This document shows, piece after piece, positions 1 to 64,000 of a stretch of 64,000 bases of DNA. Position 1 is the first letter of the stretch; the number at the start of each line of letters is the position of its first letter. The DNA is from Streptomyces hundungensis (lineage in GTDB: Bacteria; Actinomycetota; Actinomycetes; Streptomycetales; Streptomycetaceae), in the NCBI RefSeq assembly GCF_003627815.1, contig NZ_CP032698.1, positions 7,068,001 through 7,132,000 of the forward strand, given 5' to 3'. The notes below the pieces were generated by a model. The model was not told the DNA's origin and did no database searches. It saw only the letters and a list, made by a program, of their open reading frames with translations. The position numbers and the translations under genes were made by a program.

Positions 1-191
1 GCGCCGAGGCCGACCGCGCCAACGACCGGGGCCAGACGCCGCTCGCCGGCGCCGTCTTCAAGGGCGAGGACGCCGTGATCAAGGCCCTCCTCGCCGGCGG
101 AGCCGATCCTTCCGCCGGGACGCCCTCCGCGGTCGACACCGCCCGGATGTTCGGCAAGACGGAACTGCTCGCCCTGTTCGGCGCCAACTGA
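1..191 (+). CDS. Ankyrin-repeat protein, C-terminal end only
   Basis: The reading frame is open from the window edge (codons start at base 3) to a TGA at 189-191, so only the last 62 residues are visible. They contain an ankyrin-type signature: NDRGQTPLAGAV, then a helix pair ending in LLAGGADPS, then a second half-repeat closing with ARMFGKTELLALFGAN. Ankyrin repeats bind proteins, and nothing here shows the partner. The start lies outside the window. The gene is followed on the same strand by a HEAT-repeat gene about 270 bp on, so two helical-repeat scaffold proteins are neighbours. Confidence 0.75.
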   Translation, partial: AEADRANDRGQTPLAGAVFKGEDAVIKALLAGGADPSAGTPSAVDTARMFGKTELLALFGAN

Positions 192-283
192 GCGTCCACC
201 GAGCGTTTACGGGGGATCCACCGAAGAGCCCGGGGAGAGGGGCGCCGTAAATGTGGTCGCGATGGCGAAATGGCTGGGTCATC

Positions 284-406
284 ATGACGTCGAACCCCTA
301 CATCGGGGGCAGGGTCCCTTCATCGGGGACCACGACGAGAGGCAGGAAGATGGTCTACACCAAGCAGAAGACGGCGGGCGACCCCTCATGTTGCTGCGCG
401 GCCTAG
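284..406 (+). CDS. Candidate small ORF ending in a Cys-Cys-Cys tract
   Basis: This 40-codon ORF starts at ATG 284 and stops at TAG 404-406. A nested in-frame start at ATG 350 would give 18 residues (MVYTKQKTAGDPSCCCAA) and has a better ribosome-binding site (GAGGCAGGAAG) just upstream. The last residues hold three consecutive cysteines encoded tgt-tgc-tgc two codons before the stop. The same 268-bp interval before the HEAT-repeat gene has no other convincing gene. Cys-tract leader peptides that end just before a regulated gene are known in mycobacteria, but here the next start is 53 bp away and is not an obvious cysteine gene. It may be a chance ORF. Confidence 0.3.
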   Translation: MTSNPYIGGRVPSSGTTTRGRKMVYTKQKTAGDPSCCCAA

Positions 407-459
407 GGCAAGGCACGAATCCCCCGGTTGCGTCGACAGCTTGATGTGAGGCTATTCCC

Positions 460-1878
460 ATGTTCGATCCAGTCATAGCGCCGAGCGGCACGCTGCTCGG
501 TCTGTTGCAGCGGGGCCGCGGCGACGGCACCCTGCACGCGCTGGCCGCCCCGCGCGACGAGGCCCTGGCGGCCCTCAACCACTGCGTTCTGAGCGACCCC
601 CGCCACGACTGGCAGGTCGAGAACCGCTCCCTCTACTACGCGCGCCTCTTCCTGGATCTCGACGGTGAGCTCGACCAGATCGAGCACCACCTCTTCGGCG
701 CCGAGGACCTCCTCGACACCGAGGACACCAGGACCGGGCTCGCCCTCGCCGTCCTGGGCCACCTCGCCTCGTACGGCAGGAACGACGCGCTCGCGCTGCT
801 CCGCCGCTACGCCGCGACGGGTTCCAACTGGGCCTGGGCCCTGGACGAGCTCGCGCTGCGCGACGACGACGCGGGCCTGCGCGCCCTCGCCACGTCCGTG
901 CTCGGCCGCTTCAGCGCCGATGCGCACGGCGACGCCGAGCTCGCCGCCACCGTGCGCGACGCCTTCGAGCCACGTCCCTGGCGGCTGTGGGCCGAGGATC
1001 CGCGCCCCGGCGTGGGCGCCCGGGTGCGGGCCGCCCAGGAGGCCGGATCCTTCGACCGCTGGCAGCGCCAGCTGCGGCCCTCGGGCCCACGCCCCGGCTG
1101 GAGCGTGGCTGCCGTCTTCGACTGGGCCGACGAGGGCCTGGAGCGCGGCGCGGTCCTGCATCTGCCCGCTGCCCGCTGCCTCGGCGCCGTCGCAGGCCCG
1201 GAGGACCGGGACGCCATCATCGAGGCGGCCCGCTCCGGCACCGACGGAGCGCGCGGCGCGGCCCTGCACTATCTCGCCGAGTCCCGCGACGCCCGCGTCC
1301 TCGACCTGATCGAGGCGGCCGTCTCGACCGGCTCGCCCATCGCGGCCGAGGCCGCCGTGCACGCCTTCGAGCGGATGTGCGGCGCCGAGGCCGTCGACCG
1401 GGCCCGCGGCTGGGCCCAGCGCCCCGACGAACTGGGCGCCTCCGCCGCCAGTGTGCTCGCCTCCCGGGGCGAGGCAGGCGACGAGAAGCTGGTGCTCGGC
1501 GCACTGCGCGAGACCGTACGCTCCGAAGGCCCCGACGCCCCGCTGCTGCGGGCCCTCGTCGACGGGGCGGGACGGCTCGGCATCGGATGCGCGGCCCCGG
1601 TCCTGCGGCACGTGTACCGCGAGACCGCCTCCTCGCAGCTGCGCGGACGCACCGCCCGCGCGCTCGCCGCGACGGACCCCTCCTTCGCCACCGGCTTCGC
1701 CGTCGAATGCCTGTGGGACTGCGAGGAGACCACGCGGGAAGTGGCGGCCCAGTACGCCGAACTCGTGGACGCCCGGGTGGCGGACCGACTGCGCAGGCTC
1801 GCCGCCGACCCGGCCGAGGAGGCCGAGGTGCAGAGCGCCATCCACGACCGGCTCGGACCGGACACCACCGCCGTGTGA
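460..1878 (+). CDS. HEAT-repeat domain protein
   Basis: The 472-residue product starts MFDPVIAPSGTLLGLL and is built of repeated 30-40-residue helical pairs rich in Ala, Leu, Arg and Asp, as in HEAT/PBS-lyase-type repeats. Examples are segments around ALALLRRYAA, ALHYLAESRDARVLDLI and APVLRHVYRE. There is no signal peptide or membrane segment, so it is probably a cytosolic scaffold or binding protein. ATG 460 is the only good in-frame start; no strong Shine-Dalgarno is visible. It lies downstream of an ankyrin-repeat gene on the same strand, and a GC-rich hairpin follows it. No enzymatic motif was recognised and the function is unknown. Confidence 0.8.
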   Translation: MFDPVIAPSGTLLGLLQRGRGDGTLHALAAPRDEALAALNHCVLSDPRHDWQVENRSLYYARLFLDLDGELDQIEHHLFGAEDLLDTEDTRTGLALAVLGHLASYGRNDALALLRRYAATGSNWAWALDELALRDDDAGLRALATSVLGRFSADAHGDAELAATVRDAFEPRPWRLWAEDPRPGVGARVRAAQEAGSFDRWQRQLRPSGPRPGWSVAAVFDWADEGLERGAVLHLPAARCLGAVAGPEDRDAIIEAARSGTDGARGAALHYLAESRDARVLDLIEAAVSTGSPIAAEAAVHAFERMCGAEAVDRARGWAQRPDELGASAASVLASRGEAGDEKLVLGALRETVRSEGPDAPLLRALVDGAGRLGIGCAAPVLRHVYRETASSQLRGRTARALAATDPSFATGFAVECLWDCEETTREVAAQYAELVDARVADRLRRLAADPAEEAEVQSAIHDRLGPDTTAV

Positions 1879-1994
1879 CCCACGGCCGACCGGGGCCCTC
1901 GACGCCCCGCCGACCGCAGGGCACCCGCCCGGACGGTCACCCACCGCACGTCACAGCCCCGGCCTATGGCCACGGGGGAGGGCTCTGACGCGCC

Positions 1995-2013
1995 GCGCCC
2001 GCCCCGCGGGCGC
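1995..2013. terminator. GC hairpin between convergent genes
   Basis: A perfect 8-bp inverted repeat (GCGCCCGC, 3-nt loop, GCGGGCGC) lies between the stop of the HEAT-repeat gene and the stop of the convergent pxpC. There is no T tract, as is common for actinobacterial terminators. It could serve both directions. Confidence 0.45.
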
Positions 2014-2101
2014 CCTCGCGGCACACGGACCCGGCGCTTCGACGCCCGGCCGTCCCCGGCCGCCCCGCGAGCCCGACGCCTCGCCGGACCCACGCGCCGC
2101 A

Positions 2102-2971
2102 TCACAGCCGGCGTCCCAGCACGAACCTGAGCGGTGTACCCGGCCCGGCCTGGGCGGCGGCCGCCAGATCCGGCTCGGGGACGACGCCGATCACCGGATA
2201 GCCCCCGGTCGTCGGATGATCGGCGAGAAAGACCACCGGCAGCCCGTCCGGAGGCACCTGTACCGCCCCCAACACCATTCCCTCACTGGGCAGTTCACCC
2301 TCCACGGCGCGGCGCAGCGCCGGCCCCTCGGTGCGCAGGCCGATGCGGTTGCTCGCCGAGGACACCCGATAGCGCCCGGTCGCCAGCACGCGCGGCGCGT
2401 CCGCCGTGAACCAGTCCGCGCGCGGCCCCGGACGCACCCGCAGCACGAGCTCGTCCGCCACCCCCGGCGCGGGCGCCACGTCAACGTGCGGACACCCGCG
2501 CTCCGGCCGGCCAAGGGGCAGCACGGCGCCGTCCCTGAGCGGCGGCGGGCCGAGGCCCGACAGAAGGTCGGTGGAGCGGCTGCCGAGCACCGCCTCGACG
2601 GTGATGCCGCCCGAGAACGCCAGATACGAGCGCACCCCCCGGGTCGCCGCGCCCACCTCGACGACGGCCCCCGAGGGCACCCGCACCGGGGCGCCCCAGG
2701 CCACCGCCCGGCCCTCCACCGCGACCGGGCAGGGCGCCCCGGTCACCGCGACCGTGACCGCGCAACGGGGCCGTACCGCACACCCGTTGAGGGTCGTTTC
2801 GAGCACGGCGGCGCCCGGGGCGTTGCCGACCAGCCGGTTGGCGAGCCGGCTCGCCGGCAGGTCGAGCGCGCCCGACCGCGGCACCCCCAGGTGTGCGTAC
2901 CCGAAGCGCCCCTCGTCCTGTACGCAGGTGAGCGCCCCGGCCCGTACGACGGACAGGGCCCGGTCGGTCAT
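2102..2971 (-). CDS. pxpC: 5-oxoprolinase subunit PxpC (biotin-dependent carboxyltransferase/allophanate hydrolase 2 fold)
   Basis: The 289-residue protein has the typical start of this family (LSVVRAGALTCVQDEGRFGYAHLGVPRSGALD) and the conserved SYLAFSGGI, RTEGPAL and SEGMVLGAVQVPPDGLPVVFLADHPTTGGYP segments. PxpA, PxpB and PxpC together hydrolyse 5-oxoproline (pyroglutamate) to glutamate using ATP. The ATG overlaps the TGA of pxpB by four bases (ATGA), so the two are translationally coupled. It is the last gene of the minus-strand MFS-DUF1445-pxpA-pxpB-pxpC operon. Length and motifs look intact. Confidence 0.92.
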   Translation of the reverse strand: MTDRALSVVRAGALTCVQDEGRFGYAHLGVPRSGALDLPASRLANRLVGNAPGAAVLETTLNGCAVRPRCAVTVAVTGAPCPVAVEGRAVAWGAPVRVPSGAVVEVGAATRGVRSYLAFSGGITVEAVLGSRSTDLLSGLGPPPLRDGAVLPLGRPERGCPHVDVAPAPGVADELVLRVRPGPRADWFTADAPRVLATGRYRVSSASNRIGLRTEGPALRRAVEGELPSEGMVLGAVQVPPDGLPVVFLADHPTTGGYPVIGVVPEPDLAAAAQAGPGTPLRFVLGRRL

Positions 2972-3597
2972 CGGGGCGGCCGGGGGACGAAGCGGACCCG
3001 GGTGCCCGGGGTGAGCAGCGCGGCGGGCTCGCGGTGCGGGTCCCACAGCGGCGCGTCCGTGGTGCCGATCAGCTGCCAGCCGCCGGGGGAGGAGCGCGGG
3101 TAGACCCCGGTGTACTCGCCCGCCAGGGCCACCGACCCGGCGGGGACGGCGGTGCGGGGGGTGGCCCGGCGCGGCACCGCGTAGCGCTCGCCGAGCCCGG
3201 TGAGGTAGGCGAAGCCGGGCGCGAATCCGCAGAAGGCGACCCGGAACTCGGCCGAGGAGTGGATGCGTACGGCCTCCCGCTCCGACACCCGCCACCGGGC
3301 GGCGACGTCCGCGAGATCGGGGCCGTCGTAGCGCACCGGGATCTCCACCGTCTCCTCGGCACCGGACTCCAGGGGAGGGATGTCCCAGGTGGTCAACTGG
3401 GCGGCCAGCGCGGGCGGATCGTCCACTCCGTCGAGCAGGACGGTGCGGGCCGCGGGCACGATCTCGCGCACCAGGGGAAGCGTTCCGGCGGCGCGGCGGC
3501 GTACCAACTCGGCGTGCAGGGCGCCGGCCGCCTCGCCGCTGTCGAGCTCGACCAGCAGGGCGTGGTCCCCGACCGGCAGGACGCGCGGGCCGCTCAC
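2968..3597 (-). CDS. pxpB: 5-oxoprolinase subunit PxpB (KipI/allophanate hydrolase 1 family)
   Basis: The 209-residue protein carries the family landmarks LPVGDHALLVEL near the N-terminus, AFCGFAPGFAYL in the middle and VPAGSVALAGEYTGVYPRSSPGGW toward the end. In the Pxp complex this subunit pairs with PxpC. The start chosen is GTG 3597, because it overlaps the pxpA stop as GTGA and lies directly before the conserved N-terminus. Longer in-frame extensions would run into pxpA and read as low-complexity sequence. An ATGA overlap links it to pxpC. Confidence 0.92.
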   Translation of the reverse strand: MSGPRVLPVGDHALLVELDSGEAAGALHAELVRRRAAGTLPLVREIVPAARTVLLDGVDDPPALAAQLTTWDIPPLESGAEETVEIPVRYDGPDLADVAARWRVSEREAVRIHSSAEFRVAFCGFAPGFAYLTGLGERYAVPRRATPRTAVPAGSVALAGEYTGVYPRSSPGGWQLIGTTDAPLWDPHREPAALLTPGTRVRFVPRPPR

Positions 3598-4367
3598 GAG
3601 AACGCCGCCACCCGGACGCCCGCCGCTTCCAGGGCGGCCCGCACCCGCCGGGCCAGCTCCACCGCGCCCGGGGTGTCCCCGTGCACGCACAGCGAGCCGG
3701 CCCCGACCGGGACGGGCTCACCCGACGCGGCCACCACGGTGCCGTCCAGGGCCATCGACACGGCCCGCGCCACCACCGCGTCCGGGTCGCTGACGACCGC
3801 GCCCGCGGTGCCGCGCGGCACCAGGGTGGCCCGCGCGGTGTAGGCGCGGTCCGCGAACGCTTCGGTGACCACGGGCAGCCCGGCCTCCTCGGCCGCCGCC
3901 AGCAACCGCGACCCCGGAAGCCCGAGGACGGCGCGCCCCTCGCCCGCGAGGAGCACCCCGGCCACGACGGCCGCCGCCTGCTCCTCGTCGTGCACGACGC
4001 GGTTGTAGAGCGCGCCGTGCGGTTTGACGTACGCGACGCGGCTGCCCGCCGCGCGTGCGAAGACCTCCAACGCGCCGATCTGGTAGGCGACTTCGGCGGC
4101 CAGCTCGGCGGGCGGCACATCCATGGAGCGTCGGCCGAAGCCCGCGAGGTCCCGGTAGGAGACCTGCGCGCCGATACGGACGCCGCGCTCGGCCGCCAGG
4201 TCGCAGACCCGCCGCATGATGGCCGGATCGCCCGCGTGGAAGCCGCAGGCCACATTGGCGCTGGTGACGACGGACAGCAGGTGTTCGTCGTCGGTCAGCC
4301 GCCAGTGGCCGAAGCCCTCGCCGAGGTCGGCATTGAGGTCGATCGACGTCGTCGCGGACCGGGTCAT
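3594..4367 (-). CDS. pxpA: 5-oxoprolinase subunit PxpA (LamB/YcsF family)
   Basis: The 257-residue protein starts with the LamB/YcsF hallmark IDLNADLGEGFGHW and continues with SANVACGFHAGDP, GAQVSYRDLAGFGRR, YVKPHGALYN and a C-terminal SLCVHGDTPGAVELAR. These conserved Asp, His and Lys residues define the family, and PxpA is required for ATP-dependent opening of 5-oxoproline. Its stop overlaps the pxpB start. It is about 100 bp downstream of the DUF1445 gene in the same operon. The length is normal. Confidence 0.93.
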   Translation of the reverse strand: MTRSATTSIDLNADLGEGFGHWRLTDDEHLLSVVTSANVACGFHAGDPAIMRRVCDLAAERGVRIGAQVSYRDLAGFGRRSMDVPPAELAAEVAYQIGALEVFARAAGSRVAYVKPHGALYNRVVHDEEQAAAVVAGVLLAGEGRAVLGLPGSRLLAAAEEAGLPVVTEAFADRAYTARATLVPRGTAGAVVSDPDAVVARAVSMALDGTVVAASGEPVPVGAGSLCVHGDTPGAVELARRVRAALEAAGVRVAAFS

Positions 4368-4469
4368 GGGCGCGGATTCTCCTGTTCACGAGGGTGTGTG
4401 GTCCTGTGGTGCAGTGTGCCCCGAGCGGGCGCCGGACGCCCGCTCGGGAGGGCCGCCGGCCCGGGTGGT

Positions 4470-5264
4470 TCAGCGGATCCGGTAGTGCTCGTCGCGGACG
4501 TCGGTGAGGAACATCCGGCCGGGCGCGTGCGTGAGCGCGAACGGCGGCCGGGACGCCATCACCGCGGCCTGCGGAGTGACCCCGCAGGCCCAGAAGACCG
4601 GTACGTCCCCCGGCTCGGCCACCACCGGGTCTCCGAAGTCGGGCCGGGACAGGTCCTTGATGCCGAGAGCGGCGGGATCGCCCGAGTGGACGGGCGCGCC
4701 GTGCACCGCGGGCATCGCCCGGGTCACCCGGCAGGCCGTGGCCACAAGGGCGGCCGGGACCGGCCGCATCGACACCACCAGCGGGCCGCTGAGCCGCCCC
4801 GCCGGCCGGCACGGCCGGTTCGTCACGTACATCGAGACGTTGCGGCCCTGCTCGATGTGGCGCAACGGCACGCCCTCGGCGGCCAGTTGGGACTCGAAGG
4901 TGAAGCTGCACCCGATGAGGAACGTCACCAGGTCCGCGCGCCACCAGTCGGTGGCGTCGACCGGCTCGGCGACGAGTTCACCGTTCTCCCAGATCCGGTA
5001 GCGGGGAACGTCCGAGCGCAGATCGGACGCGGGGGCCAGCCGCGTCGTGAAGGAGCCGGGCTCCGTGACGTCGAGGACGGGGCAGGGCTGGGGATTGCGC
5101 GCGCAGAACTGCCGCACGTCCTCGGCCCAGTCGGCGGGCACGGCGACCAGGTTCGCCTGGGTGTGGCCGGGCGCCCAGCCCGCCGTCGGCACGTCCGTAC
5201 CGGAACGGAACAGGGCCCGCGCCTCGTGCGGCGGCGTCAGGGCGGCGGGTTCGAGGCCGGTCAC
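4470..5264 (-). CDS. DUF1445 family putative hydro-lyase / D-glutamate cyclase-like protein
   Basis: The 264-residue protein shows the DUF1445 pattern: an N-terminal [11 protein letters not shown], a central [25 protein letters not shown] and a late FWACGVTPQ motif. A eukaryotic relative (DGLUCY) contains this domain and makes 5-oxo-D-proline from D-glutamate. That supports, but does not prove, a role in supplying 5-oxoproline to the adjacent pxpABC products. GTG 5264 is chosen because it overlaps the transporter stop as GTGA. The reading frame stays open far upstream, but that extension is a shadow of the MFS gene. Confidence 0.88.
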
Positions 5265-6550
5265 GACAGCTCCTGTCCGCGCGTCTCGGGCAGCCCGAGC
5301 AGGGCGAGTACGGCGATCGCGTAGCCGACCGCGCCGAAGACCAGCGCTCCGCCGACGCCCCAGCTGTCGGCGAGATAGCCGACCAGGGTGGGGAAGAGGG
5401 CGCCCACGGCCCGCCCGGTGTTGTACGTGAAGCCCTGACCGGTGCCGCGCACGGCCGTCGGGTACAGCTCGCTCAGGAACGAGCCGAAGCCGCTGAAGAT
5501 CGCCGACATGCAGAAGCCGAGGGGGAAGCCGAGCACCAGGAGCAGGGTGTTCGCCCCCGACGGAAGGTGCGTGTACAGGAGGATGCACAGGGCCGACGCC
5601 ACTGCGAACAGGGCGATGTTCTTCTTCCGGCCGAGCCGGTCGGTGAGGTGGCCCCCGGTCAGATAGCCGAGGAAGGCGCCGGAGATCAGGAAGGTCAGAT
5701 AGCCGCCGGTGCCGACCACGGTGAGGTGCCGCTCGCTCTTGAGGAAGGTGGGCACCCAGGTCGCCAGCGTGTAGTAGCCGCCCTGGACGCCGGTGGAGAG
5801 CAGCACCGCGAACAGAGTGGTGCGCAGCAGCGGGCCCCGGAAGATCGCGGCGAAGGTGGCGCCGCCGCTCGTGGTGCGGGCGGTGGCGAGCCGTCGCTCG
5901 GCCGCCTCGGGGGCGTCCTCGACGTTGCGGCGCACATGGACGAGCAGGAGCGCGGGCAGCGCCCCGGTCCAGAACACCACGCGCCAGGCGGTGTCCTCGT
6001 CCACGTACTGGAACACCAGGGTGGAGACGACCACGGCGAGCGCCCAGCCGGCCGCCCACGCGCTCTGCACCGCGCCCAGGGTGCGGCCGCGGTGCCTGGC
6101 CGAGGCGTACTCGGCGACCAGGATCGCGCCGACCGCCCACTCGCCTCCGAAGCCGAGTCCCTGGAGGGCGCGGAAGACGAGGAGCATCTCGTAGCTGGAC
6201 GCGAAGCCGCACAGGACGGTGAACACCGCATAGGTGCCCACCGTGATCATCAGCGCCTTGACCCGGCCGATGCGGTCGGCGACCACCCCGGCGAGCGCGC
6301 CGCCCACGGCCGAGACCACCAGGGTCACCGTGGTGAGCAGTCCGGTCCGGCCGGTGTCGAGCCCGAAGTAGGCGGAGATCGCGACCATGGTGAGCGGGAG
6401 GGTGAAGAAGTCGTACGAGTCGAGGGCGTAGCCGCCGAAGGCGCCCCCGAAGGCGCGCCGGCCGCCGGGGCCGAGGGCCCTGAGCCATCCGAACGGGCCG
6501 TTGTGGTGCGGGTGTTGACCGTGCTGCGGCTGTGCCTTGGTCGTGCTCAT
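5261..6550 (-). CDS. MFS transporter (sugar/organic-acid porter type)
   Basis: The 429-residue membrane protein has about twelve hydrophobic segments, the MFS loop 2-3 motif [13 protein letters not shown], a repeat of it in the second half ([12 protein letters not shown]), and the [13 protein letters not shown] and [13 protein letters not shown] motifs of the sialate/lactate-type SHS and sugar-porter subfamilies. The N-terminus is His/Gln-rich and cytosolic. ATG 6550 has a GAGG site just upstream. It is the first gene of the pxp operon, so its substrate is probably 5-oxoproline, D-glutamate or a related carboxylate (inference from context). It is divergent from the GntR regulator. Confidence 0.88.
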
Positions 6551-6613
6551 GTGCACCTCGCAGGAGGGGATGAGAGGGCTGCCGAGACCGTGCGGTCGCT
6601 CCAACGTAGGGGA

Positions 6614-6632
6614 TTGTTGAACGATCCGACAA
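6614..6632. promoter_or_regulatory. Imperfect palindrome, likely FadR/FCD-type GntR operator
   Basis: The 19-bp sequence TTGTTGAACGATCCGACAA has outer half-sites TTGT and ACAA, each followed inward by matching G/C and A/T positions. This is the layout of operators bound by FCD-class GntR regulators. It lies between the divergent MFS gene (start 6550) and the GntR gene (start 6731), close to the transporter start. It is the natural binding site for that regulator, but this was not tested. Confidence 0.55.
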
Positions 6633-6730
6633 GACTCATGCCGAGACGTTCCCGCTTCCTCATGTCCTCACGGTCCTTCTACGATGGGTCCTCGCGTCGG
6701 CGGCAGCGGCCGGCGGGGAGAGAGGGCGCC

Positions 6731-7447
6731 GTGGCGACAACGGACCGGGACATCGGGCGACTTGCCGAGGACCGCGCTCTGCTGGGTCGCACCAGCACCG
6801 CCGAGCGGGTCGCGGACATCCTGCGCACCCGGATCGCCGAAGGCCTCTTCCCTCCGGGGGACCGCCTCGCCGAGGACGCCATCGGCAAGGCCCTCGGGGT
6901 CTCGCGCAACACCCTGCGCGAGGCGTTCCGACTGCTCACCCACGAACGGCTGCTCGTCCACGAACTCAACCGCGGGGTCTTCGTCCGGGTCCTCGCCGTC
7001 GAGGACGTGACGGACATCTACCGCACCCGGCGCCTGGTCGAATGCGCCGTCGTCCAGGCGCTCGGCGAACCGCCCCACCCCCCGGGCTGGCTCGACGGGC
7101 TCGACGCGGCCGTCTCGGCCGGCGAAAGCGCGGCCCGGGAGGGCGACTGGCAGGGCGTCTCCACCGCCAACATCCACTTCCACCGCGAACTCGTCGGCCT
7201 CGCGGGCAGCCCCCGCACCGACGAGCTCATGCGGGGCGTCCTTGCCGAACTCCGCCTGGCCTTCCACGTGGTGGACGACCCCCGCCGCCTCCACCAGCCC
7301 TACCTCGTACGCAACCGGCGGATCCTGGAAGCGCTGCGCGCGGGCGAGCGGGACAAGGCCGGGCTGCTGCTCGCCGACTACCTCGACGACTCGCGCGCCC
7401 AGCTCGTGCGGGCGTACGGAAAGCTGGTCGCGGACGCTTCCGCCTGA
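6731..7447 (+). CDS. GntR-family regulator, FCD (FadR) subclass
   Basis: The 238-residue regulator has an N-terminal winged helix (TAERVADILRTRIAEGLFPPGDRL, then ALGVSRNTLREAFRLLTHERLL, about residues 20-85) and a C-terminal FCD ligand-binding domain with the expected helical pattern (TDIYRTRRLVECAVV, NIHFHRELVGLAGSPR, HQPYLVRNRRILEAL). The metal/ligand-binding His residues of FCD proteins fall in NIHFHREL and RLHQPYL. GTG 6731 has a GGGGAGAGAGGG site. Upstream in-frame codons are a shadow of the opposite MFS gene. It probably represses the divergent pxp operon until 5-oxoproline or a relative is present. Confidence 0.88.
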   Translation: MATTDRDIGRLAEDRALLGRTSTAERVADILRTRIAEGLFPPGDRLAEDAIGKALGVSRNTLREAFRLLTHERLLVHELNRGVFVRVLAVEDVTDIYRTRRLVECAVVQALGEPPHPPGWLDGLDAAVSAGESAAREGDWQGVSTANIHFHRELVGLAGSPRTDELMRGVLAELRLAFHVVDDPRRLHQPYLVRNRRILEALRAGERDKAGLLLADYLDDSRAQLVRAYGKLVADASA

Positions 7448-7513
7448 CCCGGGCCACGGCCCCGAACCCCAGGGCTGATCTGCGCCGTTTCGACCGTTGT
7501 CAGTGCGAGGACC

Positions 7514-7526
7514 TAATCTGTCCAGC
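7514..7526 (+). promoter_or_regulatory. Candidate -10 (TAATCT) of a leaderless transcript
   Basis: TAATCT at 7514-7519 places the transcription start near the GTG at 7527, and there is no ribosome-binding site between them. The -35 is weak (TTCGAC, 7489-7494, 19-bp spacer). This would be the promoter of the condensin-like operon. Confidence 0.35.
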
Positions 7527-9053
7527 GTGACTTCGCCTGCCTCGACGGAATCCGTTCCGCCCCAGCTCAGCGCGGCGGCGCGCCCAGCACCGGGCCCGGC
7601 CGCCGACGAGGGCCTCGCGCGCCGGCTGCGCGCGCTCGCCTGCACCGCCCCGCTGCACGACCTCGACGTGCGCAAGGCCAACCTCGCGGGGGAGTACTCG
7701 GTGTACGCGATGGCCGAGGTGGCCCTCGCCTCCATCGACCTCGTCACCCTGAACATGGACTTCGACACGGGCGCCGACCACGAGCAGATCGTCGCCCGGC
7801 TCATCCCGCGCGTGGCCGCCCAGGCACCGGACCGGCCCACCGCCGAGCACGAGCGGGTGGCCCGCTGGGTCCTGGAGAACCTGATCAACGTGGGCAGCGT
7901 GGACCGGGGCTTCCGCGCGGTGTACGGCACGTTCAACCCCGACGGCGTCTACGTCCGCAGGGACTACGACTTCAAGCTCCTCGAAGAGGTCCCCGGCTAC
8001 GGCGGCGCCGTCTATCTACGCACCACCGACGAAGCCGTCAACGTCCTGGTCGGCGCCCTCGACACCGATGTCACCAGCGCCCAGATCGCGGCCGAGGTCA
8101 AGCTGGAGGTCCTCATCAGCCGCGGCCGCCTCGCCGACGCCCAGCTCGCCGCCGAACAGGCCCGCTACCGCACGGTGCAGTACGCCGAGACGCTCCGGCG
8201 CACCCTGGAGGCCACCCGGCGCAACGTGCGCGCGGTCGACTGGCTCAACGCGGTGCCGGACATGATCGCCGAGGCCCTCGACCACGTCGCCGACCGCTAC
8301 CGGCACGAGAACGCGATCCTCACCAACATCCGCAAGGCCCGCGACGAGGCGGAGGACCCGGAGCACAAGCGCCGCGCCGCCGAGCTCGTCGACATCGTCA
8401 AGGACTGCATCCGCCGCCACACCCAGCTCCAGTCCCGCCTCCTGGAGGCCGGCCCGCTCTTCCGCGCCGAACAGGACCGCCAGGCCTTCGCCCGCCCCGC
8501 CGCCCGCTCCGGCCTCGACCTGTACGGCCAGCTGGTCGCCCCGCTGCTGCCGCTGCCGGTGGAACAGGCGATCCGGGTGACCGACGCCTTCTTCGCCCGC
8601 GGCACCGGCCCCCGTACCCCGGTGGCGGTGCGCGTCGGCGACCTGGTGGACATACTGCTCACCCCGCCCGTGGAACGGGAGCACCTCGGCGCGGAGATGC
8701 CCGAGCCCGAGCTGATCGCCACCCCCGACGACAGCCGGTTCAGCGAGGAGCAGCTCGCCGCCGCGATGCGCCTGCTCGACCTGGAGCACGACGCGCCCCG
8801 CCGACTGTCGGGCCTGCTCGCCGAGGCCCGCCTGCTCGACCCCGAACTGCCTTATCTGGTCGCCCTGTTGGCGGTCCACGCGGCGAGCCCGCCGGTCGGC
8901 ACGGCCTACCGCCAGGGCGAGGAGCGGCTGTTGTTCGCGGTCGACGACGGCGCGCACCTCGACGACCCGGAGTTCGGCGGCGCGGACCTGATCGTGGGCA
9001 CGGCACTGCTCGACACGGTGGGAATGGCCGCGGGCCGGACGGAGGCGGCGTGA
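7527..9053 (+). CDS. MukF/MksF/JetA-like kleisin subunit of a condensin-like complex
   Basis: The 508-residue protein has an N-terminal helical region (residues 30-140) and a YVRRDYDFKLLEE segment. It then has the family-typical block EVKLEVLISRGRLADAQLAAEQARYRTVQYAETLRRTLEATRRNVRAVDW split over residues 195-245, a coiled-coil middle, and a C-terminal winged-helix-like part. This matches the JetA/MksF/MukF kleisins that bridge SMC heads. It is first of three genes (kleisin, kite, SMC). Start choice is uncertain: GTG 7527 has no Shine-Dalgarno, but a TAATCT -10 ends 7 bp upstream, suggesting a leaderless transcript; a TTG at 7497 is the other option. Family assignment is by pattern, not alignment. 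Confidence 0.72.
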   Translation: MTSPASTESVPPQLSAAARPAPGPAADEGLARRLRALACTAPLHDLDVRKANLAGEYSVYAMAEVALASIDLVTLNMDFDTGADHEQIVARLIPRVAAQAPDRPTAEHERVARWVLENLINVGSVDRGFRAVYGTFNPDGVYVRRDYDFKLLEEVPGYGGAVYLRTTDEAVNVLVGALDTDVTSAQIAAEVKLEVLISRGRLADAQLAAEQARYRTVQYAETLRRTLEATRRNVRAVDWLNAVPDMIAEALDHVADRYRHENAILTNIRKARDEAEDPEHKRRAAELVDIVKDCIRRHTQLQSRLLEAGPLFRAEQDRQAFARPAARSGLDLYGQLVAPLLPLPVEQAIRVTDAFFARGTGPRTPVAVRVGDLVDILLTPPVEREHLGAEMPEPELIATPDDSRFSEEQLAAAMRLLDLEHDAPRRLSGLLAEARLLDPELPYLVALLAVHAASPPVGTAYRQGEERLLFAVDDGAHLDDPEFGGADLIVGTALLDTVGMAAGRTEAA

Positions 9054-9055
9054 GA

Positions 9056-9364
9056 TTTCCCCCACCCCGCCCCTTCCCGAACCCCTCCGGGTGTGGGCGT
9101 CCGACCGCGGGTCCGTACTCCTGGGGCTCCGCCCCAGACCCCGCTCCTCAAACGCCGGAGGGGCTGAATTGGCCTGCGCCGAGGTCTGGGGGCCGGTGTT
9201 ACCCAGACCCGGCCCCCAGCACGCCGAAGGGGCTGGAATCGGCGCTGCCGCGGGGTCGAGGGGCGCAGCCACCGTGGGGGTCTGGGGGCGCAGCCCTCAG
9301 GACGACCGCCCTCCCTTTCCCTTCTCACCCCCGGAGGGTTGCGGGAAGGGGCGGGGTGGGGAAA
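9056..9364. mobile_element. MITE-like element with 34-36 bp terminal inverted repeats
   Basis: The arms at 9056-9091 and 9329-9364 are near-perfect reverse complements (the left reads TTTCCCCCACCCCGCCCC and continues to CTCCGGG; the right reads CCCGGAGG and ends GGGGCGGGGTGGGGAAA). Between them lie two degenerate copies of a Streptomyces-type dispersed repeat (GGGGCTCCGCCCCAGACCCC and CTCAAACGCCGGAGGGGCT). There is no transposase. It begins three bases after the kleisin stop codon and ends about 70 bp before the kite gene, so it sits inside the operon and accounts for most of the 382-bp gap. Confidence 0.6.
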
Positions 9365-9435
9365 CCGCCCGCCGCAGGCGCCCAGCCCCCCGCAGTCGAG
9401 CACACGCACCACCACCACCGCACGATGGAGCACCC

Positions 9436-10338
9436 GTGACCGATCAGCACCCCGAGCCCGCCTTCGGCGACGACGCCCCGGCGCCCGCGGCGACCGGCAC
9501 CGGCGGCGAGGGCCGGATCACCCCCGCCGACGCCGCCGACGCCGCCCGGCTCGTCGCCTTCGGCCTCCAGCCCAAACTGCTGCCGGCCCGCGACGCGGAG
9601 TACGCCGAACTGCTCCGCCGCCACCGCGAGGACCCCGCCTTCGCGCGGCTCGCCGACGCCGTCGCCGCGGGGCTCGGCCTGATCGTCCTGGAGGTGTCCC
9701 CCCGCGCCGGCATGGCCGTGACCGCCGCCGAGGACTCCGTCTTCGCCGTCCGCATGGGCGACTACGCCCGCCGCGCCGCCGCCCCCGACTCCGCCGACCG
9801 CTTCCTGCACGGCCTGGCCCATCTCGCCGTCGCCGCCCTCGCGTTCCCCCGCCCCGAGGACCTCGCCGACGACGGCTACATCGGCCGTATCACCGTCAAC
9901 GGCGTGGACGCGTTCGTCCGGCAGGCCTGCCGCCGCCTCGAAGAGCGGGCCGAGGAGACCGGCGAGAACACCGACCCGGAGACCGGCGCCCCCGGCCTGG
10001 AGGCCGCCTGGCGGATCTACGCGCGGCGCAGCTCCACCGGCGCCACCAAGGACGCCCGCCGACTCGCCGGTTCCACCACCGGCATCGTCGCCAAGGCGGT
10101 CGCCTTCCTCACCGAATCCGGCTTCCTCCAGCGGACCGGGGACGACGCGGGCGGCGCCTACCGCACCACCGCCCGCTACCAGTTGCAGGTCCGCGACATG
10201 GCGGGCAGCGCCGCCCTCACCGAGCTGATCGAGCTCGGCGTGGTCGCGGTCACCGACGGCGGCGCCACCCTGCTGCCGCCGCCCGACGCCGACGACCTGG
10301 AACTGGTGGCCGACGCCGGACTGCCGTTCCACTCCTGA
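9436..10338 (+). CDS. MukE/MksE/JetB-like kite subunit of a condensin-like complex
   Basis: The 300-residue protein has an acidic low-complexity N-terminus. It then has DAEYAELLRRHREDPAFARLADAVAAGLGLIVLEV, a pattern seen at the start of JetB/MksE proteins (about residues 50-95), and two winged-helix-like modules; the second is around TTGIVAKAVAFLTESGFLQRT and YRTTARYQLQVRDM. Kite proteins bind the kleisin and regulate DNA loading. GTG 9436 has a GGAG site six bases upstream. It lies between the kleisin and SMC genes, and the gap to the SMC gene is 46 bp. Assignment rests on context and pattern. Confidence 0.68.
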   Translation: MTDQHPEPAFGDDAPAPAATGTGGEGRITPADAADAARLVAFGLQPKLLPARDAEYAELLRRHREDPAFARLADAVAAGLGLIVLEVSPRAGMAVTAAEDSVFAVRMGDYARRAAAPDSADRFLHGLAHLAVAALAFPRPEDLADDGYIGRITVNGVDAFVRQACRRLEERAEETGENTDPETGAPGLEAAWRIYARRSSTGATKDARRLAGSTTGIVAKAVAFLTESGFLQRTGDDAGGAYRTTARYQLQVRDMAGSAALTELIELGVVAVTDGGATLLPPPDADDLELVADAGLPFHS

Positions 10339-10384
10339 CGCCGCCTCCCCCCTCCGCCCCCCACCACCACGAGAGTCCGCCGAC

Positions 10385-13300
10385 ATGTACGAGCTGTCCC
10401 GGGTCCGCCTCTACTCCATCGGGCCTGCCGGTGCGCGCTATGCCGACACCGTGCTTGACCTGCGGGGAGTCGGCGCGCCCGTGCCCAACCCGGCCCCCGC
10501 GCAGGCCGAGTTCTTCGAGGACGAGCCGGTCGGCCCGCCGCGCCGCCCCGCGCCCGCGGGCGTGCTCTTCCTGGAGAACGGCGGCGGCAAGTCCGTACTG
10601 CTGAAGCTGATCTTCTCGGTGATGCTGCCGGGCCACCGCAACACCCTGGGCGGCGCCAGCTCCGGCGTCCTGCGCAAATTCCTGCTCGCCGACGACTGCG
10701 GGCACGTCGCCTTGGAGTGGCAGCACACCCTGACCGGCGAACTCGTCGTGGTCGGCAAGGTCAGTGAGTGGCGCGGGCGCCAAGTCTCCAACGATCCAAG
10801 GAAGTTCGCCGAGGCCTGGTACTCCTTCCGGCCGGGCCCCGGCCTCAGCCTCGACTCGCTGCCGGTCGCCGAGTCCAGCGCGATGCGGCCGTCCGCCGAG
10901 GGCGCCTCGGGCGCCCAGGGCCGGCGCCGCACCATGAAGGGCTTCCGCGACGCCATCACCGAGGCGGCCAAGGTCTACCCCCATCTCGAGGTGTACTGGG
11001 AAGAGATCCACGACCGCTGGAACGAGCACCTCGGCGAGCTCGGTCTCGACCCCGAACTCTTCCGCTACCAGCGGGAGATGAACGCCGACGAGGGCGAGGC
11101 CGCCGGCCTGTTCGCGGTCAAGAAGGACTCCGACTTCACCGACCTGCTCCTGCGCGCCGTCACCGACACCCGCGACACCGACGGCCTCGCCGACCTGGTC
11201 AGCGGCTTCGGCAACAAGCTCGGCCGACGCGCCGAACTCACCGCGGAGCGCGACTTCACCGCCGGCTCGGTCGACCTCCTGAACCGCATCGTCGAAGCCG
11301 CCGACACCCGCGCCCGGGCCCGTGACGTCCACGCCGCGGCCGAACGGCGCACCCGCAGGCTCGCGCGCCGCCTCTCGGCCCGCGCCGCCGAAGAGCGCGG
11401 CCGCGCCGCCGACCTCGCCCACCAGGTCACCGCCGCCGCCCAGCACGTCACCCTCGCCGAGCAGGCCCGCGGCCGCAGCTCCCTGATCGCCTCCGAACTC
11501 GCCTACCGCCACGCCTCGTTGGCGCTCGCCGTCGCCGAGAAGGCCGCCGCCGCGCAGCGCCGCGAACTGGCCGACGCCCGTACGCTCCACTCCGCCTGGC
11601 AGGCCGCCGAGGCCGTCCTGCGCCACCGCGCCGCCGCCGACCGCTCGGCCCGCGTGGCCGCCGCCATCCAGGAGGCCGAACGCGACGCGGCCCCCGCCCT
11701 CGCCGCCCGCGCCAAGGCCGCCGCCGATCTCGTACGGGCCCTGCACACGGCCGCCGAGGACGGCGAGCGCCTCGCGGCCGAGGAGGAGGAGCGCTCCGCG
11801 GCCCTCCAGGAAGCGGGCGAGGCGGCGCACCGCGACGCCACGGCCGCCGCGACCGAGGCCCAGCGGGCCCGCAGCGAGGCCGGGCACCTGCGCCAGCGTC
11901 TGGCCGAGGTCGAGCAGGAGACCGCCGAGGCGGTCCGCGCGGGCTGGCTGGACGACAGCGCCCCGGACGCCGACCCGGCGCGCGCCGCGCTCGCCGCGAG
12001 CGACGCGGAGAAGAACGCGGTGGCCGGCTGGGACGCCGCCCGCGAAGCCGCCCGCACCGCCGCCGACCGGGCCCGTGAGGCCGCCTCCGTCGAGGCCCGC
12101 GCCGAACTGGCCGCGGCCCGCGCCGACGACGCCGCCCGCGCCGCCGGCCACGCCTACGACGCCGAACGCCGGGCCGCCGAGTCGCTCGCCGGGGAAGAGC
12201 GCCTGGCCGAACTGCTCGGCCTGCCCGCGGTCGGCGCCGCGGTGCCCGAGCCCCGCAAACCCGACGGCGAGAGCGGCCAAAGCCCGCTCACCGCCGAGGA
12301 GTTGGACCGTGCGGCGGAAGAGCTGCGCGAGCTCCTCGACCAGCGGGTGGCCTCTGCCGAACGCCAGCTGTTCGACCTGCGCACGGCGGCCGCCGACGAC
12401 GCGCGCATCCTCGGCGCGCTCGGTGACGGCGGTCTCCTGCCGCCCAGCCCCGATGTGCTGGCCACCGTCGAATACCTCGGCGAGCACGGCATCCCGGCGC
12501 TGCCCGGCTGGCGCTACCTCGCACAGGCCGTCGCTCCCGCCGACCACGCCGCGGTGCTCGCGGCCCGCCCCGAACTCGTCGACGGCGTGGTCATCACCGA
12601 CCCGGCCTCGCACGCCCGGGCCCGCGAGGCGCTCGCGAACGCCGCGCTGTTGCCGCGCTCCGCCGTGGCCGTCGGCACCACCGCCGCCCTGCTCGCGCCC
12701 GTTCCGGCCCCGGACTCGGGCACCGACAGCGGCATCTTCCTCGTGCCGCCGAACCCGGCGATGCACGACGAGCACGCCGCCGACGAGGAACGCCAGGCAC
12801 TGCGCGGCCGGGCCACCGCCCGGGACGAGGAGATCCGGGCGCTGGCCGCCCGGCTCACCGGTGACCGCTCGCTGGCCGCCCGGATCGGATCCTGGCGCGC
12901 CGACTGCCCGCCCGGCATGCTCGCCGAACTCGCCACGGCCGCCCGTGCCACCCGTGAAGCCGCCGGTGAGGCCGCCCAGGTCCTGGACGAGGCCCGCACC
13001 GCGCGGGCCGAGGCGGACGAGGCGGCCGCCGAGACCGCGCGGGTACGCGAGGAGCGCCAAGAGGCCGCCCAGCGCGCCCGGCGCGCCGCCGACGCGCTCG
13101 CCGGCCTCGCCTTCCGGCTCCGCGAGCGGGCCGGCTGGCAGGTCAAGCTCCGTGAACTCGCCGACGAGGCCGCCGAGTCGGAGGCCCGCGCCCAGACGCT
13201 GCTGGAGCGCGCCAAGGCCGCCGACGAGGACCGCCGCGCCGCCCAGCGCGCCGCCGACGACGCCCACCGGACCTCCCGGGCGCTGCGCGCCGAGCGCGCC

Positions 13301-14992
13301 GAGATCGCGGGCGCCCCCGAGCACCTCCCCGAGCCCGAGGCCGACGCCCCGCGCACCTCGCTGCCCGCCCTGCGCGAGGCCTACCGCGCCGCGTCCCAGC
13401 TGTACGAGAAGGTCGGCGTCGGCGCCGACCTGCGCGCCGAGCAGGCCCGTGCCGAGAGCGACGAGAGCGCGGCGCTGGCCGAGCTCGACCGGCTCACCAA
13501 CAAGGTGCGCACCCGCGCGGCCACCCTCCTCGAAGGCACCGACGGCGCGGACGGCCCCTCCCGGCAGGCGGCCGCCGCCCGCGCCGAATCGCTCGTGCAG
13601 ATGTTGGAGACGCGGGCGTCCACGGCCAGTGAACAGCTCGGCCGGCTGCGCGGCGAGGCCGAACGCCTGGCCCCCGCCGACGGCGACGCGCACACCGAAC
13701 TCCCCGACGGCCAGGTGCCCGCCGACGCCGAACAGGCCCAGGCCCTGCTGCGTACCGCGACGGCCGAACTCGCCGCGCGCACCGACGAGTTGGACGCCTC
13801 CCGGGCCGCGCACGCCCAACTGCTCACCGCCCACCGGGCCGCCGAGGACGGGGCGGGCGGCTTCGAGGAGACCGCGGCGCTCCTGCGCGACCTGCTGCGG
13901 GACAACGGCCAGGGCCCCGAGGAGGAGAGCGCGCCCGAGCCGTATCCGGGCACCTGGGAGGAGGCCCGCCAGGCCGCCGCCGAGACCCGGCGCGCCCTGC
14001 GCGGCTGCACCGGCGACCTGTCGGCCGCGGACTCCGCCGTGCGCGAGGCGAGCGACATCCTGGTGCGCCACGCCAACGCCACCCGCTACGAGCAGGTCCG
14101 CACCCCGGCCCGCCAGCAGATCCGCGAACTGCCCGCCGCCGCCCTGCCCGAGCACGCCGCCGCGTGGGCCGCCGCCTTCGAACCCCGGCTTCGCGTCCTG
14201 ACCGACGAGCTGGAGCAGCTGGAGCGCAACCGCGACTCGATCGTCGACCGGCTGCGCGGCCTGGTGGAATCGGCGCTCACCACGCTGCGCTCCGCCCAGC
14301 GCCTGTCCCAGCTTCCCGAAGGCCTCGGCGAGTGGTCCGGCCAGGAGTTCCTGCGGGTCCGCTTCGACGAACCCGACCAGGCCACCCTCACCGAACGCCT
14401 CGGCGAGGTCATCGACGAGGCCACCCGCGCCGCCGTCAAGAAGAACTCCGATCTGCGCCGCGACGGCATGTCCCTGCTGCTGCGCGGAGTCCAGGCGGCC
14501 CTTGAGCCGCGCGGCATCTCCGTGGAGATCCTCAAGCCGGACGCGGTGCTGCGCGCCGAGCGCGTCCCCGTCGGACAGATGGGGGACGTGTTCTCAGGCG
14601 GCCAGCTGCTCACCGCCGCGATCGCCCTGTACTGCACGATGGCGGCGCTGCGCAGCAACGACCGGGGCCGCGACAAACACCGGCACGCCGGCACGCTCTT
14701 CCTCGACAACCCCATCGGCCGCGCGAACGCGACGTACCTCCTGGAGCTCCAGCGGGCCGTCTCCGATGCCCTCGGCGTCCAACTCCTCTACACCACGGGC
14801 CTGTTCGACACGACGGCGCTCGCCGAATTCCCCCTGGTGATCCGGTTGCGCAACGACGCGGACCTGAGGGCGGGCCTGAAGTACATCAGCGTCGAGGAGC
14901 ATCTGCGCCCCGGCCTCCCCCAGCAGGAGACCACGGGCGAGACCGTGCACGGCGAGATCACCGCGACGCGCATGTTCAAGAGGCCCGCCTGA
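10385..14992 (+). CDS. SMC/MukB/JetC-like ATPase of a condensin-like complex
   Basis: The 1535-residue protein is organised like an SMC. It has an N-terminal ATPase half with Walker A ENGGGKSVLLK (about residues 64-74), long Ala/Glu/Arg coiled coils, and a hinge-like globular segment near residues 605-800 (DGGLLPPSPDVLATVEYLG, PELVDGVVITDPAS). A returning coiled coil follows, and a C-terminal head with the ABC signature FSGGQLLT (1403-1410) and Walker B TLFLDNPIG (1437-1445). The residue after the Walker B Asp is Asn 1442 rather than the usual catalytic Glu. The size is close to MukB/JetC. It should dimerise and entrap DNA with the two upstream subunits. No nuclease subunit gene follows. Confidence 0.82.
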   Translation: MYELSRVRLYSIGPAGARYADTVLDLRGVGAPVPNPAPAQAEFFEDEPVGPPRRPAPAGVLFLENGGGKSVLLKLIFSVMLPGHRNTLGGASSGVLRKFLLADDCGHVALEWQHTLTGELVVVGKVSEWRGRQVSNDPRKFAEAWYSFRPGPGLSLDSLPVAESSAMRPSAEGASGAQGRRRTMKGFRDAITEAAKVYPHLEVYWEEIHDRWNEHLGELGLDPELFRYQREMNADEGEAAGLFAVKKDSDFTDLLLRAVTDTRDTDGLADLVSGFGNKLGRRAELTAERDFTAGSVDLLNRIVEAADTRARARDVHAAAERRTRRLARRLSARAAEERGRAADLAHQVTAAAQHVTLAEQARGRSSLIASELAYRHASLALAVAEKAAAAQRRELADARTLHSAWQAAEAVLRHRAAADRSARVAAAIQEAERDAAPALAARAKAAADLVRALHTAAEDGERLAAEEEERSAALQEAGEAAHRDATAAATEAQRARSEAGHLRQRLAEVEQETAEAVRAGWLDDSAPDADPARAALAASDAEKNAVAGWDAAREAARTAADRAREAASVEARAELAAARADDAARAAGHAYDAERRAAESLAGEERLAELLGLPAVGAAVPEPRKPDGESGQSPLTAEELDRAAEELRELLDQRVASAERQLFDLRTAAADDARILGALGDGGLLPPSPDVLATVEYLGEHGIPALPGWRYLAQAVAPADHAAVLAARPELVDGVVITDPASHARAREALANAALLPRSAVAVGTTAALLAPVPAPDSGTDSGIFLVPPNPAMHDEHAADEERQALRGRATARDEEIRALAARLTGDRSLAARIGSWRADCPPGMLAELATAARATREAAGEAAQVLDEARTARAEADEAAAETARVREERQEAAQRARRAADALAGLAFRLRERAGWQVKLRELADEAAESEARAQTLLERAKAADEDRRAAQRAADDAHRTSRALRAERAEIAGAPEHLPEPEADAPRTSLPALREAYRAASQLYEKVGVGADLRAEQARAESDESAALAELDRLTNKVRTRAATLLEGTDGADGPSRQAAAARAESLVQMLETRASTASEQLGRLRGEAERLAPADGDAHTELPDGQVPADAEQAQALLRTATAELAARTDELDASRAAHAQLLTAHRAAEDGAGGFEETAALLRDLLRDNGQGPEEESAPEPYPGTWEEARQAAAETRRALRGCTGDLSAADSAVREASDILVRHANATRYEQVRTPARQQIRELPAAALPEHAAAWAAAFEPRLRVLTDELEQLERNRDSIVDRLRGLVESALTTLRSAQRLSQLPEGLGEWSGQEFLRVRFDEPDQATLTERLGEVIDEATRAAVKKNSDLRRDGMSLLLRGVQAALEPRGISVEILKPDAVLRAERVPVGQMGDVFSGGQLLTAAIALYCTMAALRSNDRGRDKHRHAGTLFLDNPIGRANATYLLELQRAVSDALGVQLLYTTGLFDTTALAEFPLVIRLRNDADLRAGLKYISVEEHLRPGLPQQETTGETVHGEITATRMFKRPA

Positions 14993-15026
14993 TCGGCCGA
15001 TTGGCAGCGCGAGGTGCCGCGCCGCG

Positions 15027-15206
15027 CCCTGGGCCGGCTCTCGGCTCCGGGCCGCGGGCGGCGCCCAGGCGAGTGGCGCAGCTCCGGGCCGCGACGCCGC
15101 CCAGGCGAGTGGCTCAGCTCCGGGCCGCTGCGGCGCCCCGGCGGCTCAGCTCCGGGTCGCTGCGGCGCCCCGGCGGCTCGGCTCCGGGTCGCTGCGGCGC
15201 CTGGCG
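15027..15206. repeat. Imperfect tandem repeat, about five copies of 32-37 bp
   Basis: Copies start with a CCCAGG/CCCCGG/CCCTGG block near 15027, 15064, 15100, 15136 and 15168, and share a GGCTCAGCTCCGGG(T/C)CGCTGCGGCG-like core. The period is 36-37 bp in the first copies and 32 bp in the last ones. The block lies between the SMC stop and the end of the convergent small membrane protein gene. No ORF or hairpin terminator explains it. Confidence 0.6.
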
Positions 15207-15207
15207 G

Positions 15208-15609
15208 TCAGGCCCGGGACAGCCGCTGCCCCGAACCGTCCGTGGAGCGTATTCGCGCCGCACCCTGCGTGGTACGCGCCGCTCGGCGGGCCCGGCGCCG
15301 CTCCCGGCGCAACTTGCGCGCCGTGCTGCTCGGCATCGACACCACGCCGTTGCGCTGGTTCCACACCTGGCGGGTGACCCAGACGTCGAGCACGCCCCAG
15401 GTGGCGAGGACCGTGCTGCCGACGCTGCTCAGCACCATCGGGAAGGCCAGCCACGAACCGGCGAGCGTGGACAGGAAGGCGACCACCGCCTGCATCAGCG
15501 TGGCCGCGACGATGATCACGGCGCGGACGGCCGCCGTGCGGACCGGATCGGGCAACCGGGGCCGTACGGCCGGCTCTTCCACCCACAAGGGCCGCTGCTC
15601 AACGCTCAT
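15208..15609 (-). CDS. Small membrane protein of unknown function
   Basis: The 133-residue protein starts MSVEQRPLWVEEPAVRP. It has two hydrophobic segments (AVRAVIIVAATLMQAVVAFL and AFPMVLSSVGSTVLATWGVL, about residues 27-75) and a strongly basic tail (KLRRERRRARRAAR) that should lie in the cytosol. A GGGGAGGAATG ribosome site precedes the ATG. It points toward the SMC gene, with the tandem repeat between them. I recognise no family. It could be a membrane-anchored partner of either neighbour, but nothing shows that. Confidence 0.65.
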   Translation of the reverse strand: MSVEQRPLWVEEPAVRPRLPDPVRTAAVRAVIIVAATLMQAVVAFLSTLAGSWLAFPMVLSSVGSTVLATWGVLDVWVTRQVWNQRNGVVSMPSSTARKLRRERRRARRAARTTQGAARIRSTDGSGQRLSRA

Positions 15610-15995
15610 CCTTCATTCCTCCCCACCGGCGAAGGCTCGATGCCTCGCTCCCGCCGCGGGCCGCGCGCCGTCCGCGCCCGCTCCGACCGGACCCGCTCCC
15701 CGCCACGCGTACCCCGCTCGTCCCACACCACCCGTACGGACAGACGAACGGAACTCCCGGAAGATTCCCGGGATTTGGCCGGAAGGAGCACTTCCAGCCA
15801 TCTGCCGGAAGGGTCGAAAAGCCGCCATGACGGGTGACCTCGGCTTCGGGCCGGGGTGCCATCTCCCGGAATACCGGGACAACTCATGATCACCGCCTCC
15901 GACAGCGGCCGAAAATCGTCCGGACGTGCCTTCGAGTTGTCTGTGCGTCGGTAGTAGGCTCACGCCGTTTGTTGACGGTTGATCTGGGGGAGGCC

Positions 15996-18902
15996 ATGCG
16001 CTTTCGCGGGAAGTCCATCCGCAGGAAGATCGTGGCGTTGCTGCTGGTGCCGCTCGTCTCCCTCACCGCGCTGTGGGGGTTCTCCACCTACCTCACCGGC
16101 CGCCAGGCCGGCGGCCTGATGGACGTGGCGCACATCGTCAAAAAGGTCGGCTACCCCATCGAGGACACCGTCCGCGTCCTCCAGCAGGAGCGCCGCCAGA
16201 CCCTGGTCTACCTCGCCGACCAGCGACCGTCCGACGCGCTCGCCTCGCTGCGCGGCCGCCGCGCCGCCACCGACGCCGCGCTCGCCAGGATCCGCGCCGC
16301 CGCCCACAACCCGAACGTCCGCGACGACCTCAAGCCCGCCGCGAAGGAACGCCTCAAGACCGTGCTCGACGGCTTCGACTCGCTGCCGGGACTGCGCCAG
16401 TCCGTCGAGCAGGGTACCGTCGACCGGCCCCAGGCGCTGGACTTCTACAACCGGCTCATCGACCCCTGCTACGGCTTCCTCACCAATCTCCACGCCCTGG
16501 AGAACGTGGAGATGGACAAGCAGGGCCGCGCCCTGGTCGGCATCACCCGGGCCCGCGAGATGCTCTCGCGCGAGGACGCCCTCGTCGCCTCCTCCCTGAT
16601 CACCCCGAGGACGACCGCCCCCGAACTGCGCCGGATATCCGACCTGGTGGCCAACCGGCGACTGCTCTACGAAACCGACCTGGAGAACCTCCCCCGGGCC
16701 GAACGCGACCGCTTCGAGCAGTACTGGAGCGGCCCCGACACCGAAGCGCTGCGCACCGCCGAGGCCGCCCTCCTCGACGCCGGGCCCGCCAAGGACCGGC
16801 ACATCGACGCCACCCGCTGGCAGCAGGCCGCGACCCCGGTGCTCGACCGCCTCGCCCAGATGGGAACCCAGGCCGGCAACCGCTACCAGGACCGGGTCGA
16901 GCCGGTCGCCTTCAACGTCGTGATGAAGGCGGTCCTCGCCGGAGTGCTCGGTCTGCTCGCCCTGCTGGTCTCCCTGTTCATGTCCGTACGCATCGGACGC
17001 GAACTGGTCCGCGACCTCACCCGGCTCCGCAAGGAGGCCCACGAGGCCTCCGGGGTGCGCCTGCCGAGCGTGATGCGGCGCCTGGCCGCCGGCGAACAGG
17101 TCGACGTGGAGACCGAGGCGCCGCGCCTCGACTACGAACGCGACGAGGTCGGCCAGGTGGGCCAGGCCCTCAACACCCTGCAACGCGCCGCCGTCGAGGC
17201 CGCCGTCAAACAGGCCGACATGCGCCGCGGCGTCTCCGAGGTCTTCGTGAACCTCGCCCGCCGCAACCAGGTGCTCCTGCACCGCCAGTTGACGCTCCTC
17301 GACGCCATGGAGCGGCGCACCGAGGACACCGACGAACTCGCCGACCTGTTCCGCCTCGACCACCTGACCACCCGTATGCGCCGACACGCCGAGGGCCTGG
17401 TGATCCTGTCCGGCGCCGCCGCCTCCCGCCAGTGGCGCAAGCCCGTCCAGCTCATGGACGTCGTACGCGCCGCGGTCGCCGAGGTCGAGGACTACGAGCG
17501 CATCGAGGTGCGCAGGCTGCCCCGGCTCGGCGTCGGCGGACCCGCCGTCGCCGACCTCACCCATCTGATCGCCGAACTCCTGGAGAACGCCACGGTGTTC
17601 TCGCCTCCGCACACCGCGGTCCAGGTGCACGGCGAGCGGGTCGCCAACGGTTTCACCCTGGAGATCCACGACCGCGGCCTCGGCATGGCCCCGGAGATCC
17701 TCCTCGACGCCAACCTGCGTCTCGCCGAGACCCCCGAGTTCGAGCTCTCCGACACCGACCGCCTCGGCCTGTTCGTGGTCAGCCGCCTCGCCCAGCGCCA
17801 GAACGTCCGCGTCTCGCTCCAGCCGTCCCCCTACGGCGGCACCACCGCCGTCGTGTTCATCCCGGCCACCCTGCTCACCGACGCGCCCGAGACGGAGGGC
17901 ACCGGCTTCCGGCTCGACCGCAAGGCCGCCCAAGCCGCCCAGGGCGACGGCAGGAGCGTCCCGGACGCCCCGCGCCGTGCGCTGTCGCCGCTGCCCGTGG
18001 GCATCCCCGGCCAGTCGGTCCTGGACGGCCCCGTCGAACTGGAGCCGTCCATCGACCCGTTGGGCTTCGACGAGCCCTCCGTGTTCGAGGCGCCGGTGGG
18101 ACGCGAGGGCATCGAGGCGGGGCGCAGTGGGCTGCTCCGCTCGGCGCGCCGGGCCGCCGGGTCCCCGGACGAACGCCAGCAACACGCGCAGGCCGCCGAC
18201 GAGGGCGAGGACCACGAGCCGCTGCCCCTGCCCCGCCGGCTGCGGGTGCCGACGCTGGTCAGCGACAACGGCCGGCGCGTCGACGGCCACGGGCGCGGCC
18301 ACCCGGCGTCCGAGCCCGAACCGGCCCCCCAGGAGCCCCGGGCCTTCGAGAGCCGGCTGCCCGAACGCCGCGCTTCCCAGCCGCCGCGTCCCGGCGACTC
18401 CCGGGCCGAGCCTTCGGCCCCGCAGCCCCTGCGCCCCGCACCGCGCCCCTCGGGGCTGACGCCGGTGCGGCCCGCCGGTCTCGCCGAGCCGTCCGGGTCG
18501 GGCCCCGCCAACCCGGCGGACCTGCCGGGCGCGCCCAGCTCGGCGCCGTCCTGGGGCAGCCTGCCCGAAGCGCCGCCCGAGGGCGGTGCGCCGCTCGGCA
18601 GGCGTCTGGGGGCGAGCCCCGACGGCGAGGCACAGCTCGGCGGGCTTCCCCGCCGGGTCCGCCAGGCGAGCCTGGCCCCCCAGCTCAAGGCCGCCGAGGG
18701 CCACCACGCCGCGTCCGCGACCGACGAAGGACCCGATCCGGAGCGCGACGCCGACGAGGTGCGCGACAGGATGGCCTCGCTCCAGCGCGGCTGGCAGCGC
18801 GGCCGCAGGTACAACGACGCTTCGGACACCGCGGAAGGACCATCCGCGCCGGCCCGGGGCGACACCGCACGACGAACCACACCGGAGGGGGACGGTCGAT
18901 GA
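15996..18902 (+). CDS. cvnA: Conservon sensor kinase-like protein CvnA (nitrate-sensing domain, HATPase)
   Basis: The 968-residue protein has TM1 at about 12-32, a helical extracytoplasmic nitrate-sensor-type domain (about 50-300) and TM2 at about 307-330. A HAMP-like linker follows, and a GHKL ATPase domain with N-box LIAELLENATVFSPP (about 525) and G1 motif DRGLGMAPE (about 559). The last 330 residues are disordered and rich in Pro, Arg and Glu. Conservon kinases are thought to signal to the roadblock, DUF742 and GTPase proteins encoded next. ATG 15996 has a GGGGGAGG site. The stop overlaps cvnB (ATGA). Which of the several Streptomyces conservons this is cannot be told by eye. Confidence 0.93.
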   Translation: MRFRGKSIRRKIVALLLVPLVSLTALWGFSTYLTGRQAGGLMDVAHIVKKVGYPIEDTVRVLQQERRQTLVYLADQRPSDALASLRGRRAATDAALARIRAAAHNPNVRDDLKPAAKERLKTVLDGFDSLPGLRQSVEQGTVDRPQALDFYNRLIDPCYGFLTNLHALENVEMDKQGRALVGITRAREMLSREDALVASSLITPRTTAPELRRISDLVANRRLLYETDLENLPRAERDRFEQYWSGPDTEALRTAEAALLDAGPAKDRHIDATRWQQAATPVLDRLAQMGTQAGNRYQDRVEPVAFNVVMKAVLAGVLGLLALLVSLFMSVRIGRELVRDLTRLRKEAHEASGVRLPSVMRRLAAGEQVDVETEAPRLDYERDEVGQVGQALNTLQRAAVEAAVKQADMRRGVSEVFVNLARRNQVLLHRQLTLLDAMERRTEDTDELADLFRLDHLTTRMRRHAEGLVILSGAAASRQWRKPVQLMDVVRAAVAEVEDYERIEVRRLPRLGVGGPAVADLTHLIAELLENATVFSPPHTAVQVHGERVANGFTLEIHDRGLGMAPEILLDANLRLAETPEFELSDTDRLGLFVVSRLAQRQNVRVSLQPSPYGGTTAVVFIPATLLTDAPETEGTGFRLDRKAAQAAQGDGRSVPDAPRRALSPLPVGIPGQSVLDGPVELEPSIDPLGFDEPSVFEAPVGREGIEAGRSGLLRSARRAAGSPDERQQHAQAADEGEDHEPLPLPRRLRVPTLVSDNGRRVDGHGRGHPASEPEPAPQEPRAFESRLPERRASQPPRPGDSRAEPSAPQPLRPAPRPSGLTPVRPAGLAEPSGSGPANPADLPGAPSSAPSWGSLPEAPPEGGAPLGRRLGASPDGEAQLGGLPRRVRQASLAPQLKAAEGHHAASATDEGPDPERDADEVRDRMASLQRGWQRGRRYNDASDTAEGPSAPARGDTARRTTPEGDGR

Positions 18903-19345
18903 CCGCGCCACAAGACTCAGCCGCAGCACGCAACGCCACCGGGAGCGGTTCCGGCGAACTCAACTGGCTCCTCGACGAGTTGGTCGACCGCGTCGGCTCC
19001 ATCCGCAAGGCCCTGGTGCTCTCCAGCGACGGCCTCGCCACCGGCACCTCGCGCGATCTGACCCGCGAGGACGGTGAGCACCTGGCGGCCGTCGCCTCGG
19101 GTTTCCACAGCCTCGCCAAGGGCGTCGGCCGCCACTTCGAGGCGGGCAAGGTCCGCCAGACCGTCGTGGAACTCGACGACGCCTTCCTCTTCGTGACGGC
19201 CGCCGGTGACGGCAGCTGTCTGGCCGTCCTGTCCGACGCCGACTCCGACGTCGGACAGGTCGCCTATGAGATGACCCTGATGGTCAAGCGGGTCGGCGTC
19301 CATCTGACCACCGCACCACGGACCGGCCTGCGCACCGGAGGGTGA
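18899..19345 (+). CDS. cvnB: Roadblock/LC7 domain protein CvnB
   Basis: The 148-residue protein matches the conservon roadblock/LC7 family: ELNWLLDELVDRVGSIRKALVLSSDGLATG, then HLAAVASGFHSLAKGVGRHFE and the C-terminal VGQVAYEMTLMVKRVG. Roadblock proteins regulate small GTPases of the MglA/CvnD type. The ATG overlaps the cvnA stop. The N-terminal 18 residues are disordered. It is followed by cvnC after 27 bp. Confidence 0.93.
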   Translation: MTAPQDSAAARNATGSGSGELNWLLDELVDRVGSIRKALVLSSDGLATGTSRDLTREDGEHLAAVASGFHSLAKGVGRHFEAGKVRQTVVELDDAFLFVTAAGDGSCLAVLSDADSDVGQVAYEMTLMVKRVGVHLTTAPRTGLRTGG

Positions 19346-19372
19346 GGGGGCGCGCCATGAGCGGGGGACACG

Positions 19373-19816
19373 ATGAGTGACCCGGACCAGCGGGCCGAGG
19401 ACCAGGTGAGGGACGCCTCGGGGGTGGCCGCCCCGGGCCGGCCGCACCACTGGTTCGACGACGACGCCGGCCCGGTGGTGCGTCCGTACGCCATGACCCG
19501 GGGCCGTACCACCAGCGTCGGCCAGCACCGGCTCGACCTGATCGCCGTGGTCGTCCCGGAACCCGCCGCCGACGACCCGGGCCGCGACCAGACGCTCTCA
19601 CCGGAGCACGTGGAGATCGTCGAACGCTGCGGTGACTCGCCGCAGTCGATCGCCGAGCTCGCGGCCGGGCTCGACCTCCCCGTCGGGGTGGTCCGGGTCC
19701 TGGTCGGCGACCTGGTCGCCGACGCCCTGGTGCACGTAACCCGACCCGTTCCGCCGGCCGAGCTGCCGGACGAGTCCCTTCTCCGCGAGGTGATCAATGG
19801 CCTTCGGGCGCTCTAG
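19373..19816 (+). CDS. cvnC: DUF742 protein CvnC
   Basis: The 147-residue protein has the DUF742 core: VRPYAMTRGRTTS, then EHVEIVERCGDSPQSIAELAAGLDLPVGVVRVLVGDLVADALVHV, which is a winged-helix-like segment, and an end in LLREVINGLRAL. ATG 19373 has a GGGGGA site; the ATG at 19357 gives only seven codons. The last 20 bp overlap the start of cvnD, so translation is coupled. It is part of the four-gene conservon. Confidence 0.93.
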   Translation: MSDPDQRAEDQVRDASGVAAPGRPHHWFDDDAGPVVRPYAMTRGRTTSVGQHRLDLIAVVVPEPAADDPGRDQTLSPEHVEIVERCGDSPQSIAELAAGLDLPVGVVRVLVGDLVADALVHVTRPVPPAELPDESLLREVINGLRAL

Positions 19817-20402
19817 CCGCAGGAAGCGGCACGTCGATCCGGTGACGCTCAAGATCCTCGTCGCCGGCGGCTTCGGCGTCGGCAAGACCACGTTGGTCGG
19901 CGCGGTGAGCGAGATCCGGCCCCTGCGCACCGAGGAACGGCTCAGCGAGGCGGGCCGCCCGATCGACGACCTGGCCGGTGTGGAGGGCAAGAACACCACC
20001 ACCGTGGCCATGGACTTCGGGCGCATCACGCTCCGCGAGGACCTGGTGCTCTACCTCTTCGGCACCCCCGGCCAGGACCGGTTCTGGTTCCTGTGGGACG
20101 AACTCGCCCAGGGAGCGCTCGGGGCCGTCGTCCTCGCCGACACCCGCCGTCTTGAGGACTGCTTCGCCGGCATCGACTACTTCGAACGGCGCGGCATCCC
20201 GTTCACCGTCGCGGTCAACTGCTTCGACGAAGCGGCCCGTTACCCCGCCGACACGGTACGCGCGGCCCTCGACCTCGACCCCGAGGTGCCGCTGCTCATG
20301 TGTGACGCGCGGGTGCGCGAGTCCGTCAAGGAGATCCTCGTCGGGGTGGTCGAGCACGCCATGGAGATGTCGGCCAAGTCCCGCCAGCCCGCGACGACGT
20401 GA
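19797..20402 (+). CDS. cvnD: Conservon GTPase CvnD (ATP/GTP-binding protein)
   Basis: The 201-residue small GTPase has a P-loop GGFGVGKT at residues 24-31, a switch-I threonine in EGKNTTTVAMDFG, and the G3 motif LFGTPGQDRFWFLWDEL. The usual NKxD base-recognition motif is replaced by NCFDEA, as is typical for this family. It is expected to be the output of the CvnA-B-C module at the membrane. It overlaps cvnC by 20 bp. A strong hairpin follows the stop. Confidence 0.94.
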   Translation: MAFGRSSRRKRHVDPVTLKILVAGGFGVGKTTLVGAVSEIRPLRTEERLSEAGRPIDDLAGVEGKNTTTVAMDFGRITLREDLVLYLFGTPGQDRFWFLWDELAQGALGAVVLADTRRLEDCFAGIDYFERRGIPFTVAVNCFDEAARYPADTVRAALDLDPEVPLLMCDARVRESVKEILVGVVEHAMEMSAKSRQPATT

Positions 20403-20416
20403 GCCCGTGCGCGTGA

Positions 20417-20454
20417 CGCGGCCCGTACCTCCGCCGACCGGGGTACGGGCCGCG
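20417..20454. terminator. Bidirectional hairpin terminator between cvnD and glpK
   Basis: A 13-bp perfect stem (CGCGGCCCGTACC / GGTACGGGCCGCG) with a 12-nt loop lies between the convergent stops of cvnD (20402) and glpK (20467). Confidence 0.7.
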
Positions 20455-20466
20455 CGTGCGCGAGGG

Positions 20467-21978
20467 CTACCGGTCGCCCTCTTCGTGCCAGTCCAGACTG
20501 CGCTCCACCGCCTTGCGCCAGCGGGCGTACTCGCGTTCACGGACCGGGCCCGCCATGCGCGGCGACCACTGCGCGTCGCGCCGCCAGTGCGCGGCCAGTT
20601 CGTCGAGGCCCGACCAGACACCGGTGGCGAGCCCCGCGGCGTAGGCCGCTCCCAGACAGGTCGTCTCGGACACCTCGGGGCGAATGACGGGGACGCCGAG
20701 CACATCGGCCTGATGCTGCATCAGAAGGTTGTTGACGGTCATCCCGCCGTCCACCTTCAGCGTCGTGATGGGCACGCCCGAGTCCTGGAACATGGCGTCG
20801 ACGACCTCACGGGTCTGCCAGCTCGTCGCCTCCAGGACGGCGCGCGCCAGATGCGCCTTCGTCACGTAGCGGGTAAGGCCCGTGATGACGCCCCGCGCGT
20901 CGGAACGCCAGTAGGGCGCGAAGAGCCCCGAGAAGGCGGGCACGATGTACGCCCCGCCGTTGTCATCGACGCTCGCCGCCAGGGATTCGATCTCATCGGC
21001 ACTGCGAATGATGCCGAGCTGGTCGCGGAACCACTGCACCAGCGCGCCGGTGATCGCGATCGAGCCCTCAAGGCAGTAGACCGGCGGCTGCTCCCCGATC
21101 CGGTAACCGACCGTGGTGATCAGCCCGTTCTTCGAAGGGACCGGCGTGGTGCCGGTGTTGAGGAGCAGGAAACTCCCCGTGCCGTACGTGTTCTTCGCGC
21201 TCCCCGTCTCGAAGCAGGCCTGTCCGAAGACCGCCGCCTGCTGGTCGCCGAGCGCGGAGGCGACGGGCACACCCGCCACCTGGCCGACGGCGGTCCCGTA
21301 CACCTCCGCCGATGAGCGGATCTCGGGGAGCATCGCCCGGGGCACGTTCATCGCGGCGAGGATCCCGGGGTCCCACTCCAGGGTCGTCAGGTCCATCAGC
21401 AGGGTGCGGGAGGCGTTGGTGACGTCGGTGACGTGGATGCCGCCGGACGTGCCGCCCGTCAGGTTCCAGATGAGCCAGGAGTCGATGGTTCCGAACGCGA
21501 TCTCACCGCGTTCGGCGCGGGTGCGCAGCCCGGGCACGTTGTCGAGCAGCCAGGCCGCCTTGGGCCCGGAGAAGTAGCTGGCCAGCGGCAGACCGGTCAC
21601 GTCGCGGAACCGGTCCTGCCCGTGGTCGCCGCCCAGTTCGTGGCAGAGCGCGGAGGTCCGGGTGTCCTGCCAGACGATCGCGTTGTGCACGGGCTTGCCG
21701 GTCGCCCGGTCCCACAGCACGGTCGTCTCGCGCTGGTTGGTGATGCCGAGCGCGCTGAGCTGCCCGGCGCGCAGCCCGGCCCTGGCGAGCGCGCCCGCCA
21801 CCACGGCCTGCACCTTGGACCAGATCTCGGCGGCGTCGTGCTCCACCCAGCCGGGCTTGGGGAAGATCTGCCGGTGCTCCCGCTGGTCGACGGCGACGAT
21901 CGCCCCGTCCTGGTTGAAAATGATGCAGCGGCTGGAGGTGGTGCCCTGGTCGATGGAGGCGACGAACCTGTCCGTCAT
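20467..21978 (-). CDS. glpK: Glycerol kinase
   Basis: The 503-residue FGGY kinase phosphorylates glycerol to sn-glycerol-3-phosphate. Diagnostic segments include [17 protein letters not shown] at the N-terminus, [53 protein letters not shown] and the C-terminal [15 protein letters not shown] and [15 protein letters not shown] 21978 is preceded by AGGGG. A longer in-frame extension lacks conservation. No glpF or glpD is adjacent, so glycerol uptake and oxidation must be encoded elsewhere. The length matches the family and all motifs look intact. Confidence 0.96.
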
Positions 21979-22120
21979 GGCTACCCCTGGTTCTCTGGCC
22001 GCGGTCGAGCGAGGCCGCGGGGTGGACGGGGCCACCCAGCGCCCCACCCGGCGATACCGAGAGACAACGGGCAGTTTTCACCGGCCATGACGGGTCGTCA
22101 AGGTCGTGCACACGCTCGGG

Positions 22121-23311
22121 TCAGCGCACCGCCACCACCGCCGAGCCGTGCCCGAACAGGCCCTGGTTCGCGGTGATCCCCACCCGTGCCCCTTCGACCT
22201 GACGGGCTCCGCAGACGCCCCTCAACTGCCAGGTCAGTTCGCATACTTGGGCGATGGCCTGGGCGGGCACGGCCTCCCCGAACGACGCCAGGCCGCCACT
22301 GGTGTTGACCGGGATCCGGCCCGTCAGCGAGGTCATCCCGTCCCTGACGAGCTTGGCCCCCTCGCCGGGTCCGCACAGCCCGAGGTCCTCGTACCACTGG
22401 AGTTCCAGGGCGGTGGACAGGTCGTACACCTCGGCCAGCGACACCTCCTCGGGCCCGATGCCCGCCTCCTCGTAGGCGGCCCGGGCGATGGAGGCACGGA
22501 ACGAGTGCGGCGAGGGCGCGACGGTGGCCGCCGAGTCGGTCGCGATGTCGGGGAGGTCCAGGACCGTGCGGGGGAAGGTGGGGGTGACGGTGGAGACCGC
22601 GCGGATCCGGACCGGGTCGCCGGCGCCGTGCCGGCGTGCGAAGTCCATGCTGGTCAGGACCAGGGCCGCGGCGCCGTCCGAGGTGGCGCAGATGTCGAGC
22701 AGGCGCAGCGGGTCGGCGACCACCGCGGAGGCGGCGACCTCCTCGATGGTGACGGCCTTGCGGTAGCGGGCGTTCGGATTGAGCGCGCCCAGGGCCGCGT
22801 TCTTCACCTTGACGCGGGCGAAGTCGTCGACGGTGTCGCCGTGCAGGGCCATCCGGCGCCTGGCGTACAGGCCGAAGTAGGCCGGGTTGGTGGCGCCCAG
22901 CACCCGGAACCGCAGCCAGTCCGGGTCGTCGGGCCGCTCGCCCCCGGCCGGCGCGAAGAACCCCTTCGGCGCGGCATCGGCGCCCACGACCAGCACCACG
23001 TCCGCCAGACCCGCCAGGATCTGCGCCCGGGCCGCGCCGATGGCCTGGGCCCCGGAGGCACAGGCCGCGTACACGCTGGTCACCCGGGCGCCCTGCCAGC
23101 CGAGCGCCCGCGCGAAGGTCGCGCCCGCCACATGGCCCGGATAGCCGCCGCGCACGGTGTCCGCGCCCACCACCGCCTGGACGTCGCGCCAGTCGACGCC
23201 GGCGTCGGCGAGCGCGGCCCGGGCCGCTACGGTCCCGTACTCGACGAAACTCCGTCCCCACTTGCCCCACGGGTGCATTCCCGCACCCAGGACCGCGATG
23301 TCCGCGCTCAC
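22121..23311 (-). CDS. Thiolase-family protein (SCP2/lipid-transfer-type acetyl-CoA acetyltransferase)
   Basis: The 396-residue thiolase-like protein has the nucleophile cysteine in VYAACASGAQA (Cys84), the GLASFGEAVPAQA region and the C-terminal GLFGHGSAVVA. It belongs to the actinobacterial SCP-x-like group that pairs with a DUF35 protein, as in steroid or branched acyl-CoA side-chain degradation (retro-aldol or thiolytic steps). GTG 23311 overlaps the DUF35 stop as GTGA, so the two are co-translated and probably form a heteromer. The substrate is unknown. Confidence 0.88.
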   Translation of the reverse strand: MSADIAVLGAGMHPWGKWGRSFVEYGTVAARAALADAGVDWRDVQAVVGADTVRGGYPGHVAGATFARALGWQGARVTSVYAACASGAQAIGAARAQILAGLADVVLVVGADAAPKGFFAPAGGERPDDPDWLRFRVLGATNPAYFGLYARRRMALHGDTVDDFARVKVKNAALGALNPNARYRKAVTIEEVAASAVVADPLRLLDICATSDGAAALVLTSMDFARRHGAGDPVRIRAVSTVTPTFPRTVLDLPDIATDSAATVAPSPHSFRASIARAAYEEAGIGPEEVSLAEVYDLSTALELQWYEDLGLCGPGEGAKLVRDGMTSLTGRIPVNTSGGLASFGEAVPAQAIAQVCELTWQLRGVCGARQVEGARVGITANQGLFGHGSAVVAVR

Positions 23312-23778
23312 GCCGCCACCCCCACGGGCCGCCAGTGCCAGGTCGTCCACGTGGTCCCGGCGTCCTCGTCGAGCACCCCCGCCACCACCTCGACCTCCAT
23401 CCCGACCGCCAGATCGGTGACGCCGACCCCGGGGGCCGCCTGCCCGAGCACCACCATGTGCTCGGCCGCCAGCTCGACGGCGACAAGCACATAGGGTTCC
23501 CATTCCGCATGGGGGTCGGACACATAGGGGGCGGGCGGGCGGTAGCGCGCGTCGGTGTACGACCACACACGGCCCCGCCGGGACAGCGGCACCTCCGTCA
23601 GTTCGCCGCCCGCGCATCCCGGGTTGCGGCAGAAGGCGTCCTCGCGCGGAAAGAAGACGGTGGAGCAGGCGGCGCAGCGGGTGCCGAGCAGTCGGAAGTC
23701 CTGCCCCTGGGCGTCCGTGAACCAGCCCGCGACCACTGGTGTGCGTGAGCGTGCGTCTGTCAAGGCCCCTCCCGGCAC
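23308..23778 (-). CDS. Zn-ribbon/OB-fold DUF35 protein (thiolase partner)
   Basis: The 156-residue protein has a rubredoxin-like zinc ribbon with Cys35, Cys38, Cys50 and Cys55 (CAACSTVFF, CRNPGC), followed by an OB fold (RGRVWSYTDARYRPPAPY, VGMEVEVVAGVL). DUF35 proteins bind acyl-CoA thiolases or dehydratases as an accessory subunit, and the next gene is such a thiolase. The start is uncertain: GTG 23778 lies six bases from a palindromic operator and would need a leaderless transcript, while TTG 23763 has GGGAGGGG immediately upstream. Confidence 0.87.
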   Translation of the reverse strand: MPGGALTDARSRTPVVAGWFTDAQGQDFRLLGTRCAACSTVFFPREDAFCRNPGCAGGELTEVPLSRRGRVWSYTDARYRPPAPYVSDPHAEWEPYVLVAVELAAEHMVVLGQAAPGVGVTDLAVGMEVEVVAGVLDEDAGTTWTTWHWRPVGVAA

Positions 23779-23783
23779 TCACA

Positions 23784-23800
23784 TCTGACGGAACGTCAGA
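23784..23800. promoter_or_regulatory. TetR-type palindromic operator before the DUF35-thiolase pair
   Basis: TCTGACGGAACGTCAGA is a 7-bp perfect inverted repeat with a 3-nt centre, placed just upstream of the DUF35 start. TGACG/CGTCA half-sites of this spacing are typical of TetR-family regulators of acyl-CoA genes. No TetR gene is in the window. Confidence 0.6.
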
Positions 23801-23855
23801 AGTGTGCCATGGGCAACCGGAGTTGGGGAGGGGCGGTCGCGGGCGGGCCCCCGGC

Positions 23856-24212
23856 TCAGCGGTTTTCGGCGAGCCACTTCGCGGCGATCTCCCCGAGCTC
23901 GCGGTCGCGCCCGGCCAGCATCATCGCGATCATCTGCCGGTCCCCGCGCAGCGACCAGGCGGGGTGCCCGAAGGTGGCGGGGTTGTTCTTCTCGATGAAC
24001 CAGTGCGCGGGCCAGGCGGTCCCGTATCCGATGAGCGGCAGCGCGAGGGCGTACCGCCCCCGCCCGCGTGCGAGTCCGTACGCGGTGAGCGCGAGCCCGG
24101 TGAGGGTGCCCGTGAGATGGACCCACCGGGTGGCGGCCCGCGAGTGCATCGCCACGTAGTAGGGCCAGAACTCCTCGTACGAATCGAACGTCGGCTTCGT
24201 CGTGTGCGTCAT
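23856..24212 (-). CDS. DUF962 / Mpo1-like membrane protein
   Basis: The 118-residue protein fits the DUF962 (yeast Mpo1/YGL010w) family. It has FDSYEEFWPYYVAMHSRAATRWVHLTGT, in which the conserved His residues lie, two hydrophobic segments, and GTAWPAHWFIEKNNPATFGHPAWSLRGD. Yeast Mpo1 is a dioxygenase acting on 2-hydroxy fatty acids, but bacterial roles are largely untested. ATG 24212 is the only sensible start. The gene stands alone on the minus strand, downstream of the VanX-like gene and separated from it by a hairpin. Confidence 0.85.
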   Translation of the reverse strand: MTHTTKPTFDSYEEFWPYYVAMHSRAATRWVHLTGTLTGLALTAYGLARGRGRYALALPLIGYGTAWPAHWFIEKNNPATFGHPAWSLRGDRQMIAMMLAGRDRELGEIAAKWLAENR

Positions 24213-24273
24213 ACGGCAGAACCTATGCGCTGTGCGGAGAACCGGATACGGCTCCTTCGCGTCCAGGAAGACA

Positions 24274-24318
24274 GAGCGGGCGCCCGGGACCCACGGGGGT
24301 GGCCCCGGCCGCCCGCTC
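24274..24318 (-). terminator. Hairpin downstream of the VanX-like gene
   Basis: GAGCGGGCG-CCCGGG pairs with CCCCGG-CCGCCCGCTC across a short loop. It lies between the stop of the VanX-like gene (24414) and the start of the DUF962 gene (24212). Confidence 0.5.
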
Positions 24319-24413
24319 GTACCCGGATCACGGCCTCAAGTGGAATACGGCCCGCAAGACGTCCGCGCCGAACATGCCAGGGCGAGCGGCGAAACCGGAA
24401 TGCGGCGCCGGGC

Positions 24414-25289
24414 TCAGTGTCCGGCCACCGACCGCCAGGCCACCGGGAAGTCGAAGTAGGTGTCCGGGAAGGGCTCCGGCCGGTAGGTGAAGTGCCACCA
24501 CTCCTCCGGCAGATTGGCGAAACCCTCCGCCGCGAGCGTGCTCTTGAGGAGCTGCCTGTTCGCCCGCTGGGCGCCCTGGATCCGGGGATCGTCGGTGTGC
24601 GCCAACGTGTCGAAGCAGTCGAACCCCGTGCCCATGTCGACGGAGTTGTCGGGGAACCGCTCGCCCTTCGGCGCGTAGCAGGGTACGAGCCGCTGCCCCG
24701 GGTGGTACGGCCGGGTGGGCAGCGCGGGCAGCCGCACGATCGTCACATCCATCGTGCTGCCCCGGCTGTGCCCCGACTTCTCGGCGATGTAACCGTCCGC
24801 GAACAGCCTCGACTTGTCGACCCGGGGATAGAACTCCGCCTTCATCCGCTCGTCGTCCAAATCTTTCGCCCAGCGCACGAAGTGATCGACCGCGCGCTGC
24901 GGCCGGTAGCAGTCGTACACCTTCAGCGAATACCCCTGGCGCAACAGCTTCACCTGCGCGTGGTGCAGGGCCTCGGCGGTCGGCCGGGTCAGGATGCACA
25001 GCGGCTGCCGGTAGCCGTCGATCGGCTCGCCCACGAAGTCGTGCGGGGTGCGATAGCGCATCTCCTGAAGGATGGACGGGTCGACGGAACGCAGCGCCAC
25101 GAACTCCTCGGGCGCCTTGGGCTCGGGCGTCGCCCGCGCGGCGGGGGAGAGGGCCGTCACGGTGAGCAGCGCGGCAGCGGCGGCCATCAGACCGCGCACG
25201 GCCCGCCGCGATCGTGAGGCCGGGCGGTGGAAGGCGGCGCCTCGCGGGCGTCGCGAGGGCGCGCCTCGCCCTTCGGTGCGTCGTGTCAT
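24414..25289 (-). CDS. Exported D-Ala-D-Ala dipeptidase-like protein (VanX/peptidase M15D)
   Basis: The 291-residue precursor has an Arg-rich N-terminus, a hydrophobic segment and an ARA-T cleavage-like site near residue 53, so it is probably secreted. The mature part carries the VanX zinc-peptidase motifs: YDCYRPQRAV, the zinc-binding SGHSRGSTMDVTIV (His and Asp), and the C-terminal EEWWHF (catalytic Glu, zinc His). Family members cut D-Ala-D-Ala dipeptide. Classical VanX is cytosolic and acts with VanH and VanA, which are absent here, so a wall-recycling role is more likely. ATG 25289 has a GAGGG site. Confidence 0.88.
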   Translation of the reverse strand: MTRRTEGRGAPSRRPRGAAFHRPASRSRRAVRGLMAAAAALLTVTALSPAARATPEPKAPEEFVALRSVDPSILQEMRYRTPHDFVGEPIDGYRQPLCILTRPTAEALHHAQVKLLRQGYSLKVYDCYRPQRAVDHFVRWAKDLDDERMKAEFYPRVDKSRLFADGYIAEKSGHSRGSTMDVTIVRLPALPTRPYHPGQRLVPCYAPKGERFPDNSVDMGTGFDCFDTLAHTDDPRIQGAQRANRQLLKSTLAAEGFANLPEEWWHFTYRPEPFPDTYFDFPVAWRSVAGH

Positions 25290-25386
25290 GTGCACACCCT
25301 CTATCAGGTCAACTGGCGGATGGGGAAGGGCATTCGATCCCGGACAAGCCACTCGGCGGGGGCGAGAGGTCGGTTAGAGTCCGCGC

Positions 25387-25932
25387 GTGAGCGCCCCCTC
25401 GAACCAGCCCGTCCCGGACTCCCACTGCGCCGCGTGCGGAGCACCGTTCGCCGCACCCGCCGAGGTTACGTCCCGCACCTGCGCCGACTGCGGCACCACC
25501 GCCTACCGCAACCCGCTGCCGGTCGCCGTCGCGCTGCTGCCCGTCATCGACGCCCACGGCACCGGGCTCGTCGTGATCACCCGCGCCATCGCGCCGCGGC
25601 GGGGCGACCTCGCCCTGCCCGGCGGTTTCATCGACCTCGGCGAGAGCTGGCAGGACGCCGTCGTCCGCGAACTCGGCGAGGAGACCGGCATCGAGGCCAC
25701 GGCGGCCGAGGTACGCCTCGCGGACGCGCTGAGCTCCCCCCAACACCTGCTCCTGTTCGGCCTGTTGCCCGCGCGGCCGGCCGCCGAGCTGCCGCCCTCG
25801 GTGCCGACGGACGAGACGGAGGGCTGGGAACTGCTGCGGGAACCGGCCGAGTTGGCCTTCCCCCTGCACACGGAGGCGGTCCGCAGATGGTTCGCGGGGG
25901 AGTACCGCGCCGGGCCCGCGCCGCTCGCCTGA
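25387..25932 (+). CDS. NUDIX hydrolase with N-terminal zinc ribbon
   Basis: The 181-residue protein begins with a zinc ribbon (CAACG at 14-18 and CADCG at 32-36). It then has a complete Nudix box from about residue 79, GGFIDLGES followed by REL-EETGI, matching Gx5Ex7REUxEExGU. Zinc-ribbon NUDIX proteins include NudC-like nucleotide pyrophosphatases, but this one is shorter. The substrate is unknown. GTG 25387 has no Shine-Dalgarno, but TAGAGT at 25375-25380 would set transcription to start at the GTG (leaderless). It is divergent from the VanX-like gene. Confidence 0.9.
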   Translation: MSAPSNQPVPDSHCAACGAPFAAPAEVTSRTCADCGTTAYRNPLPVAVALLPVIDAHGTGLVVITRAIAPRRGDLALPGGFIDLGESWQDAVVRELGEETGIEATAAEVRLADALSSPQHLLLFGLLPARPAAELPPSVPTDETEGWELLREPAELAFPLHTEAVRRWFAGEYRAGPAPLA

Positions 25933-25961
25933 TCGAGCACCGCCCTGGGCGCGATGCCGGC

Positions 25962-28316
25962 TCAGCGCGCCTCGCCCCGCACCCGCACCGGGTGTCCGAC
26001 CTCGCAGTCCGGACCTCCGTCGGCCCGCTCCACCACCACCCGGCCGTTCTCGACCCGGGTCGAGAACCGCTCGACCCGCGCCTGCTCCCAGCCGTCCCCC
26101 GCGTCCCGCAACACGATCCCGCCCCCGGTACGCCCGGTGGCCGGCGCCCACACCTCAAGCTCCAGGCCGCCGTCCGCACCCCGCACCGGGATCACCGAGC
26201 CCGCCCGGGCGAGGACGGGGATACGGGCCGGCGGAGCGTCGAGCAGCACCTGACCCGGCCCCTCGTGGGCCTGCCCGGTCGCGGTGTCGTACCAGCGTCC
26301 CCGTGGCAGCCGCACCGCGCGGCGGTCGGCGCCGTGCTCCAGGACCGGCGCCACCAGCAGCGCGTCCCCGAGCAGGAAGGAGTCCTCGCAGTCCCGCAGC
26401 GCCCGGTCGCCCGGCGCGCTCCACCACAGCGGCCGCACATAGGGCGCCCCGGTCAGCCGCGCCAACTGGGCCAGCGTCATGAAGTATGGGTGCAGCCGCT
26501 GCCGTTCGAGCAGCGCCGCCCGCGCGGCTTCGAGCACCTCGGGACCGAACTCCCAGGGCTCGCGCCTACCCGCCCACTTGGCGGCGTGCGTACGGAACAG
26601 AGGCAGCCAGGCGCCGAGTTGGAACCAGCGCAGATACAGCTCGGGGGAGGGGCTTCCGGTGAAGCCGCCCACGTCGGGACCCGAGTAGGGCACCCCGCAC
26701 AGGCCGAGGCCCAGAACCAGGGAGAGCGAGGCGCGCAGCCCCGGCCAGCCCGTCGCCACATCGCCCGACCAGGTGCCGCCGTAGCGCTGCATCCCGGCCC
26801 ACCCGGAGCGCGAGAACAGGAAGGGCCGCTCGTCGGGCCGCAGCCGACGCAGCCCCTCGTACCCCGCGCGGGCCATGCAGAGGCCGTAGACGTTGTGTCC
26901 CTCGCGGTGGTCGCCGCCGTGGCCGTCCAGGTCGTGCCGGGCGGATCGGGGCAGCGTCCGGTCCCCGAACGGAGCGAAGGACACCGGTTCGTTCATGTCG
27001 TGCCACACCCCCGCGAACCCCTGGTCGAGCCGCTCCCGGTAGAGCGCGCCCCACCAGGCGCGGGCCCGCGGGTCCGTGAAGTCCGGAAAGGCGCACTCCC
27101 CGGGCCACACCTCCCCGCGCACCTCGCGCCCGTCGGCGTCCTTGACGAAGGCCCCGGCGGCGCGCCCGCTCTCGTACACCGCGCCGCCGGGTTCCGCCCG
27201 GACGCCGGGGTCCACGATCGAGACCAGGCGCACCCCGTCCTCGGCGAGGTCCTTCGCCAGCCGCGGCACATCGGGAAAAGCGGCCCGGTCGACGGTGAAG
27301 ACCTGGTGGGCGTCGTAGTGATCGATGTCCAAATGCAGTGCGGCCAGCGGCAGGCCGCGCCCGGTGTACCCGCCGACGATCCGCCGCACCTCGCGCTCGG
27401 TGCCGAAACCCCAGCGGGCGTGCTGGGGGCCGAGCGCCCACGACGGGGGCAGGGCGGGGGCGCCGGTCAGCGCCGACCAGCCCTGGAGCACCCGCGAGGG
27501 GGTGCCCGCCATCACCCAGCAGCGCAGGGGCCCGCCCTCCATGCGCAGCTCGCTCGCGCCCGGACGGTCGTGCCCGGACCCGGCGCCCTCCTCGCCCTCG
27601 CGCAGCACCACCCGGCCGTCCCAGGTGTTGTCGTAGAACGCGAGGTGGGTGCCCGCGTCCGCGACGACCAGCTGCACCGGCATCGTGATGTACAGCGGGT
27701 CGTCGCCCGGCCCGAAGCCGCCGCCCGGATCGGTGTTCCACAGCCGGTACGTGCCGTCCCGCAACCGGGGCCCGTTCGCCCGCCCGCCCAGGCCGAAGAA
27801 CCGTGCGTCGGCGGGGACTTCGGAGCGTTGCAGCCATCGCCCCGGACCACCGCCGACCGGCTCCCACCAGCGCGGTGGCAGCTCCCGGCGCAGCACCACG
27901 CCTCCCGGCGTGCACACCTGCACCGCGCCGTACCGCGAGACGTTCACGGTCAGCCGCTCCGACACGACGCGCCAGCCGCCGTCCTTGTCCGGCTCCAGGA
28001 CCGCCCTGGGATCCGGCCCCGGCGGCCGGCCGTGCACGGCGTACGACGGTTCGGGACCCGCCCCGTCCCAGCTCCAGAACACCGCGCCACCCGCCGCGAC
28101 CCGCACCTCCAGCTCGGCGCGCGCGAAGCGCACCACGCCGCCGCCCGGCCTCGGCTCGGCCTCGGTCACCGTCCCCGGCACCCGGGCCCGCTCCGGCCCG
28201 CGCGCCGGCAGGGCCCGTGCGTCCGCCCGGCGCCGCCGCAGGGCCGCGCGCAGGGCCCGCAGTCCTCGCAGCGAACCGGCCGCCCGCACCGAGCGCATCA
28301 GGTCATCGCCGTTCAT
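25962..28316 (-). CDS. Glycoside hydrolase family 31 (alpha-glucosidase-like)
   Basis: The 784-residue enzyme shows the GH31 layout: an N-terminal beta-sandwich, then a TIM barrel starting around LALGPQHARWGFG-like segments. The nucleophile Asp440 lies in WHDMNEP, the acid/base Asp519 in TWSGDVATGW, and RTHAAKWAGRREPWEFG and LLVAPVLEHG follow. GH31 enzymes cut alpha-glucosidic or alpha-xylosidic bonds. No signal peptide is seen, so it acts inside the cell. ATG 28316 has AGGGTGAG upstream. No sugar transporter gene is adjacent, so the substrate cannot be inferred from context. Confidence 0.93.
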   Translation of the reverse strand: MNGDDLMRSVRAAGSLRGLRALRAALRRRRADARALPARGPERARVPGTVTEAEPRPGGGVVRFARAELEVRVAAGGAVFWSWDGAGPEPSYAVHGRPPGPDPRAVLEPDKDGGWRVVSERLTVNVSRYGAVQVCTPGGVVLRRELPPRWWEPVGGGPGRWLQRSEVPADARFFGLGGRANGPRLRDGTYRLWNTDPGGGFGPGDDPLYITMPVQLVVADAGTHLAFYDNTWDGRVVLREGEEGAGSGHDRPGASELRMEGGPLRCWVMAGTPSRVLQGWSALTGAPALPPSWALGPQHARWGFGTEREVRRIVGGYTGRGLPLAALHLDIDHYDAHQVFTVDRAAFPDVPRLAKDLAEDGVRLVSIVDPGVRAEPGGAVYESGRAAGAFVKDADGREVRGEVWPGECAFPDFTDPRARAWWGALYRERLDQGFAGVWHDMNEPVSFAPFGDRTLPRSARHDLDGHGGDHREGHNVYGLCMARAGYEGLRRLRPDERPFLFSRSGWAGMQRYGGTWSGDVATGWPGLRASLSLVLGLGLCGVPYSGPDVGGFTGSPSPELYLRWFQLGAWLPLFRTHAAKWAGRREPWEFGPEVLEAARAALLERQRLHPYFMTLAQLARLTGAPYVRPLWWSAPGDRALRDCEDSFLLGDALLVAPVLEHGADRRAVRLPRGRWYDTATGQAHEGPGQVLLDAPPARIPVLARAGSVIPVRGADGGLELEVWAPATGRTGGGIVLRDAGDGWEQARVERFSTRVENGRVVVERADGGPDCEVGHPVRVRGEAR

Positions 28317-28533
28317 GCAGCTCACCCTGCCACTCGGACGGCCCTGTGCGAGGTTCGTTCAACTGCCGTTCACCTGTGGTGGCGCCATATGTCCAGGCAT
28401 CCGACTATGGGCGGCACACCCTGGTGCGGGAGACGATCACATGGCATCGTCCCTCTGAGCCGCCTCACGCGCACACCCCTCGCGTGTGCGCGGGAAACAC
28501 GCACATCACGCGTTACAGCCCGGGAGCCGACCC

Positions 28534-30522
28534 ATGACTTCAGCAGCGAACCCCGATCCGCAGCCCGCGCCCCTGTGGCAGCCGGACTCCGAACGCATCG
28601 CGGCCGCTCGGATCACCCGCTTCCAGGCCTGGGCCGCGGAGCGCTACGGGGCACCGGCCGAGGGCGGATACCCGGCTCTCCACCGCTGGTCGGTCGAGGA
28701 ACTCGACACCTTCTGGCAGGCCGTCGCCGACTGGTTCGACATCCGCTTCTCCTCCCCGTACGAAACCGTCCTTGCCGATCGAACGATGCCCGGCGCCCAG
28801 TGGTTCCCGGGCGCCACCCTGAACTACGCGGAACACGCGCTGCGCGCCGCCGAGGACCCCCGGCGGGCCGACGCCCCCGCCCTGCTGCACGTCGACGAGA
28901 CCCATGAACCCGTCGCGACGAGCTGGTCCGAGCTGCGCCGCCAGGTCGGCTCGCTCGCCGCCGAACTGCGTGCTCTGGGCGTGCGTCCCGGAGACCGGGT
29001 GAGCGGCTATCTGCCCAACGTCCCGCAGGCGGTCACCGCTCTGCTCGCCTCGGCCGCCGTCGGCGCGGTGTGGACCTCCTGCGCCCCCGACTTCGGAGCC
29101 CGCAGCGTCCTCGACCGCTTCCAGCAGGTCGAGCCGGTCGTCCTGTTCACCGTCGACGGCTACCGCTACGGCGGCAAGGAGCACGACCGCACCGACGTCG
29201 TCGCGGAGCTGCGCCGCGAACTGCCCACCCTGCGCGCCGTCGTGCACATCCCGCTGCTCGGCACCCCGGCCCCCGAAGGGACCCTCGACTGGGCCGCCCT
29301 GACCGCCGGGGACACGGAGCCGGTCTTCGAGCAGGTGCCCTTCGACCACCCCCTGTGGGTGCTCTACTCCTCCGGCACCACGGGACTGCCCAAGGCGATC
29401 GTGCAGTCCCAGGGCGGCATCCTGCTCGAACACTTCAAGCAGCTCGGACTGCACTGCGACCTCGGCCCCGAGGACCGCTTCTTCTGGTACACCTCCACCG
29501 GCTGGATGATGTGGAACTTCCTCGTCTCCGGCCTGCTCACCGGCACCACCGTCATCTTGTACGACGGCAGCCCGGGCCATCCCGACACGGGCGCCCAGTG
29601 GGGCGTGGCCGAGCGCACCGGCGCCACCCTGTTCGGCACGTCGGCGGCGTACGTCATGGCCTGCCGCAAGGCCGGGGTGCACCCGGCGCGTGATGTGGAC
29701 CTGTCCCGCGTCAAGGGCGTCGCGACCACCGGGTCGCCGCTGCCGCCGGACGGGTTCCGCTGGCTCCACGACGAGGTGCGCGAGGACCTGTGGATCGCCT
29801 CGGTCAGTGGCGGTACCGACGTCTGTTCCTGCTTCGCGGGGGCGGTTCCCACGCTGCCCGTGCACATCGGCGAGCTCCAGGCCCCCTGCCTCGGCACCGA
29901 CCTCCAGGCGTGGGACGCGCAGGGCCGGCCCGTCGTCGGCGAGGTCGGCGAACTCGTCGTCACCAACCCCATGCCCTCGATGCCGATCCGGTTCTGGAAC
30001 GACCCCGACGGCAGCCGCTACCGCGACAGCTACTTCGACATGTTCCCGGGGGTGTGGCGGCACGGCGACTGGATCACCCTCACCGACCACGGCTCGGTGA
30101 TCATCCACGGCCGCTCCGACTCGACCCTCAACCGCCAGGGCGTGCGCATGGGTTCGGCCGACATCTACGAGGTCGTCGAACGCCTCCCCGAGATCCGCGA
30201 ATCCCTCGTCATCGGCCTCGAAGAACCCGACGGCGGCTACTGGATGCCCCTGTTCATCCACCTCGCCGAGGGCGCGGTCCTGGACGACGCGCTCCGCACG
30301 AAGATCAAGCAGGCCATCCGGGAGCAGCTCTCACCCCGCCATGTCCCCGACGAGATCATCGAGGCGCCGGGCGTCCCGCACACCCTCACCGGCAAGCGCA
30401 TCGAGGTCCCCGTGAAGCGCCTGCTCCAAGGCGCCGCCCTCGACAAGGCCGTCAACCCCGGCTCGGTGGACGATCTGGAGCTGCTGCGCTTCTACGAGGA
30501 CATCGCCCGCAAGCGCGGCTGA
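28534..30522 (+). CDS. aacS: Acetoacetyl-CoA synthetase
   Basis: The 662-residue ANL-superfamily enzyme makes acetoacetyl-CoA from acetoacetate, CoA and ATP. It has the ACAS N-terminal cap (WSVEELDTFWQAVADWFD), the AMP-binding P-loop LYSSGTTGLPKAIVQSQGG from about residue 277, the acetoacetyl-CoA-synthetase-type WYTSTGWMMWNF and SVSGGTDVCSCF motifs, and the C-terminal catalytic Lys621 in LTGKRIEVPVK. The size and the ending (VDDLELLRFYEDIARKRG) match the family. ATG 28534 has a CGGGAG site. Its stop codon directly abuts the stop of the convergent MocR gene with no bases between. Confidence 0.93.
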   Translation: MTSAANPDPQPAPLWQPDSERIAAARITRFQAWAAERYGAPAEGGYPALHRWSVEELDTFWQAVADWFDIRFSSPYETVLADRTMPGAQWFPGATLNYAEHALRAAEDPRRADAPALLHVDETHEPVATSWSELRRQVGSLAAELRALGVRPGDRVSGYLPNVPQAVTALLASAAVGAVWTSCAPDFGARSVLDRFQQVEPVVLFTVDGYRYGGKEHDRTDVVAELRRELPTLRAVVHIPLLGTPAPEGTLDWAALTAGDTEPVFEQVPFDHPLWVLYSSGTTGLPKAIVQSQGGILLEHFKQLGLHCDLGPEDRFFWYTSTGWMMWNFLVSGLLTGTTVILYDGSPGHPDTGAQWGVAERTGATLFGTSAAYVMACRKAGVHPARDVDLSRVKGVATTGSPLPPDGFRWLHDEVREDLWIASVSGGTDVCSCFAGAVPTLPVHIGELQAPCLGTDLQAWDAQGRPVVGEVGELVVTNPMPSMPIRFWNDPDGSRYRDSYFDMFPGVWRHGDWITLTDHGSVIIHGRSDSTLNRQGVRMGSADIYEVVERLPEIRESLVIGLEEPDGGYWMPLFIHLAEGAVLDDALRTKIKQAIREQLSPRHVPDEIIEAPGVPHTLTGKRIEVPVKRLLQGAALDKAVNPGSVDDLELLRFYEDIARKRG

Positions 30523-31842
30523 TCAACCCCCGTACGTGGCCTCGGACTCGCCCAGCACCTCGGCGAAGTCCGAGGCCAGCCGCGCCGCCCCCGCACTCCC
30601 GAGACCCGCCACGGTGATCCGTACACCGGGCGCCGAAGCCATCCGGAACCGCGCCCCGGCCGCCACCCACCAGCCGCGCGTGCGCAGCCCGTTGACGACG
30701 GCGGACTCGTCGCGCACCGGCACCCACACATTCATCCCGCTCACCCCGTGCGCCGTGATCCCACGCTGGGCGAGCTCCTTGACAAAGGTCGTACGCCGCT
30801 CTCCATAGGTGGCCTCCGCGCGCGTCACCAGGAGCTGGGCCGAGGGATCGTCCAGCAGGGTCAGCACGGCCGCCTGCAACAGATGGCTCACCCATCCGGA
30901 AGTGAGCAGCAGCCGTCCGTCGTGCCGGGCCAGCGTCACCGGGTCGCACGCGGCGGCCGCCCACCGCAGATCGGTGCCGAGGTACTTGGTCACGGTCCGC
31001 ACCTGCGCCCAGCGGGAAAGGCCGCCCCCGGTAAGGGAGTTGAGCTCGGCGCCGGCGATCTCGGCGGCATGGTCGTTCTCGATCACCAGCACCTCGGGTG
31101 CCTGCCGCAGCACCTCGACCAACTCGTCGCGCCGTGCCGCCGAGAAGCAGCCCCCGTACGGATTCTGCGCCCGGGGACTGCACACGACGGCCCGCGCCCC
31201 CGCCCGCAGCGCCTCGCGCAGCTCGGCCGGGCGCATCCCCTCGTCGTCCACGGCCACCGCGATCGTGCGCAGACCCATGGCCTGGAGCAGATCGAGCAGA
31301 TGGTGATAGCCGGGGTCCTCCATGGCCACCGCGTCCCCGGGGCGCAGCTCGGTGGTCAGCAGCCGTGCGATGCAGTCGAGTGCCCCGTGCGCGAACGTCA
31401 CGCACTCCGAGGGCACCCCGTCGCCGTCGAACCAGGCGCGCACCCGCTCCTCCAGGCGCGGCAGCCGCGGGGTGGAGCGGTGTGAGCGTGGTCCGCTCGA
31501 CGGTGCGGCGAGTCCCGGCAGGTCCGGCAGGAACGCCGGGTCGGGATGGCCCCCCGCCAAGTCCCGCAGCCCATCGGGCACCTTGGGCGGCCGACGCGAG
31601 GCGACGGCGGGCGCCGCGGCCACCACGGTTCCGCCCCGGCCCCGCGTCACCACCACGCCACGCCCGCGCAGCTCCTTGTAGGCGGCGGCCACGGTGCCCG
31701 GACTCACCGCCAGCTCATCGGCCAGCCTGCGCACGGGCGGAAGCGCGTCGCCGGGACCGAGACCTCCGTCGGCGACGGCGCGCTCCACCGATGAGGCAAT
31801 TCCCCTGGCTGTCGTACCCGTAATCGAATATTGTGTTGCCAC
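30523..31842 (-). CDS. MocR-type GntR regulator with aminotransferase-like domain
   Basis: The 439-residue protein has a GntR winged helix in the first 75 residues (LPPVRRLADELAVSPGTVAAAYKELRGRGVV) joined to a fold-type-I aminotransferase domain: SECVTFAHGALDCIARLL, AMEDPGYHHLLDLL, VVCSPRAQNPYGGCFS, and the PLP lysine in VTKYLGTDLRW. MocR proteins sense PLP or amino compounds. GTG 31842 is favoured because a CATACT -10 lies seven bases upstream (leaderless). ATG 31866 would add eight residues but lies inside the palindrome. It is divergent from an MFS gene, its probable target. Confidence 0.88.
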   Translation of the reverse strand: MATQYSITGTTARGIASSVERAVADGGLGPGDALPPVRRLADELAVSPGTVAAAYKELRGRGVVVTRGRGGTVVAAAPAVASRRPPKVPDGLRDLAGGHPDPAFLPDLPGLAAPSSGPRSHRSTPRLPRLEERVRAWFDGDGVPSECVTFAHGALDCIARLLTTELRPGDAVAMEDPGYHHLLDLLQAMGLRTIAVAVDDEGMRPAELREALRAGARAVVCSPRAQNPYGGCFSAARRDELVEVLRQAPEVLVIENDHAAEIAGAELNSLTGGGLSRWAQVRTVTKYLGTDLRWAAAACDPVTLARHDGRLLLTSGWVSHLLQAAVLTLLDDPSAQLLVTRAEATYGERRTTFVKELAQRGITAHGVSGMNVWVPVRDESAVVNGLRTRGWWVAAGARFRMASAPGVRITVAGLGSAGAARLASDFAEVLGESEATYGG

Positions 31843-31851
31843 GTACTGAAG

Positions 31852-31867
31852 TATGTACCAATACATA
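31852..31867. promoter_or_regulatory. Palindrome in the divergent mocR/MFS promoter
   Basis: TATGTACCAATACATA has 6-bp perfect arms (TATGTA/TACATA) around CCAA, in an unusually AT-rich 60-bp stretch. It overlaps the predicted -10 of the MocR gene and lies 20 bp before the MFS start. It is a likely autoregulatory site. Confidence 0.5.
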
Positions 31868-31887
31868 AATCGGGTCAAGGGGGAGCC

Positions 31888-33162
31888 GTGAGCTGGAGTC
31901 GCCGTCGCGCCGCACTGTGGGAACGCATTCCAGGAGGCCTCGACGGCCGCCGCATGCTGTCCGTCGCCTTCGTCGACAGGACCGGAAGCGGCCTGTGGGA
32001 AGCCGTCTCCGTCCTCTACTTCACCTATGTGGCCGGGCTCTCCCTCGCCCAGATCGGCACCCTGGTCGCCGCCTCCGGCGCCGTCGGCATCGCCGGAGCC
32101 CCCATCGGCGGCCGCATCGCCGACCGGCTCCCCCTGACCCGCGTCCTCGTCGGCCTCCAAATGCTGCGCGCCGTCGCGGCGTTCGCGCTGCTGACCACCG
32201 ACAACTTCGCCCTCCTGCTCGTCTTCGCCTCCCTGGGAAGCTTCGGCGACCGCTCGGCCAATGTGCTCACCAAGCTGTACGCGGCCCGCATCGCCGGGCC
32301 CGAGCGCGTGCGCTACCAAGCGGTCAGCCGGACCGTCGCCAACGCCGGCTGGGCGGTCGGCGGCCTCGCCGCGGCCGGCGCCCTCGCCATCGGCTCGGTC
32401 TCCGCCTACACCTGGCTCCTGGCCGGCAACGCCCTCTCCTTCCTCGGCTCCGCCGCCATCACCACCCTCTGCGCGGACCCCTCGACACCTACCCGCACCG
32501 TCGCCAAGTCCGGAGAGCCCACGACGGGACCGAACCTCACCAACCCCTGGCGCGACCGCCGTTACCTGGCCTTCGTGGCCACCGAAACCGTCCTCTTCCT
32601 CGACGACGCCGTGTTCAAAATCGGCCTCCCCCTGTGGACCGTGCACGCCACCGACGCCCCGCACGGCCTCGTCCCGCTGCTCATGGTGATCAACAACGTG
32701 ATGGTGGTGGGCCTGCAAGTACCCCTCGCGCGCTTCGGCGCCACCACACCCGCGGCCCGGCGCCTGCTCCTCCCGCTCGCGGCCACCTTCGCGCTCGCGG
32801 GCCTCGCCATCGCCGCCTCCGCCACCCACGGCGCGGCGATCGCCACCGTCTTCCTCGTCGCCGCCACGGTCGCCTTCACCCTCGCCGAGATCGTCCACGC
32901 CACCATCTCCTGGGAACTCTCGATCGCCCTCGCCCCCGACCAGGCCCAGGGCACCTACCTCGGAGTTCACGGCCTGGCCCAGTCCGTCCAGCGCAGCCTC
33001 GGCCCCCTCGCCGTCACCGCCGCCATCGCCACCGGACCCGCGGGCTGGATCGCCTTCGGCACCGCCATCGCCGGAACCTGCCTGACCCAGCACCGACTGG
33101 TCCGCCCACGACCGCGCCAGACCGCACTGTCAGTGCCCTCGGTTACGGTGAGTGAGCATTGA
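31888..33162 (+). CDS. MFS transporter
   Basis: The 424-residue protein has about twelve hydrophobic helices and the MFS loop motif GGRIADRLPLTRVL after helix 2. The pattern resembles the drug/efflux-type MFS proteins common in Streptomyces (LSFLGSAAITTL, ELSIALAPDQAQGTYLGVHGLAQSVQRSLGP). GTG 31888 has a strong AAGGGGGAG site. It is divergent from the MocR regulator and followed after 24 bp by a gene of unknown function, so the two plus-strand genes probably form an operon. The substrate is unknown. Confidence 0.87.
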   Translation: MSWSRRRAALWERIPGGLDGRRMLSVAFVDRTGSGLWEAVSVLYFTYVAGLSLAQIGTLVAASGAVGIAGAPIGGRIADRLPLTRVLVGLQMLRAVAAFALLTTDNFALLLVFASLGSFGDRSANVLTKLYAARIAGPERVRYQAVSRTVANAGWAVGGLAAAGALAIGSVSAYTWLLAGNALSFLGSAAITTLCADPSTPTRTVAKSGEPTTGPNLTNPWRDRRYLAFVATETVLFLDDAVFKIGLPLWTVHATDAPHGLVPLLMVINNVMVVGLQVPLARFGATTPAARRLLLPLAATFALAGLAIAASATHGAAIATVFLVAATVAFTLAEIVHATISWELSIALAPDQAQGTYLGVHGLAQSVQRSLGPLAVTAAIATGPAGWIAFGTAIAGTCLTQHRLVRPRPRQTALSVPSVTVSEH

Positions 33163-33186
33163 TCGACACCGTGCTCAGGGGGAAAC

Positions 33187-34071
33187 ATGGCGCACGCCCA
33201 ACACATCCGGACCATCCGGCGCACACTCCGCCGTGAAATGCCGAGCACCGTCGGCCTCATCGCCGACGCGCACGACTTCACGGCCATGACGAGATACCGA
33301 TCCTTCGTCTTCGACGACCACCGGGGCTACCTCCACCAGGTCGAAGGCCTCCTGCGCTCCCTCGCCGCCCAGGGCGCGCACACCACGGTCGCCCTCTTCG
33401 ACCCGGAGGAGTTCACCGACTTCTGCTCGTCGAAGGGGCTCGACCCGGACAGCCCGGACAGCCGCACCCGCTTCACGGCCGAACTGGCGGCAGGCGGCGC
33501 CTGCGTGGCCTACGCGGGCCAGCCCATCGACAGCCTCGTCCCCCAGCTCATCAACAAGGCCGTCCGCAAAGCGACTTGGGAGTACGCCACGATGCTCCTC
33601 GCCGAAACGGGGGAGTGCGCCGAGTGCGGCCAGGACATCGGCAGGGACGCCTTCGACCGCGCCTCCCACCTCCTGCTGACCCTGCTGGAGACCGCCGGCC
33701 CCGGCATCCACCACCTGGTGTGCAGCATCCCGGCCCAGGAAGAACAGCTCATCGCCGTCCTGCACGCCGAGCGCGAGGGCTTCGATCCGGTACGTCTCGA
33801 CGAGCGGGACGCGGCGGAATTCGTCACCGTCCTGGCAGCGGGCATCGCCCGCCACAGCGCCGGCGGGCTCGTCCTGCGCACCACCGAACCGGACACCCCG
33901 GACCGCCTGCACGGCTGGCGCCTGCACCAGGGCCGGCTCGACCCGCTCACCGCGGGCGAGGTGTTCAGCGCCTACTGCACCGACGCGGAGACCGGCGACC
34001 CGGTCGCTCCCGAGCCCGGCGTCGAATACCGCCCCGGATTCCCCATCGACCAGCCCGACACCCACCACTGA
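33187..34071 (+). CDS. Conserved-looking cytosolic protein of unknown function
   Basis: The 294-residue protein (MAHAQHIRTIRRTLRREMPSTVG...) has no signal peptide or membrane helix. One CxxC pair occurs in ETGECAECGQDIGRDAF (about residues 142-146). An N-terminal part with MTRYRSFVFDDHRGYLHQVEGLLRSLAAQG suggests an alpha/beta fold, and the rest has mixed helices. I do not recognise the family. ATG 33187 has a CAGGGGGAAA site. The 24-bp gap after the MFS gene and the shared strand point to co-transcription and to control by the divergent MocR regulator. Confidence 0.75.
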   Translation: MAHAQHIRTIRRTLRREMPSTVGLIADAHDFTAMTRYRSFVFDDHRGYLHQVEGLLRSLAAQGAHTTVALFDPEEFTDFCSSKGLDPDSPDSRTRFTAELAAGGACVAYAGQPIDSLVPQLINKAVRKATWEYATMLLAETGECAECGQDIGRDAFDRASHLLLTLLETAGPGIHHLVCSIPAQEEQLIAVLHAEREGFDPVRLDERDAAEFVTVLAAGIARHSAGGLVLRTTEPDTPDRLHGWRLHQGRLDPLTAGEVFSAYCTDAETGDPVAPEPGVEYRPGFPIDQPDTHH

Positions 34072-34111
34072 CGCACTGACGCACTGACGTAACGGAGTTG
34101 AGGCAACGGCA

Positions 34112-34149
34112 AAGGGGCTCCCCGCCGCACCCGCGACGGGAAGCCCCTC
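34112..34149. terminator. Hairpin between convergent genes, serves ptsI
   Basis: AAGGGGCT-CCCCGCCGC pairs with GCGACGGG-AAGCCCCTC. It lies between the stop of the unknown gene (34071) and the stop of ptsI (34183). Confidence 0.65.
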
Positions 34150-34182
34150 TCACACCGGTCTCACGACGACCCGGTCACCCGG

Positions 34183-35853
34183 TCACTCGCCGGACAGCAC
34201 CGCCTGCGCGGCCTTGCGCGCGTCCTCGGCGGTGTCCGCGGCACGAGCCGCCGACGCCGCACGCTCGCACTGGGCCAGCGTGTGCTTCGCCAGCGTCGCG
34301 CGTACATAAGGAATGGAAGCGGCACCCATCGACAGGCTGGTGACACCAAGCCCCGTCAGGACACACGCCAACAGCGGATCGGAGGCAGCCTCGCCACACA
34401 CACCACAGCTCTTGCCCTCGGCCTTGGCGGCCTCGGCCGACATCGAGATCAGGTCGAGCAGCGCGGGCTGCCACGGGTCCTGGAGCCGGGACACCGCACC
34501 CACCTGACGGTCGGCCGCGAAGGCGTACTGCGCCAGGTCGTTGGTGCCGAGCGAAAGGAACTCGACCTCCTGGAGGATCGAGCGGGCACGCAGCGCGGCG
34601 GAGGGAATCTCCACCATCGCTCCGAACTTCGCCCGAAGCCCGGCCTCCCGGCACGCGTCCGCGAACGCCTTGGCGTCCGTACGGTCGGCCACCATCGGCG
34701 CCATGACCTCGAGGTACACCGGCAGACCCTCGGCGGCCTTGGCCAGCGCCGTCAACTGCGTACGCAGCACCTCGGGGTGGTCGAGCAGCGAGCGCAGACC
34801 ACGCACGCCCAGCGCGGGGTTCGGCTCGTCGGCCGGAGTCAGGAAGTCGAGCGGCTTGTCGGCCCCCGCGTCCAGAACCCGCACCACGACGCGCCCCTCG
34901 GGGAACGCCTCAAGCACCTTGCGGTACGCCTCGACCTGCTTCTCCTCCGACGGCGCCTTGGCGGAGTCGTCGAGGAAGAGGAACTCGGTACGGAACAGAC
35001 CGACGCCCTCGGCACCCGCCTCCAGCGCGGCCGGGACATCGGCGGGACCGCCGACATTGGCGAGCAGCGGCACCTTGTGGCCGTCCGAGGTGGCACCCGG
35101 ACCGGACGAGGCGGACAGCGCGGCCCTGCGCTCGGCGGCGGCCCGCTCCAGCTCGGCCCGCTTCTCCGGGCTCGGGTCGACGAAGATCTCGCCGGTGCTG
35201 CCGTCCACCGCGACGAGCGTGCCCTCGGCCAGCTCACCGGCGCCGGGCAGGGCGACGATCGCGGGCACACCGAGCGCCCGGGCAAGGATGGCGCTGTGGC
35301 TGGTCGGCCCGCCCTCCTCGGTCACGAAGCCGAGCACCAGCGCCGGGTCGAGCAGGGCGGTGTCGGCGGGCGCGAGGTCCCGGGCGATGAGCACATACGG
35401 CTCGTCACTGTCCGGCACACCCGGCATCGGCACGCCCAGCAGACGCGCCACGATCCGGTTCCGTACGTCGTCGAGGTCGGCGACGCGCCCCGCCATGTAC
35501 TCGCCGGCACCCGCGAGCAGCTCCCGGTAGTGCGAGAACGCGTCGTACACGGCCCGCTCGGCCGTGCTGCCCACGACGATGCGACGGTCGACGTCGGACA
35601 TGAGCTCCGGGTCCTGGGCGATCATCGCCTGGGCCTCGAGCACGGCCTGCGCCTCACCGCCGGCCAGGTTGCCCCGCGCCATCAGGTCGGCGGCCACAGC
35701 TTCCACGGCCTGGCGGGCGCGCCCCTGTTCGCGCCCGTGCTCCGATGCCGGGATCTGCTTGGCAGGCGGCTCGAGAACCGCCGTGCCCATGTGCCGAACC
35801 TCGCCGATCGCCACACCGTGGCTCACGCCGACGCCTCGCAGCGTTGTCTCCAT
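34183..35853 (-). CDS. ptsI: PTS enzyme I (phosphoenolpyruvate-protein phosphotransferase)
   Basis: The 556-residue enzyme transfers phosphate from PEP to HPr at the start of the sugar phosphotransferase system. Visible parts are the N-terminal phosphohistidine loop GGPTSHSAILAR with His186, VGLFRTEFLFLD, the PEP-binding barrel segments LDAGADKPLDFL and ALGVRGLRSLL, and the C-terminal SLGTNDLAQYAFAADR and CGVCGEAASDP (active-site Cys). ATG 35853 is chosen over an upstream extension that is not conserved. It is 83 bp downstream of crr on the same strand, forming the crr-ptsI pair known in Streptomyces. HPr is encoded elsewhere. Confidence 0.97.
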   Translation of the reverse strand: METTLRGVGVSHGVAIGEVRHMGTAVLEPPAKQIPASEHGREQGRARQAVEAVAADLMARGNLAGGEAQAVLEAQAMIAQDPELMSDVDRRIVVGSTAERAVYDAFSHYRELLAGAGEYMAGRVADLDDVRNRIVARLLGVPMPGVPDSDEPYVLIARDLAPADTALLDPALVLGFVTEEGGPTSHSAILARALGVPAIVALPGAGELAEGTLVAVDGSTGEIFVDPSPEKRAELERAAAERRAALSASSGPGATSDGHKVPLLANVGGPADVPAALEAGAEGVGLFRTEFLFLDDSAKAPSEEKQVEAYRKVLEAFPEGRVVVRVLDAGADKPLDFLTPADEPNPALGVRGLRSLLDHPEVLRTQLTALAKAAEGLPVYLEVMAPMVADRTDAKAFADACREAGLRAKFGAMVEIPSAALRARSILQEVEFLSLGTNDLAQYAFAADRQVGAVSRLQDPWQPALLDLISMSAEAAKAEGKSCGVCGEAASDPLLACVLTGLGVTSLSMGAASIPYVRATLAKHTLAQCERAASAARAADTAEDARKAAQAVLSGE

Positions 35854-35936
35854 CTCACCCGTCTCCGCATAGCGCGGCGGTCGAAGCCGCCGCCGTTGTT
35901 GTCTGTCCAGAGCGCGCCGCCGCGACGGCGCCGGCG

Positions 35937-36386
35937 TCACTGCCAGCCGAAGAGCGCGTCGCCGGCCTTCACGTCGCCGCTGTCGAGGACATCGGAGAGG
36001 GAGTCGGCGGTGGCCTCGAGAGCCACGACGGGACAGATGGGCGACTTACCGGCGGCCTCGACGGCGACCGGGTTCCAGCGCACGACCTCTTGGCCGCGCG
36101 TCACGGTGTCGCCCTTGTTGACGAGGAGCTCGAAGCCCTCGCCGTTGAGCTGAACGGTGTCGATTCCCAGGTGCGTCAGCACACCGTGGCCCTCGCCGTC
36201 GACGACGACGAAAGCGTGCGGGTGCAGGGACACAACGACGCCGTCCACGGGCGCCACGGCCGCCGACGGCTCACGTACGGGATCAATAGCGGTGCCGGGG
36301 CCCACCATCGCGCCGGAGAAGACGGGGTCGGGCACAGCAGCGAGCCCGATGGCCTGTCCGGCAAGTGGGGACGTCACGCTAGTCAT
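35937..36386 (-). CDS. crr: PTS glucose-type EIIA component (Crr)
   Basis: The 149-residue cytosolic phosphocarrier has the two active-site histidines of EIIA-Glc: His57 in SLHPHAFVV and the phosphorylated His72 in VLTHLGIDTVQL. It also has the conserved N-terminal SPLAGQAIGLAAVPDPVFSGAMVGPG. It passes phosphate from HPr to sugar permeases and can act in regulation. ATG 36386 has a GGGAGG site. The gene is transcribed away from the rRNA operon, so its promoter shares the 36.4-37.0 kb region with the rrn leader. Confidence 0.96.
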   Translation of the reverse strand: MTSVTSPLAGQAIGLAAVPDPVFSGAMVGPGTAIDPVREPSAAVAPVDGVVVSLHPHAFVVVDGEGHGVLTHLGIDTVQLNGEGFELLVNKGDTVTRGQEVVRWNPVAVEAAGKSPICPVVALEATADSLSDVLDSGDVKAGDALFGWQ

Positions 36387-36531
36387 GGGGAGCCTCCCAG
36401 GGGCGGAGCTTCTAGTGTCGCCGTCACTACCTGTCCTGGACGGCGTACTGTTCAGAAGGGTAAGTCATAAGAAGTCCTAGTTCCGCACGGCGAGTGCCGG
36501 TTGGGAGACCTAGGTGCACACCGGAAACGAT

Positions 36532-36560
36532 TTGCCTCAACTCCCGGCGGCATGTACTGT
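36532..36560 (+). promoter_or_regulatory. Candidate upstream rrn promoter
   Basis: TTGCCT (36532-36537) and TACTGT (36555-36560) are separated by exactly 17 bp, on the plus strand about 500 bp before the 16S gene. Streptomyces rrn operons are driven by several tandem promoters, so this is plausible as the first. Confidence 0.4.
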
Positions 36561-36693
36561 CGTACTCCTGCCTGACCCCATCACGACACTGTGATTCGGC
36601 GGTCGGCGGCACCTACCAAGTCTCAACCCTAACCCGGATTTCTGTTTCTGCATGCCCGCAGAGATGGTGGTCGGGAAGACGGAAAAGACTTGC

Positions 36694-36780
36694 TAGAGTC
36701 TGAATCGCCGGAAAGGGAAACCCGAGAGGGAGAACCGGAAAGGCGCCGAGGAAATCGGACACGAAAGAGTCTGATAGAGT
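36694..36780 (+). promoter_or_regulatory. Two TAGAGT -10 boxes of tandem rrn promoters
   Basis: TAGAGT occurs at 36694-36699 and 36775-36780 in similar settings (preceded by gcttGC or AGTCTGA, followed by purine-rich sequence). TAGAGT is the -10 reported for Streptomyces rrn promoters, which lack good -35 boxes. The intervening DNA is made of imperfect GGAAA/GAGAGGG repeats. Confidence 0.45.
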
Positions 36781-37060
36781 CGGGAACACGAAATACCGAA
36801 GGGAAGCGCCCGGAGGAAAGCCCGAGAGGGTGAGTACGAAGGAAGTGTCCGTTCCTTGAGAACTCAACAGCGTGCCAAAAGTCAACGCCAGATTGACAAC
36901 CCCGTATCCACTCCGGTGGATCGAGGTTCCTTTGAAAAGTCCTGTCGGCCTTCACGGTCGGCAGGCGATTACACAGCGAGGACGCTGTGGACGGGCCGCC
37001 TTATTCCGGTGGTTCCGTCCCGCTCTTACGTGATGTGTGCACCCGATTACGGGTAAACAT

Positions 37061-41992
<4,932 letters not shown>

Positions 41993-42080
41993 AGTTGCTC
42001 GCGTCCACTGTGTTTGTTCTGAAGCAATGAACTCCCGCATGCCCTGATGGGTGTGTGCCGGTTGAGTTCAACTTCATAGT

Positions 42081-42199
42081 GTTTCGGTGGTCATAGCGTT
42101 AGGGAAACGCCCGGTTACATTCCGAACCCGGAAGCTAAGCCTTTCAGCGCCGATGGTACTTCAGGGGGGACCCTGTGGGAGAGTAGGACGCCGCCGAAC
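42081..42199 (+). rRNA. rrf: 5S ribosomal RNA
   Basis: The roughly 119-nt sequence runs from GTTTCGGTGGTCATAGCG to GACGCCGCCGAAC, with pairing ends (TTCGGTGG/CCGCCGAA) and the CCGAACCCGGAAGCTAAG core. It follows 23S by about 90 bp. The spacer has a possible 5S processing stem (TGAAGcaatGAACTC pairing with GAGTTCAACTTCA). Confidence 0.96.
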
Positions 42200-42210
42200 A
42201 AATTTTAGGG

Positions 42211-42260
42211 GAAAGCCCCGCACCAGACCGTAGAAATACGGTCACGGTGCGGGGCTTTTT
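42211..42260 (+). terminator. rrn operon intrinsic terminator
   Basis: AGCCCCGCACC pairs with GGTGCGGGGCT and is followed by TTTTT. A second hairpin (GACCGTA/TACGGTC) is nested in the loop. It is a strong T-tailed terminator at the end of the rRNA operon. Confidence 0.93.
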
Positions 42261-42389
42261 CGCGTTCTGATCCGTCGTGCGGCGCCGGCGAGGCGCCTGT
42301 ATCGCGCGTACCCCCTGTGCAGGCGTTGGCCCGCGCTGACGGTAGGGTCAGGGGGCATCGTCGGCACATTTCCCACAGGAGGCCCCCGG

Positions 42390-42998
42390 GTGGAGGTCCA
42401 GGAGACTCGCGTTCAGACGGACCGGGTGCTCACCATCCCCAATATCCTCAGCATGGCGCGCCTCGTGGGCGTACCGCTCTTCCTGTGGCTGATTCTCCGA
42501 CCCGTCTTCGGCGGCCTGAACAGCGACGGCTGGGCTCTGCTGGTGTTGGCGCTGAGCGGTGTCAGTGACTACTTGGACGGCAAGCTGGCCCGGCGGTGGA
42601 ACCAGATCAGCAATCTGGGACGCCTCCTCGACCCGGCTGCCGACCGGCTGTACATCCTTTCCACGCTGGTCGGCCTCACCTGGCGGGAGATCCTCCCGAT
42701 TTGGCTGACCGCCGCCCTCGTGGCCCGCGAGTTGATGCTTCTGGTGATGGTGGGAATCCTTCGTCGGCACGGCTATCCGCCGCCCCAGGTGAACTTCTTG
42801 GGTAAGGCGGCTACGTTCAACCTGATGTACGCCTTCCCGCTGCTGCTGCTCAGTGACGGGAGTGGATGGCTGGCGTCACTCGCTGCGATTTTCGGATGGG
42901 CGTTCGCCGGATGGGGTACAACTCTGTATTGGTGGGCAGGAATCCTGTATGTGGTTCAGGTCCGCCGGCTGGTGAAGGCGGACGTAGCGGCCGATTGA
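42390..42998 (+). CDS. cls: CDP-alcohol phosphatidyltransferase, probable eukaryotic-type cardiolipin synthase
   Basis: The 202-residue membrane enzyme has the CDP-alcohol phosphotransferase signature DGx2ARx8Gx3Dx3D (DGKLARRW, then GRLLDPAAD) at about residues 64-86, and five to six hydrophobic helices. Its place between the PTS genes and a GDP-mannose-pyrophosphorylase-like gene matches the S. coelicolor gene SCO1389, reported as an essential CDP-DAG-dependent cardiolipin synthase. A PgsA-type activity cannot be excluded by sequence alone. GTG 42390 has ACAGGAGG nine bases upstream. The rrn operon separates it from crr. Confidence 0.88.
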   Translation: MEVQETRVQTDRVLTIPNILSMARLVGVPLFLWLILRPVFGGLNSDGWALLVLALSGVSDYLDGKLARRWNQISNLGRLLDPAADRLYILSTLVGLTWREILPIWLTAALVARELMLLVMVGILRRHGYPPPQVNFLGKAATFNLMYAFPLLLLSDGSGWLASLAAIFGWAFAGWGTTLYWWAGILYVVQVRRLVKADVAAD

Positions 42999-43112
42999 GC
43001 CCGGCGATCGCGGGCCCCTGGTGATGAGTGGGCAGCCGCGTTTGACGTCGGAGACCCGTCCGTACGGGCGAAGTCGGCCAGACCGTCGTCTCTTGAGGAG
43101 GACGTTTCCGAC

Positions 43113-45608
43113 ATGAAGGCCGTCGTTATGGCTGGTGGCGAAGGCACACGCCTTCGCCCCATGACCTCGAGCATGCCCAAGCCGCTCCTGCCGGTGGTCA
43201 ACCGGCCGATCATGGAGCATGTGCTGCGGTTGCTCAAGCGGCATGGGCTCAATGAAACCGTCGTCACCGTACAGTTCCTGGCGTCACTCGTCCGGAACTA
43301 CTTCGGTGACGGAGAAGAGCTCGGAATGGAGCTCACCTATGCCAACGAAGAGAAGCCCCTCGGTACCGCAGGCAGCGTCAAGAATGCCGAGGAAGCTCTT
43401 AAGGACGATGCCTTCCTGGTCATCTCCGGTGACGCCCTCACCGACTTCGACCTGACTGATCTCATCAATTTCCACAAGGAGAAGGGCGCACTCGTCACGG
43501 TGTGCCTGACACGCGTTCCCAACCCCCTTGAATTCGGCATCACCATCGTCGATGAAGAGGGCAAGGTCGAGCGCTTCCTCGAGAAGCCCACCTGGGGTCA
43601 GGTCTTCTCCGACACCGTGAACACGGGCATCTATGTGATGGAGCCCGAGGTCTTCGACTATGTCGAGGCCGACAAGTCCGTCGACTGGTCCGGCGATGTC
43701 TTCCCGCAGCTCATGAAGGAAGGCAAGCCGATCTACGGCTATGTCGCCGAGGGCTACTGGGAGGACGTCGGCACGCACGAGAGTTACGTCAAGGCGCAGG
43801 CCGACGTGCTCGAAGGCAAGGTCGACGTCGACATCGACGGATTCGAGATCTCCCCGGGCGTCTGGGTCGCCGAAGGCGCCGAGGTGCACCCCGATGCCGT
43901 GCTCCGCGGCCCCCTCTACATCGGGGACTACGCGAAGGTCGAAGCGGATGTCGAAATCCGTGAGCACACCGTCGTCGGATCCAATGTGGTGGTCAAGAGC
44001 GGCGCTTTTCTGCACAAGGCCGTCGTCCACGACAACGTATACATCGGTCAGCACAGCAATCTCCGTGGCTGTGTGATCGGCAAGAACACCGACATCATGC
44101 GGGCCGCCAGAATCGAGGACGGCGCCGTCATCGGGGACGAGTGCCTCGTCGGCGAGGAATCGATCGTCCAGGGGAATGTCAGGGTCTATCCCTTCAAGAC
44201 CATCGAGGCCGGTGCGTTCGTCAACACCTCGGTGATCTGGGAGTCGAGAGGGCAGGCCCATCTCTTCGGGGCCCGGGGCGTCTCCGGCATTCTCAATGTC
44301 GAGATCACGCCCGAACTCGCCGTACGTCTCGCGGGGGCGTACGCCACCACGCTCAAGAAGGGGTCGACCGTCACCACGGCGCGCGACCACTCACGTGGTG
44401 CGCGGGCGCTCAAGCGGGCCGTCATCTCGGCGCTGCAAGCCAGCGCCATAGACGTACGGGACCTGGAGAACGTGCCGCTGCCCGTGGCGCGCCAGCAGAC
44501 GGCGCGGGGCAGTGCCGGCGGCATCATGATCCGGACCTCGCCGGGAGTGCCGGACTCCGTCGACATCATGTTCTTCGACGAGCGGGGCGCGGACCTCTCG
44601 CAGGCCGGACAGCGCAAGCTCGACCGGGTCTACGCGCGCCAGGAGTACCGACGGGCCTTCCCCGGCGAGATCGGTGATCTTCAGTTCCCCTCCAGCGTCT
44701 TCGACTCGTACACGGGGTCGCTGCTGCGCAAGGCGGACACCACCGGGATCGCGGAGGCGGGCCTCAAGGTCGTCGTCGACGCCTCCAACGGAAGCGCCGG
44801 TCTGGTGCTGCCGAGCCTCCTCGGGCGGCTCAAGGTGGATGCGCTGACGATCAACCCGGGTCTCGACGAGTCCAGGCCCACCGAGTCCGTGGAGAGCCGG
44901 CGGGCCGGGCTGGTGCGGCTCGGGGAGATCGTGGCCTCGGCGCGAGCCGCGTTCGGAGTGCGGTTCGACCCGGTCGGCGAGCGGCTCTCGCTGGTCGACG
45001 AGCGGGGCCGGATCGTGGAGGACGACCGGGCGCTGCTCGTGATGCTGGACCTGGTGGCGGCCGAGCGGCGCAGCGGGCGGGTCGCGCTGCCCGTCACGAC
45101 GACACGGATCGCCGAGCAGGTCGCGGCGTACCACGGCACTCAGGTGGAGTGGACGACGACCTCGCCGGACGACCTCACCCGGGTCGGCCGTGAGGAGTCC
45201 ACGATCTTCGGTGGAGACGGCCGCGGCGGATTCATCGTGCCCGAGTTCAGCAGCGTCTTCGACGGCGCCGCCGCGTTCGTACGCCTTCTCGGTCTGGTGG
45301 CGCGCACTCAGTTGACGCTCAGTCAGATCGATGCGCGGATACCACAGGCGCACGTGCTGCGGCGGGACATCCCGACGCCGTGGGCGGTCAAGGGCATGGT
45401 GATGCGGCGGGTCGTCGAGGCCGCCGGAGGACGGTCCGTGGACACCACTGACGGTGTACGGGTCGTCGAGGCCGACGGGCGTTGGGTGATGGTGCTGCCC
45501 GACCCCGCCGAGGCGGTGACCCATCTGTGGGCCGAGGGGCCGGACGACGTATCGGCCCAGGCGCTGCTGGACGAGTGGGCCGCGGTGGTCGACAGCGCAG
45601 GTCACTGA
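43113..45608 (+). CDS. Mannose-1-phosphate guanylyltransferase-like / phosphomannomutase-like fusion
   Basis: The 831-residue protein has three parts. First is a nucleotidyltransferase domain, [28 protein letters not shown] (residues 1-230). Second is a left-handed beta-helix of hexapeptide repeats (about 250-365, [24 protein letters not shown]). Third is a phosphohexomutase-like part (about 380-831). The first part should make GDP-mannose or a related sugar nucleotide for glycan or protein mannosylation. The mutase part looks degenerate: the serine loop reads [14 protein letters not shown] instead of TASHNP, and the sugar loop reads GGDGRGG. ATG 43113 has GAGGAGG. It is probably the homologue of SCO1388. 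Confidence 0.9.
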
Positions 45609-45618
45609 CGTTCCAATG

Positions 45619-45652
45619 GTGCGGGGCCGGGCCTGAAGGCCCGGCCCCGCAC
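45619..45652 (+). terminator. Perfect 15-bp hairpin after the nucleotidyltransferase gene
   Basis: GTGCGGGGCCGGGCC, TGAA loop, GGCCCGGCCCCGCAC. It lies 11 bp after the stop codon and before the DUF881 operon. There is no T tract. Confidence 0.8.
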
Positions 45653-45694
45653 ATCGGTGGGGCCATTCGGTGGTGGCGCCGCCGACGTGCGACG

Positions 45695-46627
45695 ATGTGC
45701 GGCATGCCGCAGCAGCCCCCCGTTCGGAGCACACCGTCTCCGCCCCCGCGCCCCGACGCGTCGATGTCGCTGCTGACCAATGTCACGGACCACGCGCTCG
45801 ACGACGGATACGCGGAGGCGACCGCGCGGCGCGAGGCCGAGGGCGGCGCTGGGATGCCGCGCACGCTGAAGGCCAAACTGGGTCTCGCGGCCGGTCTGGT
45901 GCTCGCCGCTCTCGTGGTGACGGTGGGGGCCGCGCAGGCGCGCTTCACCGCTCCCGTGGTCGCCAAGGAGCGCCAGGAGCTCATCAACAGGGTCGAGTCG
46001 GCGACCAAGGCCGCCGACAAGCTCCAGGACGACGTGGACGGGCTGCGCACCGAGGTCGGCGACCGACAGCGCAAGGCCCTGGAGAAGCACGGTGGTGACC
46101 AGGGCGAACTGGTGGCGCTGCTGTCCGGCGCGACGGAAGTGCACGGACCGGGCGTGAAACTCGTCGTCGACGACGCCAAGGAGACCGCCCAGGGCGACGG
46201 CAGCCGGCCGCGCGAGAGCACGACGTTCGCGGACACCGGCCGGGTGCGGGACCGGGACATGCAGCGCGTGGTCAACGGGCTGTGGCAGTCCGGCGCGGAG
46301 GCGATCGCCATCAACGGGCAGCGGCTGACATCGTTTTCGGCGATCCGGGCCGCCGGCGACGCCATACTGGTCGACAACAGGCCCCTGGTGCCGCCGTACA
46401 CGGTCCTCGCGGTGGGTAACGGCAACAAGCTGAGCACCGACTTCCAGGACAGCGCGGACGGTCAGTACCTGCACGTGCTCCAGCAGAACTACGGGATCAG
46501 GGCGAGCGTTTCGGCCGAGGGCGACGTGCGCCTTCCGGCAGCGCCGAGCCTGACCGTGCGTACAGCAAAGCCAATGGCCACGGGCGCCGGCAAGGGCGCG
46601 GCCGCCACAGGGAAGGGCACATCGTGA
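45695..46627 (+). CDS. DUF881 membrane protein (first copy)
   Basis: The 310-residue protein has a short cytosolic N-terminus, one membrane helix (LGLAAGLVLAALVVTVGAAQA, about residues 65-85), a coiled-coil stretch, and an extracytoplasmic DUF881 domain (LLSGATEVHGPGVKLVVDDAK, GAEAIAINGQRLTSFSAIRAAGDAILVDN, PPYTVLAVGN). DUF881 proteins flank a small basic membrane protein in most actinobacteria and in mycobacteria (Rv1823-Rv1825). The start is ambiguous between ATG 45695 and ATG 45704; neither has a Shine-Dalgarno. Its stop overlaps the next start. Confidence 0.88.
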   Translation: MCGMPQQPPVRSTPSPPPRPDASMSLLTNVTDHALDDGYAEATARREAEGGAGMPRTLKAKLGLAAGLVLAALVVTVGAAQARFTAPVVAKERQELINRVESATKAADKLQDDVDGLRTEVGDRQRKALEKHGGDQGELVALLSGATEVHGPGVKLVVDDAKETAQGDGSRPRESTTFADTGRVRDRDMQRVVNGLWQSGAEAIAINGQRLTSFSAIRAAGDAILVDNRPLVPPYTVLAVGNGNKLSTDFQDSADGQYLHVLQQNYGIRASVSAEGDVRLPAAPSLTVRTAKPMATGAGKGAAATGKGTS

Positions 46628-46956
46628 TCGCCGTACTTGGCCTCGTCGTGGGAGTCGTGGTCGGGCTTTTCGTCCGGCCCGAGGTGCCCGCGGTGGTCGA
46701 GCCGTATCTGCCGATCGCCGTCGTAGCGGCACTCGACGCGGTCTTCGGCGGGCTTCGCGCCATGCTCGACGGCATCTTCGTCGACAAGGTCTTCGTGGTC
46801 TCCTTCCTGTCGAACGTGGTGGTCGCGGCGCTGATCGTGTTCCTCGGCGACAAGTTGGGTGTCGGCGCGCAGCTGTCGACCGGCGTGGTCGTGGTGCTCG
46901 GCATCCGGATCTTCTCCAACGCGGCCGCCATCCGTCGGCACGTCTTCAGGGCCTGA
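46624..46956 (+). CDS. sbp: Small basic membrane protein Sbp (DUF1290)
   Basis: The 110-residue protein has three to four hydrophobic segments (IAVLGLVVGVVVGLFV, FVVSFLSNVVVAALIVFLGD, STGVVVVLGIRIFSNAAAI) and is the DUF1290/Sbp type described first in B. subtilis near ftsZ. GTG 46624 overlaps the upstream DUF881 stop (GTGA). It is sandwiched between two DUF881 genes, an arrangement conserved in actinobacteria and suggesting a membrane complex linked to cell envelope growth. Confidence 0.92.
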   Translation: MIAVLGLVVGVVVGLFVRPEVPAVVEPYLPIAVVAALDAVFGGLRAMLDGIFVDKVFVVSFLSNVVVAALIVFLGDKLGVGAQLSTGVVVVLGIRIFSNAAAIRRHVFRA

Positions 46957-46961
46957 CGCCG

Positions 46962-47774
46962 ATGAGTGACGCGGAGAAATACACCGATCAGGGTGACAAC
47001 GCGCAGGAACCGCCGATCGACGCACCGGGTGAATCCACGGACGCGAAGCCGCAGCTGACGGGTCGTCAGCGGCTTGCCGCGGGCCTCTGGCCGCCGCGGG
47101 TCAGCCGGGCGCAGCTCATCGTCGCCCTGTTGCTGTTCGTGCTCGGCCTCGGGCTCGCCATCCAGGTCCGGTCCAACAGCGACAACAGCGCGCTGCGGGG
47201 CGCCCGCCAGGAGGACCTGGTCCGCATCCTGGATGAACTCGACTCGCGTACGAAGCGTCTTGAGGACGAGAAGCAGCGTCTGGAGGGCCAGCGCACCGAG
47301 CTGGAGACCAGCTCCAACCAGGCGGAAGAGGCGCGCAAGCAGACCGTGGAGAAGGAACAGCAGCTCGGCATCCTGGCCGGCACGGTCCCGGCGCAGGGCC
47401 CCGGCATCACGCTGACGATCAGCGACCCCAAGGGCGCCGTCGAGTCCGACAAGGTGCTCGACACGGTGCAGGAACTGCGCGCGGCCGGTGCGGAGGCGAT
47501 CCAGATCAACGACGTGCGGGTGGTGGCCAATACGTACTTCTCCGACGAGACCGGTGGCATCGGGGTCGACGGCAAGAAGGTCACCGGGCCGTACGTCTTC
47601 AAGGTGATCGGCAAGCCCCAGGATCTCGAGCCGGCGCTGAACATCCCCGGCGGAGTGGTGCAGACTCTGGAGAAGGAGCAGGCCACCGCCACGGTGGTCC
47701 GCTCGGAGAAGATCGTTGTGAACGCCTTGCGAGTGGCGAAGCGGCCTGACTACGCTCAGTCGTCCTCGCACTGA
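46962..47774 (+). CDS. DUF881 membrane protein (second copy)
   Basis: The 270-residue protein has an acidic N-terminus (about 45 residues), one membrane helix (AQLIVALLLFVLGLGLAIQV), a coiled coil (LDELDSRTKRLEDEKQRLE) and the DUF881 domain (LGILAGTVPAQGPGITLTISD, LRAAGAEAIQINDVRVVANTYF, GPYVFKVIGKP). It starts five bases after the sbp stop. In Mycobacterium the equivalent is Rv1825, where gcvH follows. Here the next 190 bp hold no gcvH. Confidence 0.92.
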   Translation: MSDAEKYTDQGDNAQEPPIDAPGESTDAKPQLTGRQRLAAGLWPPRVSRAQLIVALLLFVLGLGLAIQVRSNSDNSALRGARQEDLVRILDELDSRTKRLEDEKQRLEGQRTELETSSNQAEEARKQTVEKEQQLGILAGTVPAQGPGITLTISDPKGAVESDKVLDTVQELRAAGAEAIQINDVRVVANTYFSDETGGIGVDGKKVTGPYVFKVIGKPQDLEPALNIPGGVVQTLEKEQATATVVRSEKIVVNALRVAKRPDYAQSSSH

Positions 47775-47964
47775 TGAGGACGGGTACGCGTCCTGGCGCA
47801 CAACGACAGGAGGTTGCGGGGGGTCGCCGCTCCGTAACAGTGGTGCGTGGTGGAAACTGTTTGGCGGATACGGACGTTGTGAGGGTGTCCGGTTCGGCCG
47901 GTGTGTTGGTTCTGGGTTCGTCCTGCCCCACGGGCGGGTCTGTTTCGGTCAAGGGGAATCGCCC

Positions 47965-48801
47965 GTGAAGTTGTTTGCGAAGTTGTTCGGCAAGAGCGCA
48001 CGCCAGGACGGCGGCAGCGCCGCCAGGCACCGTGCTCAGCGCCCCGGAGAGCCGGAGGAGCAGGGCGGCGAGCGCCCGCTGTTCCGCGATGAGGTGGCCG
48101 GTTCCGGTGGTGACATTCCGGGCGCGTCGTCTGTTGACCCGGCAGGTGCGGGGCGCATAGGTTTCGGGGAACCGTCAACCTCAAGTACGGGTGGAGGGTT
48201 TGCCTCCGACCCGTATGCCACCAGTGCCCACGCGGTGCCGCCGCGGCAGGAGGATCCGTCGATGTCGGGCATGCCGGTTTGTACGAGGTGCGGGCACACC
48301 AATCCCGCAGCCAGCCGCTTCTGTTCCAACTGCGGCGCGCCGCTGCGGCCCGGTGTCGTCCCGGAGCGAGCCTCCGAGACCACGTCGACCATCTCCATCT
48401 CCGGCCTCGAGGCGTACGACGCCGAGGTCACCGGTCAGACGCAGCTGCCGTCGCTCTCCCCGGAGGCGCAGGCCGCGGTCGACGCCCTTCCGCTGGGCTC
48501 GGCGCTCCTGGTGGTGCGCCGCGGGCCGAACTCGGGAAGCCGCTTCCTCCTGGACGGCGAACTGACGACGGCGGGCCGCCACCCCCAGAGCGACATCTTC
48601 CTGGACGACGTGACCGTCTCGCGTCGCCACGTGGAGTTCCGGCGCGGCTCCGACGGGCGGTTCACCGTCTCCGACGTCGGCAGCCTCAACGGTACGTATG
48701 TCAACCGCGAGCGGATCGACGCCGTCGATCTGAACAACGGCGACGAGGTGCAGATCGGGAAGTACCGGCTGGTCTTCTACGCGAGCCAGCGCGCGCTCTG
48801 A
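47965..48801 (+). CDS. FHA-domain protein with zinc ribbon, GarA/OdhI relative
   Basis: The 278-residue protein has a disordered N-terminus, a zinc ribbon (Cys106, Cys109, Cys120, Cys123), and a threonine pair in ASETTSTISISG (residues 137-148) that resembles the GarA/OdhI phosphorylation motif. A C-terminal FHA domain follows (about 181-270), with phosphothreonine-binding residues in GRHPQSDI (Arg205), VSRRHVEF (Ser219) and SLNGTYVN (Asn242). In mycobacteria and corynebacteria the phosphorylated protein releases control of 2-oxoglutarate-using enzymes. The zinc ribbon and long N-terminus make this one longer than GarA (about 160 residues). GTG 47965 has AAGGGGAA. Confidence 0.9.
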   Translation: MKLFAKLFGKSARQDGGSAARHRAQRPGEPEEQGGERPLFRDEVAGSGGDIPGASSVDPAGAGRIGFGEPSTSSTGGGFASDPYATSAHAVPPRQEDPSMSGMPVCTRCGHTNPAASRFCSNCGAPLRPGVVPERASETTSTISISGLEAYDAEVTGQTQLPSLSPEAQAAVDALPLGSALLVVRRGPNSGSRFLLDGELTTAGRHPQSDIFLDDVTVSRRHVEFRRGSDGRFTVSDVGSLNGTYVNRERIDAVDLNNGDEVQIGKYRLVFYASQRAL

Positions 48802-48821
48802 GCCCAGGCCAGGGAAGGTCC

Positions 48822-49565
48822 ATGCTTCAGACACCGACGGGCGGTGCCGGATCGGGCACCGCCACCGCGGGCGGCCGGCTGATGAGCATCGGCGGGGTGC
48901 TCAACCAGCTGCGCGCCGAGTTCCCCGAAGTGACGATCTCAAAGATCCGGTTCCTGGAGTCGGAGGGCCTGGTGGAGCCCCGTCGTACGCCGTCGGGGTA
49001 TCGCAAGTTCAGCCCTGAGGACGTCGAGCGGCTGGCTCAGGTGCTGCGGATGCAGCGGGACCACTATCTGCCGCTCAAGGTCATCCGCGAGCACCTGGAC
49101 GCCCTGGACCGCGGTGAGCAGCCCTCCCTGCCGGCCCCGGGCGGCGGCCGGGAGCTGCTGGACGGCCTGGGCGAGCCGGACGGGGACCGGCCGACGGCCG
49201 CCCGGGTGGGGCGCGCCGAGCTGATGGCGGCCACCGATGTCACCGAGGCGGAACTGGCCGAATGGGAGTCCTACGGCCTGCTCACGCCCGGGCCCGAGGG
49301 CGGTTTCGACGCCGAGTCGGTGAATGTGGCACGCCTTGTGGCGGATCTGGGGCGATTCGGTCTGGAACCCCGCCATCTGCGCGCCATGAAGGCAGCCGCG
49401 GACCGTGAGGCGGGACTGGTCGAGCAGGTGGTGGCACCCCTGCGATTGCACCGTAATCCGCAGACCAGGGCCCATGCGGAGGCCACCACCAAGGAGCTCG
49501 CGGCGCTCTCCGTGCGCCTCCACGCGGCACTCGTGCAGACCGCCCTGGGTGTCCGGCTTCACTGA
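48822..49565 (+). CDS. ftsR: MerR-family regulator, FtsR-like
   Basis: The 247-residue protein has an N-terminal MerR winged helix (SIGGVLNQLRAEFPEVTISKIRFLESEGLVEPRRTPSGYRKFSPEDVERL broken over residues 22-72) and a second helical domain (LMAATDVTEAELAEWESYGLL). It corresponds to Rv1828 and corynebacterial FtsR, which activates ftsZ. It starts 20 bp after the FHA gene, in the same order as in Mycobacterium. There is no metal-binding cysteine, so it is not a metal sensor. Confidence 0.9.
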   Translation: MLQTPTGGAGSGTATAGGRLMSIGGVLNQLRAEFPEVTISKIRFLESEGLVEPRRTPSGYRKFSPEDVERLAQVLRMQRDHYLPLKVIREHLDALDRGEQPSLPAPGGGRELLDGLGEPDGDRPTAARVGRAELMAATDVTEAELAEWESYGLLTPGPEGGFDAESVNVARLVADLGRFGLEPRHLRAMKAAADREAGLVEQVVAPLRLHRNPQTRAHAEATTKELAALSVRLHAALVQTALGVRLH

Positions 49566-49618
49566 TCTTGTGGGTGCCCGACTACCCAAACCTGCCGAGC
49601 ACGTCCTAGGGTTGCTGT

Positions 49619-50092
49619 GTGAACGAGCTCGACGTCGTGGGTGTCCGGGTGGAAATGCCCTCCAACCAACCGATCGTGCTCCTGCGTGAAGTGGGAGGCG
49701 ATAGGTACCTCCCTATCTGGATCGGTCCGGGGGAGGCGACCGCGATCGCCTTCGCCCAGCAGGGGATGGCGCCGGCGCGGCCGCTGACGCACGACCTTTT
49801 CAAGGACGTGCTGGAGGCCGTGGGTCAGGAACTGACCGAGGTCCGCATCACGGACCTGCGCGAAGGCGTCTTCTACGCGGAACTGGTCTTCGCCAGCGGC
49901 GTCGAGGTGAGCGCCCGGCCGTCCGACGCCATAGCGCTGGCGCTGCGCACCGGCACGCCGATCTACGGCAGTGACGGGGTCCTCGACGACGCGGGAATCG
50001 CCATCCCGGACGAGCAGGAGGACGAGGTGGAGAAGTTCCGCGAGTTCCTCGACCAGATCTCGCCCGAGGACTTCGGGACCAACAGCCAGTGA
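49619..50092 (+). CDS. DUF151 bifunctional-nuclease-like protein
   Basis: The 157-residue protein begins MNELDVVGVRVEMPSNQPIVLLRE and carries the DUF151 core: LPIWIGPGEATAIAFAQQG, RPLTHDLF, FYAELVF, SARPSDAIALALR. Plant relatives have nuclease activity, and the mycobacterial equivalent is Rv1829. The last 30 residues are acidic. GTG 49619 has no Shine-Dalgarno, but TAGGGT at 49607-49612 ends seven bases upstream, so a leaderless transcript is likely. Confidence 0.92.
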   Translation: MNELDVVGVRVEMPSNQPIVLLREVGGDRYLPIWIGPGEATAIAFAQQGMAPARPLTHDLFKDVLEAVGQELTEVRITDLREGVFYAELVFASGVEVSARPSDAIALALRTGTPIYGSDGVLDDAGIAIPDEQEDEVEKFREFLDQISPEDFGTNSQ

Positions 50093-50310
50093 GCACCGGA
50101 AACGAGTGATCCGGCGGCCGTCCGAGTGATGCCGCGCGCGGCGCGTGCGCCGGAGGGGTTTCGGCGCATTCGAGTAGCCTTTCCCGCTGGAGAGACACGG
50201 GAAACCACTCTCAGGGTGATTATCACTCGGCGTGCCGAGTGTGGCGATCGTTGACGCACCCCTGGTGACTGCCTACCGTCGAGTGGGCAGGTCAAGGACG
50301 GAGGGTCGGC

Positions 50311-50904
50311 GTGAGAATGAGCGGCGACGGTACGGCAGGGGGTGCTCCCGGACTCGGTTCGGGAGAGGGCGGGCCGTACCCGCTCCACGGCGGTACGGCC
50401 GAGCCGAGCACCGACACGGTCGGCTATCGGGGGCCCACCGCGTGCGCGGCGGCGGGGATCACCTACCGCCAGCTCGACTACTGGGCGCGTACCGGCCTGG
50501 TCGAGCCCAGCGTCCGCCCGGCCTACGGCTCGGGCACCCAGCGCCTCTACAGCTTCCGGGACGTCGTCGTCCTGAAGATCGTCAAGCGCTTCCTCGACAC
50601 CGGTGTGGCCCTCCAGAACATCCGGGCCGCCGTGCAGCACCTGCGCGATCGCGGCCTTGGCGATCTGGAGCGGATGACGCTGATGAGCGACGGCGCCACC
50701 GTCTACGAGTGCTCGTCGCCGGACGAGGTCGTGGACCTGCTCCAGGGCGGTCAGGGGATCTTCGGGATCGCGGTGGGCGTGGTGTGGCGGGACGTCGAGG
50801 CGGCCCTCTCCCAGCTGCACGGTGAGCGCGTCGACACCGGCGAGACCCTGGTCGGGCACAACCCGGCCGATGAGCTGGCCAGGCGGCGCAACCGGGCGGT
50901 CTGA
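50311..50904 (+). CDS. MerR-family regulator, Rv1830/ResR-like
   Basis: The 197-residue protein has a Gly-rich disordered N-terminus (40 residues). A MerR helix-turn-helix follows (YRGPTACAAAGITYRQLDYWARTGLVEPS, then GSGTQRLYSFRDVVVLKIVKRFLDTG), then a dimerisation helix and a C-terminal domain (LMSDGATVYECSSPDEVVDLLQGGQGIFGIAV). It matches the second MerR gene of the conserved actinobacterial block (Rv1830, also called ResR), implicated in growth control. GTG 50311 has ACGGAGGG; ATG 50317 is an alternative. Confidence 0.9.
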   Translation: MRMSGDGTAGGAPGLGSGEGGPYPLHGGTAEPSTDTVGYRGPTACAAAGITYRQLDYWARTGLVEPSVRPAYGSGTQRLYSFRDVVVLKIVKRFLDTGVALQNIRAAVQHLRDRGLGDLERMTLMSDGATVYECSSPDEVVDLLQGGQGIFGIAVGVVWRDVEAALSQLHGERVDTGETLVGHNPADELARRRNRAV

Positions 50905-50954
50905 CCGCTCGGCGCCGGGGCCGATTGTCAGTGGCGTAGGGCAGCATCGGTGGT

Positions 50955-52451
50955 GTGAGAGCCGCGCCGACCATCCTGCATCTGGACATGGATGCCTTCT
51001 TCGCCGCCGCAGAGCAGGCGTCGAAGCCCAGCCTGCGCGGAAAACCCGTCGTGGTGGGCGGTCTCGGTCCGCGCGGCGTGGTCTCGACGGCCTCGTACGA
51101 GGCGAGACGTTTCGGGATCCGCTCGGCGATGCCCATGGCGCAGGCGCGGCGGCTCTGCCCCAACGCGGCCTATCTGGTGCCGCGCTTCCAGCTCTATCGC
51201 ACCATCAGCGAGCAGGTGATGGAGCTGCTCGGGCGGCTGTCCCCGCTGGTCGAGCCGCTGAGCCTGGACGAGGCCTTCGTGGACCTGGAGGCCGGCGGGG
51301 TGGCCTTCGGGTCGGCGGCGGCGCGGGAGGCCGGTGAGCGGCTGCGCAGGGACATCAGGGCGGTCACCGGGCTGAGCGGGTCCGTGGGCCTCGCCGGATC
51401 CAAGATGCTGGCCAAGATCGCCTCCGAGCAGGCGAAGCCGGACGGCCTGGTGCTGATGGAGCCCGGCACCGAGCGCGCCCTCCTCGCGCCCATGTCGGTG
51501 CGCATCCTTCCCGGCGTCGGCCCGGCCACCGGCGAGCATCTGCGGCGGGCCGGCATGACCACCGTGGCGGACCTCTTCGAGGCGGGGGAGGACGAGCTCG
51601 TACGGCTCCTCGGCAAGTCGCACGGGGCCTCGCTCCACCGCATGGCGTCGGGGTACGACGACCGGCCCGTGGTGGCCGAGCGGGATGCCAAATCTGTGTC
51701 CGTGGAGGACACCTTCGACGTGGACCTGCACGACCGACTGCGGATCACCGGCGAGGTGGGGCGCCTCGCCGACCGGTGTGTGCAGCGGTTGCGGGCCTCC
51801 GGGCACTCGGGGCGCACCATCGTGCTCAAGGTCCGGCGGTACGACTTCTCGACGCTGACGCGCTCCGAGACGCTGCGCGGCCCCACCGACGATCCCGCGG
51901 TGGTCCGGGAGGCCGCGGCGCGGTTGCTGGAATCGGTGGACACCACGGGCGGCGTGCGCCTGCTCGGCGTCGGGGTCACCGGGCTCGCCGACTACACCCA
52001 GGAGGACCTGTTCGCCCAGGCCGCGGGGGAGCAGGGCGCACAGGAGCCGGAGAGCGAGGAGCCCGCCCGCGCGGCCGAGGCGGAGGCGGGGGCCCCGGCG
52101 GAGGCCGTGGAAGGCCCGGCTCAGCGGAGGTGGCTGGCCGGGCACGACGTACGCCATGTCGAGTACGGGCCGGGGTGGGTGCAGGGCAGCGGCGTAGGGC
52201 GGGTCACGGTGCGCTTCGAGACGCCGACGGCCCGGGTGCCCGGGCGCGTACGAACGTTCAAGGTGGACGACCCCGACCTGGAGCCCTCGGAACCGCTGCC
52301 ACTGGTGGAGCGGGCTGCTGCGGAGACGGCGGCGCAGGCCGAAGAAGAGCCGGAGGCGGATGGGGAGGCGGCAGCCGAGGTCCGGTCGGGGGCGGTAGGG
52401 AAGGCGGCGACCGGGGGTGATCCGGAGGCGGGCGGGGAGGCGGCGGCCTAG
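50955..52451 (+). CDS. dinB: DNA polymerase IV (Y family) with C-terminal extension
   Basis: The 498-residue polymerase performs translesion synthesis. Metal-binding carboxylates are Asp11 in HLDMDAFFAAAE, and Asp105 and Glu106 in LSLDEAFVDLE. The VVVGG and YEARRFGIRSAM segments, the thumb helix-hairpin-helix (ILPGVGPATGEHLRRAGMTTV) and the little finger are intact to about residue 355. After an acidic linker there is a separate module (about 393-450: HDVRHVEYGPGWVQGSGVGRVTVRFE) resembling a Tudor-like barrel, then a low-complexity tail. GTG 50955 is the start. Its position between the MerR gene and gcvP is an insertion relative to Mycobacterium. Confidence 0.94.
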   Translation: MRAAPTILHLDMDAFFAAAEQASKPSLRGKPVVVGGLGPRGVVSTASYEARRFGIRSAMPMAQARRLCPNAAYLVPRFQLYRTISEQVMELLGRLSPLVEPLSLDEAFVDLEAGGVAFGSAAAREAGERLRRDIRAVTGLSGSVGLAGSKMLAKIASEQAKPDGLVLMEPGTERALLAPMSVRILPGVGPATGEHLRRAGMTTVADLFEAGEDELVRLLGKSHGASLHRMASGYDDRPVVAERDAKSVSVEDTFDVDLHDRLRITGEVGRLADRCVQRLRASGHSGRTIVLKVRRYDFSTLTRSETLRGPTDDPAVVREAAARLLESVDTTGGVRLLGVGVTGLADYTQEDLFAQAAGEQGAQEPESEEPARAAEAEAGAPAEAVEGPAQRRWLAGHDVRHVEYGPGWVQGSGVGRVTVRFETPTARVPGRVRTFKVDDPDLEPSEPLPLVERAAAETAAQAEEEPEADGEAAAEVRSGAVGKAATGGDPEAGGEAAA

Positions 52452-52537
52452 GGCGGGCCGGGGGCGGGAGGGGAAGCAGCGAGCGCCGAGGGGCCGAGGA
52501 CGGGTCGGCAGGCGGTGCGCGCGGGTGGGGGGTTGGG

Positions 52538-52915
52538 TCAGATGTCGCCGCCTGCGAGTCGGCCGAAGTCGCGGTCGGAGGGAGGTGGGCCGGGGTCGGG
52601 GGCCGCGATGTCCAGGCCGTAGTGGTGGTAGAGCTGGAGCTCCTGCTCCGGGGAGAGGTGGCGGCCCACGCCGAAGTCGGGGGCGTCCTTGATCAGGGCG
52701 CGGTCGTAGGGGACGCGCAGCGTCTCGTCGACCAGGGTGCTGGGTTCCAGGGGGACGAAGGCGTCCCTGCTGAACAGTCCGGTGCGTACGGCGGCCCACT
52801 CCGGGGCGCCGGTGGCGTCGTCGAGGTAGACCTCGTCCACCGTTCCGATCTTGTGTCCATTGCGGTCGTATGCCTTGCGGCCGATCAGGCTGCGCGGATC
52901 GATATCGGTCTGCAC
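52538..52915 (-). CDS. PRC-barrel domain protein
   Basis: The 125-residue protein has one PRC barrel (DPRSLIGRKAYDRNGHKIGTVDEVYLDDATGAPEWAAV split over residues 5-45, with FVPL and LRVPYDRALIKDAP), then SPEQELQLYHHYGLD and an acidic tail. PRC barrels bind RNA-processing or photosynthetic partners; in actinobacteria these are often stress-linked proteins of unknown role. GTG 52915 has TTGGAGGGACC directly upstream. It is transcribed away from gcvP. Confidence 0.9.
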   Translation of the reverse strand: MQTDIDPRSLIGRKAYDRNGHKIGTVDEVYLDDATGAPEWAAVRTGLFSRDAFVPLEPSTLVDETLRVPYDRALIKDAPDFGVGRHLSPEQELQLYHHYGLDIAAPDPGPPPSDRDFGRLAGGDI

Positions 52916-53056
52916 GGTCCCTCCAACTGGTCGCAACCGGTTACAACTGCTCCATAAGCACTACGAAAGGGCACATCGTGGGTGTTGGCCACTTGAGCAG
53001 TTGAACAAAGAATCGGCTCGGAGCGCGCTGGTAGGCTGGCAAACGGCTGCTGACCC

Positions 53057-53288
53057 CGTGCGGGAGAGTCCTCCGAAGTGCTCCCTGAGTGCTCGGCGGA
53101 CGCCGAAGGAGCAACTCCTCCCCGGAATCTCTCAGGCCCACGGACCGCACGGACGAGGTCACTCTGGAAAGCAGGACGGGGGAAGCACGGGCACGTCAGC
53201 CCGGGCGGAACCTTTCCTCACCGACGGTGAAAACCGGATCGCCCCCGCGCGCCCCGGTGAAGCTCTCAGGTTGAGATGACAGAGGGGG
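53057..53288 (+). ncRNA. Tandem glycine riboswitch upstream of gcvP
   Basis: Aptamer 1 (about 53057-53140) has the canonical GCGGGAGAGTC, GACGCCGAAGGAGCAA and CCGGAATCTCTCAGGC segments. Aptamer 2 (about 53160-53288) opens with CTCTGGAAAGCAGGACGG, contains ACCGACGGTGAAAACCGG, and closes with GAAGCTCTCAGG and GACAGAGGGGGAGG. Such paired aptamers turn on glycine cleavage genes when glycine is high. The riboswitch ends 63 bp before the gcvP start. Confidence 0.95.
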
Positions 53289-53351
53289 AGGCCGTCCGGG
53301 TACCCGCGCCGTGGTACCCCTCGCAGGTCGTGCGACCAGGAGGCCTCCGTC

Positions 53352-56237
<2,886 letters not shown>

Positions 56238-56252
56238 CCCACCCATGCGTAA

Positions 56253-56284
56253 GGGCCGGTTCGGGGTTTTCCCCGGGCCGGCCC
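56253..56284 (+). terminator. gcvP terminator hairpin
   Basis: GGGCCGG-ttCGGGG, TTTT loop, CCCCG-ggCCGGCCC, 16 bp after the gcvP stop. Confidence 0.75.
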
Positions 56285-56352
56285 TCATGTGTCCGTGCGG
56301 GACGATTCCGCTGGGGAGGCGTCCCTACGCGCGCTGTCCGTACGAAGCCGCG

Positions 56353-56559
56353 CTAGGCGGCGGTCGCCACCTGCTCCGCCGTGAGCGACCGGTGCGGGGC
56401 GATGATCTGCCCGTCCGGCAGCAGCTCACCGGTGTCCTCGAAGAGCAGGACACCGTTGCACAGCAGGCTCCAGCCCTGCTCCGGGTGGTGTGCCACGGGC
56501 TTCGCGGCTTCCCGGTCGGCGGAGAAGGCTGTCGGGCAGGCTGGCTGGTGCTGGCACAT
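56353..56559 (-). CDS. DUF5999-type small protein
   Basis: The 68-residue protein reads MCQHQPACPTAFSADREAAKPVAHHPEQGWSLLCNG in pieces, then VLLFEDTGELLPDGQIIAPHR. This is the layout of a Streptomyces-specific small protein family (DUF5999) with conserved Cys/His at the N-terminus (CQHQPxCP). The function is unknown. An in-frame ATG at 56616 with GGGGGGCGG upstream would add 19 residues, but the family normally begins at MCQHQ. It is convergent with gcvP. Confidence 0.8.
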   Translation of the reverse strand: MCQHQPACPTAFSADREAAKPVAHHPEQGWSLLCNGVLLFEDTGELLPDGQIIAPHRSLTAEQVATAA

Positions 56560-56890
56560 GGATGCGTTCTTTCGCTGCGTTGTGGTGAGTGTGCTGCGGC
56601 TCGATGCGTTGTTCATGGCCGCCCCCCGTAGTAAGTCGGTCGGTCCGTTCCCAGTGTTGCCCCACGGGAGTCAATCCGCAGGGATTTCGCGGCAGCGCTT
56701 CCTACTGCTTAATGACGTGTCACCCGTGCGGACGGTTCAGCTCAACTGGCCTGTCTTTTCGGGTGGTTCGGGGTGGCCCGGCAGGACTAGCCCGTATGGC
56801 TGAGGCCGCGCGTACGCAGCATAGACACACCAGGCCCCGCGACCACGCTGGTCGCGGGGCACTTTTTTCGCCGGGCGCCGACGGCAGGGG
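56560..56890. other. Intergenic region with plus-strand terminator and no clear gene
   Basis: The 331 bp lie between two minus-strand genes but end in a plus-strand T-tailed hairpin. A plus-strand ORF of 62 codons (ATG 56615 to TGA at 56801-56803, ending in WPGRTSPYG) stops 30 bp before that hairpin. It has no ribosome site. A small RNA or short peptide transcript is possible. Confidence 0.4.
56834..56868 (+). terminator. Strong T-tailed terminator oriented on the plus strand
   Basis: GCCCCGCGACC (56834-56844), loop ACGCT, GGTCGCGGGGC (56850-56860), then ACTTTTTT. The T tract is on the plus side only. No plus-strand gene is annotated between the gcvP terminator and this site. Confidence 0.85.
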
Positions 56891-57478
56891 TCAGACGGGC
56901 TGTCCGAGCAGGGGGGCGGTGGCCAGACGCAGGCTGAGTACCGGCAGCAGTTCGCTGACCCGCAGCGGACGATGGGCGCAGATGCCGGGCGGGGCGGGGG
57001 CGAGCGGCACCAGGAGGTCGTGGGGCGCGGGGCTGCCCGAGGCGCCGTCGGCGCTCGTGTCCGTGTGCAGCCACAGGGTGAGCATGTACAGCTCGGGGAT
57101 CGAAAGCAGCCGGGGCTGGTAGTGGGTGGCGAGCGGCTCGGCCTGGCGCAGGGCGCGCTGGGTCGAGGCGATGTAGGGGCCCTCGAAGAAGTGCGAGAAG
57201 GCCCAACCGTCCGGAGTGAGGCGGGTGTCCGCGGCGGCGACCGGATGGTCGGGGTCGCTGATCAGGAAGCGCCAGCCGGCCAGGCGGGTGCGCGGGGTCC
57301 GGCCGCCCGGGGTGATCCCGTCCAGGACGTGGAGCGGGAGCGGGAGTTCGGGGGTGAGCGGACCTTCGGTGGAGCGGAGGGCCGGGGTGCGGGCCTCGCG
57401 CACGGCGGTGGGGGAACCGAGTGCCGCGAGGACGCTGCGCAGGGCGGGCGCGGGAGCCGGGGGGACATGCAGCGGCAT
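56891..57478 (-). CDS. Unknown Streptomyces-type protein
   Basis: The 195-residue protein (MPLHVPPAPAPALRSVLAALG...) has no signal peptide or membrane helix. It contains a recognisable central block, WRFLISDPDHPVAAADTRLT, WAFSHFFEGPYIASTQRALRQAE and YQPRLLSIPELYMLTLWLH, and ends Leu-rich. I do not recognise a domain. ATG 57478 has no strong Shine-Dalgarno. The gene is divergent from the glutamate-cysteine-ligase-like gene across 490 bp. Codon use looks genuine. Confidence 0.7.
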   Translation of the reverse strand: MPLHVPPAPAPALRSVLAALGSPTAVREARTPALRSTEGPLTPELPLPLHVLDGITPGGRTPRTRLAGWRFLISDPDHPVAAADTRLTPDGWAFSHFFEGPYIASTQRALRQAEPLATHYQPRLLSIPELYMLTLWLHTDTSADGASGSPAPHDLLVPLAPAPPGICAHRPLRVSELLPVLSLRLATAPLLGQPV

Positions 57479-57968
57479 GGTGGGTCGCCTCTCACTTCGG
57501 AGACACGGTGATGCGTGGGCGGTGCGGACGGCGCTGTCTGCGGTGCGGGGTCAGAGGGGGGCCGACGATGAATGGCCGGGGGCGCCAACTCTCTGCCTCG
57601 TTTGCGGAGTTTATACGACACGTGTTCACGCGGGGTTTCAACTAGCCGTCCCGGTATTTGCCCGCAAGCCGGTATCAGGTCCTTTTGTGCGGGCGTCCTA
57701 CCCGGGGGAATGTGATGCCCGCCGCGCCGACCTGGAGAGTTGTCCCGGCGGGGGTCGGCCGATTCTCGTCGGTGTTTTTCACCATTCCCGAGAAGACGGT
57801 AACTGCACGTTGCCGTATGCCTGCTGAATGTGCCGGAGGCCGTAGTCGTCGACGCTACTCCATCAGCACCTCCCGCGCAGGCGTTATGGATCAGTCAGTC
57901 TGGGCATTATCGACCATGACACGGAGTGCCCGGTGCCACCGGGTGCCCATTCGAGGAGGGACCCATCG
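57479..57968. other. Long intergenic region, nothing clear seen
   Basis: The 490 bp separate two divergent genes. They are less GC-rich than the flanks, with an AT-rich spot near 57610 (GAGTTTATACGACACGTGTTC) that may hold a minus-strand promoter. Short ORFs here include a TTA codon and lack ribosome sites. No ncRNA family was recognised. Confidence 0.5.
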
Positions 57969-59489
57969 ATGGGGGAGAAGGTCGTGGCAGGCGGATTCGA
58001 CCTGTCCGATCGGCACCGCTACCGGGACAAGCTGCACCAGTGCCTGGAGGGGCTGGAGAAGCTGCTGGCCCAGAAGCGGTTCGACCGTCCCAAGAACATG
58101 ATGGGGCTGGAGCTCGAGCTGAATCTCGCGGGTCCCGACGGTATGCCGCGCATGATGAATGGCGAGGTGCTCGAACGCATCGCGAGCCGGGATTTCCAGA
58201 CCGAACTCGGAATGTTCAATCTGGAAGTGAACATCGCCCCGCACCGGCTCGGAGGCCGGGTATTCGATCAGCTCGCCGAGGAGCTGCGCACCGCCCTCGG
58301 GTACGCGGATCGCAAGGCCGGAGAGGTCGACGCGGGCATCGTCATGATCGGTATTCTGCCGACGCTGACGCAGGACGACCTCGTACCCGGGAACCTTTCC
58401 GACGTCGACCGCTACCAGTTGCTCAACGATCAAATCGTGGCCGCCCGCGGGGAGGATTTCACCCTCGACATCCACGGCGTGGAACGGCTCTCCTGCACCT
58501 CCGCGTCCATCGCCCCCGAGGCCGCCTGTACCTCCGTGCAGTTGCATTTGCAGGTGACGCCGGCGCGGTTCGCCGCGGTGTGGAACGCGGCCCAGGCGGT
58601 CGCCGCCGTGCAGGTCGCGATGGGCGCCAACGCGCCCTTCCTGTTCGGCCGTGAGCTGTGGCGCGAGTCCCGGCCGCCGCTGTTCGAGCAGGCCACCGAC
58701 ACCCGGCCGGCGGAACTGCGCGCCCAAGGGGTGCGCCCGCGCACCTGGTTCGGGGAGCGCTGGGTGTCGTCCGCCTATGAACTCTTCGAGGAGAACCTGC
58801 GGTTCTTCCCGCCGCTGCTGCCCATCTGCGACGAGGAGGAGCCGCTGCGCGTCATCGCGGACGGCGGGGTGCCGGGCCTGAAGGAGCTGGTGCTGCACAA
58901 CGGGACGATCTACCGGTGGAACCGGCCGGTGTACGGGATCGCCGACGGGGTGCCGCATCTGAGGGTGGAGAACAGGGTGCTGCCGGCCGGGCCCACCGTC
59001 GCCGACGTCCTCGCCAACACGGCCTTCTATTACGGCCTGGTGCGGGCCCTCGCCGAGGAGTCGCGGCCGGTGTGGACGCGGCTGCCCTTCGAGTCCGCGG
59101 CCTCCAACTTCGACGCCGCCTGCCGCTACGGGATCGACGCCGAGCTCCTGTGGCCGGTGCCGCGGCGTGGTGGCGGCGTCGCCCGGGTGCCCGCCATCAA
59201 GCTCGTCAGCGAGGAGTTGCTGCCGCTGGCGGCGGCCGGGCTCGACGCGTGGGGCATCGAGGCGGCAGACCGCGATTACTACCTCGGGATCATCGAGGAG
59301 CGCTGCCGACGTCGCGTCAACGGGGCGTCCTGGCAGGTCGACACCTACCATCGGGCGCTGGCCGCCGGACTCGGCAGGGAGGCGGCGCTCGCCGCCACCA
59401 CCCGGCGCTACCGGGAGCTGATGCTGGAGGGCGAGCCCGTGCACACCTGGCCGACGGGCTTCCCGGGCCCGGAGGCGCGCCGGCGCTAG
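57969..59489 (+). CDS. Glutamate-cysteine ligase family 2-like protein
   Basis: The 506-residue protein resembles the GCS2/YbdK carboxylate-amine ligases. It has the N-terminal MMGLELELNLAG (Glu-rich metal site), FQTELGMFNLEVNIAP, ASIAPEAACTSVQLHLQV, and VAMGANAPFLFGRELWRESRPPLFEQATD. The family joins glutamate to an amine or thiol using ATP. In actinobacteria, members act in gamma-glutamylcysteine supply (EgtA) or have unknown substrates, and the pathway here is not indicated by neighbours. ATG 57969 has GAGGAGGGA. Its TAG stop lies exactly at the left end of a MITE. Confidence 0.85.
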   Translation: MGEKVVAGGFDLSDRHRYRDKLHQCLEGLEKLLAQKRFDRPKNMMGLELELNLAGPDGMPRMMNGEVLERIASRDFQTELGMFNLEVNIAPHRLGGRVFDQLAEELRTALGYADRKAGEVDAGIVMIGILPTLTQDDLVPGNLSDVDRYQLLNDQIVAARGEDFTLDIHGVERLSCTSASIAPEAACTSVQLHLQVTPARFAAVWNAAQAVAAVQVAMGANAPFLFGRELWRESRPPLFEQATDTRPAELRAQGVRPRTWFGERWVSSAYELFEENLRFFPPLLPICDEEEPLRVIADGGVPGLKELVLHNGTIYRWNRPVYGIADGVPHLRVENRVLPAGPTVADVLANTAFYYGLVRALAEESRPVWTRLPFESAASNFDAACRYGIDAELLWPVPRRGGGVARVPAIKLVSEELLPLAAAGLDAWGIEAADRDYYLGIIEERCRRRVNGASWQVDTYHRALAAGLGREAALAATTRRYRELMLEGEPVHTWPTGFPGPEARRR

Positions 59490-59678
59490 GGTCTGTCCGG
59501 CGGATCTGGTCGCCGTCGGGGTGCCTTGGCCTTGTGGTGCTGGTGAGTGGGGGGCTGGTGCGTCCAGCTGCACGGCGGAGGAGGGCGGCGACGCGGAGCG
59601 TCGGCAACCGACGGCAATGCCGCAGATGGGCGTGCCGGCCCCCCGCGTCCCAGACAAGATCCGCCGGACAGGCCCTAG
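59487..59678. mobile_element. MITE with TA-flanked 20-bp terminal inverted repeats (IS630-like ends)
   Basis: TAGGGTCTGTCCGGCGGATC at 59487-59506 is matched by GATCCGCCGGACAGGCCCTA at 59658-59677 with one mismatch, and the whole is bounded by CTAG. The 190-bp body has no ORF. A TA target duplication and CTGTCCGG ends suggest an IS630/Tc1-type non-autonomous element. Both flanking convergent genes end with TAG stops formed by the element's ends. Confidence 0.7.
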
Positions 59679-61468
59679 GCGCGGTGCTGGGCCTGGACCA
59701 GGGTCACGATCGCCCTGAGGATCACGGCCTGGATGTCGGCCGGGTCGTTGACCTGGTAGCCGGCGCCGCCGCCCGCCCGCGCGATCTCCCGCACCTCGTC
59801 CTGGTCGGCCTGCGGGCCGACCGCGATGGCGATCAGCGCCACCGGCTTCGCGGGGTCCGCGAGCTGGTGCAACCGGGCGACGAGGTCGGCGCGCGAGATG
59901 CTGCCCGGGTCCTCGTTGGCGCCGTCGGTGAGCAGCACCACCGCGTTGAACTTGCCGCTCGCGTACGTCGAGGTCGCCTCCTGGTACGCGGCCAGCGTCG
60001 TGTCGAAGAGGCCGGTCGCGCCGTGCGGCACCGGCTGGAGCGCGGCGAACGCCGACGTCAGCCTGGACCGCTGGGTGCCGCCGCCGGCCGCCGGGTCACC
60101 CAGCCGGGCGGTCGGCACCAGGCGACGGTAGTCGCGGGAGCCGTCGAGCCGGGTGGCGAAGTCCCACAGGCCGATCTCGTCCTCGGCGGTGAACTGCGCA
60201 AGCGCCTGGAGCAGCGAGGCCTTGGTGACGTCCATCCGGGAGCGGCCGCCCGAGCCCGGAACCGCGGCCGCCATCGACCCCGAGGCGTCCACCACCGTGG
60301 TGAGCCGCGCGCTCTGCACGGTGATCGTCCACATGCCGAGGGCGTCCTGGAGCTCCTGGTTCGAGGGAGGGTCGGCGGTGGCGCTCGCGTACGGCTGCGG
60401 TGCGCTGCCGCCGGCTGCCGAGACGATCGGGTCGGCGACGGCCCGTCCCGGTGCGCGAAACCCCCGCCCGGCGAGGGCGCGTTGGGACCCGGGGTCGCCG
60501 AGCAGCGTCAAAAAGCGCATCGCCGCCCGGCTCTCGTCGGTACTCATGCCGGCTTCACGGACCATGGCGTACGGATAGTCCAGGTGTGGCGCGCCGTCCT
60601 TGGGATAGAAGAGACGCAGCGCGCTCGCGGAACTCCCGCCGCCATGTGCGGCGTTGTAGGAGAAGGCCGCCTGCTCGGAGAGGATCACGGTCGCGCTGGT
60701 GCGTGAAGTCCCGCTATTGGTGGGCGAGTTGGCGGGGGCGAGCGTATCGACCACATGGCCGTCGCTGTCGGCGACGCGCTGCGAGAGCACTTTGGCGAGC
60801 GCCGCGCCCAGGGTGGCGCCCTCGCCGCCCCGGGCCGCCGCGGACTTGCCGATGCAGCTCAGCGCGAGCAGGCCCGCGGCGCTGTGCGCGGGGTCCGCCG
60901 AGCCCAGGCGCAGCTTGTCGTCCTGGGTGGCGGCCAGCGCCAACTCGGCCCAGGTGTACGTCTTGTGGGGCCAGCCGAGCGACGCGGCCGCGGTGGGCAG
61001 CGCGCCGAGCGCGACGGGGGAGTCGGCGACATGGCCCGCGGTGACCACGGTGGCCGAACCGCTCGCGTCCTTGGCGCGGTCCACCCACAGCGAGGCGTCC
61101 GGTATCCACACCGCGAAGTCGGGTCTGGAGCGGGAGGTGAAGGACGCGGCCACCTCGGAGGAGTCGCGGGCGGTGACCCGTACGTCCATGCACGAGCCGT
61201 CCGAGGTGATCCGCTCCTCGCGGGCCCGGTCGGCGACGGCCTCGATCACCGGAGCCACGTCCGGGGAGGCGACCAGGTCCAGCCGTACCGCGGAGGACGC
61301 GCAGGAGCGGCCGAAGGAGAGCGCCCCGCGCTGCACGGCGACGGCGGCGCCCCCGGCCACGGCCAGGACGAGCGCGGTGGCGAGGGCGACCGTCCGCCGC
61401 CGGGCGGAGTCCCGGACCGCCCCGGTGCTGCCGGTCTCGGCGTCGTCGGGCAAGCTGTGACGTCCCAT
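59675..61468 (-). CDS. Exported substrate-binding/VWA domain protein
   Basis: The 597-residue protein has a cytosolic N-terminus (25 residues), one hydrophobic segment (TVALATALVLAVAGGAAVAV) and then an extracytoplasmic solute-binding-like domain (LVASPDVAPVIEAVADR, RPDFAVWIPDASLWVDRA, LPTAAASLGWPHKTYTWAELA). A C-terminal von Willebrand A domain (about 385-597) has the MIDAS motif DASGS starting at Asp394 and LLTDGANEDPG. This bacterial-extracellular-binding/VWA fusion is common in Streptomyces, and the ligand is unknown. ATG 61468 has GGAGGGG. The TAG stop overlaps the MITE end. Confidence 0.87.
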   Translation of the reverse strand: MGRHSLPDDAETGSTGAVRDSARRRTVALATALVLAVAGGAAVAVQRGALSFGRSCASSAVRLDLVASPDVAPVIEAVADRAREERITSDGSCMDVRVTARDSSEVAASFTSRSRPDFAVWIPDASLWVDRAKDASGSATVVTAGHVADSPVALGALPTAAASLGWPHKTYTWAELALAATQDDKLRLGSADPAHSAAGLLALSCIGKSAAARGGEGATLGAALAKVLSQRVADSDGHVVDTLAPANSPTNSGTSRTSATVILSEQAAFSYNAAHGGGSSASALRLFYPKDGAPHLDYPYAMVREAGMSTDESRAAMRFLTLLGDPGSQRALAGRGFRAPGRAVADPIVSAAGGSAPQPYASATADPPSNQELQDALGMWTITVQSARLTTVVDASGSMAAAVPGSGGRSRMDVTKASLLQALAQFTAEDEIGLWDFATRLDGSRDYRRLVPTARLGDPAAGGGTQRSRLTSAFAALQPVPHGATGLFDTTLAAYQEATSTYASGKFNAVVLLTDGANEDPGSISRADLVARLHQLADPAKPVALIAIAVGPQADQDEVREIARAGGGAGYQVNDPADIQAVILRAIVTLVQAQHRA

Positions 61469-61646
61469 GGCGGTGGTGCCCCTCCTTGAAACCCGAACAA
61501 GGAAATCCGAACAAGGAAAAAGGAGACCCGCACCCTCGTAAGGGCGCCCGTCCCCCGGCCTGTCGCGCGCGATCTTCGTGATGTCCTTCGAGACCCTAGC
61601 GGGGCGGCCGTGGGGAGGGAACGGGATTCGTCAACTGGAGGCAGGT

Positions 61647-62450
61647 GTGCAGGTGGAGGCCGAGCGCGTGGCTGATTCTCTTCCCCAAGGGGGTACTTCA
61701 CCGCGGATCCTGCGGTCCGAGACGGTGCTCGTGCTGGCGCTCTCACTCGGCGCGAGCGGAGTGTCGGCGCTGATCAGCTTCGTGGGCTCGCTCACCAAGG
61801 AGGGCGGGCTCAAGCATCAGGCGGCGAACCTCAACGCCTCCCACGCCCCCGGACGGCCGTGGCTCGATCTCGCCTGGCAGCTCTTCGGCATCGCGACGGC
61901 GCTGGTGCCGGTCGCGCTCGTGGCACACCTGTTGTTCCGCGAGCGCGGAGCGGGCCTGAGGACGCTCGGCCTAGACCGGACGCGGCCCTGGTCGGACCTG
62001 GGCCGCGGGGTGCTGATCGCCGCCGGGATCGGCAGCGCGGGGCTCGCCTTCTATCTGGTGGCGCGGGCAGTGGGCGGCAACTTGACGGTGGTTCCCGAGT
62101 CGCTGCCCGGTGTGTGGTGGAAGTATCCGGTACTCGTCCTTTCGGCGTTGCAGAACGCGGTGCTCGAAGAAGTCATCGTCGTCGGGTATCTGCTGCGCAG
62201 ACTCGGCCAGTTGGGGTGGACGCCCATGGCCGCGCTGGTGGCCGGTTCCGTACTGCGCGGCTCGTACCACCTCTACCAGGGCGTGGGCGGCTTCGTCGGC
62301 AACATGGTGATGGGCGTGGTCTTCGTCCTGCTCTACCGGCGCTGGCAGCGGGTCGGGCCGCTCGTCGTGGCGCACGCACTGCTCGACATCGGGGCGTTCG
62401 TCGGGTACGCGCTGCTCGCCGGGAAGGTGAGCTGGCTCCCGACGATGTGA
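61647..62450 (+). CDS. CPBP (CAAX protease/bacteriocin-processing) family membrane protein
   Basis: The 267-residue protein has six to seven hydrophobic segments and the CPBP/ABI motifs: EEVIVVGYLLRRL (Glu-Glu, motif 1), SYHLYQG (His, motif 2) and HALLDIGAFVG (His/Asp, motif 4). Family members are intramembrane glutamic proteases or enzyme-like membrane proteins. GTG 61647 has GGAGG five bases upstream; an in-frame ATG at 61578 is likely too early. It is convergent with the phzF-like gene, 7 bp apart. No bacteriocin genes are nearby. Confidence 0.88.
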   Translation: MQVEAERVADSLPQGGTSPRILRSETVLVLALSLGASGVSALISFVGSLTKEGGLKHQAANLNASHAPGRPWLDLAWQLFGIATALVPVALVAHLLFRERGAGLRTLGLDRTRPWSDLGRGVLIAAGIGSAGLAFYLVARAVGGNLTVVPESLPGVWWKYPVLVLSALQNAVLEEVIVVGYLLRRLGQLGWTPMAALVAGSVLRGSYHLYQGVGGFVGNMVMGVVFVLLYRRWQRVGPLVVAHALLDIGAFVGYALLAGKVSWLPTM

Positions 62451-62457
62451 GGCGGCT

Positions 62458-63273
62458 TCAGGGGGCGGTCAGCAGCTCGCCGTCGATCACGGTCACGGCC
62501 CGGCCGGTGAGCAGGGTGCGCTCGCCGCGCAGCTCGGTGCGGACGATCCCGGAGCGGGCCGAGGCCTGGAGGCCGGTCAGTTCGGTACGGCCCAGGCGCG
62601 CCGACCAGAACGGGGCGAGGGCGGTGTGGGCGCTGCCCGTCACCGGGTCCTCGTCGACGCCGACGTTGGGGAAGAAGCAGCGCGAGACGAAGTCGTAGCC
62701 GCGGGCCGGGTCGGCGGCCGGGGCCGTCGCGATGATGCCGCGCTCGGAGTGCCGGCCCAGCGCCTTGATGTCGGGCGCGAGGGAACGCACGGCCGCCTCG
62801 TCGGACAGCTCCACCAGGAGGTCACCGATGTGGGCGGAGGTGCCGTGGGCCGAGAGGACCGGGGCGCCGAGCGCCTCGGCGAGCCCCGCCGGGACCGGCT
62901 CCTCCCGGAGGGCGGAGGTGGGGAAGTCCAGGGTGATCGTGCCGTCCTCGGCGGTGGTCGACGTCAGGATGCCGCAGCGCGCGGCGAACCGCACGGTCCC
63001 GGTCGCGGCCCCCGTGGAGTGCAGCACGTGCGCGGTGGCCAGGGTGGCGTGGCCGCACATGTCGACCTCGGTGCCGGGCGTGAACCAGCGCAGCGCCCAG
63101 TCCGCCTCACCGCCCGGTGGCAGGGGGTGGGCGAAGGCGGTCTCCGCGTGGTTGACCTCGCGGGCGACGTCCTGGAGCCAGGTGTCGGACGGGAAGGCGT
63201 CGAGCAGCAGGACGCCGGCCGGGTTGCCGGCGAAGGGGCGGTCGGTGAAGGCGTCGACGATTCGGATGCGCAT
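62458..63273 (-). CDS. PhzF-family isomerase/epimerase-like protein
   Basis: The 271-residue protein has the PhzF two-lobe layout: IVDAFTDRPFAGNPAGVLLLD (first lobe), REVNHAETAFAHPL with the catalytic glutamate (Glu44), RWFTPGTEVDMCGHATLATAHVL, and the second-lobe FFPNVGVDEDPVTGSAHTALAPFW. PhzF itself isomerises DHHA in phenazine synthesis, but most stand-alone actinobacterial members have unknown substrates and no other phenazine genes are present. ATG 63273 is the start. Confidence 0.93.
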   Translation of the reverse strand: MRIRIVDAFTDRPFAGNPAGVLLLDAFPSDTWLQDVAREVNHAETAFAHPLPPGGEADWALRWFTPGTEVDMCGHATLATAHVLHSTGAATGTVRFAARCGILTSTTAEDGTITLDFPTSALREEPVPAGLAEALGAPVLSAHGTSAHIGDLLVELSDEAAVRSLAPDIKALGRHSERGIIATAPAADPARGYDFVSRCFFPNVGVDEDPVTGSAHTALAPFWSARLGRTELTGLQASARSGIVRTELRGERTLLTGRAVTVIDGELLTAP

Positions 63274-63452
63274 GGCGGCACCGTACGGGACGCGCGATCC
63301 CCGGGACCAAGGCCAATGCGCGACCGCTGGACCGGTTGGGGGGCGGCGCCTTCGATGCGGCTGGGCGTGGTCGCCCAGGGGTACCCCGGTTCACGGCGGG
63401 ACGGCGAGGTGGGCGCCGTCCGCGCCGTGTCGGCGTCGGGGAACTCAGGCGG

Positions 63453-63701
63453 TCAGGCGGTCAGGGGGACGGGGTGGACCTCGTCGGCCCGGTGGCCGGC
63501 CCGCTCGTGGATGCGCTGCACGGCTTCGGCCGACGGCGCCTCGGAGAGGCAGTAGACCGTGCCCGACTTTGGGTCCGCCCAGGCCTTCTCGAAGTGGACG
63601 CCCTCCTCCTTCTCGATGGCGAGGTCCGCTTGGTGGGCCTGCTTCAGCTGGTCGGCGGTGATGCCCGCCATGCCGTGGTGGACGTCCATGAACTGGGACA
63701 T
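63453..63701 (-). CDS. SCO4226-family nickel-binding protein
   Basis: The 82-residue protein reads MSQFMDVHHGMAGITADQL, then AHQADLAIEKEEGVHFEKAW, CLSEAPSAEAVQRIHERAGH and ends in VHPVPLTA. It matches the SCO4226-type small nickel-binding ferredoxin-like fold family. The conserved His residues in DVHHG and Glu/His in EEGVHF are likely ligands. ATG 63701 has AAGGGGGTG; a longer upstream start lacks support. Confidence 0.9.
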   Translation of the reverse strand: MSQFMDVHHGMAGITADQLKQAHQADLAIEKEEGVHFEKAWADPKSGTVYCLSEAPSAEAVQRIHERAGHRADEVHPVPLTA

Positions 63702-63897
63702 GGCGTCGCACCCCCTTCCGGCGATCGGTGCCGGGGCGTTCAGAACTGCCAAGTCCGTTTGCCAGTTCCAGCTCCGCTCCCTCCATCGTGCGCCCGAAGG
63801 GCTGCGCGGGCGAGCGAGCAGGGACCGGGGGCGGGCGGGTCGGCGCGTCGGCGGCGGACTTCCTGAGAGAGGCTTGCCAAGCGTAAGTCACCGATAT

Positions 63898-63927
63898 ATC
63901 GTTGACGCATCGCGACAGATCAACGAT
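63898..63927. promoter_or_regulatory. PadR-type inverted repeat at the padR promoter
   Basis: ATCGTTGA (63898-63905) and TCAACGAT (63920-63927) are perfect arms separated by 14 bp. They are preceded by CGATATATC and a TTGCCA (63874) / TATCGT (63897) promoter with a 17-bp spacer. An autoregulatory operator is likely. Confidence 0.6.
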
Positions 63928-63942
63928 GGAAGGAAACGAATC

Positions 63943-64000
63943 ATGCGTTCCCATGGATATGGACAGCAAGGACCCGGCCATCGCGGTCGGGGCGACTTCG
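63943..64000 (+). CDS. PadR-family regulator, N-terminal fragment
   Basis: Only the first 19 codons are present (MRSHGYGQQGPGHRGRGDF). A Gly/His/Arg-rich N-terminus of this type precedes the winged helix in a common group of Streptomyces PadR regulators. ATG 63943 has GGAAGGAAACG upstream. The inverted repeat just before it supports a self-regulated transcription factor. The gene runs off the window. Confidence 0.55.
   Translation, partial: MRSHGYGQQGPGHRGRGDF

Follow-up and report, generated by a model that had tools for sequence, protein, structure and literature searches.

A type III-like JetABC trio and its neighbours

Three consecutive plus-strand genes lie near the start of the window, the 64,000-nucleotide stretch of the Streptomyces hundungensis genome analyzed here (Table 1), and a coding signal is present in all three at the listed coordinates. 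The initial annotation had assigned them the layout of a MukF/JetA kleisin, a MukE/JetB KITE protein and a MukB/JetC SMC ATPase. This layout was supported for JetA and JetC by PADLOC matches and for JetB by operon homology, and the broad Muk/Mks/Jet label could be narrowed to Wadjet type III on the basis of the JetA3 and JetC3 matches. Judged by these sequence matches, JetA and JetC are type III subunits. No PADLOC match was obtained for JetB at E≤0.1. It is 49% identical to the JetB encoded in L104, a complete JetABCD operon, and is probably a KITE protein. None of the three proteins matched a Pfam or NCBIfam family at E≤1e-3; both libraries include MukB, MukE and MukF models.

Table 1. Position and assignment of the features at the trio locus (coordinates within the window).
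Feature	Coordinates	Strand	Basis
JetA3-like kleisin, 508 aa, GTG start	7527..9053	+	PADLOC PDLC00567 JetA3, E=1e-187
JetA-JetB spacer, 382 bp, with dispersed genomic repeat	9054..9435		Sequence read and 22-mer count
JetB-like, probable KITE protein, 300 aa, GTG start	9436..10338	+	Homology to JetB of complete operon
JetC3-like SMC ATPase, 1535 aa, ATG start	10385..14992	+	PADLOC PDLC00588 JetC3, 1391.6 bits
Tandem repeats downstream of JetC, unit length 32-36 bp	15040..15201		TRF
Convergent small protein, 133 aa, one hydrophobic region	15208..15609	-	Hydropathy peak 2.28

Predicted folds agreed with the proposed kleisin and KITE assignments in part. The AF2 model of JetA, of low confidence (pLDDT 47), was significantly matched by Foldseek to two chains (E 1.3e-5 and 2.2e-4), both from MukBEF entries and both of a length compatible with MukF. 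The TM-scores were only 0.22-0.26 and the rmsd 38-44 Å, so the likeness is local. For JetB, the best Foldseek row was a MukE-sized chain of a MukE-MukF entry, but with an E-value of 0.08 this match was not significant. 

The ATPase motifs of JetC, which were compared with those of JetD-bearing JetC proteins, are LENGGGKS (Walker A), FSGGQ (signature) and LDNPIG (Walker B). These motifs are retained across JetC proteins from loci lacking JetD, with Walker B unconfirmed in 2 of 29. The JetC of locus L105, which lies in two frames, was left out of this check; L148 and L166 likewise have a JetC divided between two frames.

The tandem repeats and the convergent small protein described behind the SMC gene were both recovered. 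Of 73 relatives in which 300 bp or more of sequence follows JetC, 14 carry a tandem array within the next 400 bp, and the periods differ among the 12 relatives listed; the repeats are therefore probably incidental. The small protein had no homologue in 13 trio-carrying Frankiaceae loci, and conservation gives no evidence that it is anything other than a neighbour. The initial annotation did not mention the 382-bp gap between JetA and JetB or its dispersed repeat, of which a 22-mer (9125-9146) occurs in 146 genome copies (≤1 mismatch) versus 0 for the reversed control.

JetD is absent from the locus and from most sampled Streptomyces genomes

The reported lack of a nuclease gene held at both scales analyzed. 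No JetD or TOPRIM Pfam family was found in the ten flanking ORFs, and a search of the whole 8.39-Mb genome returned zero matches to PF09983, PF11795 or PADLOC JetD3. The window extends only 7.5 kb upstream of the trio, and the rest of the 15 kb of flanking DNA originally claimed to be free of a nuclease was covered by these genome-wide JetD searches. Nor did close relatives carry a consistently adjacent JetD: none was next to the trio in the 80 loci fetched, and no relic of JetD scoring above 4.8 bits was detected in loci lacking the gene.

Of 150 Streptomyces genomes, 128 had no JetD match to either model. Full JetD3 was found in 11 of the 13 genomes in which JetA matched more than once, versus 0 of the remaining 137 (Fisher p 5e-15, with related genomes treated as independent). 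On this sequence evidence, the complete JetABCD operons are diverged accessory paralogues, sporadic in Streptomyces. In 11 of the 150 genomes there are JetD genes that score weakly at best against JetD3 and probably belong to other Wadjet types.

Distribution and selection

A core JetA copy was present in 146 of the 150 Streptomyces genomes, at 82-100% identity. Three of the others (G050, G073, G079) gave no JetA match, and G121, with a weak match (7e-66), was scored as lacking the core copy. A second Streptomyces sample, partly overlapping the first, carried core JetA in 104 of 104 genomes, and the laboratory model S. venezuelae has a JetB homologue with 82% identity. The trio also sits in a shared gene neighbourhood, with correlated divergence. 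By this genomic census, it is a core feature of Streptomyces.

Outside the genus the distribution is narrow. The JetA3 model matched 5 of 114 genera in a class sample. A core-like JetA was found in 19 of 35 Frankiaceae, whereas 15 genomes sampled from two further families within the order had none; the function is therefore dispensable in near kin. JetD was seen in none of the 15 core-like Frankiaceae loci read, in 10 of which downstream DNA was visible. The trees fit one or two losses of JetD (the JetA tree omits rows L158 and L161-L164, which have no usable JetA).

Estimates of dN/dS were 0.10 for JetA, 0.14 for JetB and 0.18 for JetC, indicating purifying selection on the trio. Among the flanking genes, values were 0.21 (MFS), 0.20 (GntR), 0.42 (histidine kinase) and 0.18 (small neighbour), so that JetC equals the small neighbour and is slightly below GntR. 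These values derive from the best tblastn segment per gene, the JetC segment having about 60% coverage in several loci; L020, with a scrambled JetC that is perhaps a misassembly, was excluded.

Comparison with known SMC systems

The trio shares with Wadjet type III strong JetA3 and JetC3 matches, the A-B-C gene order, the FSGGQ signature and the LDNPIG Walker B. In contrast to Wadjet type III, which has JetD and is accessory, the Streptomyces trio lacks JetD and is core. Gene spacing also differs: the distance from the JetA stop to the JetB model start is 91-1084 bp in the core trio (median 196, n=80) versus -11 to 8 bp in L101-L108. JetD-less Frankiaceae copies are intermediate (2-278 bp), with the short JetB-JetC distance mostly kept, and the JetA-JetB spacing is therefore no sure mark of JetD loss.

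On the best reading, the trio is the type III counterpart of P. aeruginosa MksBEF, which is likewise a nuclease-less kleisin-KITE-SMC trio (JetB being taken as a KITE by homology). MksBEF is thought to derive from JetABCD, coexists with SMC and is described as having a role in chromosome organisation (PMC10586767, PMC7485682). The two differ in that the Streptomyces subunits match type III models and no Pfam or NCBIfam family. The mycobacterial MksB, an actinobacterial Mks protein, is said to cluster with replisomes (PMC13121528), but the mycobacterial operon, MksBEFG/EptABCD, is described as including a nuclease gene (PMC10586767), whereas the Streptomyces trio has none. Likeness to MukBEF is limited to the local resemblance of the JetA model to MukF-sized chains and the weak one of the JetB model to MukE; by sequence, no MukB, MukE or MukF family was matched. 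SMC-ScpAB has the same general architecture but is a separate family. ScpA is encoded in all 21 relatives examined, the present genome included, where its match lies about 0.4 Mb from the trio (G000:C1:6661468). Judged by the presence of ScpA, the trio is not a replacement for SMC-ScpAB.

Proposed role and alternatives

We consider it fairly probable that these genes encode a type III JetABC complex, of a lineage without JetD, that has been kept as a core second MukBEF-like chromosome condensin. The JetD nuclease would have been lost from a lineage of type III JetABC and the remaining genes retained. By analogy with JetABC and MukBEF, the proteins would assemble into a complex, most likely an ATP-driven dimeric loop extruder, acting as a second condensin on the cell's own chromosome beside SMC-ScpAB; the chromosome as substrate is our inference. 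Counting against this reading are the narrow distribution outside the genus, a JetC dN/dS close to that of two neighbours and the two JetC sequences with Walker B unconfirmed. In Hi-C work on Streptomyces, moreover, SMC and ParB are credited with arm alignment, and a second condensin is not named in its excerpted text (PMC8410768). We found no description of a nuclease-less type III JetABC in Streptomyces in the literature searched.

A nuclease-free silencer had also been suggested: JetABC would sense and compact small circular DNA, so that plasmids are silenced or lost uncut, as proposed for Smc5/6 on viral circles. In Wadjet, JetABC is described as providing shape and size sensing and JetD the cutting, and for Smc5/6 the proposed activity is the compaction of circular DNA (PMC10586767). 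The retained ATPase motifs of JetC would suit such an activity. However, near-universality in the genus, a shared neighbourhood and correlated divergence are unusual for defence systems, and the sporadic copies are the accessory JetABCD rather than the core trio. Circular plasmids are, moreover, carried by many Streptomyces. We regard silencing as unlikely.

Still less probable is a complete defence system in which an unrelated or unlinked effector has replaced JetD. The genome-wide searches covered JetD families only, and the weakly scoring JetD genes could be cited in its favour. Against it, eight flanking genes had no homologue in the 13 trio-bearing Frankiaceae loci (short flanks were fetched), 128 of the 150 Streptomyces genomes have no JetD match, and the JetD-less loci showed no JetD relic above 4.8 bits. 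Among the options raised in the initial annotation, the housekeeping organiser gains support from the conservation of the trio, the selection on it and the lack of JetD in most genomes; the same evidence speaks against an effector encoded elsewhere. Equally improbable in our view is a role in DNA repair or recombination, through loop or end handling instead of bulk chromosome folding. Genome-maintenance roles are known for the SMC-like Smc5/6 and Rad50 (PMC10586767), but there were no repair genes among the flanking ORFs scanned. Frankia chromosomes are circular, and a function limited to linear chromosomes is therefore unlikely.

Significance

Work on chromosome organisation in Streptomyces has treated SMC as the condensin (PMC8410768, PMC13121528). 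We see about an even chance that nearly all Streptomyces and around half of the sampled Frankiaceae carry a second condensin that arose from type III Wadjet by JetD loss, in a shift from defence to housekeeping independent of MksBEF. If so, this Wadjet-derived complex must enter models of chromosome organisation in the genus, and it might explain mild smc phenotypes. A past as defence systems has been proposed for MukBEF and MksBEF (PMC10586767). This proposal would become testable, since a single genome can carry both a disarmed and an armed type III copy. The trio would then be a case of defence turned housekeeping, and some of the genomes concerned still have its armed paralogue.

Gene content and family assignment

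The window spans bases 7,068,001-7,132,000 of the S. hundungensis chromosome, a single contig of 8.39 Mb. Three plus-strand genes with coding signal, JetA, JetB and JetC, occupy window positions 7527-14992, the interval given by the initial annotation. JetB matched none of the PADLOC models, and none of the three proteins matched a Pfam or NCBIfam family at E≤1e-3.

Position of the JetA, JetB and JetC genes in the window and basis of their assignment
Gene	Position	Strand	Evidence
JetA	7527-9053	+	Coding signal; PADLOC JetA3, 1e-187 (Wadjet type III)
JetB	9436-10338	+	Coding signal; 49% identity to JetB of a complete JetABCD operon
JetC	10385-14992	+	Coding signal; PADLOC JetC3, 1391.6 bits (Wadjet type III)

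The spacer between JetA and JetB contains a dispersed repeat (9125-9146) with 146 genomic copies at one mismatch or fewer. In another part of the window, GC content falls to 57-62% between 36001 and 44000, versus 68-79% elsewhere, and a simple gene picker called zero genes at 36387-42389; this stretch is possibly an inserted island.

A kleisin/KITE layout had been proposed initially, and for JetA it is supported by a local fold match. AF2 modelled JetA with low confidence (mean pLDDT 47), and the two significant Foldseek matches of this model were MukBEF-entry chains (E 1.3e-5 and 2.2e-4), whose lengths of 431-440 fit MukF, the chain naming being our own. The E. coli JetABCD core entry contributed a further chain, matched at E 8.9e-3. 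The likeness to these chains is local, because TM-scores reached only 0.19-0.26; the predicted fold nevertheless supports JetA as a kleisin. For JetB (pLDDT 62), the three top Foldseek rows were MukE-MukF entry chains, none of them significant (best E 0.08). These rows are compatible with a KITE protein, an identity based on operon homology together with this non-significant match.

The JetC ATPase carried Walker A LENGGGKS and the signature FSGGQ in 29/29 JetD-less sequences, and in 27/29 Walker B LDNPIG lay where expected; in the other two (L146 and L167) the pattern search matched elsewhere first. FSGGQ and LDNPIG were found in all seven JetC sequences from JetD-bearing copies, with LQNGGGKG as the Walker A in two of them (L107 and L108). 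At Walker B, the usual pair in SMC ATPases is D-E. Type III JetC reads LDNP there, in copies with and without JetD alike (the window copy, L101-L104, L106-L108 and L151); judging from the motif, this subfamily may use a different catalytic residue.

Absence of JetD and presence of armed paralogues

The missing nuclease noted in the initial annotation was borne out. The ten flanking ORFs contained no JetD or TOPRIM Pfam family, and the whole genome gave no match to PF09983, PF11795 or PADLOC JetD3. An HMM trained on six accessory JetD proteins found no JetD in 80 fetched loci, the best 80 of 502 confirmed relatives and the closest ones (79 Streptomyces and one Kitasatospora), with at least 300 bp of DNA after JetC in 73 of them. 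Neither JetD model matched in 128 of 150 sampled Streptomyces genomes.

More than one JetA match was present in 13 of these 150 genomes, and a full JetD3 (>100 bits) was detected in 11 of the 13 and in 0/137 others (Fisher p 5e-15). JetD directly followed JetC in 8/8 such loci examined (L101-L108), and PADLOC called JetD3 in all six proteins submitted from them. JetA of these armed copies, which are complete JetABCD operons, shares 33-53% identity with that of the window. Their genes overlap or almost touch, whereas 91-1084 bp (median 196, 80 sequences) separate the JetA stop from the JetB model start in the core trio. Spacing is only a tendency, since JetD-less copies of Frankiaceae are tighter (2-278 bp) and L159, which does carry JetD, has wide gaps at two other junctions. 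In two genomes, the JetD_C genes (L087/L099 in G129, L088/L100 in G049) are mirrored about 34 kb from both chromosome ends, as expected for terminal inverted repeats.

Conservation in Streptomyces

Genome samples of the genus, order and class were draws. JetA was matched in 147/150 Streptomyces genomes, with a core copy (82-100% identity) in 146 and a weak match set apart from these in G121; it was not found in three, two of which are only 78-82% complete. In a second, partly overlapping genus sample, all 104 members had the core copy. The trio is a core Streptomyces feature. The gene neighbourhood is largely common to the 80 loci, with upstream or downstream neighbours absent or shifted in some. 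One locus (L020, 11988-18560) has JetB and segments of JetC in inverted orientation, perhaps through misassembly or a recent inversion.

Across the 33 loci with a complete set of flanking genes, the window genes were matched at a median identity of 91% for JetA, 87% for JetB and 84% for JetC (best segment), versus 79% for MFS, 78% for GntR and 64% for the histidine kinase; the small neighbour reached 82% over 71% of its length. Median dN/dS (528 pairs from 33 sequences) was 0.10, 0.14 and 0.18 for JetA, JetB and JetC, versus 0.21, 0.20 and 0.42 for MFS, GntR and the kinase, and the small neighbour equalled JetC (0.18). Pairwise dN values of the trio correlated with those of its neighbours MFS, GntR and the kinase (rho 0.70-0.85), the pattern that vertical inheritance predicts.

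Distribution and phylogeny

In the class sample (296 genomes), the JetA3 model matched 43 genomes in 5/114 genera, namely Streptomyces and four genera of a second family, recognised as Frankiaceae through protein and contig matches. A core-like JetA was present in 19/35 Frankiaceae genomes, and the 15 such loci fetched showed no JetD, downstream DNA being visible in 10. JetD3 (>100 bits) was absent from 12 of the 15 class-sample Frankiaceae genomes with JetA3; in the remaining three (G313, G383, G392), JetD adjoins another JetC copy. The eight genes tested from the flanks of the trio in the window had no homologue in 13 Frankiaceae loci, where only JetA, JetB and JetC matched. Among 15 genomes sampled from two further families within the same order, no core-like copy was found, and two held diverged JetA copies (34% and 46%). 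A JetA copy of G384 (loci L156 and L163) and one of G444:C22 share 58% identity with core copies. The G384 copy is cut off by a contig end, and a JetC end together with JetD sits on another contig; these copies may be the nearest JetD-bearing relatives.

In the JetA tree, which carries a long-branch warning, the copies without JetD from Streptomyces and Frankiaceae formed a single clade (93/80) that excluded the JetD-bearing copies. The JetB+JetC tree recovered each family group (100/99) and left one clade versus two unsettled (AU p 0.48). These trees therefore imply one or two losses of JetD, provided that the root falls among JetD-bearing copies.

Proposed role

None of the literature matches listed, judged by title or abstract start, describes a trio lacking JetD in either Streptomyces or Frankia; these matches cover subscription literature thinly. 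The accessible text of an actinobacterial defence survey reports an enrichment of Wadjet in Actinobacteria and, within Streptomyces, a bias towards the chromosome ends, and makes no mention of a nuclease-free core copy (PMC10482375). Likewise, the accessible parts of two Streptomyces SMC papers name no second condensin in that genus (PMC8410768, PMC13121528).

ScpA was present in 21/21 relatives, including S. hundungensis itself, so the trio is probably additional to SMC-ScpAB. According to the available part of PMC10586767, Wadjet uses JetABC as its sensing motor and JetD for cutting; P. aeruginosa MksBEF, regarded as a JetABCD system that lacks JetD, has a part in chromosome organisation. 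Silencing of extrachromosomal DNA by the trio seems unlikely to us, and we consider it improbable that the trio works with an unknown effector; a repair role appears equally doubtful. By analogy with Wadjet JetABC and P. aeruginosa MksBEF, the role that we favour, with moderate confidence, is action on the chromosome, where the trio would serve as a second condensin beside SMC-ScpAB.
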